Assembly (NCBI RefSeq): GCF_026162365.1 | Contig: NZ_JAOANW010000002.1 | Location: 372,001-436,000 of the forward strand | DNA from: Nitratireductor luteus | Lineage (GTDB): Bacteria > Pseudomonadota > Alphaproteobacteria > Rhizobiales > Rhizobiaceae | Direction: 5' to 3' | DNA: 64,000 nucleotides | Shown: piece after piece, positions 1-64,000 of the stretch | Layout of the letters: every line of letters starts with the position of its first letter | Numbering within the stretch: position 1 is the first letter of the stretch | The notes under the pieces: generated by a model | What the model saw: the letters and a program-made list of their open reading frames with translations, nothing else | Database searches by the model: none | What the model was told of the DNA's origin: nothing | Translations under genes and position numbers: made by a program

Positions 1-1
1 G

Positions 2-904
2 ATCGGCGTGATCTATGAAAGCCGGCCCAACGTGACGGCGGATGCCGGCGCGCTGTGCCTGAAGGCGGGCAATCCGGTCATATTGCGCGGCGGTTCGGAT
101 TCGGTCCATTCCTCGGCGGCGATCCATGCCGCACTGGTCGAGGGGCTGAAGTCGGCCGGCCTGCCTGAGGACGCCATACAGCGCGTGCCGGTGACGGACC
201 GGGCGGCGGTCGGGGAAATGCTCAAGGGGCTCGACGGCAATCTCGACGTGATCGTGCCCCGCGGCGGGCGCAGCCTGGTCGAGCGCGTGCAGAGCGATGC
301 GCGGGTGCCGGTATTCGCCCATCTGGAGGGGCTGTGCCACCTCTATATCGACAGGTCCGCCAGCCGGGAAATGGCGGTAGACATCGCTGTCAACGCCAAG
401 ATGCGCCGAACGGGCATTTGCGGTGCCGCCGAGACCTTGCTCGTGGACCGGGCCGCGGCGGACACGCATCTGGTTCCCGTGCTTGCCGCACTGGCTGCCG
501 CCGGCTGTGAAATCCGGGCGACGGACGAAGTCCGGGCCCTGTTCCCCGAAGCCGGCGAGGCGAGCGAGGAAGATTGGGCGACGGAGTATCTCGACGCGGT
601 CATATCCGTGAAACTGGTGGACGGCGTGGCGGGCGCGATCGATCACATCGAAACCTGGTCGTCGCATCATACGGAAGGCATTGTCGCCGAGGACGCTGCT
701 GCGGTCGAGCGCTTCTTCAACGAGATCGATTCGGCCATTCTCCTGCACAACGCCTCCACGCAATTCGCCGATGGCGGCGAATTCGGCATGGGAGCCGAGA
801 TCGGAATCGCCACGGGCAAGATGCATGCGCGCGGCCCCGTCGGTGTGGAGCAACTCACTTCCTTCAAGTACCGCGTCCGCGGCGCCGGCCAGACCCGCCC
901 GTGA
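2..904 (+). CDS. proA: Gamma-glutamyl phosphate reductase, C-terminal part (5' end outside window)
   Basis: ProA is the NADPH-dependent reductase that converts gamma-glutamyl phosphate to glutamate-5-semialdehyde, the second step of proline synthesis in the cytoplasm. The reading frame is already open at the window edge and gives about 300 residues of a family that is usually about 420 long, so roughly the first 120 residues lie upstream. The frame begins in the conserved stretch [16 protein letters not shown]. The catalytic cysteine lies in [10 protein letters not shown] (TGC codon at 419-421). The gene ends about 60 bases before nadD on the same strand. proB-proA-nadD is the usual order in this order of bacteria, so co-transcription is likely. 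Confidence 0.96.
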
Positions 905-963
905 GTTCCCGTCGAGAAGTCGCGGCGGGTGAATTGTCCGGCGTTCCGGCCTCGTGCCTGCGT

Positions 964-1545
964 ATGCCCCATGTGGAAAAAGGCATGGCCGTCGGCCTGT
1001 TCGGCGGATCGTTCAATCCGCCCCATGCCGGCCATGCGCTGGTGGCGGAAACGGCGCTGCGCCGGCTGCGTCTCGATCAACTCTGGTGGATGGTCACGCC
1101 GGGCAACCCGCTCAAGGACAGAAGGGCGCTCGCCCCGCTTTCCGAACGCATCGCCCTGTCGCGGGAATGCTCGAAGGACCCGCGCATCAAGGTCACCGCC
1201 TTCGAGGCGGCGCACAAGATCCGCTATACCGCCGATACGATCGAACTGGTGCTCGCGCGCAATCCCGGCGTCAATTTCGTCTGGCTGATGGGAGCCGACA
1301 GCCTGCGCGATTTCCACCGCTGGGAGCGCTGGCGCAAAGTTGCCCGCTCGGTGCCCATCGCCGTCTTCGACCGGCCGGGCGCGACGCTTTCCTTCCTGTC
1401 GTCGAAAATGGCCAAGGTGTTCGACTACGCACGCATCGATGAGGACGACGCGCCGCTGCTGGCCCGCCTGTCGCCGCCCGCCTGGACCTTTGTCCACGGC
1501 CCGCGGTCGTCGCTGTCGTCGACGCAATTGCGTGAAATGATCTGA
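964..1545 (+). CDS. nadD: Nicotinate-nucleotide adenylyltransferase
   Basis: NadD transfers AMP from ATP to nicotinate mononucleotide to make deamido-NAD in NAD biosynthesis. The 193-residue protein has the nucleotidyltransferase signature GLFGGSFNPPHAGH near its start and the C-terminal SSLSSTQLREM, which corresponds to the ISSTxxR motif. I chose the ATG at 964 (MPHVEKGMAVGLFGG) because related proteins carry a similar short lead; the ATG at 985 is the alternative. It follows proA closely. rsfS, its usual downstream partner, is not here but at 29.3 kb on the other strand, which points to a rearrangement breakpoint directly after this gene. Confidence 0.95.
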   Translation: MPHVEKGMAVGLFGGSFNPPHAGHALVAETALRRLRLDQLWWMVTPGNPLKDRRALAPLSERIALSRECSKDPRIKVTAFEAAHKIRYTADTIELVLARNPGVNFVWLMGADSLRDFHRWERWRKVARSVPIAVFDRPGATLSFLSSKMAKVFDYARIDEDDAPLLARLSPPAWTFVHGPRSSLSSTQLREMI

Positions 1546-1590
1546 GAGCCTGTTTTGCAGGCCGCCATCGCGACTTTCGGAACAGGCTCT
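1545..1590. terminator. Inverted repeat between convergent genes
   Basis: The arms AGAGCCTGTT (1545-1554) and AACAGGCTCT (1581-1590) are perfectly complementary over 10 bases, with a 26-base loop. The repeat lies between the nadD stop and the stop of the minus-strand small gene. There is no strong T-run, so a termination role is an inference. It also coincides with the nadD-side synteny break. Confidence 0.4.
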
Positions 1591-1747
1591 AAGTGTGACT
1601 CAGCGCCACGGTGACCATCATTGCCGCCAGTGCGAGCACCGCCAGTTTCCAGAAATCCCGGCGTTTTCTCAATCCCGGCAGGCCGAGCGGGCGGATGAGG
1701 TGCAGAGCCATCATCGCCACGATCAGCAGAGAGAGGATTTTGGTCAT
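1589..1747 (-). CDS. Small two-helix membrane protein, function unknown
   Basis: The predicted protein has 52 residues: MTKILSLLIVAMMALHLIRP, a short basic loop (LRKRRDF), then WKLAVLALAAMMVTVALSHT. It therefore looks like two transmembrane helices joined by a positively charged turn. Hydrophobicity, charge placement and the RPLGLPGLRKR turn resemble small conserved membrane proteins annotated as hypothetical in related rhizobia; I recall no function for them. The frame remains open further upstream, but the ATG at 1747 begins the hydrophobic segment. No strong Shine-Dalgarno sequence is visible. Its stop codon falls inside the inverted-repeat arm shared with nadD. Confidence 0.55.
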   Translation of the reverse strand: MTKILSLLIVAMMALHLIRPLGLPGLRKRRDFWKLAVLALAAMMVTVALSHT

Positions 1748-1891
1748 GCGGGGTCCCGGAAAAGGTTCGCGGCCGTTGTGCACGCGGACCAGAACAATGT
1801 CAAAAGCATCACGACATATGTGGGCGCCCGGCTTGACCTTGGCTGCTCGACGGATCAGTTTTCCGCGCATGTGAAAAGATGAGGTGGGACA

Positions 1892-2695
1892 ATGGCACTG
1901 GACGGCAAGGCGGCAATCGTCACGGGCGCAGCAGGCGGTATCGGTTATGCGATTGCGGAGCGGCTGCTGCGGGAGGGCGTGCGCGTGGTCATCGCCGACA
2001 TAGATACGGAAAAGGGCGCTCGCGCGGTCGGGGATCTGGAGCAGTTCGGCGAAGTGCGCTTCGTCAAGGCGGATGTCGGCAAGAGCCTCGACGTGCACAA
2101 TCTCGTCGCCTCGACGATCGACGCGTTGGGCGATATCGACATCCTCGTCAACAATGCCGGCATCGTGCATGGTGCGGACTTCCTCGACATCAAGGAAGAG
2201 GATTTCGACCGTGTCCTGAAGGTCAATCTGAAAGGCACCTTCCTGGTGGGGCAGGCGGTGGCCCGCTACATGGCCGACAAGGTGGAGGGCGGCGGCGTGC
2301 CGGGCGTCATCGTCAACATGTCGTCGGTGAACGCGGTCTTCGCCATAGCCAATCAGGTGCCTTATTCGGTTTCCAAGGGCGGCGTGAATCAGCTGACCAA
2401 GGTGATGGCGCTGTCACTCGCGCCATACGGCATCCGCGTCAACGCCATCGGTCCGGGTTCGATCATGACAGACATGCTGGCGAGCGTGAATGGCGACCCT
2501 GCGGCCAAGAACCGCATCCTCTCCCGCACACCGATGGGCCGCATCGGCGACCCGCAGGAGATCGCATCCGTCGCCGCGTTTCTGGTGTCCGACGACGCTA
2601 GCTATATCACGGGCCAGACCATATACGCCGATGGCGGCCGGCTGCCCCTGAACTACACCGTGGCGGTAAAGGATGACGGGGAAGACGGCGCATAG
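1892..2695 (+). CDS. SDR-family NAD(P)-dependent oxidoreductase
   Basis: This is a classical short-chain dehydrogenase/reductase of 267 residues. The cofactor motif TGAAGGIG is at residues 11-18, NNAG is at 87-90, the catalytic serine is in NMSS (144/145), and the YxxxK pair is Y158 and K162. An acidic residue after the second beta strand (IADID) suggests a preference for NAD over NADP. The C-terminal region GQTIYADGG is typical of glucose/3-oxoacyl-type SDRs. A good ribosome site (GAGGTGGGAC) precedes the ATG. The substrate cannot be told from sequence. It is flanked by unrelated genes and is probably monocistronic. Confidence 0.9.
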   Translation: MALDGKAAIVTGAAGGIGYAIAERLLREGVRVVIADIDTEKGARAVGDLEQFGEVRFVKADVGKSLDVHNLVASTIDALGDIDILVNNAGIVHGADFLDIKEEDFDRVLKVNLKGTFLVGQAVARYMADKVEGGGVPGVIVNMSSVNAVFAIANQVPYSVSKGGVNQLTKVMALSLAPYGIRVNAIGPGSIMTDMLASVNGDPAAKNRILSRTPMGRIGDPQEIASVAAFLVSDDASYITGQTIYADGGRLPLNYTVAVKDDGEDGA

Positions 2696-2720
2696 GACGG
2701 CAGGACGGTCCCGCTTCTGT

Positions 2721-2740
2721 CCTGACAGAATGTTGTCATG
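2721..2740. promoter_or_regulatory. Putative operator, copy 1 (WYL-regulator cluster)
   Basis: The sequence CCTGACAGAATGTTGTCATG contains the dyad TGACA-N6-TGTCA. Together with its right flank (to 2754) it matches 30 of 34 positions at 3661-3694. Both copies precede short genes of the same cluster, and a WYL-domain HTH regulator lies just downstream, so this is the likely binding site of that regulator. The link to the regulator is inferred. Confidence 0.6.
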
Positions 2741-2785
2741 ACGGGTGTGCGATACGGGCAATCACATCATCGAGGAGGATGCGAG

Positions 2786-2950
2786 ATGCCTATGTTCAAG
2801 AATCCCGGTCTGTCTTCCCTTGCGGGCTGGGCCCGTGACTGGCGGCAGCGCCGCCGTCGCCGCATCGGCGAGCGAATCATGAAGGACCTTCCACGTCGTC
2901 TCCAGGACGACATAGGTTGGGAGCCACCGACGCGGAATCGGCGGCGCTAG
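2786..2950 (+). CDS. Small arginine-rich DUF1127-like protein
   Basis: The product has 54 residues. An N-terminal segment is followed by an Arg run (WRQRRRRRIGERI) and the terminal stretch MKDLPRRLQDDIGW, which resembles the helical, basic DUF1127 peptides of Alphaproteobacteria (typical ending: RDIGL/W). Some DUF1127 proteins bind RNA and affect stress physiology and phosphate or carbon metabolism; that role is not shown here. GAGGAGG at 2772-2778 places the start at 2786. The putative operator lies 46 bases upstream, so this gene probably belongs to the regulon of the WYL regulator at 4106-4813. Confidence 0.7.
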   Translation: MPMFKNPGLSSLAGWARDWRQRRRRRIGERIMKDLPRRLQDDIGWEPPTRNRRR

Positions 2951-3029
2951 ATCGTGTTTCGTCGATCCGCGCTGTGATCTATTGTCTCTTCGGCGTGCTT
3001 GGTGTCGCATTCCTGCGCAGGAGAACCCA

Positions 3030-3614
3030 ATGGCACAGCAGCAAAAGACGATCGGCATAGTCTTCATAGACCACTTGGCCGACTGGGAATATGGATTGCT
3101 AGCGGCCTCGGCGGTCGAATGGCTCGGCGCGCGCGTGGTGGCTCTGACACCTGAGGGCGATCCGGTTCGTTCGACGGCGGGTTTTCAGGTGAGTGCGGAT
3201 CGCGACTTTGACCCCGCGCAAAATGAAGATCTGGATGCCCTTGCCCTTATTGGCTCTGATTGTTGGGCCTCGGCGGACGCACCCGACGTTGCACCGCTTC
3301 TGAAGAGCGTGGCCGGGCGCGGTGGCGTCATAGGCGGGATCTGCGGGGCAACGCTGCCGCTTGCCAAAGCGGGTCTGTTCGCCGATGCGAAGCACACGAG
3401 CAATGGCCGCGAGTGGATCAACGAACATGTACCTGGCTATGCCGGTGCGGCCAATTACATCGATACGCCCAAGGCCGTCGCGGATGGTCGTATCGTCAGC
3501 GCGGCGGGAACGGCACCCGTCACCTTCGCGGCGAACTTCCTGCGCCTTGTGTTTCCGGATCAGGAGCCGGTGGTGCAGGAGATGCAGAGCTTCATGTCGC
3601 GCGAGCACGCGTAG
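3030..3614 (+). CDS. DJ-1/PfpI family protein
   Basis: The product has 194 residues with the DJ-1/PfpI (class I glutamine amidotransferase-like) fold. Glu20 (DWEYG) and the nucleophile-elbow cysteine C105 in GGICGATLPLA fit the usual Glu-Cys pair. Members act as deglycases, chaperones, hydratases or proteases, so the reaction cannot be assigned. AGGAGA at 3019-3024 supports the ATG at 3030; an in-frame upstream start would add 16 unlikely residues. It lies between the two operator-like palindromes but has none of its own in its 79-base leader. It may be read through from the DUF1127-like gene. Confidence 0.85.
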   Translation: MAQQQKTIGIVFIDHLADWEYGLLAASAVEWLGARVVALTPEGDPVRSTAGFQVSADRDFDPAQNEDLDALALIGSDCWASADAPDVAPLLKSVAGRGGVIGGICGATLPLAKAGLFADAKHTSNGREWINEHVPGYAGAANYIDTPKAVADGRIVSAAGTAPVTFAANFLRLVFPDQEPVVQEMQSFMSREHA

Positions 3615-3660
3615 AGCCTGCTAGGGGCGGCCTGCTTCTTCTACCGGCTGTGACACCCCT

Positions 3661-3680
3661 CCTGACGGTATGTTGTCAGG
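3661..3680. promoter_or_regulatory. Putative operator, copy 2 (WYL-regulator cluster)
   Basis: The sequence CCTGACGGTATGTTGTCAGG has perfect 6-base arms (CCTGAC and GTCAGG) around an 8-base centre. It is the second copy of the palindrome at 2721-2740 and shares the same right flank (GGGTGTGCGATA). It sits 45 bases before the VOC gene that leads into the WYL regulator gene, which suggests autoregulation. Confidence 0.65.
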
Positions 3681-3724
3681 ATGGGTGTGCGATAAGGCCG
3701 GAAACGAGGATATGGAGAGGTGCC

Positions 3725-4093
3725 ATGAGCGAATACAGCCCGGACAATGCAGCCGTCTGGTTCGAGATACCGGTAACCGATATGGCCCGGGCCCGTGCCT
3801 TTTACGGCGCCGTTCTTCAAAACACCCTTACGGACATGGACGGACCCAATCCGATGGCACGGTTCGCGGCGAAGGATGACCAGGCGGTCGCCGGGCATAT
3901 CTATCCCGGCAAGCCGGCTGCCGAGGGAACGGGCATCACGATTCACCTATCGGTCGCGGCTCCGCTCGAGGACGCGATGGCGCGCGTCGAGGAAAATGGC
4001 GGCAAGGTGGTCTCCCCCATCGTGCCTATACCCGCGGGACGATTCGTGTATTGTCTCGACCCCGACGGCAATAGCTTTGGCTTGTTCAACTAA
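3725..4093 (+). CDS. VOC (glyoxalase/bleomycin-resistance) family protein
   Basis: The 122-residue protein is a single vicinal-oxygen-chelate unit. It begins with VWFEIPVTDMARARAFYGAV and ends with FVYCLDPDGNSFGLFN, the conserved beta-alpha and metal-site edges of the fold. Such proteins are dioxygenases, glyoxalases or binding proteins; the substrate is unknown. GGAGAGG at 3714-3720 fits the ATG at 3725. The stop is only 12 bases from the start of the regulator gene, so the two almost certainly form one transcript. VOC genes are often paired with YafY-type regulators. Confidence 0.88.
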   Translation: MSEYSPDNAAVWFEIPVTDMARARAFYGAVLQNTLTDMDGPNPMARFAAKDDQAVAGHIYPGKPAAEGTGITIHLSVAAPLEDAMARVEENGGKVVSPIVPIPAGRFVYCLDPDGNSFGLFN

Positions 4094-4105
4094 GGATTGT
4101 CCCTC

Positions 4106-4813
4106 ATGCGACGAGCGGACAGGCTGTTCCAGATCGTCCAGCATCTGCGGGGAGGCAGGCTCGTTACGGCCCGTATACTCTCCGAGCGGCTGGAAGTTTC
4201 GGAACGCACGATATACCGCGACATCGCCGATCTTCAGTCGACCGGCGTTCCGATCGACGGAGAGGCGGGCGTGGGCTATCTCATGCGCGAAGGCTTTGAG
4301 CTGCCGCCGCTGATGTTTACGCGCGACGAGATCGTGGCATTGGTGGCAGGAGCCCGCATGGTGCGCGCCTTCGGCGGCGCGGCCATGGCCCGGGCGGCCG
4401 AGGAGGCGCTGGTCAAGATCGGCACCGTGCTGCCCGAAGCCGAGCGCGAGCGTATTTCACGAACCGAGATCCACACGCCCGACTGGGTGATCTCGGATGC
4501 CGAGCGCCTCATCATCGACGAACTGGAAAAAGCGATCGAGCAGCGGCGGGTGCTGCGGCTCGACTATCGCGACGAGGCCGGCCGCGGCACGCTGCGGGAG
4601 GTGCGCCCGCTTGGACTGTGGTTCTGGGGCAAGGTGTGGACGCTGGTCGGCTGGTGTGAGCTGCGCGGCGATTTCCGTGCCTTCCGCATCGACCGCATCG
4701 CGGTGATGAGCGAAGCCGGGCGCACTTTCAAGCCCGAACGCGGCAAACAGCTTGGCGATTTCTACCGCCGGCTGGAGCTGCGGGAGGGCTCCGGCAACGG
4801 CCACGACAGGTGA
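4106..4813 (+). CDS. YafY-type HTH/WYL-domain transcriptional regulator
   Basis: The product has 235 residues. The N-terminal HTH_11 domain (MRRADRLFQIVQHL, then SERLEVSERTIYRDIADLQS) binds DNA, and the C-terminal WYL domain (about residues 130-220, including LRLDYRDEAGRGTLREVRPLGLWFW in two parts) is an effector or ligand-binding module. AAGGA at 4092-4096 points to the ATG at 4106. It is co-transcribed with the VOC gene. Two matching palindromes upstream in this cluster are the likely binding sites. A 10-bp hairpin follows the stop. Confidence 0.9.
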   Translation: MRRADRLFQIVQHLRGGRLVTARILSERLEVSERTIYRDIADLQSTGVPIDGEAGVGYLMREGFELPPLMFTRDEIVALVAGARMVRAFGGAAMARAAEEALVKIGTVLPEAERERISRTEIHTPDWVISDAERLIIDELEKAIEQRRVLRLDYRDEAGRGTLREVRPLGLWFWGKVWTLVGWCELRGDFRAFRIDRIAVMSEAGRTFKPERGKQLGDFYRRLELREGSGNGHDR

Positions 4814-4842
4814 TCCCAGCTACCTCGGCGCTGGATAACAAA

Positions 4843-4866
4843 AGGGCTGTCCTTACGGACAGCCCT
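4843..4866. terminator. Bidirectional hairpin terminator
   Basis: AGGGCTGTCC (4843-4852) and GGACAGCCCT (4857-4866) form a perfect 10-bp stem with a TTAC loop. Read on the minus strand the stem is followed by TTTGTT; read on the plus strand it is followed by CGTGTTTTCG. It can therefore end both the regulator transcript and the short minus-strand transcript that carries the 22-residue reading frame. Confidence 0.75.
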
Positions 4867-4930
4867 CGTGTTTTCGTATTCTCACGCGGCCCTGGCAGGC
4901 CTCAACAGGCCCGTCCGCGCTTCATGCGCT

Positions 4931-4999
4931 TCAGCGGAAAGACTGCTCCCCGCAAAGGCAATCCATCGAGACCACGCTTGAACGGAAATCACTCGACAT
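4931..4999 (-). CDS. Putative 22-residue peptide with an unusually strong ribosome site
   Basis: On the minus strand GAAAGGAGGTGATCCA immediately precedes an ATG. This is an almost complete complement of the 3' end of 16S rRNA, with 7 bases between GGAGG and the start. The frame encodes MSSDFRSSVVSMDCLCGEQS followed by FR and a TGA stop, and contains a Cys-Leu-Cys motif. The hairpin at 4843-4866 lies about 65 bases downstream in the same direction, so a transcript of roughly 200 bases is plausible. I recognise no homologue. It could be a real small protein, a leader peptide without a target, or a small RNA that exposes a ribosome-binding motif. Confidence 0.45.
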   Translation of the reverse strand: MSSDFRSSVVSMDCLCGEQSFR

Positions 5000-5126
5000 T
5001 GGATCACCTCCTTTCGTTTCGTTGCTGATGGACGCAATGTGGAGCCTAACGCCGTCATCTGCAAGAGGCGGATCCCGCAGGATGTCGATTCCTTGCATTC
5101 GGGCCGAATAGAGAGCAGGTTGCCCT

Positions 5127-5408
5127 ATGGGACGGGGCGCCAAGATGATCTCTATGACGGTCTTCCTGACGATGTTCGTCGCGGGAGGTCCCTTAATGGC
5201 AGCTCCTCCAGAGTTGCGCGTTTCAACGCCCTCGGACGTCGTTCAAGCACAGGCAAGCTGCAAGGCGGTAAGCTCCTGCCGTGAAGCAGTTGTCATGTGG
5301 TGCAATGGTTACCGGCGTGCCGACGGAGATGGCGACGGGATACCTTGCGAGAATGTGTGTCCGGACAAGAGGCTGGTCGACCAGATACGTCGTGAGATCG
5401 GATGCTGA
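5127..5408 (+). CDS. Secreted Excalibur-type calcium-binding small protein
   Basis: The product has 93 residues. A signal peptide (MISMTVFLTMFVAGGPLMA) is followed by a short cysteine-rich domain with CKAVSSCREAVVMWCNGYRR and DGDGDGIPCENVC, which is the Excalibur pattern (DxDxDGxxCE). Excalibur domains are small extracytoplasmic modules thought to bind calcium. I use the ATG at 5127; the ATG at 5145 would give a cleaner signal peptide. It is convergent with acs and separated from it by a strong hairpin. Function is unknown. Confidence 0.75.
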   Translation: MGRGAKMISMTVFLTMFVAGGPLMAAPPELRVSTPSDVVQAQASCKAVSSCREAVVMWCNGYRRADGDGDGIPCENVCPDKRLVDQIRREIGC

Positions 5409-5448
5409 CCGGGCACGATCTACTTGGCGACAGGAACGGGCTGTAGAA

Positions 5449-5471
5449 CCGGAGGCGCCCGGCGCCTCCGG
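5449..5471. terminator. GC-rich hairpin between convergent genes
   Basis: CCGGAGGCG and CGCCTCCGG pair perfectly around CCCGG, between the Excalibur gene and the end of acs. There is no T-run on either strand, so any termination role is uncertain. Confidence 0.4.
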
Positions 5472-5492
5472 CTCGCAACGCGGAACCTGTCT

Positions 5493-7448
5493 TCACCCGC
5501 GCTTGTTCTGACGGTTCTCCACGAGGTCCTCGACGACGGCCGGGTCGGCCAGCGTCGAGGTGTCGCCGAGCGCCGTATAGTCGTCCTCGGCGATCTTGCG
5601 CAGGATGCGGCGCATGATCTTGCCGGAGCGGGTCTTGGGCAGACCGGGCGCGAACTGGATCTTGTCGGGCGAAGCGATCGGCCCGATCTCGCTGCGCACA
5701 TGGCCAACCAGTTCCTTTTTCAGTTCTTCGGATCCCTCCTCGCCGGCCATCAGCGTGACGTAGCAATAGATGCCCTGGCCCTTCAAATCGTGAGGATAGC
5801 CCACAACCGCAGCCTCGGAGACCTTCGGGTGAGAGACGAGCGCGGACTCCACCTCGGCCGTGCCCATGCGGTGGCCGGAGACGTTGATCACATCGTCGAC
5901 GCGGCCGGTGATCCAGTAATAGCCGTCCTCGTCGCAGCGGCAGCCGTCACCGGTGAAGTACTTGCCCTTGTAGGTCGAGAAATAGGTCTGGATGAAGCGC
6001 TCATGGTCGCCATAGACGGTGCGCATCTGCCCGGGCCAGGAATCGGCAATGCACAGATTGCCGCTGGCCGCCCCCTCCAGAACATTGCCATCGCCGTCGA
6101 CAAGCTGCGGTCTGACGCCGAAGAAGGGGCGGGTGGCCGAACCCGCCTTGAGGTCCGTTGCACCCGGCAGCGGCGAGATGAGAATGCCGCCGGTCTCCGT
6201 CTGCCACCATGTGTCGACGATGGGCGAGCGCTCGTCGCCGACGACCTTGTAGTACCATTCCCAGGCTTCCGGATTGATCGGCTCGCCGACCGTGCCGAGG
6301 ACGCGCAGCGACTTGCGCGAGGTCTTCTTCACATGATCGTCGCCGGCGCCCATCAGCGCCCGGATGGCGGTGGGCGCGGTGTAGAAGATGTTGACCTTGT
6401 GCTTGTCGATGACCTGCCAGAAACGCGAGGCGTCGGGATAGTTGGGCACGCCCTCGAACATCAGCGTTTGCGCGCCATTGGCCAGCGGGCCGTAGACGAT
6501 ATAGCTGTGGCCGGTCACCCAGCCGACATCCGCGGTGCACCAGTAGATATCGCCGTCGTGGTAGTCGAAGACATATTGGTGCGTCAACGACGTATAAACG
6601 AGATAGCCGCCGGTGGTATGCAGCACGCCCTTGGGCTTGCCGGTGGAGCCGGAGGTATAGAGGATGAAGAGCGGATCCTCCGCGTTCATCTTCTCCGGTT
6701 CGCAATCCGTCGACGCCTTCGAGGTCTCGTCGTCATAGGACAGGTCGCGGCCGTCGACCCAGTTCACGTCGGTGCCGGTGCGGCGCACGACCAGGACGTT
6801 GCGCACCTTGGCGCCGGCCTTCTCGGCGATCTCGATGGCCTTGTCCGTATTTGCCTTGAGGGGGACCTTCTTGCCGCCGCGCAGGCCTTCATCGGCGGTG
6901 ATGACAAAATCGGACCTGCAGTCGTCGATGCGGCCCGCCAGCGAATCGGGCGAGAAGCCGCCGAACACGACGGAATGGACCGCGCCGATGCGGGCGCAGG
7001 CAAGCATCGCATAAGCGGCCTCCGGTATCATCGGCATGTAGATCGTGACGCGGTCGCCCTTCTTCACGCCGTTCGATTTCATCACATTGGCGAGCCGGCA
7101 TACGCGCTCATGAAGCTCGCGATAGGTAATCTTCTTGTCTTCGGCCGGGTCGTCCCCTTCCCACAGGATCGCAGTCTGGTTCCCGCGCTCTTCCAGGTGG
7201 CGGTCGATGCAGTTGTAGGAGGCATTGGTGGTGCCGTCCTCGAACCATTTAATGGAGACGTCGCCTTCGAAGGAGGTGTTCTTCACCTTCGTGAAAGGAG
7301 TGAACCAGTCGATGCGCTTGCCGTGCTCCGACCAGAAGGCCTCGGGGTCTTCGATGCTGTCCTTGTACCATTTTTCATAGGTGTCCTTGTCGATCAGAGC
7401 GTCTTTCTTCCACTCCTGCTTGACCCGATGAACGTGCACTTCGGACAT
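5493..7448 (-). CDS. acs: Acetyl-CoA synthetase (AMP-forming)
   Basis: Acs activates acetate to acetyl-CoA through acetyl-AMP. The 651-residue length is normal for the family. The P-loop-like motif [11 protein letters not shown] and the C-terminal TRSGKIMRR are present; Lys610 in the latter is the residue whose acetylation inactivates Acs enzymes. GGAGGAGGT just before the ATG at 7448 fixes the start. The gene is transcribed alone, divergently from usg across a 286-base spacer that shows no clear regulatory motif. Confidence 0.97.
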
Positions 7449-7734
7449 GATACCTCCTCCAGACAATTACGCGGCATAAGCCATCGCGGGCGCAAGAGGC
7501 GCCCGCTTTCGCGCGCATTATTAACATTCTGGCTGTGACCACAACATTAGACAATGGCTGGGGTAGGGGGCCGGGACAGGGCCAGGGTGGGGACGCACAG
7601 GCACTGGGCCGGACACCGCAATGAGCCGATTGTTAGCAGTGAGTTGGCTATGCTGCTAACGTATTGCTTTCATGAAACTTTTACCGGCTTGGAGCATTTT
7701 GGTTCTGGACGGTCAAGTCATGCGAGGACACAAT

Positions 7735-8040
7735 ATGGTTGTAGTCAACGAATCGGAAAGGGAATCGATGCGCCCACATGCCGACATGGAGATGATGCTG
7801 AAGGGCTACGGCCTGACGACAGCGGAGTTTCTCTACCATCTGCCGGATCATCCGCGTCTGCTGCAAAGTTTCATCTGGCAGCAATACGACATCGCACCGG
7901 ATTTCCCTGAGCTCTTCCGCTTCATCGATTTCTGGAACGAGAAGCTGGAAGGACCGCTGCATTCGGTAACCTACACGCACTGCCATCTGGTTGCGTCCAG
8001 CGAATGGCGCAACGTGACGGGCGAGGTCGTGCTGCACTAG
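7735..8040 (+). CDS. Usg-family protein
   Basis: The product has 101 residues and resembles the alphaproteobacterial Usg family, known from the Caulobacter usg gene upstream of trpF. Diagnostic stretches are GYGLTTAEFLYHLPDHPRLL, then WQQYDIAPDFPELFRFIDFW, and HSVTYTH. The biochemical role is not established. GAGGA at 7724-7728 supports the ATG at 7735; the frame is open further upstream but the extra residues look non-native. It is not linked to trp genes here. It converges with yggS at only 23 bases. Confidence 0.82.
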   Translation: MVVVNESERESMRPHADMEMMLKGYGLTTAEFLYHLPDHPRLLQSFIWQQYDIAPDFPELFRFIDFWNEKLEGPLHSVTYTHCHLVASSEWRNVTGEVVLH

Positions 8041-8063
8041 GTGCGAAGGGGCGGCGGCGGAGT

Positions 8064-8726
8064 TTAACGTGCGCCGAAAATCGCCGAGCCTATCCGCACG
8101 CTGGTCGCGCCGAAGGCAATTGCGGTCTCGTAATCGCCCGACATTCCCATGGAAAGTTTGCCGACGCCCGCCTCTCCGGCGAGCTTCTCGAGGAGTGCGA
8201 AGTGCGGGCCGGGATTCTCTTCGAAGGGAGGGATGCACATGAGGCCTGCGACTGTGAGGCCGTGAACATGTCGGCAGCGGCCGACGAAATCGACCGCTGC
8301 GCGCGGGTCGACACCCGCCTTCTGTTCCTCCAAGCCGGTATTGACCTGGACGTAAACAGGCAGCTGCCTTTCCTGCTTTCGCATCTCGTCGGCCAGTGCC
8401 TTGGCGATCTTTTCCCGGTCGACCGTTTCGATGACATCGAAAAGGGCGACGGCCTCCTTCGCCTTGTTGGACTGCAGGGGTCCTATGAGATGCAGCTCGA
8501 TGTCGGGGAATTCCCGCCTCAGCTCCGGCCATTTGCCCTGGGCTTCCTGCACACGATTTTCGCCGAAAATGCGCTGGCCGGCTTCCAGCACAGGCCGGAT
8601 ATCGGTAGCCTCGAAGGTCTTGGAAACGGCAACGAGCGAGACCGAATCCGTCGGACGCCCCGCCTCGCGCGCGGCTTGCGCAATCCGGTTCCTGACGTTC
8701 CGCAGATTGTCGGTGGCATCATTCAT
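8064..8726 (-). CDS. YggS/PLPBP-family pyridoxal phosphate homeostasis protein
   Basis: This is a 220-residue single-domain PLP-binding protein with the fold-type III barrel of the alanine racemase N-terminal domain. The PLP lysine lies in LVAVSKTF (near residue 36), followed by FGENRVQE, LHLIGPLQSNK and a C-terminal MGMSGDYETAI...VRIGSAIFG, all hallmarks of YggS. It has no racemase activity in studied members and helps control free PLP. The ATG at 8726 gives the usual length. It is divergent from leuS, the usual neighbour in related genomes. Confidence 0.94.
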   Translation of the reverse strand: MNDATDNLRNVRNRIAQAAREAGRPTDSVSLVAVSKTFEATDIRPVLEAGQRIFGENRVQEAQGKWPELRREFPDIELHLIGPLQSNKAKEAVALFDVIETVDREKIAKALADEMRKQERQLPVYVQVNTGLEEQKAGVDPRAAVDFVGRCRHVHGLTVAGLMCIPPFEENPGPHFALLEKLAGEAGVGKLSMGMSGDYETAIAFGATSVRIGSAIFGAR

Positions 8727-8772
8727 CGTCTGTCGCTCCAGCCTTCCATGGTCCATCTGTTTTTGCTTCCAG

Positions 8773-8815
8773 GCAATTCCCAACGGAAACCTGTATCCAC
8801 TTTCCCAGGAATTGC
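8773..8815. repeat. Dispersed palindromic element, family A copy 1
   Basis: The element is bounded by GCAATTCC (8773-8780) and GGAATTGC (8808-8815), with an internal segment related to GGAAAACCGGTTTCCACTTT. A second copy lies at 20735-20778. Elements with these ends and core are widespread in intergenic DNA of rhizobia, by general knowledge. Confidence 0.75.
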
Positions 8816-8908
8816 TTCGGGCGGAATCAGGGCCTTGCAGTTGACGGTCGTCACAAAGCATGGTGAAGGTCCGCCCGACAATCAGCTTCTATCTGTGAAA
8901 ATCCGGGC

Positions 8909-11527
8909 ATGGCAACCGAACGTTACAATCCGCGTATTTCCGAACCCCGCTGGCAGAAGGCCTGGGACGAGGCGAAGCTATTCGAGAGCCGCGACGATGA
9001 TGGGCGGCCCACATATTATGTGCTGGAGATGTTTCCGTATCCTTCCGGGCGCATCCATATCGGCCACACGCGCAACTATACGATGGGCGATGTGGTTGCC
9101 CGCTACAAGCGCGCGAAGGGCTTCAACGTGCTGCATCCTATGGGGTGGGATGCCTTCGGAATGCCGGCGGAAAACGCAGCGATGCAGAACAAGGTGCATC
9201 CCAAGGAATGGACCTACCAGAACATCGCGGTGATGCGCGACCAGCTCAAGACCTTCGGCCTGTCACTCGACTGGAGCCGTGAATTTGCAACCTGCGACGT
9301 GGACTACTACCACCGCCAGCAGATGCTCTTCGTCGATTTCTTCGAGAAGGGCCTGGTCGGGCGCAAGATCTCCAAGGTCAATTGGGATCCGGTGGACCAG
9401 ACGGTGCTCGCCAATGAGCAGGTGATCGACGGCCGCGGCTGGCGCTCGGGAGCCGAGGTGGAGCAGCGCGAGCTGGCGCAGTGGATCTTCAAGATCACCG
9501 ACTATTCCGAAGAGCTGTTGCAGGCGATCGACGGTCTCGACCAGTGGCCGGAGAAGGTGCGCCTGATGCAGCGCAACTGGATCGGCCGCTCGGAGGGCCT
9601 TTCCATTCGCTGGGAGCTGGCGGAAGATACCGCCCCCGAGGGCGAGCAGGTGCTGGAAGTCTACACGACCCGGCCGGACACCATCTTCGGCGCCTCCTTC
9701 ATGGCTGTCGCAGCCGACCACCCGCTGGCCAGGAAGGCTGCCGCCGCAAATCCCGAGCTTGCCCGGTTCCGCGAGGAGTGTCGCCGCATGGGCACTTCGG
9801 CCGCTGCGCTCGAAACTGCGGAAAAGAAGGGTTTCGACACCGGAATTCGCGTTAAGCATCCCTTCGACCCCGATTGGACGCTGCCCGTCTATGTCGCGAA
9901 TTTCGTGCTGATGGAATATGGCACCGGCGCCATTTTCGGCTGTCCGTCGGGCGATCAACGCGACTTGGATTTCGCCAATAAATACGGCCTGCCGGTCACC
10001 CCCGTCGTGATGCCGGAAGGGGCCGATGCGGCGACTTTCCAGATCACCGAGGAAGCCTTCACCGATGACGGTGTGATGATCAATTCACGCTTTCTCGACG
10101 GCATGAAACCGGATGAGGCTTTTGACGAGGTCGCCCGGCGTCTGGAAAAGGCGATGCTCGCTGGTGAGCCGGCCGGAACCCGCAAGGTGAATTTCCGTCT
10201 GCGCGACTGGGGCATTTCGCGACAGCGCTATTGGGGTTGTCCAATCCCCATGATCCATTGCGAAAGCTGTGGCGTCGTGCCGGTGCCCAAGGAAGAGCTG
10301 CCGGTCAAGCTGCCCGACGACGTCGACTTCGAGAAGCCGGGTAATCCGCTCGACCGCCATCCGACCTGGCGGCACGTGAAGTGCCCGCGATGCGGCGCCG
10401 ACGCGCGGCGCGAGACCGACACGATGGACACTTTCGTCGATTCCTCCTGGTATTTCGTACGCTTCACGAGCCCCCGCGCTGAGACACCCACGGACCGCGA
10501 AACCGCCAATCGCTGGCTGCCGGTGGACCAGTATATCGGCGGCGTCGAGCATGCGATCCTGCATCTGCTTTACTCGCGCTTCTTCACGCGCGCCATGAAG
10601 GCGACGGAACACCTCGATCTGGATGAGCCTTTCAAGGGCCTGTTCACCCAGGGCATGGTGGTTCACGAGACCTACCGGGCAGTGGACGGCCGCTGGCTGT
10701 CGCCGGCCGAAGTGCGCATCGAGGGATCGGGCGCCGACCGCAAGGCCATCGAGATGGCCACCGGAAGATCTGCTTCCATCGGCGCGCTCGAAAAGATGTC
10801 GAAGTCGAAGAAGAACACGGTGAGCCCCGAGGAGATCACCGAATCCTTCGGTGCGGACACCGCACGCTGGTTCATGCTGTCCGATTCGCCGCCCGAGCGC
10901 GACGTCGAATGGACGGATGACGGCGCGGCGGGTGCGCACCGCTTCGTGCAGCGCATTTGGCGTCTGGTGGGTGACATTGCGCCTGTTGTGGCGGGCATCA
11001 GCCCGCAGGCCGCGGCAGATGGCGGGGCAGCCGCTATCTCGAAGCCGGCGCACAAGGCCTTGAAGGCTGTCGGCGAAGACATCGAGAGGTTGGCCTTCAA
11101 TCGCGCCATTGCCCGCACGCACGAGTTGGTGAACGATCTGAGCGCAGGCTTCGCCGGCCTTGACGCCAACGCTTCCCCGGAAGCAAAGGCTGCAGCGCGT
11201 GAGGCGGTGGAAATTCTCGTGCACCTCATAGCACCGTTCATGCCGCATCTGGCGGAAGAGTGCTGGGCCGCGATCGGCGGCACCGGGCTGGTTGCTGCCA
11301 GCGCCTGGCCTGCATTCGACCCGGCGCTGGTGGTCGACAACGAGATTGTGCTGCCGGTACAGATCAACGGCAAGAAGCGCGGGGATTTGACAATTGCGCG
11401 CGACGCGGACAAATCTGCGGTTGAAGATGCGGTCCTGAAGCTCGACTTCGTGCAGAAGGCGCTGGACGGCGCCGCGCCGCGCAAGGTGATTGTCGTGCCG
11501 CAGCGCATCGTCAACGTCGTGGCTTAA
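8909..11527 (+). CDS. leuS: Leucyl-tRNA synthetase
   Basis: LeuS charges tRNA-Leu. The 872-residue class I synthetase has the HIGH motif in [10 protein letters not shown] (about residue 48), the CP1 editing domain in the middle ([20 protein letters not shown]), a zinc-type segment (CESCGVVPV and CPRCGA) and the KMSKS signature in [10 protein letters not shown] (about residue 630). The length is normal. No strong ribosome site precedes the ATG at 8909. lptE begins 15 bases after the stop, so the two are co-transcribed. Confidence 0.98.
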
Positions 11528-11542
11528 GCTGGAGCGGTAAAG

Positions 11543-12079
11543 GTGAAGATTCGCACATTGGCCGGGGCCGGCCTCGGCCTGATACTGGCGCTTGCCGCTG
11601 GCTGCACGGTTCAGCCGCTTTACGACAGCAGCCCGGAGAGAACCGGTCTGGGCGCGCCTGCGGTCGATCTGTCGAGCGTCGCAATTGACCCCGTCTCCAC
11701 GCGCTACGCGCAGGAAGTGCGCAATCATCTCATATTCCTGCTGTCCGGGGGGGCTGGCGAGCCTGCCTCGCCGCGCTATGCGCTCGATCTTACGGTCACG
11801 CGCAGTACGACGTCGTCCGTGCAGGTCCAGTCCGGCAGCGAGAACGAGCCGACGGCCGGTACGGTAACGATGACCGGCATCTACCGTCTCAAGGATACGG
11901 CTACGGGTTCCGTCGTCGCCAATGGCAGGCGCAACGTGTCATCCTCCTTCGATAGGCCACGGCAGGAGTATGCCGTGCTGCGGGCCGAGCGCGACGCCGA
12001 GAACCGCGCTGCCCGGGAACTGGCCGAGTCCCTTCGCCTTGCCGTGGCGCAGGACATGGCGCGCCTCGACAAGCGCTGA
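11543..12079 (+). CDS. lptE: LPS-assembly lipoprotein LptE
   Basis: The product has 178 residues and a lipoprotein signal ending in LILALAAGC, so Cys21 is the acylated residue of the mature protein. The pattern VQPLYDSS after the cysteine and a roughly 160-residue alpha/beta domain match the LptE/RlpB family, which plugs the LptD barrel and helps insert lipopolysaccharide in the outer membrane. It starts with GTG, with GGAG 8 bases upstream. leuS-lptE is a conserved pair in this order. The usual next gene, holA, is not present; an acyltransferase gene follows instead. Confidence 0.85.
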   Translation: MKIRTLAGAGLGLILALAAGCTVQPLYDSSPERTGLGAPAVDLSSVAIDPVSTRYAQEVRNHLIFLLSGGAGEPASPRYALDLTVTRSTTSSVQVQSGSENEPTAGTVTMTGIYRLKDTATGSVVANGRRNVSSSFDRPRQEYAVLRAERDAENRAARELAESLRLAVAQDMARLDKR

Positions 12080-12208
12080 CCGGAACCTATTATAACAATG
12101 TAGAATCATATCCTCTCGGGGGAACTTCGTGCGGGCGGTAATTGAAGCGTGTTGTCATTGCGACGTCACAGATTTCGGTGAAACAGCCACCAATGGAGTG
12201 CTTCGCTC

Positions 12209-13150
12209 ATGGATATTCACACGACGCTCTCATCGGTGGCCGGGGTGCTTGGAAGCCGCGTGCTGAAGCGCGAGGCGCTTGGCGCCGGCGAGCCTTCCCA
12301 CGTCGTCGATCAGCTGATCGCCGAGCGCACGACGCATTTGTCCCGGCACCCGCTCTGGCCGGTGGCAAAGCCGCTGCTCTACCGCTATTTCCATTATCGG
12401 CAGGCGGTCGTCATGGCCGACACGGTGGCTCAGCTTTCAGGATGGGACGCCTTCACCTATATCAGTCAGCTGCTGCTTCTGAACGTTTCGGCTCGGGGCA
12501 TCGAGCATATCCCGGCTGATGGCGGGTTCATTCTCGCGCCGACGCACCCGACGGGGATCGCCGACGGCATCGCCGTTTTCGACCTGATGAAGAAGGTTCG
12601 GCCGGACTTGGCGATCTTCGCCAACCGCGACGCGCTTCGTGTCAATCCGCGCTTCCGCGACCTGATAATCCCGGTGGAGTGGCGGCAGAACGAGAAGTCG
12701 CATGCCAAGAGCCGCGATACGCTGGAAATGACGGCCAAAGCCTTTGCGTCCAACAAGGCGGTCGTGCTGTTTCCCGCGGGGCGCATCGCCTACTGGAACG
12801 ACGACAAGCTGACAGAGCGGCCCTGGCAGCCTTCGGTGGTCGCGCTTGCCCGGCGCTACGAGGTGCCGGTTATCCCGGTCAACATAACCGCCCGCAATTC
12901 TGGCCTGTTTTATCTTTTATCCAAATATTCGAGCGAATTGCGCGACATGACGCTGTTCCACGAGCTCCTGAACAAGAAGGGGCGCGCGATCCAGATGACG
13001 ATCGGCCGCCCCATTCCGCCGGGTCTTCTGGACGGGGAGCCGTCGGAAGTGGCCGGGAAACTGCAGGAACATGCGGTCGGCAGGCTATTGGATGAGCCCG
13101 ACGCCGAGTTCACGTCCGTCGGATGGAGCGCCGCCGCCCAGCGTGGCTGA
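12209..13150 (+). CDS. PlsC-like 1-acyl-glycerol-3-phosphate acyltransferase family protein
   Basis: The product has 313 residues with a central PlsC-type acyltransferase domain. The acceptor-site motif reads THPTGIADG, with His113 and Asp119 six residues apart (HX5D), one more than the common HX4D. The FPAGRIAY motif at 188-195 corresponds to the FPEGTRS block. Such enzymes acylate lysophosphatidate or related lipids at the inner membrane; this subgroup resembles large acyltransferases found in rhizobia, with unverified substrate. GGAGTG at 12195-12200 supports the ATG at 12209. It is convergent with the transaldolase gene. Confidence 0.82.
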   Translation: MDIHTTLSSVAGVLGSRVLKREALGAGEPSHVVDQLIAERTTHLSRHPLWPVAKPLLYRYFHYRQAVVMADTVAQLSGWDAFTYISQLLLLNVSARGIEHIPADGGFILAPTHPTGIADGIAVFDLMKKVRPDLAIFANRDALRVNPRFRDLIIPVEWRQNEKSHAKSRDTLEMTAKAFASNKAVVLFPAGRIAYWNDDKLTERPWQPSVVALARRYEVPVIPVNITARNSGLFYLLSKYSSELRDMTLFHELLNKKGRAIQMTIGRPIPPGLLDGEPSEVAGKLQEHAVGRLLDEPDAEFTSVGWSAAAQRG

Positions 13151-13168
13151 ACGGCGGCGCGTCAGCTG

Positions 13169-13822
13169 TTAGCCGATCTTCTGGCCGGTTTTGGCCCAGT
13201 CGGCGAGGAAGGCTTCCAGTCCCTTGTCGGTCAGAGGGTGTTTGACCAGGGCCTTCAACGTTGCGGGCGGGACGGTTGCCACGTCGGCGCCGATGAGGGC
13301 GGCCTGCTTCACGTGGTTGACGGTGCGGATCGAGGCGGCGAGGATTTCCGTGGAGAAGTCGTAATTCTCGTAAATCGTGCGGATCTCGGCTATGAGTTCC
13401 ATCCCGTCGATCCCCAGATCGTCCAGACGCCCGATGAACGGCGAGATGAAGGTGGCGCCCGCCTTCGCCGCCAGCAGCGCCTGGTTGGCCGAAAAGCACA
13501 GTGTCACATTGACCAGACGGCCGCTGCCGGTGATCTCCTTGCAGGCCTTCAGGCCGTCGAGGGTAAGTGGCACCTTGATGCAGATATTGTCTGCGATCTT
13601 CGACAGGATGTCAGCTTCCTTCATCATGCCGCTGAAATCGGTAGCTGTCACCTCGGCCGACACCGGACCTTCGACCATGGAACAGATTTCCTTGGTCACC
13701 TCCTGGATGTCGCGGCCGGATTTCATGATCAGCGAAGGGTTGGTTGTCACGCCGTCCAGCAGGCCCAGATCGTTGAGCTCGCGGATATCGTTCACATCGG
13801 CCGTATCGACGAAAAATTTCAT
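13169..13822 (-). CDS. tal: Transaldolase/fructose-6-phosphate aldolase family protein
   Basis: This is a 217-residue protein of the short transaldolase (TalC/FSA) subfamily. Features are [13 protein letters not shown] at the start, VTTNPSLI, the Schiff-base lysine K83 in ICIKVPLT, and [19 protein letters not shown]. It either moves a dihydroxyacetone unit in the non-oxidative pentose phosphate pathway or cleaves fructose 6-phosphate; sequence alone does not separate the two. It is divergent from priA, 94 bases apart, an arrangement common in relatives. It should work with the transketolase encoded at 37.8-39.8 kb. Confidence 0.92.
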
Positions 13823-13916
13823 GGTCTACTCCTTGGGTGGCGCTGGCGCGGACGGTGCAGCCTCTTATCTACACTCGGCCTTGCTCTAATCCAAGAAAAC
13901 GGCAAGGTCACGCCTC

Positions 13917-16100
13917 ATGGAACAAGATTCGGCGACAAGACGCGTGATTCCGGTCATGGTGCCCATGCCGGCGGACAGACCCTATTCCTACGCCGTGCCG
14001 GCGGGGATGTGGGTGGTTCCGGGTTCCATCGTGCGGGTGCCGCTGGGTCCGCGGGAGGTTGCGGGCATCGCCTGGGACGGCGATGGCGGTCCGGTCGATG
14101 CGAAGAAGCTGCGGCCGATCGCCCATGTGTTCGACTGTCCGCCCGTGGATGCGCGGACGCGCCGTTTCGTCGAGTGGATCGCCACCTATACGTTGTCCCC
14201 GCCGGGTATGGTGGCACGCATGCTTCTGCGCGCGCCGGCCGCGTTCGATCCCGAAGCTCCCATCCAGGGCCTGCGCCTGGCTGAGCGGCGGCCCGACCGC
14301 ATGACGGCGGCGCGCGAGCGCGTGCTGGCACTTGCCGGCGACGGCCAGGCATGGACGCGATCCGGGCTGGCGCATGCGGCCGGTGTCTCGCTCGGCGTCG
14401 TCGACGGGCTGAGCGCGCAGGGCGTTTTCGATAGGGTCGAAATTCCTCCCCGTCCCATCGTGCCGGCGCCCGATCCAGATTTTGCCAAGGCGGAACTTTC
14501 CCCCGCCCAGGCGGAAGCGGCGGACAGGCTGCGGCGTCTGGCCCGGGCCGATGCGTTTTCCGTCGGGCTTCTCGATGGCGTCACCGGCTCGGGCAAGACG
14601 GAGGTCTATTTCGAAGCCGTCGCCGCCGCGCTCGAAAAGGGCAAGCAGGTTCTGATCCTCATTCCCGAGATCGCTCTGACGCAGGCATTTCTGGAACGGT
14701 TTCACGACCGGTTCGGGGCCAAGCCGGCGGAATGGCACTCTGATCTGGCGCCGCGAAAGCGCGAGCGCGTCTGGCGTCAGGTGGCGGAGGGTCAGGTGCG
14801 CGTCGTCGCCGGCGCGCGCTCGGCACTGTTTCTGCCCTTCGACGAACTGGGGCTGATCGTAGTCGACGAGGAGCACGACCCCGCCTACAAGCAGGAGGAC
14901 CGGGTCTTCTACAACGCGCGCGACATGGCCGTGGTGCGCGGGCATATCGGAGGATTTCCGGTCGTGCTCGCCTCGGCCACGCCCTCGCTGGAAAGCCGCG
15001 TCAACGCCGACCAGGGCCGCTATGAACGCATAAAGCTGCCGGCGCGCTTTGCCGATGCGGCGCTGCCGGAGCTGAGCGCGGTGGATATGCGCAAAGCGCC
15101 CCCTGAGCGGGGCGGCTTCCTGTCTCCGGTCCTTATCGAGGCCATCGGCAAGACGCTGGAGCGCAACGAACAGTCGCTACTCTTTCTCAACCGGCGGGGT
15201 TACGCTCCCCTCACGCTGTGCCGGGTGTGCGGGCATCGGTTTCAGTGTCCGGACTGTTCGAGCTGGCTGGTGGAGCACCGCTTTCGCCGCCAGCTCGTAT
15301 GCCATCATTGCGGGCACAACGAGCCGCAGCCCGAAGCCTGTCCCGAATGCGGCACGCTCGACCATCTGGCTGCCTGCGGACCGGGGGTGGAGCGCATCGC
15401 CGAGGAGGTCGACCGCCACTTCCCCGAGGCCCGCACCATCCTGCTTTCCTCCGATATGATGGGCGGAGTGAAGCGGCTGCGGCTGGAGCTGGAGGCGATT
15501 GCCGAGGGCCAGGCCGACATTGTCGTGGGAACGCAGCTTGTGGCCAAGGGGCACAATTTTCCCGGCATGACACTGGTCGGCGTGGTCGACGCGGATTTGG
15601 GTCTTGCCAATGGCGATCCGCGCGCGGCCGAACGCACTTTCCAGCTTCTCAGCCAGGTGACGGGTCGGGCCGGCCGTTCCGGGCGGAAGAGCCATGGGCT
15701 GATACAGACATATCAACCCGAGCATCCGGTCATGAAGGCGCTCGTTTCCGGCGATGCAGAGGCGTTCTACGAAAGAGAGATTGCCGAGCGCGAGCGGGCA
15801 GGGCTGCCGCCCTTCGGCAGGCTGGCGGCGATCATTGTCAGCGCGGCAAGCCGGCCCGAGGCGGAAGGCCACGCCCGTGCGCTTCGCCGGGCAGCTCCCG
15901 CAGCCGACGATCTGATGGCGCTCGGCCCCGCCGAGGCGCCGCTATCGCTGATCGCCGGACGCCACCGCTTCCGCCTGCTTGTCCAGGGCGGGCGGCGCGC
16001 CGACATACAGGCCTATCTGCGCGCCATGATAGAAGCCGCGCCGCGCCCGCGCGGCTCGGTCCGCGTGCAGGTCGATATCGATCCGCAGAGTTTTCTGTGA
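13917..16100 (+). CDS. priA: Primosomal replication protein PriA (3'-5' helicase)
   Basis: PriA restarts stalled replication forks by loading the primosome. The 727-residue protein has an N-terminal fork-binding domain, Walker A GVTGSGKTE (residues 221-229), the DEEH box in VVDEEHDPAYK, and a zinc-binding insertion with paired CxxC motifs (CRVCGHRFQCPDC, then CHHCG and CPECG). The C-terminal helicase half contains VGTQLVAKGHNFPGMTLV. Length and motif order are normal. It lies upstream of the ATP synthase operon, with an accessory gene pair inserted between them. Confidence 0.97.
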   Translation: MEQDSATRRVIPVMVPMPADRPYSYAVPAGMWVVPGSIVRVPLGPREVAGIAWDGDGGPVDAKKLRPIAHVFDCPPVDARTRRFVEWIATYTLSPPGMVARMLLRAPAAFDPEAPIQGLRLAERRPDRMTAARERVLALAGDGQAWTRSGLAHAAGVSLGVVDGLSAQGVFDRVEIPPRPIVPAPDPDFAKAELSPAQAEAADRLRRLARADAFSVGLLDGVTGSGKTEVYFEAVAAALEKGKQVLILIPEIALTQAFLERFHDRFGAKPAEWHSDLAPRKRERVWRQVAEGQVRVVAGARSALFLPFDELGLIVVDEEHDPAYKQEDRVFYNARDMAVVRGHIGGFPVVLASATPSLESRVNADQGRYERIKLPARFADAALPELSAVDMRKAPPERGGFLSPVLIEAIGKTLERNEQSLLFLNRRGYAPLTLCRVCGHRFQCPDCSSWLVEHRFRRQLVCHHCGHNEPQPEACPECGTLDHLAACGPGVERIAEEVDRHFPEARTILLSSDMMGGVKRLRLELEAIAEGQADIVVGTQLVAKGHNFPGMTLVGVVDADLGLANGDPRAAERTFQLLSQVTGRAGRSGRKSHGLIQTYQPEHPVMKALVSGDAEAFYEREIAERERAGLPPFGRLAAIIVSAASRPEAEGHARALRRAAPAADDLMALGPAEAPLSLIAGRHRFRLLVQGGRRADIQAYLRAMIEAAPRPRGSVRVQVDIDPQSFL

Positions 16101-16109
16101 GAATCCGGC

Positions 16110-16505
16110 TCACGCGGCTGCTGGATTTTTCCGCGCTACGTCCATGCGTATTACAATGCCATCTGGAAGGTAATATCCGTTAAATGTGTTGCCTGTGAAA
16201 TGGGCATCACCAACGCCCGGCATACGCAGCACCCTTTGCATTCCTCGAATAGCAGGATGGTCTTCACGGATAAATTCTGTGGCGCTTACGTCCAATCCGG
16301 CAAGAGTTTCCTGATCCGAGATGACTTCGGCTACAATTCTGTAGAATTCTCGCTTATCCTGCACCGCGCTGTCAGGGACGATCCAAAGCTTCCATACATC
16401 GCTATCGGGATAGTGGACCCACATTGCAGCTTGTGGCTTCGCGAGCGTGAGATCCAACAGCTCGATGAGTCTCTGCCCCTTCGTTACCAGAAACGTCTGA
16501 TCCAT
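16110..16505 (-). CDS. Uncharacterised partner of a HEPN-domain protein
   Basis: The product has 131 residues, is soluble, and has no domain I recognise. It begins MDQTFLVTKGQRLIELLDLT, has an aromatic stretch (MWVHYPDSDVWKLWIVPDSA), and ends near IVIRMDVARKNPAAA. Its first 22 bases overlap the end of the HEPN-type gene on the same strand, which implies coupled translation. Base composition of the pair is clearly more AT-rich than flanking priA and the atp genes, which suggests acquisition by transfer. HEPN proteins are often encoded beside a nucleotidyltransferase antitoxin; this protein does not show that fold's GSxxxG/D-x-D signature. Confidence 0.6.
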   Translation of the reverse strand: MDQTFLVTKGQRLIELLDLTLAKPQAAMWVHYPDSDVWKLWIVPDSAVQDKREFYRIVAEVISDQETLAGLDVSATEFIREDHPAIRGMQRVLRMPGVGDAHFTGNTFNGYYLPDGIVIRMDVARKNPAAA

Positions 16506-16896
16506 TGGATGACTCCGCTCTCCGAGTTCTCCGTCGTTTCAAACAGCGTTTGGGCCTCAAACATAGTATAGGAGCGATAACGGGCGTCGGGAAGCCATTC
16601 GCTGGAAATCGCCCAATTGACCGCAAATGATGAATTGTTCGAAAGTTCGCGCTTCAGCTCGCCGGATAACCCCGCCAATCCGACCAGCTGTGAGAACTCA
16701 TGTGAATATACGTTCCGTATGAAGTTCCTGTCTGGAATTGTGTCAGCGCTGATCTGTTTGGCTATGCAGGCTTTTAAGGCGAATTCCACTGCATAACCTG
16801 CCAAATAATATGCATTGAGGCGCGCTTGTGCAGAAGCAGCAGTTGCGCGTCCTCAAGTTTTGCCTCGGCCAGGGTTTGAAGCTCGCTTCTTCTCAA
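16484..16896 (-). pseudogene. HEPN-domain protein gene with a one-base frameshift
   Basis: The C-terminal frame gives LNAYYLAGYAVEFALKACIA, typical of HEPN-domain proteins, but has no start codon after its upstream stop. The missing N-terminus lies in another frame just upstream: RRSELQTLAEAKLEDAQLLL followed by LHKRAS. Joining them needs one base near 16814-16816: GCCTCAATGCA would become GCCTCAAATGCA and read A-S-N-A. The 5' part begins at about TTG 16896, or GTG 16905 or 16911. HEPN domains are alpha-helical and act as RNases or nucleic-acid-binding partners in toxin-antitoxin and defence loci. The gap is in a short A-run, so a sequencing error is possible and the gene may be intact in the cell. 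Confidence 0.72.
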
Positions 16897-17011
16897 GAGA
16901 CACACGTCCACATTTGCTTCGCCCAATTCTACACTCTACGATTGAAGTTGGTGCTGAGTCCAGAATCGTACTATCGCGTGCAGCGACTGGAATATCCAAG
17001 AGGAACGGACC

Positions 17012-17407
17012 ATGGATTTCGCGTTTCCCTGGCCCTACAGCCAGGGTGAGTGGCTGGCCTGGAGCGTGGCGGCCTTTACCCTGCTGCTAGGGGCCTGCGC
17101 GCTTTTCGCGCCACGGCTGATGTTGCGGGCGCTGCGATTGGAGAGCGAGCCGTCGCGGCCTTCGGGTGTTTCATCTGTGCGCGCGCAGTTGGGCGGGTTC
17201 TATCTGGGCATCGGCCTCGGCGCCATCCTGTTCGCCCAGCCGCTGGTCTATATGGTGCTCGGTTTCGCGTGGGCGCTGGCGGCTTTCGGGCGTCTGGTTT
17301 CCATGATGTCGGACGGCGCCAACACGCTCTACAACTGGCTTTGCCTCATCGTCACCATCGCGCTTTCTGCGTTGCCGCTGGCTTTTACGTTTGGCTTCAT
17401 AGGCTGA
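17012..17407 (+). CDS. Small integral membrane protein, DUF4345-like
   Basis: The product has 131 residues and about four predicted transmembrane helices: WLAWSVAAFTLLLGACALFA, then GGFYLGIGLGAILFAQPLVY, MVLGFAWALAAFGRLVSMM and LCLIVTIALSALPLAFTFGF. The hydrophobic pattern and the FYLGIGL...GRLVSM core resemble DUF4345 membrane proteins of unknown function. AAGAGGAA lies 8 bases before the ATG. It stands alone between the HEPN pair and the ATP synthase operon. Confidence 0.68.
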   Translation: MDFAFPWPYSQGEWLAWSVAAFTLLLGACALFAPRLMLRALRLESEPSRPSGVSSVRAQLGGFYLGIGLGAILFAQPLVYMVLGFAWALAAFGRLVSMMSDGANTLYNWLCLIVTIALSALPLAFTFGFIG

Positions 17408-17738
17408 CGTTGCGGCTACAGCATCGGCCCGAAGATCGGATTGATTTTCGGGAAGCACGATGCATAGATTCAATAATCTACAGCGTCCTTCGGGCGTTCA
17501 GAAAGACGCACGGCGCTGTGGCCGCGGGGCGGCTGCGACAAAACCTCCCCTTTCGTTGTGTTGCGGCGTGTTGCGAGTCCGGAAAGCCTGTGCTAGACGG
17601 CAAGCGGCTTTCGGCCGGGGGACGGTGGCACGCGTTCTCCTGTGTTGAAATAATATCAACAAGGTCAGGGATTTAGCCCGAGTCTTCGCACTCCAGCGTC
17701 AAATCTCGCGACCCTCAGCTGTGAGAAGAGACCATCCC
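17408..17738. other. Intergenic region upstream of atpHAGDC
   Basis: This is 331 bases without a convincing gene. It holds one copy of dispersed element C (17481-17518). It should also contain the atp operon promoter: a weak candidate is TTGCGA at 17571-17576 with GCTAGA near 17592, but the spacing is short and I do not call it. A 62-residue open frame at 17460-17648 lacks a ribosome site and protein-like composition. Confidence 0.6.
17481..17518. repeat. Dispersed hairpin element, family C copy 1
   Basis: The element runs from CAGCGTCC to GACGCACGGCGCTG. It is related to copies at 28724-28759 and 33086-33125, which share a GCGTCC...GGACGCACGGCGC core. The outer arms CAGCG and CGCTG pair. 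Confidence 0.65.
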
Positions 17739-18298
17739 GTGGCAGAATCTGGCTCGATGATCTCCGGAGTGGCAGGACGCTATGCGCAGTCGCTGTTCGA
17801 ACTCGCCAATGAGGCGAAGGCCGTTCCAGCCGCTGAAAGCGACCTTTCCCGCTTCGAGGAGATGCTCAAGGGCAGCGACGATCTTCAGCGCCTGATCAAG
17901 AGCCCGGTCTTTTCAGCCGAAGAACAATTCAGGGCCGTCGGCGCAGTGCTCGACAAGGCCGGCATCACTGGGCTGGTCGGCAATTTCCTTCGCGTGACCG
18001 CGCGCAACCGGCGTCTCTTCGCCGTGCCGCAGATGATACGCGCCTTTCGCCAGATCGCCGCGCAGGCACGGGGCGAGGTTACCGCCGAAGTGTCGGTGGC
18101 GCACAAGATGACGGCGGCGCAGGAAAAAGAGCTCAAGGCGGCCCTCAAGGATGTCGCCGGCAAGGACGTCACCATGGACGTGACGGTCGATCCCTCCCTT
18201 CTCGGCGGACTTGTCGTCAAGCTCGGATCGCGCCAGATCGATACTTCGCTTAAAACCAAACTCAATTCGCTCAAGCTTGCACTGAAAGAGGTCGGCTG

Positions 18299-18299
<1 letters not shown>
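17739..18299 (+). CDS. atpH: ATP synthase F1 subunit delta
   Basis: The delta subunit links the F1 head to the peripheral stalk. The 186-residue length is usual. It begins [20 protein letters not shown] with GTG at 17739 and ends with the conserved [20 protein letters not shown] segment. AGAAGAG lies 8 bases upstream of the GTG; an in-frame GTG at 17721 would add six residues. Its TGA overlaps the ATG of atpA by one base, so translation is coupled. It is the first gene of the F1 operon. The Fo genes are elsewhere, as is usual in Alphaproteobacteria. Confidence 0.96.
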
Positions 18300-19828
<1,529 letters not shown>

Positions 19829-19840
19829 GGTTTGTGACGC

Positions 19841-22319
<2,479 letters not shown>

Positions 22320-22384
22320 TCCAGAGCGAATAGGGAATAGGGGAGTAGCGAATAGGGATTGTGAAAGCGGCAGGTTGCGAATTT

Positions 22385-22414
22385 CTATTCGCTATTCGCT
22401 ATTCGCTATTCGCT
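22385..22414. repeat. Tandem heptamer repeat between atpD and atpC
   Basis: Four full copies of CTATTCG plus CT run from 22385 to 22414. Upstream, AGCGAATAG occurs at 22325-22333 and 22347-22355, complementary to the array, so the mRNA spacer can fold into a long hairpin. It ends 8 bases before the atpC start. The copy number of such an array is likely to vary between strains. Confidence 0.85.
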
Positions 22415-22422
22415 AAAGAAGC

Positions 22423-22830
22423 ATGGCTCAATCCTTCAAATTCGAACTGGTTTCGCCCGAGCGGCTTCTCGTTTCCGAGGAGGTCGTCCAGGTCGTGATT
22501 CCGGGAACGGAAGGCGAAATGACCGTGATGGCCAATCACGCGCCGACCATGACCGGCATCAAGCCCGGCGTCATCACCGTTTCCAGCGCTGCCGACAAAC
22601 AGGACCGCTACGTGGTGTTTGGCGGCTTCGCCGATATCCTGCCGGAAGGCTGCACGTTGCTGGCCGAATCGGCGGTTCACGTCGACGATATCGACCGCGA
22701 GGATCTGGCCCGCCGCATCCAGGAAGCGCGCGAAGACGTGGACGACGCCAAGGACGATGTGACGCGCACGAAGGCCGAGGAATTCCTCAGTCAGCTCACC
22801 ACGCTCGAAGGCGCGATCCTGCCGGCCTGA
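22423..22830 (+). CDS. atpC: ATP synthase F1 subunit epsilon
   Basis: The 135-residue epsilon subunit regulates F1 and contacts gamma and the c-ring. The N-terminal beta sandwich (KFELVSPERLLVSEEVVQVV, then VIPGTEGEMTVMANHAP and KPGVITV) is followed by a helical hairpin rich in Asp, Glu and Arg (IDREDLARRIQEAREDVDDA). It is the last gene of the operon. AAGAAG precedes the ATG, and a strong terminator follows 21 bases after the stop. Confidence 0.96.
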   Translation: MAQSFKFELVSPERLLVSEEVVQVVIPGTEGEMTVMANHAPTMTGIKPGVITVSSAADKQDRYVVFGGFADILPEGCTLLAESAVHVDDIDREDLARRIQEAREDVDDAKDDVTRTKAEEFLSQLTTLEGAILPA

Positions 22831-22851
22831 TAGACGATATGCTATTGCGAG

Positions 22852-22879
22852 AAAGCCGGCGGAGACGCCGGCTTTTTTT
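22852..22879 (+). terminator. Rho-independent terminator of the atp operon
   Basis: The stem AAAGCCGGCG/CGCCGGCTTT (10 bp) is closed by a GAGA tetraloop and followed by an unbroken T-run to 22879. It lies 21 bases after the atpC stop. Confidence 0.92.
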
Positions 22880-22976
22880 GTTGAGCTTCAGTTGTGGGAA
22901 TGGAAACAAACCGGGCGCTTCCGTGTTGGAGGAGGAAGGGACGGCACATCTTTCCATCCAAACACGGGAGCTGCAT

Positions 22977-23486
22977 ATGAGACTACTGACACTCGTTCTG
23001 GCCGCAGGCGCTCTCTCCCTCGGCTCCGCGCAGGCACAAGACCAGGCAACCGCCAGTATGATCGATGGCGACGAAGCCTCGGTCGGGAGGGTGACCTTCA
23101 ACGCAACGCCATCGGGCGTGACTCATATTGTCGTGGAGATGACGGATCTGCCGCCGGGACCGCATGGGTTCCACGTACATGAGACCGGCGAATGCGACCC
23201 GGCCGACGAGTTCAAATCAGCCGGAGGCCACCTCGCCGGTGGAAAGGCGCACGGGATCGAAGATCCGGAAGGGCCGCATCCAGGTGACCTGCCGAATGTG
23301 AATGTCGGTCAGGATGGCATCCTCAAGGTCGAGTTCTTCGCGGAAGATTTGCCTTTGGAAGAGGGCGAAAATTCCCTGCGCGATCAGGATGGCTCCGCCG
23401 TTGTCCTGCACGCGGAAGCGGATGACTATCGCAGCCAGCCTTCCGGTGAGGCGGGTGACCGCATTGCGTGCGGCGTCATCGAGTAG
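22977..23486 (+). CDS. sodC: Periplasmic Cu/Zn superoxide dismutase
   Basis: SodC dismutates superoxide in the periplasm. The 169-residue precursor has a signal peptide (MRLLTLVLAAGALSLGSAQA). The ligand pattern is intact: H66 and H68 in GFHVHETGEC, bridging H85 in GGHLAGGKAHG with H92, H101 and D104 in PHPGDLP, and H145 in VVLHAEADDY. C73 and C165 would form the structural disulfide. GGGAG at 22966-22970 supports the ATG at 22977. It is a single gene after the atp terminator and converges with rppH. Confidence 0.95.
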   Translation: MRLLTLVLAAGALSLGSAQAQDQATASMIDGDEASVGRVTFNATPSGVTHIVVEMTDLPPGPHGFHVHETGECDPADEFKSAGGHLAGGKAHGIEDPEGPHPGDLPNVNVGQDGILKVEFFAEDLPLEEGENSLRDQDGSAVVLHAEADDYRSQPSGEAGDRIACGVIE

Positions 23487-23491
23487 GAGCG

Positions 23492-24013
23492 TCAGGGCGC
23501 AAGGTGCCTGAATGCGGCTATCACATCCTCATAGACACGGCGCTTGAAGGGGACGATGAGATCCGGCAACTCGTCCATGGGCTTCCATGCCCACGCATCG
23601 AATTCGGGCTCGTGGCCGCCCGGCGGCGGGTTTATGGCGATCTCGCTTTCATCGCCCTCGAAGCGGAAGGCGAACCATTTCTGGGTCTGGCCCCCGAATT
23701 TTCCCTTCAGCGCGATGCCGACGAGATGCTCCGGCAGGTCGTAGTCGATCCATTCTGGTGCCTCGGCGAGCAGAGAGACGCTTTTCATGCCTGTCTCCTC
23801 GTAGAGTTCGCGCTTGGCGGCTTCGAATGGATCCTCTCCCCTGTCGATGCCACCCTGCGGCATCTGCCAGAGCATCGTGGCCCCTTCCATTTCGCCTTCA
23901 GGCTCGATGATGCGCCGGCCCGCCCACACGGCGCCGGTGTCGTTCAGCACCATGATACCGACGCATGGACGGTAAGGCAGCTTGCTCGCCCTTGATTTCT
24001 TGTCTGTCGCCAT
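23492..24013 (-). CDS. rppH: RNA pyrophosphohydrolase (Nudix)
   Basis: RppH removes pyrophosphate from the 5' triphosphate end of mRNA and so triggers decay. The 173-residue protein has the Nudix box [20 protein letters not shown] followed by TG (pattern GX5EX7REUXEEXGU), preceded by [20 protein letters not shown], the layout of alphaproteobacterial RppH. I use the ATG at 24013; a GTG at 24022 lies too close to GGAGGG to be favoured. The start nearly touches the stop of the divergent polysaccharide deacetylase gene, so the two are coupled. Confidence 0.93.
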
Positions 24014-24021
24014 ATTGTCCA

Positions 24022-25200
24022 CTATCCCTCCGGATCCAACGCAACCGCCGAAACCGGCACGAGCTCGATGCCGCGCGTACGCACCTCGGCGCTCCAGGTG
24101 GCAACGGTTTCCACGGTCATATCAAGTGCGGAGCCGGTGCCGACCGCGTAACCGCGCGCGCGGGCTATACGCTCCAATTCGTCGAGCTTTTTCAGTATCG
24201 CGCCTCTTTCCGGCGCGGCATCGATCACCGTATCCCCGGCGGCGAAGGGAACGCCCTTTCGGGGCGCCAGCGTTTCAGCCAGGCTGCGCGCGGAGGTCCC
24301 ATCGTCGACGTAGGCCAGTCCGCGCTGTCCCAGCTCCTCCATCAGCTGGCCCATTGCGTCAGGATCGGCCGTAAAGCGTGCGCCCATATAATTTATGACG
24401 CCGGTGTAATTCGTCATGCGCGACAGTGCCCAATGGAGGTTCTGCACGTTCTCGCTCCACGGTGTGCGGACCAGAAGCGTTCTCGGGCCAGGATTGACGG
24501 CGGGGTAGTCGAACGGCTCCAGCGGAAGCTGGATCATGATCTCGTGGCCTTCACGCCGGGCTGTCTGCATCCAGCGTGACAGGCTGTTGCCTTGCGAGGC
24601 AAAGGCGAGCGTGATTTCGGAGGGGAGGCGTTCTATGGCGCGCTGCGTGCCCGTCTGCGAGATGCCGAGCCCGCCGATCATCAGCGCAATCCGCGCGCCA
24701 CGCGCGCCGGACCAGGGGCGGGCATAGACATCGAACGGCCGCAGACCGGCGGCATTGCGCACGGGGAGCGGCCCCATCTCGGACGCCTCGATAAGACTCC
24801 GGTCGGGCAGGTGTGCGACGCGCGGGTTCTGGCCGATCGCGGCGGGATCGTGAATGACGATAATTTCGTCGTCGGCCCGCTGATCTTCCGGATTCACACG
24901 AATGATGGAGGCGCCCGGTGCTCCTTGGCGGGGTGATAATGCTTCCCGTTCGGCATCTGCCGTCTCCACCTTGGCTTGGCCCTTCGCCGGCGCCGTCGTC
25001 ATTTCCGGCTCGGAAACGGCCATGGGCGAGGGGGAGCGCAGGGGGTCGTCACGAAGCGACAGAAAGGCGGATCCGCCAATCAGCACAACGGCTGCGGCCA
25101 CGCCGGCCACGGCCTTCATGCTTATGCGTGTTGCGGCGCGGTCGCGGCCTGGCTTTGCCTGGCCGAGCGGCCTGTTCATATCGTCGCGCCCCGGTTCCAT
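24022..25200 (-). CDS. Divergent polysaccharide deacetylase family protein
   Basis: The product has 392 residues. A short cytoplasmic lead and one transmembrane helix ([20 protein letters not shown]) are followed by a Pro/Ala-rich linker and a C-terminal domain of the divergent polysaccharide deacetylase family (DUF610): [43 protein letters not shown] and [11 protein letters not shown]. It is probably periplasmic and anchored. The natural substrate is unproven. The gene lies in the usual rsfS-rlmH-envC-ctpA series, which points to a role in cell-wall maturation. An ATG 21 bases inside is an alternative start. Confidence 0.88.
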
Positions 25201-25397
25201 GCGTTCGTGCAGCCCCTATCGCATGCCCAAATGCCGCGCGGCCAGCGGCCGCGAATCACCAACCGGTGGATGATAGCGCAGTTGAATGAGTTTGAATTTG
25301 ATAGCCGGAACTCTTCCGCCTCACATCGTGAGCGGTGTGAAAGTGTGGAACGGGCGCGAACGCACGCCGCCCAGTCTGGCGGCGTGCGTTCGGCATT

Positions 25398-26723
25398 CTA
25401 CTGGTTCATGACCGCCTTGTCGGGGTTCGGCGGAAAGGCCGGGTCGGACTTCTCGCCGCGCAGCAGCTCGAGCGCGTAGTTCAGCTGCACGTCATCCTCC
25501 GGTTCCGGCGGAACATAGGCGATGGAGCCTGAACCTTCGGTGCTCTCCAGCTCACCCTGGATATGGCCGCGCAGATCCGATTCGCCCCGCGAGAGGTCGC
25601 GTCCGGCGAGTTCTTCGGGCAGGGGCTGCTCCACCTTGATGTCGGGCGTAATACCCTTGCCCTGAATGGACTGGCCGGATGGCGTGTAATAGAGCGCCGT
25701 GGTCAGGCGCAGTGCGCCGTTCTCGCCCAGCGGGATGATCGTCTGCACGGAGCCCTTGCCGAAGGACTGGGTGCCGAGGATGGTCGCCCGGCGATGGTCC
25801 TGCAGAGCACCCGCGACGATTTCGGAAGCGCTGGCCGAGCCGCCATTGATCAGCACGACCACCGGCTTGCCGTCGGTCAGGTCGCCAGGCCGCGAACCGA
25901 AGCGGGAGATGTCATTCGGCTGGCGTCCGCGTGTGGAGACGATCTCTCCGCGGTCGAGGAACGCATCGGAGACATTGACCGCCTGGTCGAGGAGACCGCC
26001 GGGGTTCAGCCGCAGATCGAGCACATAGCCCTTCAGTTTGTCGTCGGGGACTTCGCTCTTGATCGCGTCGATAGCCGCACGCAAATCGTCCATCGTCTTT
26101 TCCGTAAACGAGGTGATCTTCATGTAGCCGATGTCACCTTCGACGCGGTGCTTGACGGCCTTCACCTTGATGATGTCGCGAACGATGGTGATCTTGAGCG
26201 GCTGAACCTGGCCCTCGCGCAGGATCGACAGCTCGATCGGCGTGTTCACCAGGCCGCGCATCTTGTCCACGGCGTCGTTGAGCGACATGCCGCGCACTTC
26301 TTCGCCGTCGATCTTTTCGATCAGGTCTCCGGGCAGAATGCCGGCGCGGGCGGCCGGGGTGTCGTCGATGGGAGATACCACCTTGACCAGCTCGTTTTCC
26401 ATCGTGACTTCGATGCCGAGGCCGCCGAACTCCCCCTTGGTCTGCACTCGCATGTCCTTGGCGGCGTCGGCATTCAGGAAGGACGAATGCGGATCGAGCG
26501 AGGTGAGCATGCCGTTGATGGCGCTCTCCACCAGCTTCTGATCGTCCGGTTCCGTAACATACTGAGCGCGCACGCGCTCGAAGATGTCACCAAAGATCGC
26601 CAGCTGGCGATAAGTCTCCGTGCCTGCCGCAACCGCAGCCGATCCGCTTGTTCCATGAACAAGGCTGACGGCGGATGCGCCCATCAACGCACCGGCAAGC
26701 AATAGGGACAACTTACGTATCAT
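25398..26723 (-). CDS. ctpA: C-terminal processing serine protease (S41, CtpA type)
   Basis: The product has 441 residues. A signal peptide (MIRKLSLLLAGALMGASAVS) is followed by a PDZ domain (about 95-180, with GDLIEKIDGEEV) and the S41 protease core with GGSASASEI (catalytic serine near 298) and SFGKGSVQ (Lys323). It trims periplasmic proteins, and in related bacteria it is needed for normal cell envelope and stress resistance. I chose the ATG at 26723, after GGAAGGAC, because it begins the signal peptide. It overlaps the end of envC by 11 bases, which implies coupled translation. Confidence 0.93.
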   Translation of the reverse strand: MIRKLSLLLAGALMGASAVSLVHGTSGSAAVAAGTETYRQLAIFGDIFERVRAQYVTEPDDQKLVESAINGMLTSLDPHSSFLNADAAKDMRVQTKGEFGGLGIEVTMENELVKVVSPIDDTPAARAGILPGDLIEKIDGEEVRGMSLNDAVDKMRGLVNTPIELSILREGQVQPLKITIVRDIIKVKAVKHRVEGDIGYMKITSFTEKTMDDLRAAIDAIKSEVPDDKLKGYVLDLRLNPGGLLDQAVNVSDAFLDRGEIVSTRGRQPNDISRFGSRPGDLTDGKPVVVLINGGSASASEIVAGALQDHRRATILGTQSFGKGSVQTIIPLGENGALRLTTALYYTPSGQSIQGKGITPDIKVEQPLPEELAGRDLSRGESDLRGHIQGELESTEGSGSIAYVPPEPEDDVQLNYALELLRGEKSDPAFPPNPDKAVMNQ

Positions 26724-28017
26724 TTCCCGTCCTTCCAGATAATTCCCGAGCCCACCAGAGCTTCGGATCGACCGGTTTCCCATCTTTCCTGAACTCCACA
26801 TAGAGTTCGGGAGTAGCGCTGCCAGCAGCAGCTGTGGAGATACTTGCCAGTCTTGCCTCGCCCATCATGCCTATCGGCTCGCCCGCCAGTACGGTTTGTC
26901 CCAGTGAGACATGCAGCCGGTCCATGCCAGCCAATACGACATGATAACCGTCGCCGGGGTCCAGTATCAATAGCTGACCGTATGAACGAAACGGTCCCGC
27001 ATAAAGCACCGTACCATCGACCGGTGCAGTTACGATTGCGCCCGATTGTGTCCTTAGAATGTCACCCTTCAGGGTGCTTCCGGTGCCGTCATCCTCGCCA
27101 TAATGAGAGGCGAATTCGCCTGAAACGGGCAAGGGCAGAAGGCCCGCGCGGCGGGCAAAAGGCAACACCTCGGTCAGCCGGTTTTCCTGGCGCGCATCCT
27201 CCGTATCGCGCTCCTGGCGGGCGCGCCTTTCCTCCAGCGCGGCACGAAGGCTCTCGATCTCGGTCTGCAGCGAAACGATCAGCCCTTGCAGGCTATCGGC
27301 ACGCAGGGCCAGATCCTGCGCCTTCGCCAGCTCTTCTTCCATCAGGGCTTCGGCTTCGGTCTGAAGGCGGCGCTTTTCGGTTAAAAGGGCGGTCAGGCGC
27401 TGCTTCTCATGGGCCTGTTCGGCGACCTTCTCCTCAAGACTTTGCCGTTCCGAACGAATGGAGGCGACGATCCGCGCCAGTTCCTGGAGGTCTGCCACGA
27501 GGATTGCGGTCTCCTCCCGCAGTTCGGGGACGACGGCGCCGAGCAGGATGGCGCTGCGGACCGAGGCCAGCGCATCCTCGGGACGCACCAATATGGCCGG
27601 CGGAGGGTTGAGCCCCATGCGCTGCAGGGCGCCTAGGACCTCGGCCAGGGTCCCCCGCCGGGCGCGGAGCGAGGTTTTCAGCTCATTTTCCCGCTCCGTC
27701 AGGTTTTCCAGCCTGCCTTCGATGGCCTGGATGTCCTCGCTCAGCTTGCGTTCGGTCTTCACCGCCTGGATGAGCGCGGCCGTCAGCGCCGCATTGTCGT
27801 TCTTCACCTGCGCGAGTTCAGCGGCAAGTTCTTCCTGCCGCTGCTGCGAAAGTTCCATCTCGCGGGCGACCCGGTCGAACTCCTCCTGGCTCTTGTTCTG
27901 TTCGATCTCCAACGTATCGACGGTCTGAGCGGCGGCCGGAAGAACGGCGCAGGCAAGGAAAGAGGCGGCGGCGAGCCCCCGGATCCCCATTCTGCAATTG
28001 AACTTCCGCATGTTCAT
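26713..28017 (-). CDS. envC: Murein hydrolase activator EnvC-like protein
   Basis: The product has 434 residues: a signal peptide ending AVLPAAAQ, a long coiled-coil region (about 35-280, rich in Glu, Gln, Arg and Leu), and a C-terminal LytM/M23 domain (GEFASHYGEDDGTGSTLKGD, then GTVLYAGPFRSYGQLLILDP). The LytM fold lacks a full set of zinc ligands, as expected for EnvC, which activates amidases at the division site rather than cutting peptidoglycan itself. It overlaps ctpA and belongs to the rsfS-rlmH-envC-ctpA series. Confidence 0.9.
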   Translation of the reverse strand: MNMRKFNCRMGIRGLAAASFLACAVLPAAAQTVDTLEIEQNKSQEEFDRVAREMELSQQRQEELAAELAQVKNDNAALTAALIQAVKTERKLSEDIQAIEGRLENLTERENELKTSLRARRGTLAEVLGALQRMGLNPPPAILVRPEDALASVRSAILLGAVVPELREETAILVADLQELARIVASIRSERQSLEEKVAEQAHEKQRLTALLTEKRRLQTEAEALMEEELAKAQDLALRADSLQGLIVSLQTEIESLRAALEERRARQERDTEDARQENRLTEVLPFARRAGLLPLPVSGEFASHYGEDDGTGSTLKGDILRTQSGAIVTAPVDGTVLYAGPFRSYGQLLILDPGDGYHVVLAGMDRLHVSLGQTVLAGEPIGMMGEARLASISTAAAGSATPELYVEFRKDGKPVDPKLWWARELSGRTGNDT

Positions 28018-28238
28018 CGCATGCCTTCTGCTTGCGGTTCGAAAACCGATATGCTGCTGGAAACAGGGGGCGACTGATCGCCCGGCACTTTCGTTGAACG
28101 CCCGGCGACACGCCGCAACGCTCTTCGCAGCACATTAGTGCGGCTTCGTTAAGGAAGCATCAACCATGGTTGCCGAAACGACAACCGGCAGGCGATCTGT
28201 AATATCGAATATCAGTCTTTCCGCTGTGCGCCACGCCG

Positions 28239-28718
28239 TCAATCGCGGTGATAGGGGTGACCGGCGAGGATTGTCACCGAGCGGTAAAGCTGCTCGGCCA
28301 GCATGATGCGCATGAGTTGGTGCGGCCAGGTCTGCGCACCGAAGGATATGGCGAGCTCGGCCGTGGCGCGTGCCTCGTCGTCGTGCCCGTCCGGCCCGCC
28401 GATGGCGAATGTCACCTGCTTCACGCCCTCGTTGCGGTAGCGGGCAATCATTTCGGCCAGGGCGCGCGAGGAAATGTTCTTTCCACGCTCGTCAAGCAGG
28501 ATCGTCACGCCAGCCTCGGCCAGTTCGTTCAGCTTTCGGCCTTCCTCGCGCTTGCGCTCATTGGGCGACTGCGCTCGGCTCTCGGCGCATTCGATCACAC
28601 CCGAAAACTCGATGCCAACGGCCGGGCCGCTCTTCTGTAATCGATCGAGAAAGCGGTCGGCCAATTCGCGTTCGGGGCCGACCTTCATCCGGCCGACGGC
28701 ATGAATCAGAATGCGGAT
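28239..28718 (-). CDS. rlmH: 23S rRNA pseudouridine-1915 N3-methyltransferase, apparent ATC start
   Basis: RlmH methylates pseudouridine 1915 of helix 69. The SPOUT-class product ends with GGPDGH, LAISFGAQTWPHQLMRIMLA and EQLYRSVTILAGHPYHRD, all conserved. Relatives start with M-R-I-S/L-V-H-A-V-G-R-M-K. Here the same position reads ATC CGC ATT CTG ATT CAT, so the expected Met codon is ATC (28716-28718), with AGGAGG 5 bases upstream. This gives 159 residues, the usual length. The first in-frame ATG downstream would remove the first beta strand, and the upstream ATG at 28781 would translate a repeat element. ATC initiation is the best reading but unusual. Confidence 0.88.
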   Translation of the reverse strand: MRILIHAVGRMKVGPERELADRFLDRLQKSGPAVGIEFSGVIECAESRAQSPNERKREEGRKLNELAEAGVTILLDERGKNISSRALAEMIARYRNEGVKQVTFAIGGPDGHDDEARATAELAISFGAQTWPHQLMRIMLAEQLYRSVTILAGHPYHRD

Positions 28719-28723
28719 GTCAG

Positions 28724-28759
28724 CCTCCTTTATGCGTCCAAAAGGACGCACGGCGCAGT
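28724..28759. repeat. Dispersed hairpin element, family C copy 2
   Basis: The core TGCGTCC-AAAA-GGACGCA forms a hairpin followed by CGGCGC, as in the copies at 17481 and 33086. Its left end supplies the CCTCCT that reads as AGGAGG for rlmH on the minus strand, so the repeat abuts or provides the ribosome site of that gene. Confidence 0.7.
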
Positions 28760-28885
28760 ACGGCGCCGTTCCAGGCGGCATATTTCAGACCGCAACGGCG
28801 TTCCCTCGTCCGTCACGACGATCCGTCATTTGCTTCCAGCATGTTCTTCTCCCGAAAAACGGCTCCCGCTCTTCGGGACATGCTT

Positions 28886-29260
28886 TCAGTGCAGCGTTTC
28901 GTCGTCCAGGTCGGGAGTCGCCCACATCTTTTCGATGTTGTAGAACTCCCGGACTTCGGGCCGGAACACGTGAACGATGATATCGCCCGAATCGATCAAC
29001 ACCCAGTCGGCGCCGGCAAGACCTTCGACGCGTGCCGCACCGAGACCTTCCTCCTTGAGAGCCCGGAGCAAATGGTCCGCAACCGCCGCTACATGGCGAT
29101 GCGACCGTCCGGACGCCACGATCATGTGGTCGGCCAGCGGTGATTTGCCCTGAATGTCGATGGAAACGATGTTTTCCGCCTTGGAGCCTTCCAGGCTCGT
29201 CAGCGCGGTCTGGATGGCGCGAGACAGGCTGTCGCCGCTTGCCCCGGCCGGTGAAGGCAT
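28886..29260 (-). CDS. rsfS: Ribosomal silencing factor RsfS
   Basis: RsfS (Iojap family) binds ribosomal protein L14 and blocks subunit joining in poor nutrient conditions. The 124-residue frame has the family core IVSIDIQGKSPLADHMIVAS, the GRSHRHVAAVADHLL helix and GDIIVHVFRPEVREFYNIEK. AGAAGG lies 8 bases before the ATG at 29260; the frame is open further upstream and a longer N-terminus is possible. In related genomes this gene directly follows nadD in the same direction. Here nadD is about 28 kb away in the opposite orientation. Confidence 0.92.
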   Translation of the reverse strand: MPSPAGASGDSLSRAIQTALTSLEGSKAENIVSIDIQGKSPLADHMIVASGRSHRHVAAVADHLLRALKEEGLGAARVEGLAGADWVLIDSGDIIVHVFRPEVREFYNIEKMWATPDLDDETLH

Positions 29261-29497
29261 GATTTCAGCCTTCTTCTGCAGTGCTGTTCTCAGTGTCTTT
29301 CCTTTCCAATAAGAACAACCAGGCTGCACGACATTCTATCGTGCACCGTAAGCTTGAACCAAAATCCGATTCTGGAAAAGCGAAAACGGCAAAGCCGGTC
29401 GTCAGCTCGTCGCCTGCGGGCGGGTTAGTCTGCCGCATTTCCGCCATCCGGTGGATGGTTCAGGCATCTAATAGATAGGCAGACAAGCTTGTCAGTT

Positions 29498-30838
29498 TCA
29501 AGACAGGCCCGCCTGTCTTTCTTTCGATTTGTCCTCTGGCTCCGGTTGCTCGGCCGCTTCGTCGGGATAAAAGGCCAATTCCGCCGGCAACGGCGCCTGG
29601 GCCGGCAGCGGCGTGAAATCGGTTGTCTCGTCTGCCGAAGGCGCTTCGACGAGCTTGATCCGCCAGAGGACGAATGCGCAAAAGGCGACCGCCACCACGA
29701 TCGCGACATACATGAAGGCCTCGGTGCCGAAAACCGCCGTAAGCAATGTCGTGCCGCCCGGGATGAGGAAGCCCGACAGCGACCAGGCAAACAGCATCGT
29801 ACTCGACAGGGCCACGAGATCGCCCTTTTGGGCGCGGTCCCCCGCATGGGCGCTGGAAATGGAATAGATCGCCTCCGTTGCGCCGCTCCATATCATGTAG
29901 ACGCCCAGCATCCAGATCATGGCGCCGCCGTCGACGTGCGTAGCCAGCACGCCGCCAACGATGACGAGCAGCGAGGCGGCGACGAGGACATAGCGGCGGT
30001 CCATGCGATCGGAAATCCATCCGGCGGGAATCTGGATCAGGATCGTCCCGACCGGCATGGCGAACATCAAAAGCGCGACGTCCTGCTGGCTCAGGCCCGC
30101 CGCGGTGGCATGGATTGGCGCGAAGCCCGCCACCATCATCGACAACCCGCCGACGGCTAGCATGCCGGCAAGGCCCACCGGCGAAACCTCCCAGGCGAGT
30201 TTCAGCGCGATTGAGGCGGTTTCCGGGGGCGGAGGCGGACGCAGGCGCGTCAGCCCGACGGGGATGATCGACACGGCGGCGAAAACGACGCCGATCACGG
30301 GCGCCGTGTTGGCGGCGATGTCGATGAAGCGCACGGAGAAGGAGCCGAGCCCGAGTGCCACCACGTAGGTAACGTAGAATATCGCCATCACCCGACCGCG
30401 GATATTGTTCTCGAGCACGTCGTTGAGCCAGCTCTGGGCCACGATAAAAAGCCCGTTCATGGCGAAGCCGTAGAGGACGCGCGAGCCGAGCCAGAAATAG
30501 GGGTCCGTCATCATGCCGATAAAGGCGTTGGAGAGGATCACGATGGCCGTCAGCGTCATGAAGACGCGGGCATGGCCGACGCGGCGCACCATGTGACCGG
30601 TCATGAAGCAGCCGGCCATGCCGCCCGCCGCCAGCGCGGTGAGGATGGTGCCTGCCCAGGCCGGGCTGAAACCCTCGGCCGCCAAGCGCAGCGGAATGAA
30701 GGCGAACATCAGCCCGTTGCCGACGGCGACAAGCCCGACGGACAGGATGATCGATGTGACGGCGATCGCCGGCGTCGGCAGGTTCTCGCTGCCGTAGTCG
30801 GGAATCTGCTGCTCGGTTGCTGCCGCTTCTGCGGTCAT
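29498..30838 (-). CDS. MFS transporter (YcaD-like)
   Basis: The product has 446 residues and about twelve transmembrane helices in two halves, with a central cytoplasmic loop (LTRLRPPPPPETA). Motif A-like sequences are GHMVRRVGHARVF after helix 2 and GWISDRMDRRYVL in the second half. The C-terminal tail of about 45 residues is hydrophilic and Pro/Glu-rich. It resembles the YcaD group of putative sugar or amino-acid exporters, but the substrate cannot be given. It is a single gene, separated from rsfS by about 240 bases with no obvious terminator. Confidence 0.87.
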   Translation of the reverse strand: MTAEAAATEQQIPDYGSENLPTPAIAVTSIILSVGLVAVGNGLMFAFIPLRLAAEGFSPAWAGTILTALAAGGMAGCFMTGHMVRRVGHARVFMTLTAIVILSNAFIGMMTDPYFWLGSRVLYGFAMNGLFIVAQSWLNDVLENNIRGRVMAIFYVTYVVALGLGSFSVRFIDIAANTAPVIGVVFAAVSIIPVGLTRLRPPPPPETASIALKLAWEVSPVGLAGMLAVGGLSMMVAGFAPIHATAAGLSQQDVALLMFAMPVGTILIQIPAGWISDRMDRRYVLVAASLLVIVGGVLATHVDGGAMIWMLGVYMIWSGATEAIYSISSAHAGDRAQKGDLVALSSTMLFAWSLSGFLIPGGTTLLTAVFGTEAFMYVAIVVAVAFCAFVLWRIKLVEAPSADETTDFTPLPAQAPLPAELAFYPDEAAEQPEPEDKSKERQAGLS

Positions 30839-31031
30839 GGCGGATCTTCCACGGGTCGAAAATAGCTACATGCCGGCATGCGCAAGTAGCCGGGTTCTGT
30901 GCAAATAAGATGAAGGCCGGGCGGGTTCCACCGGCTCGCCCAATGCCGCTGCTCTATGCCTTTGCTGGCCGGGCGGCTATGCAGTATGCGACGTGGAATG
31001 AAATGGAAAAGACGAAGCGGGCGATTCTGCT

Positions 31032-31781
31032 TCAGGCGACCAGCCGGCCGGGGCGTTCGATCAACCGGTCTTCCTGCATGTAGTAAAGAAGATGCTCGGC
31101 CCAGGCGCGGTATCCGTCCGCGGAGGCATGGAAGCCGTCATCGGAAAAGCCGGCATCCGGATCGTCTATGGGCAGCCGCGTCGCCGGCACCACGCCGCGC
31201 TCCTCGCAAAGCTGCGTTCCCATGTGGTTGATCAGCGATGCGCGGATTTCCAGTATACGGCCGAGAGCCGGCGGAAGAGCAGGCATGCGGCGCATGTCCA
31301 CTACAGGCGACCACACGATCAGGGCCTCCGGCCATTTGGCGCGTAGGGCGTAGAGAAGACCGCCGAACTCCCGCTTGAAACGTTTTACCCTGTGAAAATT
31401 CTTGGCGTCGTTGGTCCCCACCGCGATCACGATATGGGTCCAGTGCTCGTCGGCCAGATTGGGTACCACGAAGTCGCGAACCTGTCCCGCAGTTGCGGAA
31501 TTGAAGCCGGCCGCCCGCCACACGACCGCGCGTTCGTGGCGCAGGGCGACAAGGCGGGCGAGCTGCGACGGCAGGCCGTGGCTCGTATCGGCGATGCCGA
31601 CACCGGCGACGGACGAATCGCCGATCACCAGCAGGCGCACTGCCGGCTCGGCCCCGTCGATGCGATGACGCACCCGCCCCTGCGGCGGTAGCATACGCGG
31701 CGTGCGCAGCCGCACCCCGATGCCCTGCCAGGCATAGACCGGGAAGGCAAGCCAGGAAAGCGCGGCCTTGAGCGGGTTCAT
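31032..31781 (-). CDS. SGNH/GDSL hydrolase family protein
   Basis: The product has 249 residues. A short N-terminal hydrophobic segment (ALSWLAFPVYAWQGIGV) may be a membrane anchor. The catalytic blocks are complete: GDSS with Ser56, a Gly in block II (AAGFNSATAG), GTND with Asn123, and the D214-G-F-H217 dyad. It is probably an esterase or lipase acting on acylated envelope or small-molecule substrates; specificity is unknown. It is a lone gene between the MFS transporter and fba. Confidence 0.88.
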   Translation of the reverse strand: MNPLKAALSWLAFPVYAWQGIGVRLRTPRMLPPQGRVRHRIDGAEPAVRLLVIGDSSVAGVGIADTSHGLPSQLARLVALRHERAVVWRAAGFNSATAGQVRDFVVPNLADEHWTHIVIAVGTNDAKNFHRVKRFKREFGGLLYALRAKWPEALIVWSPVVDMRRMPALPPALGRILEIRASLINHMGTQLCEERGVVPATRLPIDDPDAGFSDDGFHASADGYRAWAEHLLYYMQEDRLIERPGRLVA

Positions 31782-31896
31782 GGAAAAGGTTTAGCAAAGG
31801 ACAATCGGGGGTGGAACCGATAATTCCGGCGGGGCTGTATCCGCTACGCGACCTGGAGCTAACACTACAGCAGCAATTCATCGTTGCGCCCTGCGC

Positions 31897-31966
31897 ACCC
31901 CCTCGCCCTCCGGCCCTGACAGCCGACCTCCCCTCGAGGGGGAGATGTCCGGCAGGGGTGGAGGAG
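31897..31966. repeat. Intergenic GC-rich palindromic element
   Basis: The central palindrome CTCCCCTCGAGGGGGAG (31928-31944) is flanked by CCGGCCCTGACAG and TGTCCGGCAGGGGTGG, which partly pair. It looks like the short intergenic palindromes common in rhizobial genomes. No second copy is in this window. Confidence 0.4.
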
Positions 31967-31985
31967 GATGCGAAGGGAGCGGCAG

Positions 31986-33011
31986 TCAAGCCGCCTTTTC
32001 GAGCGCTTCCTTCCAGTCGCCGCGGGCGGCGAGACCGTTCATCCGGGCACGGTGGGCAAAGGCCCGCTGGCCGGCGGCGACATTCTCCTGTTTGCCACCC
32101 CACGCCTTCAGGGCCGCTGCCTGCAGGGCGCGGCCATAGGAGAACGTCAACGTCCACGGCGTGTCGTGGCCGGCATTCATGGCCGACAGATGCGCCGTGG
32201 CTTCCTCGTCCGACTGGCCGCCCGACAGGAATGCGATGCCCGGAACGGCGGCGGGTACGGTCGCCTTGAGGCAGCGCACGGTTTTTTCCGCCACTTCCTC
32301 GCGGCTGGCCTTGCGGGCATTCTTGCCGTCGATGACCATGTTGGGCTTCAATACCATGCCTTCGAGCAGCACGCGGGCATCGTAAAGCTCGGCGAAGACC
32401 GTCTTCAGAACCCATTCGGTGACGTCGTAGCAGCGGTCGATGGAATGGTCGCCCGGCTTGCCGTCCATCAACACTTCCGGTTCGACGATGGGAACGATGC
32501 CGGCCTCCTGGCAGAGTGCCGCATAGCGAGCCAGCGCTTGCGCGTTCTGCTTGACGGCTCCCCAGCTTGGAAGATCGTTGGAAATGGAGATCACGCCGCG
32601 CCATTTCGCGAAGCGCGCGCCGAGATCGTAATATTCGGCGAGGCGTTCGCGCAGTCCGTCGAGGCCCTCGGTGATGGTCTCGCCCGCGAAACCGGCCAGG
32701 GGCTTGGCGCCTTTGTCGACCTTGATGCCGGGCACCGCGCCGCTATCGGCGATGACCTTCGCCAGCGGCGTGCCGTCGCCAGCTTTCTGGCGCAGGGTCT
32801 CGTCATATAGGATGACGCCGGAGATGTGGTTCTTCATTCCCTCTTCGGCGCGGAACAGCATCTCGCGATAGTCGCGCCTTGTGTCCTCGGTCGATTCCAC
32901 ACCGATGGAATCCAGCCGCTTCTTGATGGTGCCGGTGCTTTCGTCGGCGGCCAGAATTCCCTTGCCGCTTGCCAACATGCGGGCGGCGATATCTTCAAGA
33001 CGTTCGCTCAT
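31986..33011 (-). CDS. Fructose-bisphosphate aldolase class I
   Basis: The product has 341 residues and is a Schiff-base (class I) aldolase that splits fructose 1,6-bisphosphate. The active-site lysine is K222 in LEGMVLKPNMV, and the ILAADESTGTIKKR block is near the start. Class I aldolase is unusual for many bacteria but regular in this order. AAAGGAGG precedes the ATG at 33011. It is the last gene of the minus-strand tkt-gap-antiporter-pgk-fba run and is separated from pgk by two dispersed repeats, so it may have its own transcript. Confidence 0.96.
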   Translation of the reverse strand: MSERLEDIAARMLASGKGILAADESTGTIKKRLDSIGVESTEDTRRDYREMLFRAEEGMKNHISGVILYDETLRQKAGDGTPLAKVIADSGAVPGIKVDKGAKPLAGFAGETITEGLDGLRERLAEYYDLGARFAKWRGVISISNDLPSWGAVKQNAQALARYAALCQEAGIVPIVEPEVLMDGKPGDHSIDRCYDVTEWVLKTVFAELYDARVLLEGMVLKPNMVIDGKNARKASREEVAEKTVRCLKATVPAAVPGIAFLSGGQSDEEATAHLSAMNAGHDTPWTLTFSYGRALQAAALKAWGGKQENVAAGQRAFAHRARMNGLAARGDWKEALEKAA

Positions 33012-33026
33012 TCCTGTGCCTCCTTT

Positions 33027-33074
33027 AGCATTTTGCACTCAGGTGGGACCACCTGACGTCCGCATAAATGCGGA
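33027..33074. repeat. Dispersed double-hairpin element, family B copy 1
   Basis: The element begins AGCATTTTGCA, then has hairpin one CAGGTGG-GA-CCACCTG (33040-33055) and hairpin two TCCGCA-TAAA-TGCGGA (33059-33074). A second copy in opposite orientation is at 49530-49577. Both sit within about 30 bases upstream of a start codon. Confidence 0.85.
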
Positions 33075-33085
33075 AACAAAAAGAT

Positions 33086-33125
33086 AGAGCGTCCTTTGTG
33101 CGTCCGAATGGACGCACGGCGCTCT
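33086..33125. repeat. Dispersed hairpin element, family C copy 3
   Basis: The outer arms AGAGCG and CGCTCT and the inner hairpin GTGCGTCC-GAAT-GGACGCAC make this the most complete copy of the element also seen at 17481-17518 and 28724-28759. It lies between pgk and fba. Confidence 0.8.
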
Positions 33126-33216
33126 AGTCGTGCCATGCAACGCGATTAGCAGATGACAGCAGAAAACGGAATGCGGTGGCTTGGTTCCTAATCGATTGAA
33201 AGAAAACGAAGTTCGC

Positions 33217-34413
33217 CTACTTCGTTAATGCCAGCACGCCGGGCAGCGGTTTGCCTTCCATCCATTCCAGAAAAGCGCCGCCGGCGGTCGAGACATAGGT
33301 GAAATCGTCGGCGACGCCAGCCTGGTTCAGCGCCGCGACCGTGTCGCCGCCGCCGGCCACCGACACGAGCAGTCCTTCACGGGTTCGCTCGGCCGCATAT
33401 CGGGCAGCCGCCATCGTCGCCTTGTCGAAGGGCTCGATCTCGAAGGCGCCGAGAGGGCCGTTCCAGACGACCGTATCGGCACGGTCGAGCCATTCCTTGA
33501 TCTTCTCGACCGTCTTCGGGCCGACGTCCAGGATCATCATGTCCGCAGGCACGGCGTCGACCTCGACAACCCGGCTTTCAGCACCCCCCTTGAACTCGCG
33601 GGCCACCACCGCGTCCGATGGGAGCACGATGGCGCAGCCGGCCGAGGCGGCATCGATCATGATCTGCCTGGCGGTATCGGCCAAGTCGTGCTCGCACAGC
33701 GATTTTCCCACATCGGTACCGCGCGCGGCCAGGAAGGTATTGGCCATGCCGCCGCCGATGACCAGCGCGTCGACCTTCTTCACCAGGTTGAGCAGCAGGT
33801 CGATCTTGGTCGAGACCTTTGCCCCGCCCACAATGGCAAGCACCGGGCGTGCCGGATCGCCAAGCCCCTTTTCCAGAGCCTCCAGCTCGGCCTGCATGGT
33901 GCGACCGGCATAGGCCGGCAGCAGCCGGGCGAGACCCTCGGTGGAGGCATGGGCGCGATGGGCGGCGGAGAAGGCATCGTTGACATATATGTCGCCGTTT
34001 TCGGCAAGCGCGGCGGCAAAGTCGGGATCGTTCTTCTCTTCGCCCGGGTGGAAACGGGTGTTCTCAAGGAGTAGCATATCGCCATCGGCCATCTCGCCGA
34101 CCGCCTCCGCAGCGGTCTCGCCGATGCAGTCGGAGGCAAAATGTATGCGCTGATCCAGTGCCGTCTCGACGGCATAGGCCACGGGGCCGAGCGAGGCTTC
34201 AGGATCGCGCTTGCCCTTGGGCCGGCCGAAATGTGCGAGCAGGATGACTTTGGCCCCCTTTCCCGACAATTCGGCAAGCGTGGGCGCAATGCGCTCGATG
34301 CGGGTCGCATCGGTCACCACGCCGTCCTTCATCGGCACGTTGAGATCGACGCGCACGAGAACGCGCTTGCCGGCGATATCGCCCAGATCGTCGAGAGTCC
34401 TGAAATCGGCCAT
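33217..34413 (-). CDS. pgk: Phosphoglycerate kinase
   Basis: Pgk interconverts 1,3-bisphosphoglycerate and 3-phosphoglycerate with ATP. The 398-residue protein has the normal length, the N-terminal [15 protein letters not shown] signature, the [12 protein letters not shown] segment, and the C-terminal ATP-site loop with [15 protein letters not shown]. It is in the gap-pgk-fba order on the minus strand, but a cation antiporter gene separates it from gap. Confidence 0.97.
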
Positions 34414-34518
34414 GGTCCCCTTGCTCCTCGTTCAGCAGGCTGCGATTGTCGGATGCGGCCCGGAACATACAGTGCAGAGCCGCGCTGGCAAGATGCCGCG
34501 AGGCTTTTCGCCGATGCG

Positions 34519-36321
34519 CTAGCGTCGGCCTTTCAGCATGGTCCACAGGCGGCTCGCCGCCTCGCCGATGCTCAGGAAAACAGGCACGCGCGGTGGACTT
34601 GCGGGCGGGTCGACCGACAGGCCCACCGCCGCAATTTCGCCCTTCTCGTCGACATCGCGAACGATCAGTTCGATACTTCCTAGCGTGACCCGATCGCCAT
34701 ATTCGGCGCGTCCGCCCAGGCGCTTGCGCATGAATTCGGCGATTGTCATCGCCTGTTCCTTGTCGCTCAATCCCGGCGCATAGGCCGCCTCGATATCGGC
34801 GGCGGGCCGGGTCGGGTCGACGCTGAAGGCGCCGAAGAAATCCGCGTCCTCCGGGTCCATCTCGGCGGGACTTGCGAAGAGACGGTCGAGCAGGCGCGGG
34901 TAGCGGTCGGGAACGAAGATGTAGACATGGTCGCCCGCCATCAGGCGGCCTGCATACTGATAGGTCATCGAGCGCCCATCGCGGACCACCAGCGCCGGGC
35001 GCGCCCAGCGCGGAATGCGCTGCCCGCGCTCGACAGGGCTGCCCGGCACCACGCGATATGCCAATAGTTCATGATGCGCCGAGCCTGGCAGTTCCAGTTC
35101 CACCTTGTTGAGCGGGCCCAGCCGGGGCGGCACCACCATGCTCAGCCGTCGGGCGAGCGGACCGACGGTCCATCCTTGCACCATCAGCGAGACGAGCACG
35201 ATGATGAAGACGATGTTGAACAGCGCCCGACCGCCTTGCAATTGGTCTATGAGCGGCGTGATGGCCAGGAGAATGGATACGGCTCCGCGCAGGCCCACCC
35301 AGGAGATGAAGGCCGTCTCCGCGCGGGAGAAGCGAAAAGGCAGTAGGCACAGCGTCACCGCGACCGGGCGGGCGATGAAGATGAGGAAGAGGCCGAGCAG
35401 CAGCGCCGGCAAGGCGATCTCGGCGAACTGCGAAGGCGTGGCGAACAGCCCGAGCACCAGGAACATGATGATCTGCGCCAGCCATGTCACGCCATCCTGG
35501 AAGCGCTTGATTGAGGCGGGCGAGCGCAACTGGCCGTTGCCTGCCACGAGACCGGCCACGTAGACGGCGAGGAAACCCGAACCGCCGAGGGCACCGGTGA
35601 GCGCGAAGACGAGCAGCGACAGGGCCAGCACGAATATCGGGATAAGGCCCTGGTCCAGGTTCAGGCGAACGACCAGCCGCACGATCACATAGCCGCCGGC
35701 GATGCCGGCCAGAAGACCGATGCCCATCTGCTGGAGGAAACCAAGCGCCACCTCGCCCGCGAGCTTGCCAGGCTCCAGCGGCGCGCCGGTGGCGATCAAT
35801 GCGACGAGAGAGAGCGTCAGGAAGATGGCGATCGGGTCGTTGGATCCCGATTCCACCTCCAGCGTCGAGCGGACGCGCTCGCGCACGGAGATGTTTCCGA
35901 CCCGCAGCAGGAAGAACACCGCGGCCGCGTCGGTCGAAGCGACGGTGGCGCCGAGCAGGAAGGATTGCAGCCAATCGAAATCCGTCAGGAAATGCGCGGC
36001 AAGGCCGACAAGGCCGGCAGTGAGCACCACGCCCAGCGTAGCGAGCGCGACCGCCGGCGCGGCCGCGGAGCGGAAGGCGGATATTGGCGTGCCGAATCCG
36101 GAATCGAACAGGATGACGGCCAGCGCCAGCGATCCCACGAAATAGGCTGCTGACGCATTGTCGAAATCCAGCCCCAGCCCGTCGGTGCCCGCGGCCAGGC
36201 CTATTCCAAGGAAGATGAGGAGGAGGGGAGCACCGAAGCGGAAGGCGATCAGGCTGGAAAAGGCGGCGATCAGCACCAGAACGGTGCCGACGAGCGTTAT
36301 GACGTAGATGCCTTGATCCAT
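34519..36321 (-). CDS. Potassium/sodium-proton antiporter, NhaP2 (CvrA) type
   Basis: The product has 600 residues. Residues 1 to about 390 form a CPA1 antiporter with about twelve helices, including ATVASTDAAAVFFLL with the transport aspartate and EVESGSNDPIAIF. It is followed by a TrkA-C-type regulatory domain (about 400-490) and a CorC/HlyC-like domain near the C-terminus (about 510-590). This order is that of K+/H+ antiporter NhaP2. GAGAGGG precedes the ATG at 36321. It lies between gap and pgk on the same strand, but the gap terminator just upstream suggests separate transcription. Confidence 0.9.
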   Translation of the reverse strand: MDQGIYVITLVGTVLVLIAAFSSLIAFRFGAPLLLIFLGIGLAAGTDGLGLDFDNASAAYFVGSLALAVILFDSGFGTPISAFRSAAAPAVALATLGVVLTAGLVGLAAHFLTDFDWLQSFLLGATVASTDAAAVFFLLRVGNISVRERVRSTLEVESGSNDPIAIFLTLSLVALIATGAPLEPGKLAGEVALGFLQQMGIGLLAGIAGGYVIVRLVVRLNLDQGLIPIFVLALSLLVFALTGALGGSGFLAVYVAGLVAGNGQLRSPASIKRFQDGVTWLAQIIMFLVLGLFATPSQFAEIALPALLLGLFLIFIARPVAVTLCLLPFRFSRAETAFISWVGLRGAVSILLAITPLIDQLQGGRALFNIVFIIVLVSLMVQGWTVGPLARRLSMVVPPRLGPLNKVELELPGSAHHELLAYRVVPGSPVERGQRIPRWARPALVVRDGRSMTYQYAGRLMAGDHVYIFVPDRYPRLLDRLFASPAEMDPEDADFFGAFSVDPTRPAADIEAAYAPGLSDKEQAMTIAEFMRKRLGGRAEYGDRVTLGSIELIVRDVDEKGEIAAVGLSVDPPASPPRVPVFLSIGEAASRLWTMLKGRR

Positions 36322-36387
36322 CGCCCTCTCTACTTCCCGGATTTGGCCAACAGTGCGGCCAAACGCGCGGAACCGCAAGCACCGGAA

Positions 36388-36418
36388 GAAAAAAACGCCC
36401 GGCACGAAGGCCGGGCGT
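36388..36418 (-). terminator. Rho-independent terminator of gap
   Basis: Read on the minus strand, ACGCCCGGC-CTTCGT-GCCGGGCGT (9 bp) is followed by a T-run. It starts 26 bases after the gap stop and separates gap from the antiporter gene. Confidence 0.88.
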
Positions 36419-36443
36419 ATCGTCGCATTTATCGTCGTCGGCG

Positions 36444-37451
36444 TCAGATCGTCTTGCCGAAAGCTACCGCCGTGTCGGCCATCCGATTGGAGAAGCCCCA
36501 TTCGTTATCGTACCACGACATGACGCGCACGAGATCGCCTTCGATCACCTTGGTCTGGTCGAGCGCGAAGGTTGAGGAGGCGGGATTGTGGTTGAGATCG
36601 ATGGAGACCAGCGGCTCGTCCGTATAGGCGAGGATGCCCTTGAGCGAACCGTCGGCGGCGTCGACCAGCGCCTTATTGACCTCCTCCACCGTGACCTTCC
36701 TCTTCGGCACGAACTTGAAGTCGATGACCGAGACGTTGGGGGTGGGCACGCGGATGGATACGCCGTCGAGCTTGCCGTTGAGCTCGGGCAGCACCAGGCC
36801 GACGGCCTTGGCCGCACCCGTGGAGGTCGGGATCATCGACATGGCCGCGGCGCGGGCGCGATAAAGGTCCTTGTGCATCGTATCCAGCGTCGGCTGGTCG
36901 CCCGTATAGGCGTGAATTGTGGTCATGAACCCCTTTTCGATGCCGAAAGCGTCGTGCAGCACCTTGGCCACCGGGGCCAGGCAGTTGGTAGTGCAGGAAG
37001 CGTTGGAAACGATCTTGTGCTCCGACGAGATCTTGTCGTGGTTCACGCCATAGACGACCGTCAGGTCGGCACCGGAAGCGGGGGCGGAGACGAGCACGCG
37101 CTTGGCGCCGGCTTCGAGGTGAAGCGAGGCCTTCTCCTTGGAAGTGAAGATGCCGGTACATTCCATCACGATGTCCACGCCGAGCTCGCCCCATGGCAGC
37201 TTGGCCGGATCGCGCTCGGCAAAAACCTTGAAGCTGTCGCTGCCGATATTGATCGCGTCGCCCTCGACCTTCACTTCCGAGGGGAAGCGGCCATGCACGC
37301 TGTCGTAGCGCAGCAGGTGGGCGTTGGTTTCGACCGGACCCAGATCGTTGATGGCCACGACATCGATGTCCTTGCGGCCCGATTCGTAGATGGCGCGAAC
37401 GATGTTGCGGCCGATGCGGCCAAATCCGTTGATGGCGACTTTGACAGTCAT
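36444..37451 (-). CDS. gap: Glyceraldehyde-3-phosphate dehydrogenase, type I
   Basis: The 335-residue enzyme oxidises glyceraldehyde 3-phosphate with phosphate and NAD(P). The cofactor motif INGFGRIGR is at residues 8-16 and the catalytic Cys153 is in [12 protein letters not shown]. Length is standard. It lies between tkt (upstream) and its own terminator, so tkt-gap may be one unit or two. All key residues are present. Confidence 0.97.
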
Positions 37452-37757
37452 GAATTTCCTCCGGAGCGTGAGGCCATGGCTACATGGCGAAAAGACGGGA
37501 GTTACTTAGCCCAATCGAAACCCGGACGGGTAGGTCTGCCGGATCCTTTTGGCGCTGGGAAGCGTGGCGGATTGGCCGTTATTCCCGACATTGGTTTCAT
37601 CCTCCCCGCTTCCCAGAGCCAAAAATCCCTCACCAGCCCTAGGCCGCCGAGCGTTCGGGTGGACTCTTAATGCGGCCGCGATAAAGAATCCAGCCATAGG
37701 CCGGGACGATGACTGTGCCAGAAGGCAAGGCGCCGCCCCGGATCCTTTCAGCCGGTC
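37452..37757. other. Intergenic region between gap and tkt
   Basis: This is 306 bases without a gene. It should hold the gap promoter. A partial inverted repeat (GCTGGGAAGC at about 37555 and GCTTCCCAGAGC at about 37609) is the only structure seen. A 63-residue open frame on the minus strand has no ribosome site or protein-like character. Confidence 0.5.
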
Positions 37758-39752
37758 TTACTGCGTTTCTCCAAGACGTGCCTCGGCCGCCTGCACGGCA
37801 GCTTCGGCGGTGATGCCGAAATGCTTGTAGAGATCGGGTGCCGGCGCGCTGGCGCCGAAGCCGGTCATGCCGATGAAAACGCCATCGGGCCCGATGAAAC
37901 GGTCCCATCCTTGGCGGATACCGGCTTCGATGGCGATGCGTACCGGCGTCTCTCCGAGGATAGCCTCGCGATAGTCCTCCGGCTGCGCCTCGAACAGCTC
38001 GAAACACGGCACCGAAACGACCCGCGTCGGATGGCCGCGCTCGTCGAGCTGCTTTTTGGCTGCGACCGCGATCTCGACCTCGGAGCCGCTTGCGAAGATG
38101 GTGACAACCGCATCGTCGCCCGCCGGCGCCAGCTCGTAGGCACCGCGGGCGCAGAGGTTTTCGTCATCATAGCTGATGCGCACCGGCTCCAGCTTCTGGC
38201 GGGTCAGGGCGATGGTGGAGGGCACTTTGCGGCTTTCCAGCGCGATCTGCCAGCACTCGGCGGTTTCCACTGTGTCGGCGGGGCGCAGGACGTAGTGGTT
38301 GGGGATGGCACGCAGCGCGGCCAAGTGCTCGACCGGCTGGTGGGTCGGGCCGTCTTCGCCAAGGCCGATGGAGTCATGGGTCATCACGAAGATGGAGCGG
38401 ATGCCCATCAGCGAAGCCAGCCGCATGGCCGGGCGCGCATAGTCGGAAAAGGTCAGGAAGGTGCCGCCATACGGAATGACGCCGCCATGCAGCGCCATCC
38501 CGTTCATGGCCGCGGCCATCCCGTGCTCACGGATACCGTAATGGACGTAGCGACCGGAAAAATCGCCCGGCTTCACGGTGTCAAGCTGACTGGTGCGGGT
38601 ATTGTTGGAGCCGGTCAGGTCGGCCGAGCCGCCGATCGTTTCCGACAGACAGTCATTGATGACTTCCAATACCATTTCCGAAGCGTTACGGGTGGCAACC
38701 TTCGGGTTTTCCTTGGCCAGCTTCTTCTTATAGTCGTCGATAACGTCGGGGAAGGCTTCGGGCAGGTCGCCGCGCATGCGGCGCTCGAACTCGGCGCGGG
38801 TGTCGGCGTCGGCTGCCGCCAGGCGTTTTTCCCATTCCTTGCGCTCCTTGGCAGAGCGCAGGCCGGCCAACCGCCAGTCGTCGAGAATGTCGGAAGGCAC
38901 GACGAAGGGCTCCGCGTCCCAGCCGAGCGCCTCGCGGGCGCCTGCGATCTCCTCGGCGCCGAGCGGCGAGCCATGTACCTTCGCGGTGCCGGATTTGGTC
39001 GGCGCGCCGTGGCCGATTGTGGTGCGGAAGGCGATCAGCGTCGGGCGGTCGGAGGCGCGGGCGGTCTCGATGGCCGAGGCGATGGCCTCCGGGTCATGGC
39101 CGTCGGCGCGCAGCGTATGCCAGCCCGACGCCGCGAAGCGCTCACACTGGTCGGTGGAATCGGCGAGCGAGACCGGGCCGTCGATGGAGATCCGGTTGTC
39201 GTCCCACATGACGATGAGCTTGTTGAGCCGAAGGTGGCCGGCAAATGCGATGGCCTCCTGGCTGATGCCCTCCATCAGGCAGCCGTCGCCGGCCAGCACA
39301 TAGGTATAGTGGTCGACAAGCTCGTCGCCGTAGCGCGCGTTGAGCAGACGTTCCGCCAGCGCCATGCCGACCGAATTGGCGAGACCCTGGCCGAGCGGCC
39401 CGGTGGTCGTCTCGATCCCTGCCGCATGGCCGTATTCGGGATGGCCGGCCGTGCGCGAGCCCAACTGGCGGAAATTCTTGATCTCGTCGATGTCGATGTC
39501 TTCGTAGCCGAGCAGGTAGAGCAGGGAATAGAGCAGCATCGAACCGTGGCCCGCCGACAGGACGAAGCGGTCCCGATCGGCCCAGTGGGGCTTCTTCGGG
39601 TCGTGCGTCATGAAACGGGTGAACAGGACAGTGGCAATGTCGGCCGTCCCCATCGGCAGGCCGGGGTGGCCGGACTTGGCCTTCTCGACGGCGTCCATGG
39701 AGAGGAAACGGATTGCGTTCGCCATCCGGTCATGTTTGTCGCGTGGGATCAT
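37758..39752 (-). CDS. tkt: Transketolase
   Basis: The 664-residue thiamine-diphosphate enzyme transfers two-carbon units in the pentose phosphate pathway. The cofactor motif is [20 protein letters not shown] through to DDN; the family segment [20 protein letters not shown] is at the start; the pyrimidine-domain block [20 protein letters not shown] and the IREHGM motif follow. The start at 39752 ([16 protein letters not shown]) matches relatives; 22 more residues are open upstream. It is divergent from the DUF4164/zapA unit, as is usual. Confidence 0.97.
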
Positions 39753-39929
39753 GTTTGCTCGCAGATCGGCAGGAGATTGAACGGTTGGCGCATCGTGGCC
39801 CGAAAATGCAGGGGACACATAGCAGGTGGCGTCCCTAAGTCAATAAAACCCAAGGCTCTTGGTATCGAGCCTGCGGTCTCCGCGCGCCTTGATAGGGTCC
39901 GCATTGTAGGGGATAGCGTGGGGATCTTG

Positions 39930-39959
39930 TTGACGCGTGCTTCACCTGCCGCGTAATCT
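39930..39959 (+). promoter_or_regulatory. Possible sigma70-type promoter for the DUF4164-zapA unit
   Basis: TTGACG (39930-39935) and TAATCT (39954-39959) are separated by 18 bases, 53 bases before the first start codon. The match is fair but unproven. Confidence 0.4.
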
Positions 39960-40012
39960 TTCGGAGTTAAAAGCTTAGGATCGTGCGCATTTCGCAGGCG
40001 GGCGGGCTGGGA

Positions 40013-40306
40013 ATGGTGGCGATGAACACCCAACGTTCTGGCGATACTACTTTGAAGGAGGCTATCGGCCGCCTTGCAAAGGCTGTCGGCATGCTGGAAG
40101 CGGCGGCCGACGGCCGTCTCGAAAAGGAGCAGGATTACGCCGAGGCTGAAGCGGAGGTGCAACGCATGGGCGCGGACAGGGCGCGGCTTGCCCAGGAAAT
40201 CGACAAGGCGGAGGCGCGCGCGGAGCGGTTGGCCGAGGTCAATCGCGAGGTGTCGCGGCGGCTGGTGACGGCGATGGAGACCATCCGCGCCGTGCTCGAC
40301 CGGTAG
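40013..40306 (+). CDS. DUF4164-type coiled-coil protein
   Basis: The product has 97 residues, almost entirely helical and rich in Ala, Glu and Arg, with heptad character (LKEAIGRLAKAVGMLEAAAD, then RLAQEIDKAEARAERLAEVN). It matches the DUF4164 pattern found directly before zapA in Hyphomicrobiales. By position it may assist cell division, but no activity is known. The start could also be the ATG at 40022. zapA follows after 8 bases. Confidence 0.78.
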   Translation: MVAMNTQRSGDTTLKEAIGRLAKAVGMLEAAADGRLEKEQDYAEAEAEVQRMGADRARLAQEIDKAEARAERLAEVNREVSRRLVTAMETIRAVLDR

Positions 40307-40314
40307 GCCCAGTC

Positions 40315-40692
40315 ATGGCTCAAGTTACGGTATCCATCGACGGCAAGACCTATCGCATGGCCTGCGACGAGGGGCAGGAAGAGCACCTGATCGACCTGGC
40401 GGAGCGATTCGACCGCTACGTCCAGCATCTGAAGGATTCCTTCGGTGAAATCGGCGATCAGCGTATCACCGTGATGGCCGGCATCATGGTGATGGACGAA
40501 TTGGCGGAGTTGCAGAAGCGGGTGCGCGGCATGGAAGGCGAGATCGCCACCTTGCGCAAGACGCGTGACGACGCGCTCTTGAAGGCCGACAAGAACGACG
40601 CCGCCTTGACCGGCGGCCTTGCCGAACTCGCCGAGCGCATCGAGGCAGTGGCCGCGCGGCTTTCCGCCAGCGAGCCGCCACGCCAAGGTTGA
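40315..40692 (+). CDS. zapA: Cell division protein ZapA
   Basis: ZapA is a small Z-ring-associated protein that bundles FtsZ filaments. The 125 residues show the family start VTVSIDGKTYRMACDEGQEE and the helix LIDLAERFDRYVQHLKDSFG, then a long coiled coil. It is co-transcribed with the DUF4164 gene. In related genomes the 6S RNA gene and a 5-formyltetrahydrofolate cyclo-ligase gene follow; here rimM begins only 28 bases after the stop. Confidence 0.9.
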   Translation: MAQVTVSIDGKTYRMACDEGQEEHLIDLAERFDRYVQHLKDSFGEIGDQRITVMAGIMVMDELAELQKRVRGMEGEIATLRKTRDDALLKADKNDAALTGGLAELAERIEAVAARLSASEPPRQG

Positions 40693-40720
40693 CCGGCGGA
40701 ATTTCGCCATCGGAGAAAAT

Positions 40721-41323
40721 ATGGCCAAGACGGTAAAGCTCGAGAACCCCGTTCAACTCGCGGTGGTTGGCGCGGCGCATGGGATCAAGGGCGAGGTGCG
40801 GGTGAAAAGCTTCGCGGAGGACCCGCTGGCGCTCGGCCAGTACGGCCCCCTTCACACCGAGAGCGGCAGGGCGCTCAAGGTGAAGGATGTGCGTCCCGCC
40901 AAGAATGTCGTCATCGTCCGCTTCGAGGGTGTGAGCGACCGCAGCGCTGCGGAGGCGCTGACGGGGCAGGCGCTTTATGTCGACCGCTTGGCTCTGCCGG
41001 ACCAGCTGGAAGAGGAGGAGTTCTACCACGCCGACCTGATCGGCCTGCCGGCCTTCGACGAGACCGGCGAAAAAGTGGGCAAGGTGCTCGCCATTCATAA
41101 TTTCGGTGCGGGCGACATGCTGGAAATCCGGCCAGATTCGGCCCCCAGCGTAATGGTGCCGTTCACACGGGAAGCCGTGCCCGAGATCGATATGGAGGAA
41201 GGGATCGTAAGGCTCGACAGCCTGGCGGCGGGGCTCGGGGAGGACTCCGAGGAGGCGTCCGGCGAGTCTCCAGATCCTTCCGCACGCCCACGCGGCCCGA
41301 AATCGGCCGGGGGCAATCGGTGA
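40721..41323 (+). CDS. rimM: 16S rRNA-processing protein RimM
   Basis: RimM helps 30S head maturation and binds ribosomal protein S19. The 200-residue protein has the N-terminal RimM domain ([20 protein letters not shown]) and the C-terminal PRC-barrel ([20 protein letters not shown], then [20 protein letters not shown]). The tail after about residue 170 is acidic and Pro/Ser-rich. It starts at ATG 40721 after GGAG. Its stop overlaps the GTG start of trmD. rpsP normally precedes rimM and is absent here. Confidence 0.95.
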
Positions 41324-42030
41324 GTTTCCGTGCGACCGTTCTGACGCTTTATCCGGAGATGTTCCCGGGGCCGCTCGACGTTTCGCTTGCCGGGCGCGCG
41401 CGCGAGGACGGCACATGGTCACTCGAAACCGTGCAAATACGCGATTTCGCCACCGACAAGCATCGCAGCGTCGACGATACGCCGGCCGGCGGCGGCGCCG
41501 GCATGGTGATGCGCGCCGACATTCTGGCGCGCGCGCTGGATCGTTCAGTGCCACCCGGCGACCCGCGCCCGCGCCTCATCATGAGCCCGCGCGGCAGGCA
41601 ACTCACGCAGGAGCGTGTGCGCGAACTCGCGGCCGGTCCCGGCGCCGTGATCCTGTGCGGGCGTTTCGAGGGCGTCGACCAGCGGCTGATCGATGCGCGC
41701 GGACTGGAGGAGGTCTCCATCGGGGACTATATCCTGTCGGGCGGCGAGCCGGCGGCAATCGTGCTGCTGGATGCCGTGGTGCGGCTTTTGCCGGGCGTGA
41801 TGGGCAATGTCGTCTCTGGCGACGAGGAAAGCTTCGAAAGCGGCCTTCTGGAGCACCCCCATTACACACGGCCGAAGGAGTTCGAGGGCAGGGAGATCCC
41901 CGAGGTGCTGACTTCGGGCAACCACGCCAAGATCGCCGCGTGGCGGCATGAACAGGCCGAAAGGCTGACGGCGGAGCGCCGGCCGGATTTATGGCAGGCC
42001 TATCGCGCGCGAGGCGGGGAAAAGCCGTGA
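41320..42030 (+). CDS. trmD: tRNA (guanine-37-N1)-methyltransferase
   Basis: TrmD methylates G37 in tRNAs reading CNN codons and so prevents frameshifting. The 236-residue SPOUT protein has the start [20 protein letters not shown], the knot region with [20 protein letters not shown], and [12 protein letters not shown]. The start is GTG, overlapping the rimM stop in GTGA, so the two are translationally coupled. Its own TGA overlaps the start of a DUF4260 gene remnant. Confidence 0.96.
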
Positions 42031-42193
42031 GCGCGCTCCTGCGCTTGGAAGGCGCGGCATTGGCGCTTGTCGCGCTCGGCTACTATCGCGCTCGGCTACT
42101 ATCTTGCCGGGCTGCGGGTACCGCGCGCTTGGCTACGGCTTGAAGAGAGCCAGCGGTTTCAAGGACACGCATCTGGGCCGTATCGGCGGTTAG
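42027..42193 (+). pseudogene. DUF4260 membrane protein remnant
   Basis: The remnant starts at GTG 42027 with [19 protein letters not shown], the usual beginning of DUF4260 proteins. After a 16-bp duplication it runs to a stop in that frame. The typical ending LGYGLKRASGFKDTHLGRIG then appears in a different frame, up to the TAG at 42191-42193. Only about 55 codons remain of a family that is normally about 115 long, so the centre is deleted. It overlaps the trmD stop, the position expected of an intact downstream gene. Confidence 0.72.
42071..42102. repeat. Perfect 16-bp tandem duplication in the DUF4260 remnant
   Basis: CGCGCTCGGCTACTAT occurs twice in direct succession (42071-42086 and 42087-42102). 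Sixteen is not a multiple of three, so the duplication alone breaks the frame. Confidence 0.95.
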
Positions 42194-42212
42194 CAAGGCA
42201 GAGGAACGAGCA

Positions 42213-42650
42213 ATGAACTACGACCTGGAACATGCAGCGGGCGCCTGCCATTGCGGGGCGGTGAAGTTCCGGGTGAAGCTCAGCGCCGGGCTGCATAGCG
42301 CGCGCCGTTGCACATGCTCATACTGCCGTATGCGCGGTGCGGTCGCCGTTTCGGCGAATCTGGACGATCTCACGGTCGTGGAGGGCCAGGACGTCCTTTC
42401 GCTGTATCAATTCAATACGAATACCGCGAGGCACTATTTCTGCTCCAGATGCGGCATCTATACGCATCACCAGAGACGGTCGAACCCGAATGAATATGGC
42501 GTCAACGTCGCCTGTCTCGAAGGCATCAGCCCATTCGATTTCGAGGAAGTGCTCGTGACGGACGGTATCAGGCACGCTTCCGATGGCGGGCGCGAGGCGG
42601 GATCTGAGGTCGTCGGGACCCTGAAGTTCGTCCCGATGCGTCCTCGATAG
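42213..42650 (+). CDS. GFA-family (glutathione-dependent formaldehyde-activating enzyme-like) protein
   Basis: The product has 145 residues with the zinc-binding cysteine pattern of the GFA fold: C12 and C14 (CHCG), C33, C35 and C38 (CTCSYC), C77 and C80 (CSRCG). Most members are not true formaldehyde-activating enzymes and their substrates are unknown. AGAGGAACG lies upstream of the ATG. It sits between the DUF4260 remnant and rplS. Confidence 0.87.
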   Translation: MNYDLEHAAGACHCGAVKFRVKLSAGLHSARRCTCSYCRMRGAVAVSANLDDLTVVEGQDVLSLYQFNTNTARHYFCSRCGIYTHHQRRSNPNEYGVNVACLEGISPFDFEEVLVTDGIRHASDGGREAGSEVVGTLKFVPMRPR

Positions 42651-42835
42651 TTGATTTCCCCCGACGCCTGTTGTATGTGCGCGCATCCGCTGCCATGGAA
42701 GGTCCATGGCCGTGCATTAATCAATGAACGTGAATTCGCTCCTGTCCTTCCATCGAAGGGCACTCATCAGGCGGTCAAGGAACTGCCGGCGAGACGAGCG
42801 CTCTGACGCTTCGCGAAGAACAAAGGACATGAACG

Positions 42836-43354
42836 ATGGACCTCATCCGTCAGCTCGAGGCCGAGCAGGTCGAAAAGATTACCGCGCAGCGCACCCTTCC
42901 AGATTTTTCGCCGGGCGACACCGTGCGTGTCCTGGTGCGCGTCACCGAGGGAACGCGCACCCGCGTGCAGGCCTATGAAGGCGTTTGCATCGCGCGTTCT
43001 GGCTCCGGCTTCCAGGAAAATTTCACCGTCCGCAAGATCTCCTATGGCGAGGGTGTGGAGCGCGTGTTCCCGGTGTTCTCGCCGCTGGTCGAGGGCGTTG
43101 AAGTCGTGCGCCGCGGCAAGGTTCGCCGCGCCAAGCTCTATTATCTGCGCGACCGTCGCGGCAAGTCCGCCCGCATCACCGAAAACACCAATGCCCGCGC
43201 CCGCAAGCTGAACGATGAGGCGCGCCAGGTGGTGGTCGAAGAAAAGGCCCGTCTCGAGGCTGAAAAGGTGGCTGCGGCCCAGGCCCTGGCCGCGGAAAAG
43301 GCGGCGGCCGAGGCTGCCGAGGCGCAGGCCGATACCGAGGCCAAGGGCGAATAG
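42836..43354 (+). CDS. rplS: 50S ribosomal protein L19
   Basis: L19 sits at the subunit interface. The first 120 or so residues are the conserved protein ([20 protein letters not shown], then [13 protein letters not shown] and [20 protein letters not shown]). The last 45 residues form an Ala/Glu/Lys-rich helical tail that bacteria outside this order usually lack. An ATG at 42829 is out of frame; AAAGGA supports the ATG at 42836. A strong terminator follows. Confidence 0.97.
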
Positions 43355-43377
43355 GCCCCAGGCTCTCCAACAGATCG

Positions 43378-43406
43378 AAAAGAGCGCCGCACGGCGCTCT
43401 TTTTCG
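43378..43406 (+). terminator. Rho-independent terminator of rplS
   Basis: The stem AAAGAGCGCC/GGCGCTCTTT with loop GCAC is followed by TTCGTT. It lies 24 bases after the rplS stop. Confidence 0.9.
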
Positions 43407-43489
43407 TTAAAGGCCCAAGCTCGTTGGGGGTCGGGCGCGATATGCTACTCAATTGCCCCCCGCGCGAAACGCTGGTATTAGCGCCTGTA

Positions 43490-43603
43490 TGGAAAAGCTG
43501 ATTGGACATCCGGCCTATGAGAAAGTCGTGCTGCAGGACGTGAAACGCCTGCCCGGCCGCTTTTTCGCGCGGATTTCCGGCGCGCTACTGTGCCGTCTAT
43601 AGC
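43490..43603 (+). CDS. Possible 37-residue small protein upstream of leuC
   Basis: The frame reads [20 protein letters not shown] and then [17 protein letters not shown]. Codon use looks like the neighbouring genes and the peptide is plausible (basic amphipathic end). There is no Shine-Dalgarno sequence, and no family is recognised. It could equally be non-coding leader of leuC. Confidence 0.25.
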
Positions 43604-43681
43604 CTGAGCGGATCAGCCAGACCGGCCCTCGGACCGAGGCCGGCCAGCCATTTCCAACGAGTTCCGCTAGGGAAGAAGAAG

Positions 43682-45097
43682 ATGACCAAGCCCCGCACGC
43701 TCTACGACAAGGTTTTCGACGATCATCTGGTCGACAGCCAGGACGACGGTACCTGCCTGCTCTATATCGACCGCCATCTGGTGCATGAAGTGACCAGCCC
43801 GCAGGCCTTCGAGGGACTGCGCATGGCAAGCCGCACTGTGCGTCACCCGGAAAAGACGCTCGCCGTCGTCGACCACAACGTGCCGACCTCGCCCGACCGC
43901 AAGTTCGGCATCAAGAACGAAGAAAGCCGCATCCAGGTCGAGGCGCTCGCCAAGAACGCGGCCGAGTTCAATATCGAATATTACAACGAGGCAGATACCC
44001 GCCAGGGCATCGTCCACATTGTCGGGCCGGAGCAGGGCTTCACCCTGCCGGGAATGACGATCGTGTGCGGCGACAGCCACACCTCGACCCACGGCGCGTT
44101 CGGCGCGCTCGCCCATGGCATCGGCACCTCCGAGGTTGAGCATGTGCTGGCCACCCAGACGCTGATCCAGCGGCGCGCCAAGAACATGTTGATCCAGGTG
44201 GATGGGGTGCTGCCCCGCGGCGTCACCGCCAAGGACATCATCCTCGCCATCATCGGCGAGATCGGCACGGCGGGCGGCACCGGCCATGTGATGGAATATG
44301 CCGGCGAGGCGATCCGGGCGCTGTCCATGGAAGGCCGCATGACGGTCTGCAACATGTCAATCGAGGGCGGCGCGCGCGCCGGCATGATCGCGCCGGACGA
44401 GACAACCTATGCCTACATCAAGGACCGCCCCCGGGCGCCCAAGGGCGAGGCCTGGGACAAGGCGCGGGCCTATTGGGAAGACCTCCTCACAGACGACGGC
44501 GCGCATTTCGACCGCGTGGTAAAGCTCGATGCCGCCAACCTGCCGCCGATCGTCACCTGGGGCTCTTCGCCAGAGGACGTGGTCTCGATCACCGGCGTCG
44601 TGCCGAACCCGGACGATATTCCCGACGAGAACAAGCGCCAGTCCAAGAAGCGGGCGCTGCAATATATGGGCCTTGAGCCCGGAACGAAGATCACCGATAT
44701 CGCACTGGATCGCGTCTTCATCGGCTCCTGCACCAATGGCCGCATCGAGGATCTGCGCGAGGCCGCCAAGGTCGCCGAGGGCAAAAAGGTCAAGGAAGGC
44801 ATCGACGCGATGATCGTGCCGGGCTCGGGCCTGGTGAAGGCGCAGGCCGAGGCCGAGGGCCTCGACAAGATCTTCAAGGCAGCCGGTTTCGACTGGCGCG
44901 AGCCGGGCTGCTCCATGTGCCTGGCGATGAACGACGATCGCCTGAAACCCGGCGAGCGCTGCGCATCGACCTCGAACCGCAATTTCGAGGGCCGCCAGGG
45001 CTTCAAGGGCCGCACGCACCTCGTCTCGCCGGCCATGGCGGCGGCGGCGGCGATCGCCGGCCATTTCGTCGACATCCGCGAATGGCCGCGAGGCTGA
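43682..45097 (+). CDS. leuC: 3-isopropylmalate dehydratase large subunit
   Basis: LeuC, with LeuD, isomerises 2-isopropylmalate to 3-isopropylmalate in leucine synthesis. The 471-residue protein is of the aconitase superfamily. Cluster cysteines lie in [12 protein letters not shown] and in [11 protein letters not shown]; the substrate-side [20 protein letters not shown] is intact. GGGAAGAAGAAG precedes the ATG. leuD is not adjacent; the next gene is on the opposite strand, which is common in this order. Confidence 0.97.
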
Positions 45098-45109
45098 GCG
45101 CCGGGCACG

Positions 45110-45721
45110 TCATCTGCCAGCGCCGCAGCGCGCGATGCTGCCTCGGGCGGTGCCATCCAGCACCCGGCCCAGCTCGATCTGGTCGGTGAGCGGCACGTAA
45201 CGGCTTGTGGCTGCAGTGCGCAGATAGGCGTGCGCTGTGGCCGTATGCCCGATCGGTCCCGTGCGGCAGGCGCCGGAGATGGTGATGCTTAGGGATCCTT
45301 TTCCCGCCGGCGCTGTTTGCTGTTGCGCAAGGCGCGCCTTCTGCTGCACCTGTTGAAAACGAGCGTGATCCTCCTTGGCGATCGCGGCGATCTGCACATG
45401 CTGGTTCGGCGCCACCGCGAGGCCCGGCAATTCCCCGGCAGCATGACCGTTGAGAGCCAGGACAAAGGTCTCGTCGAAGGACAATCCGGGCTCGCGCGAA
45501 TCCAGTGAAACGCGCATGACGATGTCGCCACGCCGCAGATGGAGCGCCCGATCCAGGACGATGGCCGCCGATACCGCTGCCGGATCGGCAGCAAATGGAT
45601 CGAACCGGCTCAGTTCGAGCGGGCTTTGGGGACCGGGCGCCATGCAGGCGCCTGCCGGCAGGCTCAGTGCCAGGATAAGAACTGCGCAGGCGGCGCGGCG
45701 GGCGGAGTACGTGCGAAACAT
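45110..45721 (-). CDS. Putative exported or lipid-anchored protein, function unknown
   Basis: The product has 203 residues. It begins with a signal sequence (CAVLILALSLPAGAC); Cys26 could be a lipidation site, although the lipobox (LPAGAC) is not ideal. The mature part is Ala/Gln-rich with a short coiled segment (FQQVQQKARLAQQQTAPAGK) and two further cysteines near GACRTG and ARCGAG. I recognise no family. It converges with leuC and is divergent from the DUF2975 gene, with an operator-like palindrome between. Confidence 0.7.
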   Translation of the reverse strand: MFRTYSARRAACAVLILALSLPAGACMAPGPQSPLELSRFDPFAADPAAVSAAIVLDRALHLRRGDIVMRVSLDSREPGLSFDETFVLALNGHAAGELPGLAVAPNQHVQIAAIAKEDHARFQQVQQKARLAQQQTAPAGKGSLSITISGACRTGPIGHTATAHAYLRTAATSRYVPLTDQIELGRVLDGTARGSIARCGAGR

Positions 45722-45762
45722 GGCGAAACCTCTTGCATGAATCTATTGGAAACGGTAATTAT

Positions 45763-45779
45763 TTATCGCAATACGATAA
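45763..45779. promoter_or_regulatory. Putative operator of the DUF2975/XRE pair
   Basis: TTATCG-CAATA-CGATAA is a perfect 6-base dyad in a short AT-rich block (TAATTAT on the left and AATTATT on the right). It lies 24 bases before the start of the DUF2975 gene, so it probably overlaps the promoter. The XRE protein encoded by the pair is the likely ligand; this is inferred from context. Confidence 0.6.
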
Positions 45780-45803
45780 TTATTCAATACGGAGGATGAT
45801 CCA

Positions 45804-46349
45804 TTGTCTGAATCGGTGCGCTTGCGGCGTCTCAGCCGTATGATGCAGTTTGCCGTGCTTGCCTTCGCCTGCTTCATCGGCTTCGGAGCTCTGTGGTTCC
45901 TGACGAGCTGGATCGGCGATGCGAGGGAGTTCGAGACGGCCATCCGTCAGGCTTATTCCCTGCAGGGGCCGTTGGCGCTCACCCCGCCGGCGGTAGCCTT
46001 GACGGCCGTGCTCGCCTCCCTGCAGTTCGGCCTTGTCTTCCTGGCGCTTTACTGCGTCTGGCAAATGTTCGGCGCGTTCGGTGGAGAGGAGCCGCTGTCG
46101 GTAGAAGCGGCTACCTGGATGCATCGTGCCAGCATCGCGTTCGTTCTGACGGTGGCGGGAAGCATCGTCCTGCAGACCGTGATCGTGCTCGCGTTGACGC
46201 TGGGCAATCCGGCCGGGCAGAAGGTTCTTTCCGTCAGCTTCGGCAGCTCCCAGGGCATGGCTCTACTGATCGCCGCCATCATGTACATGACCGGCCGGGT
46301 TCTGGCTGTGGCTGCCGAGGTTCGGGCCGAACAGCGGGACTTCGTGTAA
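45804..46349 (+). CDS. DUF2975-family membrane protein
   Basis: The product has 181 residues and four predicted helices (MMQFAVLAFACFIGFGALWF, then VALTAVLASLQFGLVFLALY, ASIAFVLTVAGSIVLQTVIV and GMALLIAAIMYMTGRVLAVA), with the EVRAEQRDFV ending usual for DUF2975. The start is TTG, 8 bases after GGAGG at 45791-45795. The XRE gene begins 3 bases after its stop. DUF2975 proteins are nearly always coupled to this type of regulator; their function is unknown. Confidence 0.85.
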   Translation: MSESVRLRRLSRMMQFAVLAFACFIGFGALWFLTSWIGDAREFETAIRQAYSLQGPLALTPPAVALTAVLASLQFGLVFLALYCVWQMFGAFGGEEPLSVEAATWMHRASIAFVLTVAGSIVLQTVIVLALTLGNPAGQKVLSVSFGSSQGMALLIAAIMYMTGRVLAVAAEVRAEQRDFV

Positions 46350-46352
46350 ACG

Positions 46353-46559
46353 ATGCCGATCGTGGTCAATCTCGACGTCATGCTGGCGCGGCGCAAGATG
46401 CGTTCGAAGGATCTCGCCGAGCAGATCGGCATCACCGAGCAGAATGTGTCGCTCCTGAAATCGGGAAAGGTGCGGGGCGTGCGGTTTGAAACGCTTGAGA
46501 AAATCTGCCGCGCCCTTGAATGTCAGCCCGGAGATATCCTGGAGTACAGAGATGAGTAG
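46353..46559 (+). CDS. YozG-type XRE-family regulator
   Basis: This is a 68-residue single HTH domain: MPIVVNLDVMLARRKMRSKD, then LAEQIGITEQNVSLLKSGKV and VRFETLEKICRALECQPGDI, ending LEYRDE. This is the compact Cro-like regulator paired with DUF2975 membrane proteins in many bacteria. It probably binds the TTATCG-N5-CGATAA palindrome upstream of the pair and represses it. Confidence 0.9.
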   Translation: MPIVVNLDVMLARRKMRSKDLAEQIGITEQNVSLLKSGKVRGVRFETLEKICRALECQPGDILEYRDE

Positions 46560-46572
46560 CCGGTAGAAGCTC

Positions 46573-46875
46573 TCAGCGCCGGACGATCTCGTGGAACTCG
46601 TCGCGCTGGCCGGGCACGTCTTCGCTGACGACCAGGGCCAGTTCCCGCTCGTCGAACAGGCGGAACCACTCGTCCCACTCGATAAGCTGCAGCCCGCCGA
46701 TCTGGTCGGCGCCCTCGTCGGTATCCAGGTAGGCGTGCTGGCCGAATGTGATCCGCAGCACCGGCTCTTCGCCGGTCATGCCGGGCGCCGGGTCGCTGAG
46801 GGCGGGTTTGCCGGCGCGGGCTGCCGCCCAGTTGCGGATATCGTCGTGGTCGGTCAGCGTTTTCGTTTCGGCCAT
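46573..46875 (-). CDS. Small acidic protein of the TDHDEIRKWAEE-type family
   Basis: The product has 100 residues and is acidic. The N-terminus ETKTLTDHDDIRNWAAARAG with KPA is the pattern of a widespread small protein often mis-labelled as a glucan branching enzyme; the C-terminus has LIEWDEWFRLFDERELALV. No catalytic motif is seen and function is unknown. It follows the ClpP-like protease gene on the same strand after 55 bases and may be co-transcribed. Confidence 0.72.
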   Translation of the reverse strand: MAETKTLTDHDDIRNWAAARAGKPALSDPAPGMTGEEPVLRITFGQHAYLDTDEGADQIGGLQLIEWDEWFRLFDERELALVVSEDVPGQRDEFHEIVRR

Positions 46876-46930
46876 CGGGCAGCTCCATCGGTTGCCGAAC
46901 CCAACGTTGCGGCCTCGGTGCTGGTTCCGA

Positions 46931-47752
46931 TCAGTTCAGCGCGAGCTTTTGCGGCTCGGTGGCAAGGCCGTAGGCCAGCATCTCCTCGCGGCTGAGATAG
47001 TAGAGCGCGCGCGGGGGGGTGACGAGGGCATGCAGCCAAAGGGCCGGATCGACGCCCATCTCGTCCAGATGCCGCGAAATGCGGGCCGTCGTCGTCTGTG
47101 CGTCGGCCATCGCCTGTTCGGGCGCTATCTGAGTGCCGGCGGCGGCGTAGAACTGGTGCACGCCGATTGCGGCTTCCTCGCCGATATGGCGCGTTACGCC
47201 GCCGGCCAGCATGAGCGGGCAGGACGAGGCGCAGACGGCGCCGTCGTCCACGCGGGTCGCCAGTTCGCGCTCGCGTATCGTGCGGGCCATGGCGATGGCG
47301 TCGTCCAGCGAGCCGCCGGGCGAGTTCAGGCTGACGGTGGTCACATATTCGCCGCGTGCTTCAAGTTCCTCGCCCAGCCGCCGCGCCGCGCCAGGCTCGA
47401 TGCTGCCCGTCACCTGCAGCACGCCGCCCGGCTGCAGCGAGAAGGCGAGCGGCTGGCGCAGCAGGTCCTCGTCGGTAGTGATGTTTTTGCGGGGGTCTAC
47501 GCCCGCGCTTTCCTGGCTGTCGGTTTCGACGACAGGCGGCAACACGGTCACCGTGCGCTGCAGGGCAGACTGCTCGGGCCACAGCCCGCCATTGCGGTCG
47601 ACCAGCTCGCGCAGATCCATGCCGAGCACGGTTGCCGAGCCGATCAACACGCCGACAAAGGCCCAGCGTACCAGCGTGCCGTCGTCGAAGCGTTCGAGAT
47701 AGCGTATGAGGGCGCTCCTGCGGGGCCGGGTATCGAAGGTGCTGTGGGTCAT
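46931..47752 (-). CDS. Membrane-anchored ClpP/crotonase-like periplasmic protease homologue
   Basis: The product has 273 residues. One N-terminal transmembrane helix (WAFVGVLIGSATVLGMDL, residues 30-47) is followed by a ClpP-fold domain. It has SPGGS (144-148) for the oxyanion hole, a nucleophile segment CASSCPLMLAGG with Ser176 or Ser177 between Cys174 and Cys178, and His199 in GVHQFY. It resembles the uncharacterised periplasmic ClpP-like proteins of COG3904. The cysteines could form a disulfide beside the active site. Its start overlaps the stop of the upstream membrane-protein gene by 4 bases (ATGA), so the two are coupled. Confidence 0.75.
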   Translation of the reverse strand: MTHSTFDTRPRRSALIRYLERFDDGTLVRWAFVGVLIGSATVLGMDLRELVDRNGGLWPEQSALQRTVTVLPPVVETDSQESAGVDPRKNITTDEDLLRQPLAFSLQPGGVLQVTGSIEPGAARRLGEELEARGEYVTTVSLNSPGGSLDDAIAMARTIRERELATRVDDGAVCASSCPLMLAGGVTRHIGEEAAIGVHQFYAAAGTQIAPEQAMADAQTTTARISRHLDEMGVDPALWLHALVTPPRALYYLSREEMLAYGLATEPQKLALN

Positions 47753-49044
47753 GGCTCTTGCCGCTTGCGTTCAGTGAGGGAAAGGGCGGTGACGTTTTCG
47801 GGGCGCGATTGCGCAGATTCGGCGTCGGCGGGCGCATCCGGAGGCTCGCCGCTCTCGCGCGCCATCATGGCTTGGCGCATTTCGAGCGCGCGCATCATGT
47901 CCGCGGCGGACATGCGTTCGGCTTCGCTCATGTCTTCCTCGCCGCGGCGGATGGCCGCGAAGACCACCGCGAGCATGGCGACAAGAACTCCCGGCAGGAG
48001 ATCGATGGAGATCGCCCCGGCCCAGCTCGGCAGGAAGCTGCCGGCATAGAGCAGAACCGCTTCGGCGGAAGAAAGCGGCACATAGCGTCGCTCGGCCACC
48101 TTCGGCTGCGCCATGATCTCCTCGGCGGCCCCGCTCAGCGCGGCCGATTGCGCGGCGACGGACTCGCGCACGGTGGCCATCACGGCATCCTGCCGCCCGG
48201 CCAGATCGGCGTTGCCGCCATCGGCCACCGGGGCGATGAAGCCGGCGGAAAGATCAGCCGCCGCGCGCGCCACGGAGGGCGCGATGGAGGTCTGCTCCAG
48301 CGCGGCGATCACACCGGCAAGCGAGACGGCCTCTTCGGCGAAGCGGTCGGAGCGCGGCTCGACGGAGCCCGCGCCGGAAACCAGTGCGCGCATGGCGGCC
48401 AGCCGTTCCTGACCTTGGCTGAAGAGGTTGGTGACGGTTTCGCGCGAGCGCTGGATCGTGCCTTCCAGCTCATTCATCTGCGCCGACATCTGGGTGAGCA
48501 GTTGCACCACGCTGCCCGAGCCGGAGGTGCCGGTCAGCGCGCCGGAACTGCGTTCGTTTTCGGCGAGCCGCGAAAAGCGCACGGAGGCGCGCTGGATGTC
48601 GGGCAGGAGCGACAGCGCCCCCAGCGCGTTGGAATGGGCCTGGTCGAGGTCGGCGGTGTAGTCCTCCAGCGTCTCGGCCAGATGCTGCTCGACGGCGGCG
48701 GACCCTGCAAGGGCGGCCGCATTCAGCCATGATGACATGGCGACGATCATCAGCGAGCCCACCGCCATGACCGCGAACAGCGCCATGCGCGAGGCGCCGT
48801 CGCGCATTTCGGGCAGGAAACGGATGAGATAGGTCCAGAAGCCGTAGATGCCCACCGAAACGGCGGCGGAATAGATCACCGCCGCCAGGAAGACGAGCGT
48901 CGCCGTGCCGTCGAGCAGGCTGCGCACGCCCAGATATGTGTAGACGCCGCTGGCCAGCGCCAGCGTCGCCAGCACGAAGCGGGTCATGGTCTGCAGGCTG
49001 TCTATGTGAGAGCGCAGCTGGCGCGCGGCGCGGGCATGGCTCAT
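47749..49044 (-). CDS. Polytopic membrane protein with a large periplasmic helical domain, function unknown
   Basis: The product has 431 residues. Three helices lie near the N-terminus (about 20-42, 50-76, 86-108). A region of about 220 residues rich in Ala, Gln and Glu follows and probably forms coiled coils. One or two more helices lie at about 335-375, with an acidic cytoplasmic tail after that. No family is recognised; the layout recalls sensor or scaffold proteins. The start is the ATG at 49044 with GAGG upstream; a GTG at 49053 is possible. The 4-base overlap with the protease gene suggests that the two proteins act together at the membrane. Confidence 0.68.
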   Translation of the reverse strand: MSHARAARQLRSHIDSLQTMTRFVLATLALASGVYTYLGVRSLLDGTATLVFLAAVIYSAAVSVGIYGFWTYLIRFLPEMRDGASRMALFAVMAVGSLMIVAMSSWLNAAALAGSAAVEQHLAETLEDYTADLDQAHSNALGALSLLPDIQRASVRFSRLAENERSSGALTGTSGSGSVVQLLTQMSAQMNELEGTIQRSRETVTNLFSQGQERLAAMRALVSGAGSVEPRSDRFAEEAVSLAGVIAALEQTSIAPSVARAAADLSAGFIAPVADGGNADLAGRQDAVMATVRESVAAQSAALSGAAEEIMAQPKVAERRYVPLSSAEAVLLYAGSFLPSWAGAISIDLLPGVLVAMLAVVFAAIRRGEEDMSEAERMSAADMMRALEMRQAMMARESGEPPDAPADAESAQSRPENVTALSLTERKRQEP

Positions 49045-49105
49045 TCGGGGCACCTCGTTCCGGTTTCGCCCGGCGGCGTCTTCGTCTTCCGCATGATCCT
49101 CGGTA

Positions 49106-49504
49106 TCAGCGGCATGTCACCACGGGCACGGGCACGACATTTTCGGGCAGGCCGTACATGTAGCTGCGGCCGTGCAGCAGCGCGCCGTAGCGGCAGTCGG
49201 ACCGCTTCGGGCGGAGATAGAGGGTGCCTTCATCCTCCAGATGCACGACCCTGGTCTCGCGCGGCACGCCATAGACGACCCTGGGCTTGCCGGGGGCACC
49301 GGGCGCGATTTCCTCCGCCAGGTAACCCTTGCCGACCACGATGCTCTTGAAACCGGCCTGGTGGTGGATGACGAGATTGCCGTATTCGTCCTCATAGACG
49401 TGCTCGCCGGCCGTATTGCCCGCGAATGCGGGGGCTGCGACCACGATCGCCAATGCCATTGCGGCGAGCGCGCATGCCATGTGAAACGGGTGACGTGAAA
49501 ACAT
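49106..49504 (-). CDS. Small secreted protein, function unknown
   Basis: The 132-residue precursor has a signal peptide ending AIVVAAPAFA. The mature part reads GEHVYEDEYGNLVIHHQAGF and LVIHHQ...IVVGKGYLAEE, and has two cysteines (DCRYG and the terminal VVTCR) that could pair. AAGGAG at 49516-49521 fits the ATG at 49504. It leads the minus-strand cluster with the polytopic protein and the ClpP-like protease; the gap to the next gene is 61 bases. A family B repeat lies just upstream. No homologue is recalled. Confidence 0.68.
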   Translation of the reverse strand: MFSRHPFHMACALAAMALAIVVAAPAFAGNTAGEHVYEDEYGNLVIHHQAGFKSIVVGKGYLAEEIAPGAPGKPRVVYGVPRETRVVHLEDEGTLYLRPKRSDCRYGALLHGRSYMYGLPENVVPVPVVTCR

Positions 49505-49529
49505 GTGCCCTGGCTCCTTCATTGCCTCT

Positions 49530-49577
49530 TCCGCATTTGTGCGGATGCCAGGTGATTCCACCTGACTGCAAAATGCT
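49530..49577. repeat. Dispersed double-hairpin element, family B copy 2
   Basis: This is the inverse of the element at 33027-33074. Hairpin TCCGCA-TTTG-TGCGGA (49530-49545) is followed by CAGGTG-ATTC-CACCTG (49549-49564) and the TGCAAAATGCT end (49567-49577). It sits 26 bases before the start of the small secreted-protein gene. Confidence 0.85.
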
Positions 49578-49605
49578 GCCGTGCCGCGGCCTCCGTAGCC
49601 CGAAT

Positions 49606-49620
49606 TTAACGCTTTCTTAA
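49606..49620. promoter_or_regulatory. Candidate CtrA-binding site
   Basis: TTAA-CGCTTTC-TTAA is a perfect TTAA-N7-TTAA box, followed by CC. It is placed between the divergent secreted-protein gene (start 49504) and the GNAT gene (start 49727), and could serve either. CtrA is the cell-cycle regulator of Alphaproteobacteria; occupancy here is inferred. Confidence 0.5.
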
Positions 49621-49726
49621 CCTTTGTCATCCGCTTGACGGAAGTAAGGCGGGGCAATTGACAGGCGTGGTTAATTTCGCCGATTGATGTCCGCCTGATG
49701 AAGGAACAGCGGCCGGGATCGCGGAA

Positions 49727-50188
49727 ATGAGCGAAAACCACAATACCGAGATAGCCTTGCTGCGGCTGAAGGACGCCCATGAGCTGGCGCCGCTCCTGGC
49801 GGCCTACACGCAATCGCTGAAGCGTGGCGCGCCGCGCAGGCCCGACGAATTCTACGCCGAAACCCTGCTGCAGGACCGGGTGGCCGAAGTCCTGGGAGCA
49901 CGGGTCGATGGAACGCTGCTGGGTTTTGCCATCTTCTACGACCTGCCGGACCCTCTTACCGGCCTCCGCTATGGGCTGGCCGAGCATCTCTACGTGCACC
50001 ATCTTCACCGCGGCAAGGGCATCGCCAAGGCGCTCGTCGATCTCATGGCCGACCAGGCGGAGGAGCGCGGCTGGTGCCGGCTGACGCTCAACGCCCCGCG
50101 CCAGCCGCCCGAGGGCCGGCGCCTTTACGAGCAGATCGCGGTCCCCGCCGACTGGTCTTCCCACGTGATTCGCTTCGATGCAGGCTGA
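49727..50188 (+). CDS. GNAT-family N-acetyltransferase
   Basis: The 153-residue protein is a GNAT fold with the acetyl-CoA loop RGKGIAKAL in HLYVHHLHRGKGIAKALV. The preceding segment VLGARVDGTLLGFAIFYDLP is the usual beta4 region. The substrate is unknown. It starts at ATG 49727 and overlaps the next gene by 11 bases if that gene starts at 50178. Confidence 0.87.
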   Translation: MSENHNTEIALLRLKDAHELAPLLAAYTQSLKRGAPRRPDEFYAETLLQDRVAEVLGARVDGTLLGFAIFYDLPDPLTGLRYGLAEHLYVHHLHRGKGIAKALVDLMADQAEERGWCRLTLNAPRQPPEGRRLYEQIAVPADWSSHVIRFDAG

Positions 50189-50633
50189 CATTGCCGGCTC
50201 TGCCGGAAAGGGCGCCGCTTCACTCGCAAGTAAGCGCTCGTGGACCGCCCGACAAATGCCTGCATGGATTCGTTTGTTCACCGCAGGTTCTGGCTGGAAA
50301 ACCGTGGGACACTTTTCCGAAACCTGCCTGATTTTCGGGCTGGTGGCGCTGGCCAGCGGCTGCGCCGTGCCGCAGGGCGAGGCGGCGCCATCGGAGGCGT
50401 CGCCATTTGCTTCGCCTACCCGTTTCGTTTGCGACGCGGACCGGGAAATGACGATCCTGGGGGCCGGCGAAAGCCTGCAAATCGTGAGCCCGCGAGGGGT
50501 GGAAGTCGTGCTGCCTCCATCGCCACCCGGTCAGCAGAGCCGGTTCCAAGAGCCGCCTTATTCGCTGGTCGTGGATGATGCCGAGGCTCTGTGGATGGTC
50601 AATGGCAAGTCGCCCATCGCCTGCAAGCGGTGA
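50178..50633 (+). CDS. Putative MliC-like lysozyme-inhibitor lipoprotein
   Basis: The frame gives 151 residues, but the real start is unclear (50178, or the ATG at 50256). A lipoprotein signal ending LIFGLVALASGC precedes the mature part. After it come RFVCDADREMTILGAG, GVEVVLPPSPPGQQSRFQEP, YSLVVDDAEALWMVNGKS and a final CKR. The spacing of the two cysteines and the LP..., LW...NGK elements resemble the MliC/PliC family, outer-membrane inhibitors of C-type lysozyme. The match is loose and I rate it as likely, not certain. Confidence 0.5.
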   Translation: MQADIAGSAGKGAASLASKRSWTARQMPAWIRLFTAGSGWKTVGHFSETCLIFGLVALASGCAVPQGEAAPSEASPFASPTRFVCDADREMTILGAGESLQIVSPRGVEVVLPPSPPGQQSRFQEPPYSLVVDDAEALWMVNGKSPIACKR

Positions 50634-50778
50634 TTGATGCCGTTCAATCGGTTCAAGCTGAAAAGGTCGTTCATGCGGCTTTGACGCACTGCAAAAAGAG
50701 CATTAGAAAGCCACTGCCGGATGCTGGCGGCGGGCCCGTATACGCGGCCTGTCCTTCCGGCGATGAAACGGGGAAGCC

Positions 50779-51186
50779 ATGAGCAAGTCACCAGCCACCC
50801 ACGCGAGACCCATCTCGCCCCACCTGCAAGTTTACCGCCTTATCCCGACCATGCTGATGTCGATCGTGCACCGGATCACGGGCGCGGCGCTTTATTTCGG
50901 CACGGTCCTGCTGGTGATCTGGATTGGCGCTGCGGCGGCCGGTCCCGAAGCGTTCGACGCGGTCAGCCGGCTGTTCGGCTCCTTCCTCGGGCGTCTCGTC
51001 CTGTTCGGCTATACCTGGGCGCTGCTGCATCACATGCTGGGCGGCATAAGGCACCTCATTTGGGATACCGGCCGCGGGCTCGGCAAGGAAACCGCGACGA
51101 GGATGGCATGGGCGACGCTCGCCGGCTCGATAAGCCTGACGCTTCTGGTCTGGATCGCCGGCTATGCATTCGGCGGAGGAGCCTGA
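50779..51186 (+). CDS. sdhC: Succinate dehydrogenase cytochrome b556 subunit
   Basis: SdhC, with SdhD, anchors complex II and holds heme b and the quinone site. The 135-residue protein has the RPISPHLQVYR start, MSIVHRITGAAL with the quinone-site residues, and LLHHMLGGIRHLIWD with the heme-ligand histidine. Three helices are evident. It is the first gene of sdhCDAB; sdhD begins one base after its stop. Confidence 0.95.
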   Translation: MSKSPATHARPISPHLQVYRLIPTMLMSIVHRITGAALYFGTVLLVIWIGAAAAGPEAFDAVSRLFGSFLGRLVLFGYTWALLHHMLGGIRHLIWDTGRGLGKETATRMAWATLAGSISLTLLVWIAGYAFGGGA

Positions 51187-51187
51187 C

Positions 51188-51571
51188 ATGAGCGATATGC
51201 GCACACCCTTGAATCGCGTTCGCGGGCTCGGATCGGCCAAGGAGGGAACCGAGCATTTCTGGCGCCAGCGCCTGACTGCCATCTCCAACCTGCCGCTGGT
51301 CATCTTCTTCATCGGTTTCGTGGTGCTCTACAACGGCGCCTCCTATGAGGAGGTGCGCGGCGCGCTGGCCAATCCCTTCGTGGCGCTGGTCATCGCGCTG
51401 ACGCTGATTTCCATCCTCTACCACATGCGGATCGGCATGCAGGTCATCATCGAGGATTACGTTCACGGAGAAGGCGCGAAGATCGCGCTCTTGGTGCTCA
51501 ACACATTCTTTCCGATCATTCTCGGCGTGAGCGCGCTCTACGCCCTTATCAAGATCGCGCTTGGAGGCTGA
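51188..51571 (+). CDS. sdhD: Succinate dehydrogenase membrane anchor subunit
   Basis: The 127-residue, three-helix subunit carries [20 protein letters not shown] near its start and [20 protein letters not shown], where the histidine is the second heme ligand. It is tightly spaced after sdhC and 8 bases before sdhA. Length and motifs match alphaproteobacterial SdhD. Confidence 0.95.
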
Positions 51572-51579
51572 TTGCGGAA

Positions 51580-53412
51580 ATGGCACAGGCAACACAGAAG
51601 AAGGCGGCCAACGCCTATACCTATGTCGATCATAAATTCGATGTCGTGGTCGTCGGCGCGGGCGGCGCCGGGCTTCGCGCCACGCTCGGCATGGCCGAGC
51701 AGGGGCTGAAGACGGCCTGCATCACCAAGGTTTTCCCGACGCGCTCGCACACGGTGGCGGCCCAGGGCGGCATCGCCGCCTCGCTGCAGAACATGGGACC
51801 CGATCACTGGCAGTGGCACCTTTACGACACGGTGAAGGGATCCGACTGGCTCGGCGACGTCGATGCCATGGAATATCTGGCGCGCGAGGCGCCGGCCGCC
51901 GTCTATGAGCTCGAGCATTATGGCGTGCCCTTCTCGCGCACCGAGGAAGGCAAGATCTACCAGCGTCCCTTCGGCGGCCATATGCAGAATTTCGGCGACG
52001 GCCCGCCCGTGCAGCGCACCTGTGCGGCGGCAGACCGCACCGGCCATGCCATCCTGCACACGCTTTACGGCCAGTCGGTGAAGCATCACGCCCAGTTCTT
52101 CGTCGAGTATTTCGCCCTCGACCTGATCATGACCGACGGGGTGTGCACAGGCGTGGTCGCCTGGAACCTCGAGGACGGCACGATCCACCGTTTCGCGGCG
52201 AAGATGGTGGTGCTGGCCACCGGCGGCTACGGCCGGGCCTATTTCTCCTGCACCTCCGCCCACACCTGCACGGGCGACGGCAACGGCATGATCGCGCGGG
52301 CCGGCCTGCCGCTTCAGGACATGGAATTCGTGCAGTTCCATCCGACCGGCATCTACGGCGCCGGCTGCCTCATCACCGAGGGCGTGCGCGGCGAGGGCGG
52401 CTATCTGGTCAACTCGGAAGGCGAGCGCTTCATGGAGCGCTATGCGCCCTCGGCCAAGGATCTTGCCTCGCGCGACGTGGTCTCGCGCTGCATGACCGTC
52501 GAAATCCGCGAGGGGCGCGGCGTCGGCAAGAACAAGGACCATATCTACCTGCATCTCGACCATCTCGACCCCGCCGTGATCCACGAGCGGCTGCCGGGCA
52601 TCGCCGAATCGGCGCGCATCTTCGCCGGCGTCGACGTGACGCGCGAGCCGATCCCGGTGCTGCCGACGGTGCACTACAATATGGGCGGCATTCCCACCAA
52701 TTACTGGGGCGAGGTGCTGAACCCGACCAGGGATAATCCGGACGCCGTGGCGCCCGGCCTGATGGCGGTGGGGGAGGCAGCCTGCGCCTCCGTGCACGGG
52801 GCCAACCGCCTCGGCTCGAACTCGCTGATCGACCTCGTGGTGTTCGGCCGCGCCGCCGCCATCCGCGCCGGGCAGACGGTCGACCGCGAGGCCTCTATCC
52901 CGGCCATCGATGAAGGTGCGTGCGAGAAGATCATGGACCGCTTCGACCGGCTGCGCCACGCCAACGGCTCCAAGCCCACCGCGGCGATCCGCGAGACCAT
53001 GCAGCGCGCCATGCAGGAAGACGCAGCGGTCTTCCGCACGCAGGAAACCCTGGAGCAGGGCTGCAGGCGCATTTCGGCGGTCTGGGACGAGCTGCCGGAC
53101 GTCAAGGTCTCTGACCGTTCGATGATCTGGAACTCCGACCTGATGGAAACGCTGGAGCTGGAGAACCTGATGGCCAACGCCATCACCACGGTCTACGCCG
53201 CCGAGGCGCGCAAGGAGAGCCGCGGCGCGCATGCGCGCGAGGATTTCTCCGAGCGCGACGACAAGAACTGGCGCCATCACACGCTGTCCTGGGTGGACGA
53301 GGCGGGCAAGGTCACGCTGGACTACCGGCCGGTGCACACGGAGCCCCTGCTCAAGGAAGAGAATGGCGGCATAGAACTGGCCAAGATCGCGCCCAAGGCG
53401 CGGGTCTATTGA
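51580..53412 (+). CDS. sdhA: Succinate dehydrogenase flavoprotein subunit
   Basis: This is the 610-residue catalytic subunit that oxidises succinate to fumarate. Visible are the dinucleotide motif [14 protein letters not shown], the FAD-attachment histidine in [16 protein letters not shown], the active-site [20 protein letters not shown], and the C-terminal [10 protein letters not shown]. Length is typical. It is the third gene of sdhCDAB; sdhB starts 12 bases later. Confidence 0.98.
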
Positions 53413-53424
53413 GGCGAGGACATC

Positions 53425-54204
53425 ATGGTTGAAATCACCCTTCCCAAGAACTCGAAGGTCCATCAGGGCAAGGTCTGGCCGAAGCCCGAGGGCGCGACCA
53501 ATCTTCGCGAGTACAAGGTCTATCGCTGGTCGCCGGACGATGGCGATAATCCGCGCGTCGACACTTATTACGTCGACATGGACGATTGCGGCCCGATGGT
53601 GCTCGATGGGCTCATCTGGATCAAGAACAAGATCGACCCGACGCTGACCTTCCGCCGCTCTTGCCGCGAAGGCATTTGCGGGTCATGCGCGATGAATATC
53701 GACGGCACCAATACGCTGGCCTGCACCAAGGGCGCGGACGAGATCAGCGCGGCGGTGAAGATTTACCCGCTGCCGCATATGCCGGTGGTCAAGGACCTGG
53801 TGCCCGACCTTTCCATTCCCTATGCGCAGCTTTCCTCCATTGAGCCGTGGCTGCAGACAGTGACGCCGGAGCCGGCCAAGGAGTGGCAGCAAAGCCACGA
53901 GGACCGGGCCAAGCTCGACGGCCTTTACGAATGCATCCTGTGCTTCTGCTGCCAGACTTCGTGTCCCAGCTATTGGTGGAACGGCGAGCGTTATCTGGGG
54001 CCGGCGGTGTTGCTGCAGGCCTATCGCTGGCTGATCGACAGCCGCGACGAGAAGACCGGCGAAAGGCTCGACAATCTGGAAGATCCGTTCCGGCTCTATC
54101 GCTGCCACACGATCATGAACTGCACCCAGGCCTGCCCCAAGGGCCTTAACCCCGCCAAGGCGATCGCCAATATCAAGAAGATGATGGTGGAGCGGCGGGT
54201 GTGA
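53425..54204 (+). CDS. sdhB: Succinate dehydrogenase iron-sulfur subunit
   Basis: The 259-residue electron-transfer subunit has the [2Fe-2S] site [20 protein letters not shown] followed by C, the [4Fe-4S] motif [17 protein letters not shown], and the [3Fe-4S]/[4Fe-4S] site [17 protein letters not shown]. All cluster cysteines are present. It completes the sdhCDAB operon. A hairpin follows 18 bases after the stop. Confidence 0.98.
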
Positions 54205-54222
54205 GCCGACCCGCTCACGCCC

Positions 54223-54251
54223 AATCCGCTCACGCAAGCGTGTAGCGGATT
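54223..54251. terminator. Hairpin after sdhB
   Basis: AATCCGCT-CACGC-AA-GCGTG-T-AGCGGATT forms a long stem with a single bulged T. There is no clean T-run (GATTTGATCC follows), so it may stabilise the 3' end instead of terminating. Confidence 0.5.
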
Positions 54252-54307
54252 GATTTGATCCGGCTGGCGGGTGCGATAGGTCTTTCCTGGAAAACAGGAG
54301 CGATCCC

Positions 54308-54952
54308 ATGAAACGTCACATCATCGCAGCGCTGGCGCTTGCCGTCGCCGCATTCGGAACGGGCACCACGGGCGCGGCGGCCGCGACCCGGACCGCCCTC
54401 TTCGCCGGTGGCTGTTTCTGGTGCGTGGAAGCCGATTTCGACAAGGTGACCGGTGTGATCTCGACCGTGTCGGGTTATGCGGGAGGGCGCACGGCCAATC
54501 CCACCTACCGCAACTATGCTTCCGGCGGTCATCGTGAGGTGGTGAAGATCGACTATGACGACAGTCGCGTGAGCTACGAGCGGCTTCTGGAGATATTCTT
54601 CCGTTCCGTCGATCCCACCGATGCCGGCGGGCAATTCTGCGACCGGGGCAAAAGCTATTCGACCGCTGTCTATGCGCTGGACGCTGCGCAGAAAAAAGCG
54701 GCGGAGGCGGCGAAACAGGAGGCGGCCAAGGAGCTCGGACAGCCCGTCGTCACGCCCATCCTGCCCGCGGCCAAATTCTGGGCCGCCGAGGACTACCACC
54801 AGAACTACTACCGCAGCAACGACCGCATCCTGACCCGCTTCGGCTATATCACCAAGGCCAAGGCCTATAAAGGCTATCGCGAAGGCTGCGGCCGCGATGC
54901 GCGGATCAGGCAGTTGTGGGGCGAGGCGGCTTTCACGGGCATCTACAAGTAG
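54308..54952 (+). CDS. msrA: Peptide methionine sulfoxide reductase MsrA, exported
   Basis: MsrA reduces methionine-S-sulfoxide in proteins. The 214-residue precursor has a signal peptide (MKRHIIAALALAVAAFGTGT) that cytosolic MsrA lacks, then the active-site motif GGCFWCVEADFDK with Cys36 as nucleophile and Cys39 close by, and the ENYSRTY-like RGKSYSTAVYAL and AAEDYHQNYY. It probably repairs periplasmic or membrane proteins. It stands alone after the sdh operon. Confidence 0.93.
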   Translation: MKRHIIAALALAVAAFGTGTTGAAAATRTALFAGGCFWCVEADFDKVTGVISTVSGYAGGRTANPTYRNYASGGHREVVKIDYDDSRVSYERLLEIFFRSVDPTDAGGQFCDRGKSYSTAVYALDAAQKKAAEAAKQEAAKELGQPVVTPILPAAKFWAAEDYHQNYYRSNDRILTRFGYITKAKAYKGYREGCGRDARIRQLWGEAAFTGIYK

Positions 54953-55032
54953 GGTGCTGGGATTCCATCTTCGCCTCCGAGCTCGTTTGCCGATGCGGCT
55001 TGGGGGAGCGTGCGGCGCCCCAGCTTCGTCAT

Positions 55033-55057
55033 CCCGGAAGCCGGAGGGCTATCCGGG
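55033..55057. repeat. Short inverted repeat in the msrA-dehydrogenase spacer
   Basis: CCCGGA (55033-55038) and TCCGGG (55052-55057) pair around a 13-base loop, inside TCGTCATCCCGGAAG, a sequence type repeated between genes in many rhizobia. The rest of the 260-base spacer (54953-55212) shows nothing else. Confidence 0.4.
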
Positions 55058-55212
55058 ACCCTATTGGAAAATCATAGAGCCCGACCGACCCCTCGTTCCG
55101 GCGCAATCCAGCGCCAGCCGCACCTTCTACGGGGACCGACCGCAGGGGGAACCGGGTAGCTTGGCCCGCCAAACGCATCAAGAGCTTCCTCAGAGTTGAC
55201 GAGTTGGAGGCA

Positions 55213-56337
55213 TCAGCCCTGCCGTGCCGCGGCGATCCGTTCATGGACGATCTCCGCCGCCACGTCGTTGGTCGGGCGATTCTGCGCCTCTGCACGCTGG
55301 AAGATGTCGGTGAGCGTGGTGGGGATCTTCTCCACCTTCTTCATGGCGGCCGCGCGATCGTAGCCGCCGGGAGCGAGTTCGGCGCCGACATTGATCAGGC
55401 CGCCGGCATTGATCACGTAGTCGGGCGCATAAAGGATGCCGCGCTCGAGGAGCAGCCGGGCATCCTCGTGATGGGCAAGCTGGTTGTTGGCCGAGCCCGC
55501 AACGATCTCGACATCGAGCGCGGGGATCGTTTCGCCGGATATGACGCCGCCCAGCGCGCAGGGCGCGAGTATATCGGCCTTGGCCGAGAGGATTTCGTCA
55601 GGGCCGACCGCGGTGGCGCCAAACACGGCCTTGGCCTTGTCCATTACCGCAGCGTTGATATCCGTCACGGTGAGCAGCGCGCCCTCGTGGTGAAGCTCCT
55701 CGCACAGCGCCCAGCCGACCGAGCCCAGGCCCTGCACGGCGACACGCACGCCGGCGAGCGTATTCGTGCCCCGGCGATGGGCCAGCGCTGCCTTGAGGCC
55801 GAGAAAGCAGCCATGGGCGGTGACCGGTGAGGGATTGCCGCTGCCGCCTTTGGTGGTGCCTGTGACGTTGGGCGTGCGCTCGCGCAGGAAATCCGCGTCG
55901 GCAACGGTCAGCCCCACATCCTCGCCCGTGTAGAACTGGCCTTCGAGCGCGGCCAGCATCTCGGCATAGGCTTCCAGCAGGGCGGGGGTCTTCTGCGTTT
56001 TCGAATCGGCGATGATGACGGCCTTGCCGCCGCCGAACGGCATGTGGGCGATAGCTGATTTATAAGTCATGCCGCGCGACAGGCGCAACGCGTCGGTCAG
56101 CGCGGCCTCGAACGTTTCGTGAGGCCAGACGCGGGTGCCGCCGAGCGCCGGCCCCAGCACCGTGTTGTGAATGGACACGATGGCCTGCAGGCCACGTTCG
56201 TCGTCGCGGCCGAGCCAAACCCGCTCATGGTCGTCATAGGCCTGCCGCCGGGCGGCATCGGGCGTTATGTCGGTGATCTCCAATGTCGATCCGGCGGTCT
56301 GCTTCTTCAGCGTCCCCGGTTCTCGAACATGCAGCAT
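55213..56337 (-). CDS. Leucine/amino-acid dehydrogenase (Glu/Leu/Phe/Val family)
   Basis: The product has 374 residues. The N-terminal domain has GLGPALGGTRVW and TYKSAIAHMPFGGGKAVIIA with Lys93 and the catalytic Lys105; the C-terminal NAD domain has VQGLGSVGWA (203-208). This pattern is that of leucine-dehydrogenase-type enzymes, which deaminate branched-chain amino acids to 2-oxo acids with NAD. The exact substrate is not fixed by sequence. GGGAGGAAT precedes the ATG at 56337. Confidence 0.88.
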   Translation of the reverse strand: MLHVREPGTLKKQTAGSTLEITDITPDAARRQAYDDHERVWLGRDDERGLQAIVSIHNTVLGPALGGTRVWPHETFEAALTDALRLSRGMTYKSAIAHMPFGGGKAVIIADSKTQKTPALLEAYAEMLAALEGQFYTGEDVGLTVADADFLRERTPNVTGTTKGGSGNPSPVTAHGCFLGLKAALAHRRGTNTLAGVRVAVQGLGSVGWALCEELHHEGALLTVTDINAAVMDKAKAVFGATAVGPDEILSAKADILAPCALGGVISGETIPALDVEIVAGSANNQLAHHEDARLLLERGILYAPDYVINAGGLINVGAELAPGGYDRAAAMKKVEKIPTTLTDIFQRAEAQNRPTNDVAAEIVHERIAAARQG

Positions 56338-56517
56338 GGCATTCCTCCCGGAATTTTCCTGCGAACTGGCGGGGGTACCATCCCTTTCCAGATCGTTCCA
56401 TCTGCATATGAATGTAGGGCGCGGAGCGGATTTTTGGTTGCGAAGTAGGGCTGCCCCGCGACTTTCCGTTACGTTCGCGGGGCAGAAAGCGTCATAAATG
56501 GACTTGGACCCGAAAGT

Positions 56518-56955
56518 TCAGGCGTAACGGGCGTCGAGTTTAATGTCGATGGCCGCCAGCGCCTTGGAGACGGGACATGTCTCCTTGGCCTTGGCGGCGA
56601 TCTTCTTGAATTCTTCCTCTTCGAGCCCGGGCACCTTGCCGATCATGGTGAGCGTGCTGGAGCGGATTTCGAAGCCGCCGCCTTCGGCAGGCTCAAGATC
56701 GATCTCGGCCTTGGAATAGAGCGATTCGGCGGGCGTGCCGCTCTCCGCCAACATATGCGCAAGCTGCATGGCGATGCAGCCGGCATGCGCGGCGGCGATC
56801 AGCTCTTCGGGGTTAGTGCCGGCCTTGCCGGTCTCGTCCTCGAAACGAGCCTTGAAGGTCAGGGGCAGGTCGCCGATGGCCTGGCTTTGGGTGTCGACCC
56901 GGCCGGACCCTTGCGTGAGAGAACCTTTCCAGATGGCGTTCGCGTGGCGCTTCAT
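56518..56955 (-). CDS. OsmC-family peroxiredoxin-like protein
   Basis: The 145-residue protein has the two redox cysteines of the OsmC/Ohr fold: Cys60 in ELIAAAHAGCIAMQLAH and Cys127 in KETCPVSKALAAI. The start KRHANAIWKGSLTQGSGRVD is that of the OsmC subgroup. These proteins reduce organic hydroperoxides, with an unresolved physiological role in many species. It is a single gene with no obvious regulator next to it. Confidence 0.93.
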   Translation of the reverse strand: MKRHANAIWKGSLTQGSGRVDTQSQAIGDLPLTFKARFEDETGKAGTNPEELIAAAHAGCIAMQLAHMLAESGTPAESLYSKAEIDLEPAEGGGFEIRSSTLTMIGKVPGLEEEEFKKIAAKAKETCPVSKALAAIDIKLDARYA

Positions 56956-57034
56956 TTCGTGCTCCGGTTATGTGGTTGGTGGTTTCGGCTCGGCCGCGGC
57001 ACGGGAGCCGCGGCCCGTGTAGCACTGCTTTTGG

Positions 57035-58318
57035 TCAGATCGCCTCGCCCTGCAGGAGGCGCGGGGCGGAACGGTCCATGCCGGCGGCCTGGCGCACGAA
57101 GAAGCTCTTCATGCCAGGCATGCGGTCGACCAGCCCCAGGCCAATGTCGCGCACGGCGCGCAGCGGCCCGAGATCGTTGGAGAAAAGCCGGTTCAGCACA
57201 TCGGTGGTTACGCCCATCTGGACCGTGTCGAAGCGGCGCCAACGCTCGTAGCGCTGGAGAACGTCGATCGCACCGATATCCTCGCCCAGCCGATCGGCCT
57301 CGACCAGCACCTGTGCCAGTGCTGCGGCGTCCTTGAATCCGAGATTGAGACCCTGACCGGCGATGGGGTGAATGCCGTGGGCGGCATCACCGGCGAGCGC
57401 GAACCGCGGCTTGACGAAATCGCGGGCCAGCGTGAGGCCGAGCGGCCAGGCGCGCCGTGGCCCCTCGACGTGGATCTCGCCGAGCTTCAGGCCGAACCGC
57501 AGCTCCAGCTCCTGTTCAAAGATGAAATCGTCTTCGGCCACCAGCCTTTCGGCGTCGCCGGTGCGCTCCGTCCAGACGATCGACGAGCGGTTGCCCATCA
57601 GCGGCAGCGTGGCGAAGGGGCCGGCGGGGAGGAAATGTTCTTCCGCGCGTCCGTTATGGGGGCGCTCATGGGCAACGGTGCAGACGATGCCGGACTGGCC
57701 GTAATCCCAATGTAACGTCTTGATACCGGCCATATCGCGCAGGCGCGAGCGCACGCCGTCGGCGGCGACGAGAAGACGCGTGCGCGCCTGCATGCCGTCG
57801 CTCAGGCGCACGGAAACGGTGGCGCCCTCGACTTCGAAGCCATCGACGCCGACGCCCTGCACGATGTCGACGCCGAGCTCTTCCGCGCGGCGGCGCAGGG
57901 CCGTGTTGAGGTCGCGGTTCATCACCATATGGGCGAACGGCTCGCCGGGCGCGGCCTCGCCGCCAAAGGTCAGGAAGACCGGGCGCACGGGATCGGAGGT
58001 GCGCGAATCGGTGATGATCATGTCGGTTATCGGCTGGGCATTGCCGGCGATTTCCTCCCAGCAGCCGAGCTGAGCGAGCATGCGCGAGGCAGCCGCCGCG
58101 ATTGCCGAGGCGCGGCCATCCTTCTCCCACACGCCTTCCGGCGCGGCGTCGACGATCATGACGCGCATGCCCGGCCGCGCTTCGGCGATGGAGACGGCCA
58201 GCGCCAGGCCCACATAGCCGGCGCCCGCAATCAGGACATCGAACCGATCCGCCGATTGCGCTTCCGTATCGGTGCCGGACTTCCTTCTTGTTCTGGCGTT
58301 TGGCGTTCGTTCGCTCAT
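57035..58318 (-). CDS. UbiH/UbiF/COQ6-family FAD-dependent ubiquinone hydroxylase
   Basis: The product has 427 residues. FAD binding is shown by DVLIAGAGYVGLALA (G32, G34, G37) and by GDAAHGIHPIAGQGLNLGFK with D, the typical DG/GD region of aromatic-ring hydroxylases of ubiquinone synthesis. The first 25 residues are a basic lead. Which ring position it hydroxylates cannot be said. It is divergent from tesB with about 95 bases between them. Confidence 0.91.
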   Translation of the reverse strand: MSERTPNARTRRKSGTDTEAQSADRFDVLIAGAGYVGLALAVSIAEARPGMRVMIVDAAPEGVWEKDGRASAIAAAASRMLAQLGCWEEIAGNAQPITDMIITDSRTSDPVRPVFLTFGGEAAPGEPFAHMVMNRDLNTALRRRAEELGVDIVQGVGVDGFEVEGATVSVRLSDGMQARTRLLVAADGVRSRLRDMAGIKTLHWDYGQSGIVCTVAHERPHNGRAEEHFLPAGPFATLPLMGNRSSIVWTERTGDAERLVAEDDFIFEQELELRFGLKLGEIHVEGPRRAWPLGLTLARDFVKPRFALAGDAAHGIHPIAGQGLNLGFKDAAALAQVLVEADRLGEDIGAIDVLQRYERWRRFDTVQMGVTTDVLNRLFSNDLGPLRAVRDIGLGLVDRMPGMKSFFVRQAAGMDRSAPRLLQGEAI

Positions 58319-58412
58319 GGGTTCGCCTTTCGCGCATTGAAGCCGCCTTGACTTCGGGGCCGGCCTTCGATTTCACACTGCATGACATTCACGCTGCCAG
58401 AGGGGACGATCT

Positions 58413-59276
58413 ATGTCGACAGCCATGCAGGAGCTACTCGACATACTTAATCTCGAGCCGCTGGAACACAACCTGTTTCGCGGTCGCAGCCCGCAGGTTG
58501 GCTGGCAGCGCGTTTTCGGCGGGCAGGTGATCGGCCAGGCGCTCGTCGCCGCCCAGCGCACCGTCGGCGCCGACCGCCATGTGCATTCGCTGCATTGCTA
58601 CTTCATGCGGCCCGGTGATCCGCAAGTGCCCATCATCTACAACGTGGACCGCATTCGTGACGGCGGCAGCTTCACCACGCGCCGGGTGGTGGCGATCCAG
58701 CACGGCCATGCCATCTTTTCCCTTTCGGCCTCTTTCCAGATCGACGAGGAAGGGCTGGAGCACCAACTGCCGATGCCGATGGATGTTCCGCCGCCTGAAA
58801 AGCTCCGGTCGCAGCGCGAATTCCTGGCCGCTTTTGGCGACAGCGTGCCGGAGAATATCCGCCGCTACTGGGAGCGCGAGAGGCCTCTCGAAATCCGGCC
58901 GGTCAATGTCGAGCACTACACGACGCGCAACAAGCTGCCGCCCTTCCAGAATGTCTGGCTGCGCACCACCGGCCCGGTGCCGCAGGACCGCGCCCTGCAG
59001 GCGGCGGTTCTCGCCTATCTGTCGGATATGACGCTGCTCGATACCTCTACATTCGCCCATGGGCGCTCGGTATTCGATCCGCAGTTGCAGATGGCCAGTC
59101 TCGACCACGCGATGTGGTTCCACCGGCCTGACCCGCTCGGTGACTGGCTGCTCTATACGCAGGACAGCCCTTCCGCCCAGGGTGCGCGCGGTTTCTCGCG
59201 TGGATCCCTTTATTCGCGCGCCGGTGTGCTTGTCGCCTCGGTGGCCCAGGAAGGGCTCGTACGGCTGCGCAAATAA
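58413..59276 (+). CDS. tesB: Acyl-CoA thioesterase II
   Basis: TesB hydrolyses medium- and long-chain acyl-CoA. The 287-residue protein is a double hot-dog with the start QVGWQRVFGGQVIGQALVAA and HSLHCYFMRPGDP, and a second half with LSDMTLLDTSTF, SLDHAMWFHRP and GARGFSRGSLYSRAG. These carry the Asp, Ser/Thr and Gln positions used by TesB enzymes. It is upstream of glnK on the same strand, but a 220-base AT-rich spacer with its own promoter separates them. Confidence 0.95.
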   Translation: MSTAMQELLDILNLEPLEHNLFRGRSPQVGWQRVFGGQVIGQALVAAQRTVGADRHVHSLHCYFMRPGDPQVPIIYNVDRIRDGGSFTTRRVVAIQHGHAIFSLSASFQIDEEGLEHQLPMPMDVPPPEKLRSQREFLAAFGDSVPENIRRYWERERPLEIRPVNVEHYTTRNKLPPFQNVWLRTTGPVPQDRALQAAVLAYLSDMTLLDTSTFAHGRSVFDPQLQMASLDHAMWFHRPDPLGDWLLYTQDSPSAQGARGFSRGSLYSRAGVLVASVAQEGLVRLRK

Positions 59277-59278
59277 TG

Positions 59279-59303
59279 TGCACAATTTAAAATTTGCACA
59301 ATT
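59279..59303. repeat. 9-bp direct repeat in the glnK upstream region
   Basis: TGCACAATT occurs at 59279-59287 and 59295-59303, with a 16-bp period, in an AT-rich stretch about 110 bases before the sigma54-like promoter. It may be an activator site, but it is not the usual NtrC dyad (GCAC-N-GTGC). Confidence 0.55.
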
Positions 59304-59364
59304 ATTGTTCATTAACAGAATTGAAATGATTGTGATCGCGAACGACGCGCCGCAGATTCCATAG

Positions 59365-59835
<471 letters not shown>

Positions 59836-59864
59836 TGGGCATCCGGTTTTTCAGGGAGAGTAAT

Positions 59865-61205
59865 ATGAAATTTCCTAGCCTTTTCACCTCGGGCCGCGCG
59901 TCGCTCGGCGCCATCGCCCTCATGGGCTTCGCCGCCCTGCCGGCCTATGCCCAGGATGCGGCAGAGCCTGCGGCCGAGGCCGCCGCCGGCGACCCCGCCT
60001 TCATCTTCAACACGCTACTGTTCCTCATGGGCGGCTTCCTGGTCATGTGGATGGCCGCAGGCTTTGCCATGCTGGAAGCCGGCATGGTGCGCTCCAAGAA
60101 CGTCTCCATGCAGCTCTTGAAGAACATCGCGCTCTATTCCATCGCCGGCCTCATGTACTGGGCGGTCGGCTACTCGCTGATGTATGTCAATGTGAACGGC
60201 TATTTCGGTACGTTCTGGCCCTATAGCTGGCCGGCCGCCGGCACGGCCAACGAGGGCGACTATGCCGTCGCCTCCGACTGGTTCTTCCAGATGGTGTTCG
60301 TGGCGACCGCCGCCTCGATCGTTTCGGGAACGCTGGCCGAGCGCATCAAGCTGTGGCCTTTCCTCGTCTTCGTCGTCGTGCTCACCGGCTTCATCTACCC
60401 GATTGCCGGTTCCTGGCAGTGGGGCGGCGGCTGGCTGTCCGAAATGGGCTTCTCCGATTTCGCCGGTTCGACGCTGGTGCATTCGGTCGGCGGCTGGGCG
60501 GCCCTTGCCGGCGCACTCCTGCTCGGCGCGCGTACCGATAAATACGGGCCGAAGGGCCAGGTACAGCCTATCCCCGGCTCCAACATGGCACTCGCCACGC
60601 TCGGCACCTTCATCCTGTGGCTTGGCTGGTTTGGCTTCAACGGCGCCTCGCAGCTCGCCATGGGCACCAATTCGGACGTTTCCGATGTGAGCCGCATCTT
60701 CGCCAACACAAACCTGGCTGCTGCCGGCGGCGTGATCGCGGCGCTGATCCTCACGCAGATCGTCTACAAGAAGGTCGACATCACCTTCGTGCTCAACGGT
60801 GCCTTGGCTGGTCTCGTCTCGATCACGGCCGAGCCGCTGATGCCGAGCCCGTTCATGGCCATCGTCATCGGCGCGATTGGCGGCGTCATCGTTGTGTTCA
60901 CCGTTCCGCTGCTCGACAAGCTCAAGATCGACGATGTCGTCGGCGCCATCCCGGTCCACCTGATCGCCGGCATATGGGGCACCATCGCCGTTCCGCTGAC
61001 CAATCCGGACACAAGCTTCGGCGTCCAGTTCATCGGCATCGTCGCCTATGGCGTGTTCACCTTCGTCGTCTCGCTGGTCGTGTGGATGATCATCAAGGCC
61101 GTGATTGGCCTGCGGGTCAGCGCCGAGGAAGAACTCAGCGGCCTCGATGTCGCTGAAGTCGGCGTCGAAGCCTATCCGGAGTTCATCGCCTCGCGCGTGC
61201 GCTAG
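59865..61205 (+). CDS. amtB: Ammonium transporter
   Basis: AmtB moves ammonium across the inner membrane and is blocked by GlnK. The 446-residue precursor has a signal peptide (about residues 1-30) and eleven helices. The twin pore histidines are His206 in TLVHSVGGWAAL and His365 in IPVHLIAGIWGT. AGGGAGAG precedes the ATG at 59865. It is co-transcribed with glnK and ends at a strong terminator. Confidence 0.96.
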   Translation: MKFPSLFTSGRASLGAIALMGFAALPAYAQDAAEPAAEAAAGDPAFIFNTLLFLMGGFLVMWMAAGFAMLEAGMVRSKNVSMQLLKNIALYSIAGLMYWAVGYSLMYVNVNGYFGTFWPYSWPAAGTANEGDYAVASDWFFQMVFVATAASIVSGTLAERIKLWPFLVFVVVLTGFIYPIAGSWQWGGGWLSEMGFSDFAGSTLVHSVGGWAALAGALLLGARTDKYGPKGQVQPIPGSNMALATLGTFILWLGWFGFNGASQLAMGTNSDVSDVSRIFANTNLAAAGGVIAALILTQIVYKKVDITFVLNGALAGLVSITAEPLMPSPFMAIVIGAIGGVIVVFTVPLLDKLKIDDVVGAIPVHLIAGIWGTIAVPLTNPDTSFGVQFIGIVAYGVFTFVVSLVVWMIIKAVIGLRVSAEEELSGLDVAEVGVEAYPEFIASRVR

Positions 61206-61283
61206 GCGCTGAAAGGGTGAACGCGGGGCCACAAGGCCCTGACTTGGAAAATCCCGTCGCAGCAACTTGACCGCTGTAAACTC

Positions 61284-61314
61284 AGGCCCGGAGCGATCCG
61301 GGCCTCTTTTTTTA
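61284..61314 (+). terminator. Rho-independent terminator of glnK-amtB
   Basis: The stem AGGCCCGGA/TCCGGGCCT (9 bp) with a GCGA loop is followed by CTTTTTTTAT, 79 bases after the amtB stop. Confidence 0.92.
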
Positions 61315-61350
61315 TCGCCGCGGTCGTTCCGCTCCACTTCCCTTGCATGG

Positions 61351-61365
61351 TTAATGCAGCCTTAA
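61351..61365 (+). promoter_or_regulatory. CtrA-binding site upstream of ftsK
   Basis: TTAA-TGCAGCC-TTAA is a perfect TTAA-N7-TTAA box, followed by CC as in the TTAACC half-sites of known targets. It lies 77 bases before the ftsK start. CtrA controls many division genes in this class, which makes this an attractive but untested site. Confidence 0.62.
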
Positions 61366-61441
61366 CCTTCGCTGCCTAGGGTGCCCGTAGGTAGGCGCGC
61401 GGGGATCGCCCGTGCGCCGTCAATGACGCACGGACGGGAAA

Positions 61442-63964
61442 ATGCGTATGAGTTCCGGTTCTTCCGCGACATTTGCGATGCATGAGGGCGGGTTCGGCTT
61501 TCAGGCGTTCTTGCGCCGTCAGGCGGCGCGCGCCTTCGGCCTGGCGCTGTTGGCGTTCGTCGCCTTCTGCCTTGCCAGCCTCGCAACATGGAATGTCGCG
61601 GACCCCAGTTTCAGCCACGCCACCGACAATGCCGTAACCAATGCCATGGGCTATCCGGGCGCGGTGTTCGCCGATATCGCCATGCAGTTTTTTGGGCTGG
61701 CGTCGGTCGCCGGCCTGGTGCCGGCGGTGTTCTGGGGCGCCATGCTGGCAAGCGCGCAGGGCGTCGACCGTCCGGGGCGCCGCATTGCGGCATGGCTCGG
61801 CGGTGCATTGCTGGCCGCCGGCGTGGCCGGATGCATTGCCCCGCCGCAGACCTGGCCGCTGCCCACCGGGCTCGGCGGCGTGTTCGGCGATATGGTGCTG
61901 GTTGCGCCGAAGCTCGTGACGGGCAGCTATCCGAGCGGCTTCATGGGCTTCGTCGTCGGCGGCCTTTTGATCGGCCCGGCCATCTGGCTGACGCTGTTTG
62001 CCTCGTCCGTATTGGGGCGGGCGCCCGTCGAGGAGGATTTCCTTCCCGAGGAAACCGAACCTTTCGAGGATTATGATGCCGATGACGACGGCGATGCATT
62101 CGTCGCGCTGGGCTGGCTGGTCCACTGGTGGCTGAGCCTGCGCGCCCTGATACGCCGCCGTTTTTCCGTGCGCGGAGCGGAATTGCCGGAAGAATACGAT
62201 ATTCCGGTGCAGCCGGCCGCGCCGCGCGGGGCCGGGCGCATCGAACCGGGATTCGATGGCGGCTTCGAGCCGTCGCTGGATGATTTCGACGATTTCGATA
62301 ATGACGATGACCGGGCGCCGTGGGCAGACAATGCCGCTTTGGCCCGGCCCGCTCCTGCTCGGGTTGAGAATCCGGCGCCACGTCCGACGCCGGGAGCCCG
62401 GGTGCGTCGCGAAGCCCAGCCGTCGCTGCTTGGCTCGGACAGCTTCGAATTGCCTCAACTTCACATGCTCACCGAGCCCAAGGCATCGACCAAGGATCCA
62501 AGCCTTTCCAGGGACGCGCTGGAGCAGAATGCGCGCCTGCTCGAAGGCGTGCTGGAGGACTTCGGCGTCAAGGGCGAGATCATCCATGTGCGCCCCGGTC
62601 CGGTCGTCACGCTTTACGAGCTGGAGCCGGCACCTGGCATCAAGTCGTCCCGCGTCATTGGCCTTGCCGACGACATCGCCCGCTCCATGAGCGCGATCGC
62701 CGCCCGCGTTGCCGTGGTTCCCGGGCGCAATGCCATCGGCATCGAACTGCCCAATTCCAGCCGCGAGACGGTTTATCTGCGCGAGCTTCTGGCCAGCCGC
62801 GAATTCGAGACTACAAAGACCCGGCTGGCCCTGGCGCTGGGCAAGACCATCAATGGCGAGGCGGTGATCGCCGACATCGCCAAGATGCCGCATCTGCTGG
62901 TCGCCGGCACCACCGGCTCGGGCAAGTCGGTGGCGATCAACACCATGATCCTGTCGCTGCTCTATCGCATGACGCCGGACCAGTGCCGCCTGATCATGAT
63001 CGACCCCAAGATGCTGGAGCTCTCCGTCTATGACGGGATCCCGCATCTGCTTACCCCGGTTGTGACCGACCCGAAGAAGGCCGTGGTGGCGCTGAAATGG
63101 ACCGTGCGGGAGATGGAAGACCGCTACCGCAAGATGTCCAAGGTCGGCGTGCGCAACATCGAGGGCTTCAATCAGCGCGTGGCCGCCGCCCGGAAGAAGG
63201 GCGAGACGATCAACCGCACGGTGCAGACCGGTTTCGACCGGGAAACCGGCGAGGCCATCTACGAGACGGAGGAACTCGATCTCGATCCGATGCCCTTCAT
63301 CGTCGTCATTATCGATGAGATGGCCGACCTGATGATGGTGGCCGGCAAGGACATCGAGGGCGCGGTGCAGCGCCTGGCGCAAATGGCGCGCGCTGCCGGT
63401 ATCCACGTGATCATGGCCACGCAGCGCCCCTCGGTCGACGTCATCACCGGCACGATCAAGGCGAACTTCCCGACCCGCATCTCCTTCCAGGTCACGTCGA
63501 AGATCGACAGCCGCACCATTTTGGGCGAGCAGGGCGCGGAACAGCTCCTCGGCATGGGCGACATGCTCTACATGGCCGGCGGCGGGCGCATTCAGCGCGT
63601 GCACGGGCCGTTCGTTTCCGACGGCGAGGTCGAGGAAGTGGTCGCGCATCTGAAGATGCAGGGCGCCCCAGACTACCTCGAGGCGGTCACCGAAGACGAC
63701 GGCAGCGACGATGATGGCGGCGGCTCGGGCTCGGGCGGTTCCGGCGGAAACTGGAGCGATTCGGAAGATCCCTATGACCAGGCGGTGGCCGTGGTGCTGC
63801 GCGACGGCAAGGCTTCCACCAGCTACATTCAGCGCCGGCTCGGCATCGGCTACAACCGCGCCGCCTCGATCATCGAGCGCATGGAGCAGGAGGGTGTCGT
63901 CGGCCCGGCCAATCACGCCGGCAAGCGCGAGATACTTGTTCCGACCGAACAGGACGATATGTAG
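61442..63964 (+). CDS. ftsK: DNA translocase FtsK
   Basis: FtsK couples chromosome dimer resolution and segregation to cell division. The 840-residue protein has an N-terminal membrane domain of about four helices (residues 25-205), an acidic linker ([11 protein letters not shown] and [11 protein letters not shown]), the alpha/beta motor domain with Walker A TTGSGKS near residue 490 and Walker [12 protein letters not shown], and a C-terminal gamma winged helix ([20 protein letters not shown]) that reads polar DNA signals. It starts at 61442, behind a CtrA box, and ends 36 bases before the window edge. Confidence 0.96.
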
Positions 63965-64000
63965 TAAGCGAGCCGTTCGAGGTGCTGTACGCGCGGGTCA

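Follow-up and report, generated by a model that had tools for sequence, protein, structure and literature searches.

Might a small RNA do its work simply by being translated, whatever peptide results? This testable question is raised by a locus in a 64,000-nucleotide stretch of the Nitratireductor luteus genome, here called the window, in which a first-pass annotation had proposed a small minus-strand gene. Its parts were said to be a near-perfect Shine-Dalgarno (SD) sequence, a 22-codon frame with a stop encoding a Cys-Leu-Cys peptide, and a downstream 10-bp hairpin with a T-rich end. All of these were found: the frame lies where it had been placed and ends in TGA, the hairpin has 11 pairs, and the proposal of a complete small unit of transcription and translation is well supported. 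The elements of the RNA gene are the following.

5036-5065 (minus strand): weak promoter-like site, CTTGCA (5065-5060), an 18-nt spacer and CACATT (5041-5036), recognised by eye and by conservation.
5000-5015 (minus strand): extended SD, GAAAGGAGGTGATCCA, 16 nt complementary to the 3' tail of 16S rRNA.
4931-4999 (minus strand): 22-codon open reading frame (ORF), MSSDFRSSVVSMDCLCGEQSFR, with ATG at 4999-4997 and TGA at 4933-4931.
4969-4992 (minus strand): 5' arm of a closing helix, within ORF codons 3-11, from the window fold and from swapped-arm and sister-pair tests on relatives.
4934-4953 (minus strand): hairpin GCGGGGAG-CAGU-CUUUCCGC with the conserved GGAGCAGYCU motif and the stop codon directly after it, from the window fold and both-sided changes in the consensus fold.
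4868-4892 (minus strand): 3' arm of the closing helix, immediately 5' of the terminator, from the window fold and the tests on relatives.
4838-4867 (minus strand): intrinsic terminator (stem 4867-4842, 11 pairs) with a T-rich end.

Two signs may point to a transcript of its own, the terminator and the conserved promoter-like site. The 901 bases searched held two terminator-like sites, one per strand of the same palindrome, against 0.6 in shuffles, and a terminator was present in 242 of 256 related loci. A scan of the locus with the sigma-70 consensus found no promoter. Between -82 and -50 of the start codon, 43 of 47 Rhizobiales-like loci carried a TTG-type -35 element, compared with 17 of 47 in a control stretch of the same length further downstream; for CTTG the counts were 39 of 47 and, in the downstream control, 8 of 47. 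We predict from these features a small RNA of about 190 nt, with a 5' end that we guess to lie near 5029. Transcription evidence for a relative comes from Mesorhizobium huakuii, where MH_s33, annotated as CC2171, is listed as a 215-nt transcript by RNA-seq (PMC5596092).

The gene that lies beyond the terminator, at 4097-4813 on the plus strand, is convergent to the RNA gene. From its sequence features we take its product to be a WYL-type regulator. On the other side, a small secreted protein gene (5127-5408, plus strand) is divergent from the RNA gene, and its protein ends in an excalibur-like DGDGIPCE stretch; next comes a gene at 5493-7466 on the minus strand, presumably acs by the same kind of recognition. 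When plasmids were searched with window positions 4700-5500, the sole match was the excalibur-gene stretch, in three Microvirga records, and the RNA gene was unmatched. A short ORF followed by a terminator is also the layout of a leader-peptide attenuator controlling a downstream gene, but the convergent gene in the window and the neighbouring genes that differ between lineages make this extremely unlikely here. UpsM, which precedes mraZ in Rhodobacter, suggested an mraZ leader as a specific form of this idea; it was dropped after a crude motif search of 80 named loci, covering at most 8 kb each, met no mraZ-like ORF. In six Rhodobacterales loci (L106, L108, L112, L119, L121 and L141) a membrane-protein ORF ends shortly upstream of the RNA gene, and this ORF resembles, as far as we can judge, a queuosine-precursor transporter.

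The most conspicuous element of the RNA is its ribosome site. Sixteen contiguous bases (5015-5000) match the complement of the 16S tail, which bears out the near-perfect SD that had been claimed. A general reference tail was used; it matched 237 plasmid and chromid records, 209 of them at 99% or more, mostly alphaproteobacterial (e.g. Rhizobium and Phyllobacterium) with eight from Acinetobacter. Because no 16S gene was found in the strain's genome, nor the 16S-tail pattern in any of the 16 genomes of the genus, we infer the complementarity to the strain's own 16S. The length of the site is its special feature, since the inner 11-mer of GAAAGGAGGTGATCC occurs three times in the genome, no more often than its reversed control (also three), whereas the whole of GAAAGGAGGTGATCC occurs once in 4.9 Mb and its reversed control not at all.

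This site is also kept. Loss of both frame and ribosome site in close relatives, which the first-pass annotation had asked about, was not observed: of 61 genomes, 39 showed DNA similarity to the locus, as did 15 of the 16 belonging to the genus (its own included), and SD and start codon were present in 52 of 52 loci fetched by DNA-similarity and RF01867 searches, the window's own among them. The strict SD pattern fits 48 of these 52, and the other four have an SD core longer by one base. An SD variant with an extra core base, GAAAGGAAGGTGATCC, was seen in L069, L075, L080 and L093, ahead of ORFs of the MSSEI/MSNEI type. The same long SD and start also precede secreted-protein-like ORFs of 55-59 codons (L178, L218, L299 and L300), so that this arrangement seems to be shared with other genes.

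An RNA that titrates ribosomes or other mRNAs had been proposed as one possibility, and this was half right, in that the RNA looks built for the capture of 30S subunits, with titration a putative effect. The long SD could be read as a sponge, occupying 30S subunits or blocking the anti-SD on many ribosomes, with its 16 nt of complementarity and its standing as the single long site in the genome. We consider a sponge unlikely. The element is present as a rule once per genome, with two matches in only one of the 91 genomes positive for the SD-start pattern, against ribosomes that generally number in the thousands, and a sponge would need neither an ORF of fixed length, nor a stop, nor a closing helix.

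To which family, then, does the locus belong? The Rfam model RF01867 (CC2171) matched the window with 39.4 bits (E 6.6e-7) over model positions 1-159, its full length, from the SD to the terminator, a span that takes in the closing helix of 7 bp in the consensus structure. The score is below the gathering score of 75, and Rfam at its gathering threshold gave nothing in the window. The best relatives with the same SD and ORF scored 93.6 and 86.1 bits. RF01867 matched 44 of 81 related genomes, one above the cut-off, and among 14 control genomes only Caulobacter vibrioides. Eight loci chosen from Rhizobiales, Bradyrhizobium, Rhodobacterales, a Porphyrobacter and a Brevundimonas all matched at E of 1.6e-4 or less, two above the cut-off, which ties these groups together. 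The Rfam entry files CC2171 as an sRNA, and the entry lines consulted hold no coding frame; for this family, Rfam 15 adds one covarying pair (PMC11701678).

A degenerate SD-start pattern with one mismatch allowed was found in 91 of 385 genomes of the class and its reversed control in none. In a separate search across the phylum, 72 of 135 alphaproteobacterial genomes had a hit, and none of the 263 genomes from outside the class did. Loci chosen in this way keep the SD by construction, because the pattern contains SD and start. The orders represented in the 80 matches listed, out of at least 117, were Rhizobiales, Rhodobacterales, Sphingomonadales, Caulobacterales and Acetobacterales. A match in Virgisporangium opens a 201-codon ORF and was rejected as a family member. 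A 31-nt consensus had no match among plasmids.

Such genes also go by a second name. Hahn et al. reportedly described in 2017 rreB of Bradyrhizobiaceae and rreR of Rhodobacter and Roseobacter, extended-SD small mRNAs said to be about 165 nt long, to have an SD complementary to the 16S tail over 16 nt or more, and to carry an ORF of 14 or 18 codons. The window has those 16 nt before a short ORF, and our 14-codon Bradyrhizobium and 18-codon Rhodobacterales loci fit those ORFs; the window ORF differs in having 22 codons from an ATG, and its peptide is unrelated to either. The locus is a real, widely conserved gene of an already known kind, and the word 'overlooked' used of it at first does not wholly apply, given that CC2171 is an element of this sort and that rreB/rreR were reportedly described in 2017. 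Its membership of an alphaproteobacterial family filed as sRNA CC2171 and, reportedly, as the rreB/rreR small mRNAs is very probable, and the two filings, one 'non-coding' and one of mRNAs, look like a single family across the five orders named above.

One candidate for the function of the RNA is the peptide. The 256 distinct loci used to count ORF lengths were picked by the SD-start pattern, and in 245 of them (95.7%) the frame opened by the SD runs for 12-31 codons, compared with 30% and 22% for the other frames. This length is specific to the frame, and the distance from start to stop is therefore under selection. The amino acids behave differently. Values of pN/pS were 2.11 in the Chelativorans-like group (12 unique sequences), 0.91 in the 18-codon VSR type (21), 1.32 in the 18-codon MSHG type (27), 1.15 in the 14-codon Bradyrhizobium type (5) and 1.13 in a 23-aa set (3); purifying selection on amino acids was seen in none of the five groups. 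The Cys-Leu-Cys peptide is real, though it occurs in just 3 of 16 near relatives and in 3 of the 251 peptides that do not exceed 40 aa.

An apparent C-terminal EQPL is better explained as RNA. The motif GGAGCAGCCU, which occupies +49 to +57 counting from the start, is read in the EQP frame in 50 loci and in the other two frames in 8 and 3 (two off-position matches were left out), and its occurrence in all three frames identifies it as an RNA motif. All 61 loci have an in-frame stop no more than 27 nt past the motif, compared with 24 of 122 when the two remaining frames are read; these counts come from related loci and are not independent. In the 11 of the 61 loci with an unusual motif frame the in-frame stop is still close behind.

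These observations bear on two simpler explanations. The first is that a functional small peptide is encoded and the RNA features merely tune its expression. In its favour, SD, start, frame and stop are all kept, and some lineages share a peptide, such as KRCHLAGIAR in nine 14-codon loci. However, the pN/pS values do not bear this out, the conserved EQPL turns up in three frames, and the 30 nt behind KRCHLAGIAR are identical down to third positions in the Bradyrhizobium loci compared. The lack of amino-acid conservation speaks against the 'overlooked small protein' of the first-pass annotation, and we regard a peptide function as improbable. The second explanation, a non-coding base-pairing sRNA in which the frame is incidental, agrees with the filing of CC2171 as an sRNA and with the strong structure of the RNA. 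It is harder to square with a constraint on length and stop that is specific to one frame and with a long SD immediately 5' of the start codon, and we judge it very unlikely. To judge from these patterns, the ORF appears to be selected for being translated, and its peptide sequence appears not to be.

What could translation without a selected product achieve? The fold of the RNA may provide an answer. The fold of the window sequence had a z of -3.76, with 2 of 200 shuffles equally good, and consists of the closing helix (4992-4969 with 4892-4868) and the hairpin at 4953-4934 that abuts the stop. For comparison we used 188 non-redundant loci from 235 with a terminator and a short ORF. In a swapped-arm test, which sets each locus's own windows against partners swapped in from other loci, a single antidiagonal stood out (Z to -14.9), in which +5 to +40 of the ORF pairs with the 45 nt before the terminator. 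Other sizeable values, around +80 in the loop, reached only -5.5. The test gave no signal for the SD and almost none for the motif; the SD is invariant, and so the test is blind to its pairing. An antiterminator formed by GGAGCAGCC with the 5' arm of the terminator was considered and set aside, with Z of only -1.4 to -2.1 at +50 against the terminator start.

The closing helix also held up within two of the groups that we defined by peptide patterns (A-E). In group A, 84 of 88 loci did better with their own arms than with the average swapped pair, and in group B 47 of 53 did, with 0 of 2000 permutations as low. The effect was marginal in group E (14-codon, 5 of 7; 74 of 2000) and not significant in groups C (VSR, 13 of 18; 149 of 2000) and D (MSHG, 13 of 22; 591 of 2000). 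Over 82 non-overlapping sister pairs the mean coupling was -1.72 kcal/mol (54 negative, 26 positive, 2 zero; Wilcoxon p 9e-6, sign test p 0.002), while control regions gave +0.22 (32 negative, 41 positive) and -0.35 (43 negative, 32 positive). Coupling was strong in pairs below 85% identity (37 negative against 7 positive) and absent in those above (17 negative, 19 positive). The predicted closing pairing rose above 0.3 at 123 of the 188 loci; after the segments were shuffled, 25 of 188 did so. Seven base pairs joining the early ORF to the segment just ahead of the terminator are already drawn in the CC2171 consensus, and in our comparisons the helix is longer than this and covaries. RNAalifold on ordinary MAFFT alignments recovered the hairpin with changes on both sides and did not recover the closing helix; on close relatives it preferred a nearly invariant rival fold, in which GUGAUCC of the SD pairs with GGAUUGC of the ORF.

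Comparison of the loci shows that the ribosome site, the length of the ORF, the place of its stop, the helix and the hairpin are constrained, with no constraint seen on the amino acids. Our main reading, to which we give a probability of roughly 0.6, is a free-standing, ribosome-loaded small mRNA in which translation of a sequence-indifferent ORF opens the fold, that is, a ribosome-gated riboregulator and not a template for a useful peptide. The extended SD would capture 30S subunits despite a start next to a strong fold. Every round of translation would then unwind the closing helix and the hairpin and terminate right after the hairpin, before the 3' arm. Loading would in this way switch the RNA between closed and open forms and set its stability or the exposure of its hairpin, and the end effect may lie in a target RNA, a protein partner or solely the decay of the RNA itself. 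The rival fold of SD with ORF would suit a switch equally well. For the gating step taken by itself, we put the chances a little short of even.

A broader version is more doubtful, namely that the family is an alphaproteobacteria-wide riboregulator with an empty message, which reads ribosome availability, staying closed when 30S subunits are scarce and being opened by ribosome transit whatever the peptide. Selection would then preserve the ribosome site and the start, hold the ORF short and maintain a stop right after the hairpin in any frame, and the codons would double as one arm of the closing helix. The rreB RNA is said to co-sediment with 30S subunits, to be weakly translated and to be stabilised once its start codon is turned into a stop, a behaviour that would fit ribosome gating. 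For this RNA gene, being translated seems to outweigh what is made, an unusual logic that can be tested.

Among characterised RNAs, rnTrpL/peTrpL of Sinorhizobium meliloti, a dual-function RNA, is similar in being a small transcript of an alphaproteobacterium whose translated ORF is very short (PMC10117765, PMC7298713). It differs in being leaderless, where the RNA described here has a long SD, and this RNA has neither a biosynthetic operon downstream in the window nor a conserved peptide. In the same species, 54 translated sORFs without annotation were counted, a third of them located on annotated sRNAs, and SEP1, 23 aa long, may be the gene described here (PMC10117765). In the titles and partial texts searched, nothing linked the CC2171 sRNA to a coding RNA, and the papers met for rreB and rreR were unrelated by their titles. 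The union of CC2171 with rreB/rreR and a translated, peptide-indifferent ORF was likewise not met in that material; it may have been printed earlier, chiefly in the original papers.

Lineages differ in the predicted pairing of the SD. The predicted probability that the SD core is unpaired averaged only 0.30 over the 188 loci. In the 14-codon Bradyrhizobium group it was 0.17 for the core and 0.01 for the start, and in the VSR (Rhodobacterales-type) group 0.02 and 0.07. As a general rule, sequestration of the SD is doubtful, the prediction being strong only in the VSR group; it stays a candidate as a rival fold, the one that RNAalifold prefers on close relatives. Rhodobacterales-type loci such as L106, L119 and L141 carry an anti-SD-like CCTCC stretch shortly before the terminator, and this stretch, together with an SD and start predicted to be almost fully paired, perhaps gives that group a stronger off state.
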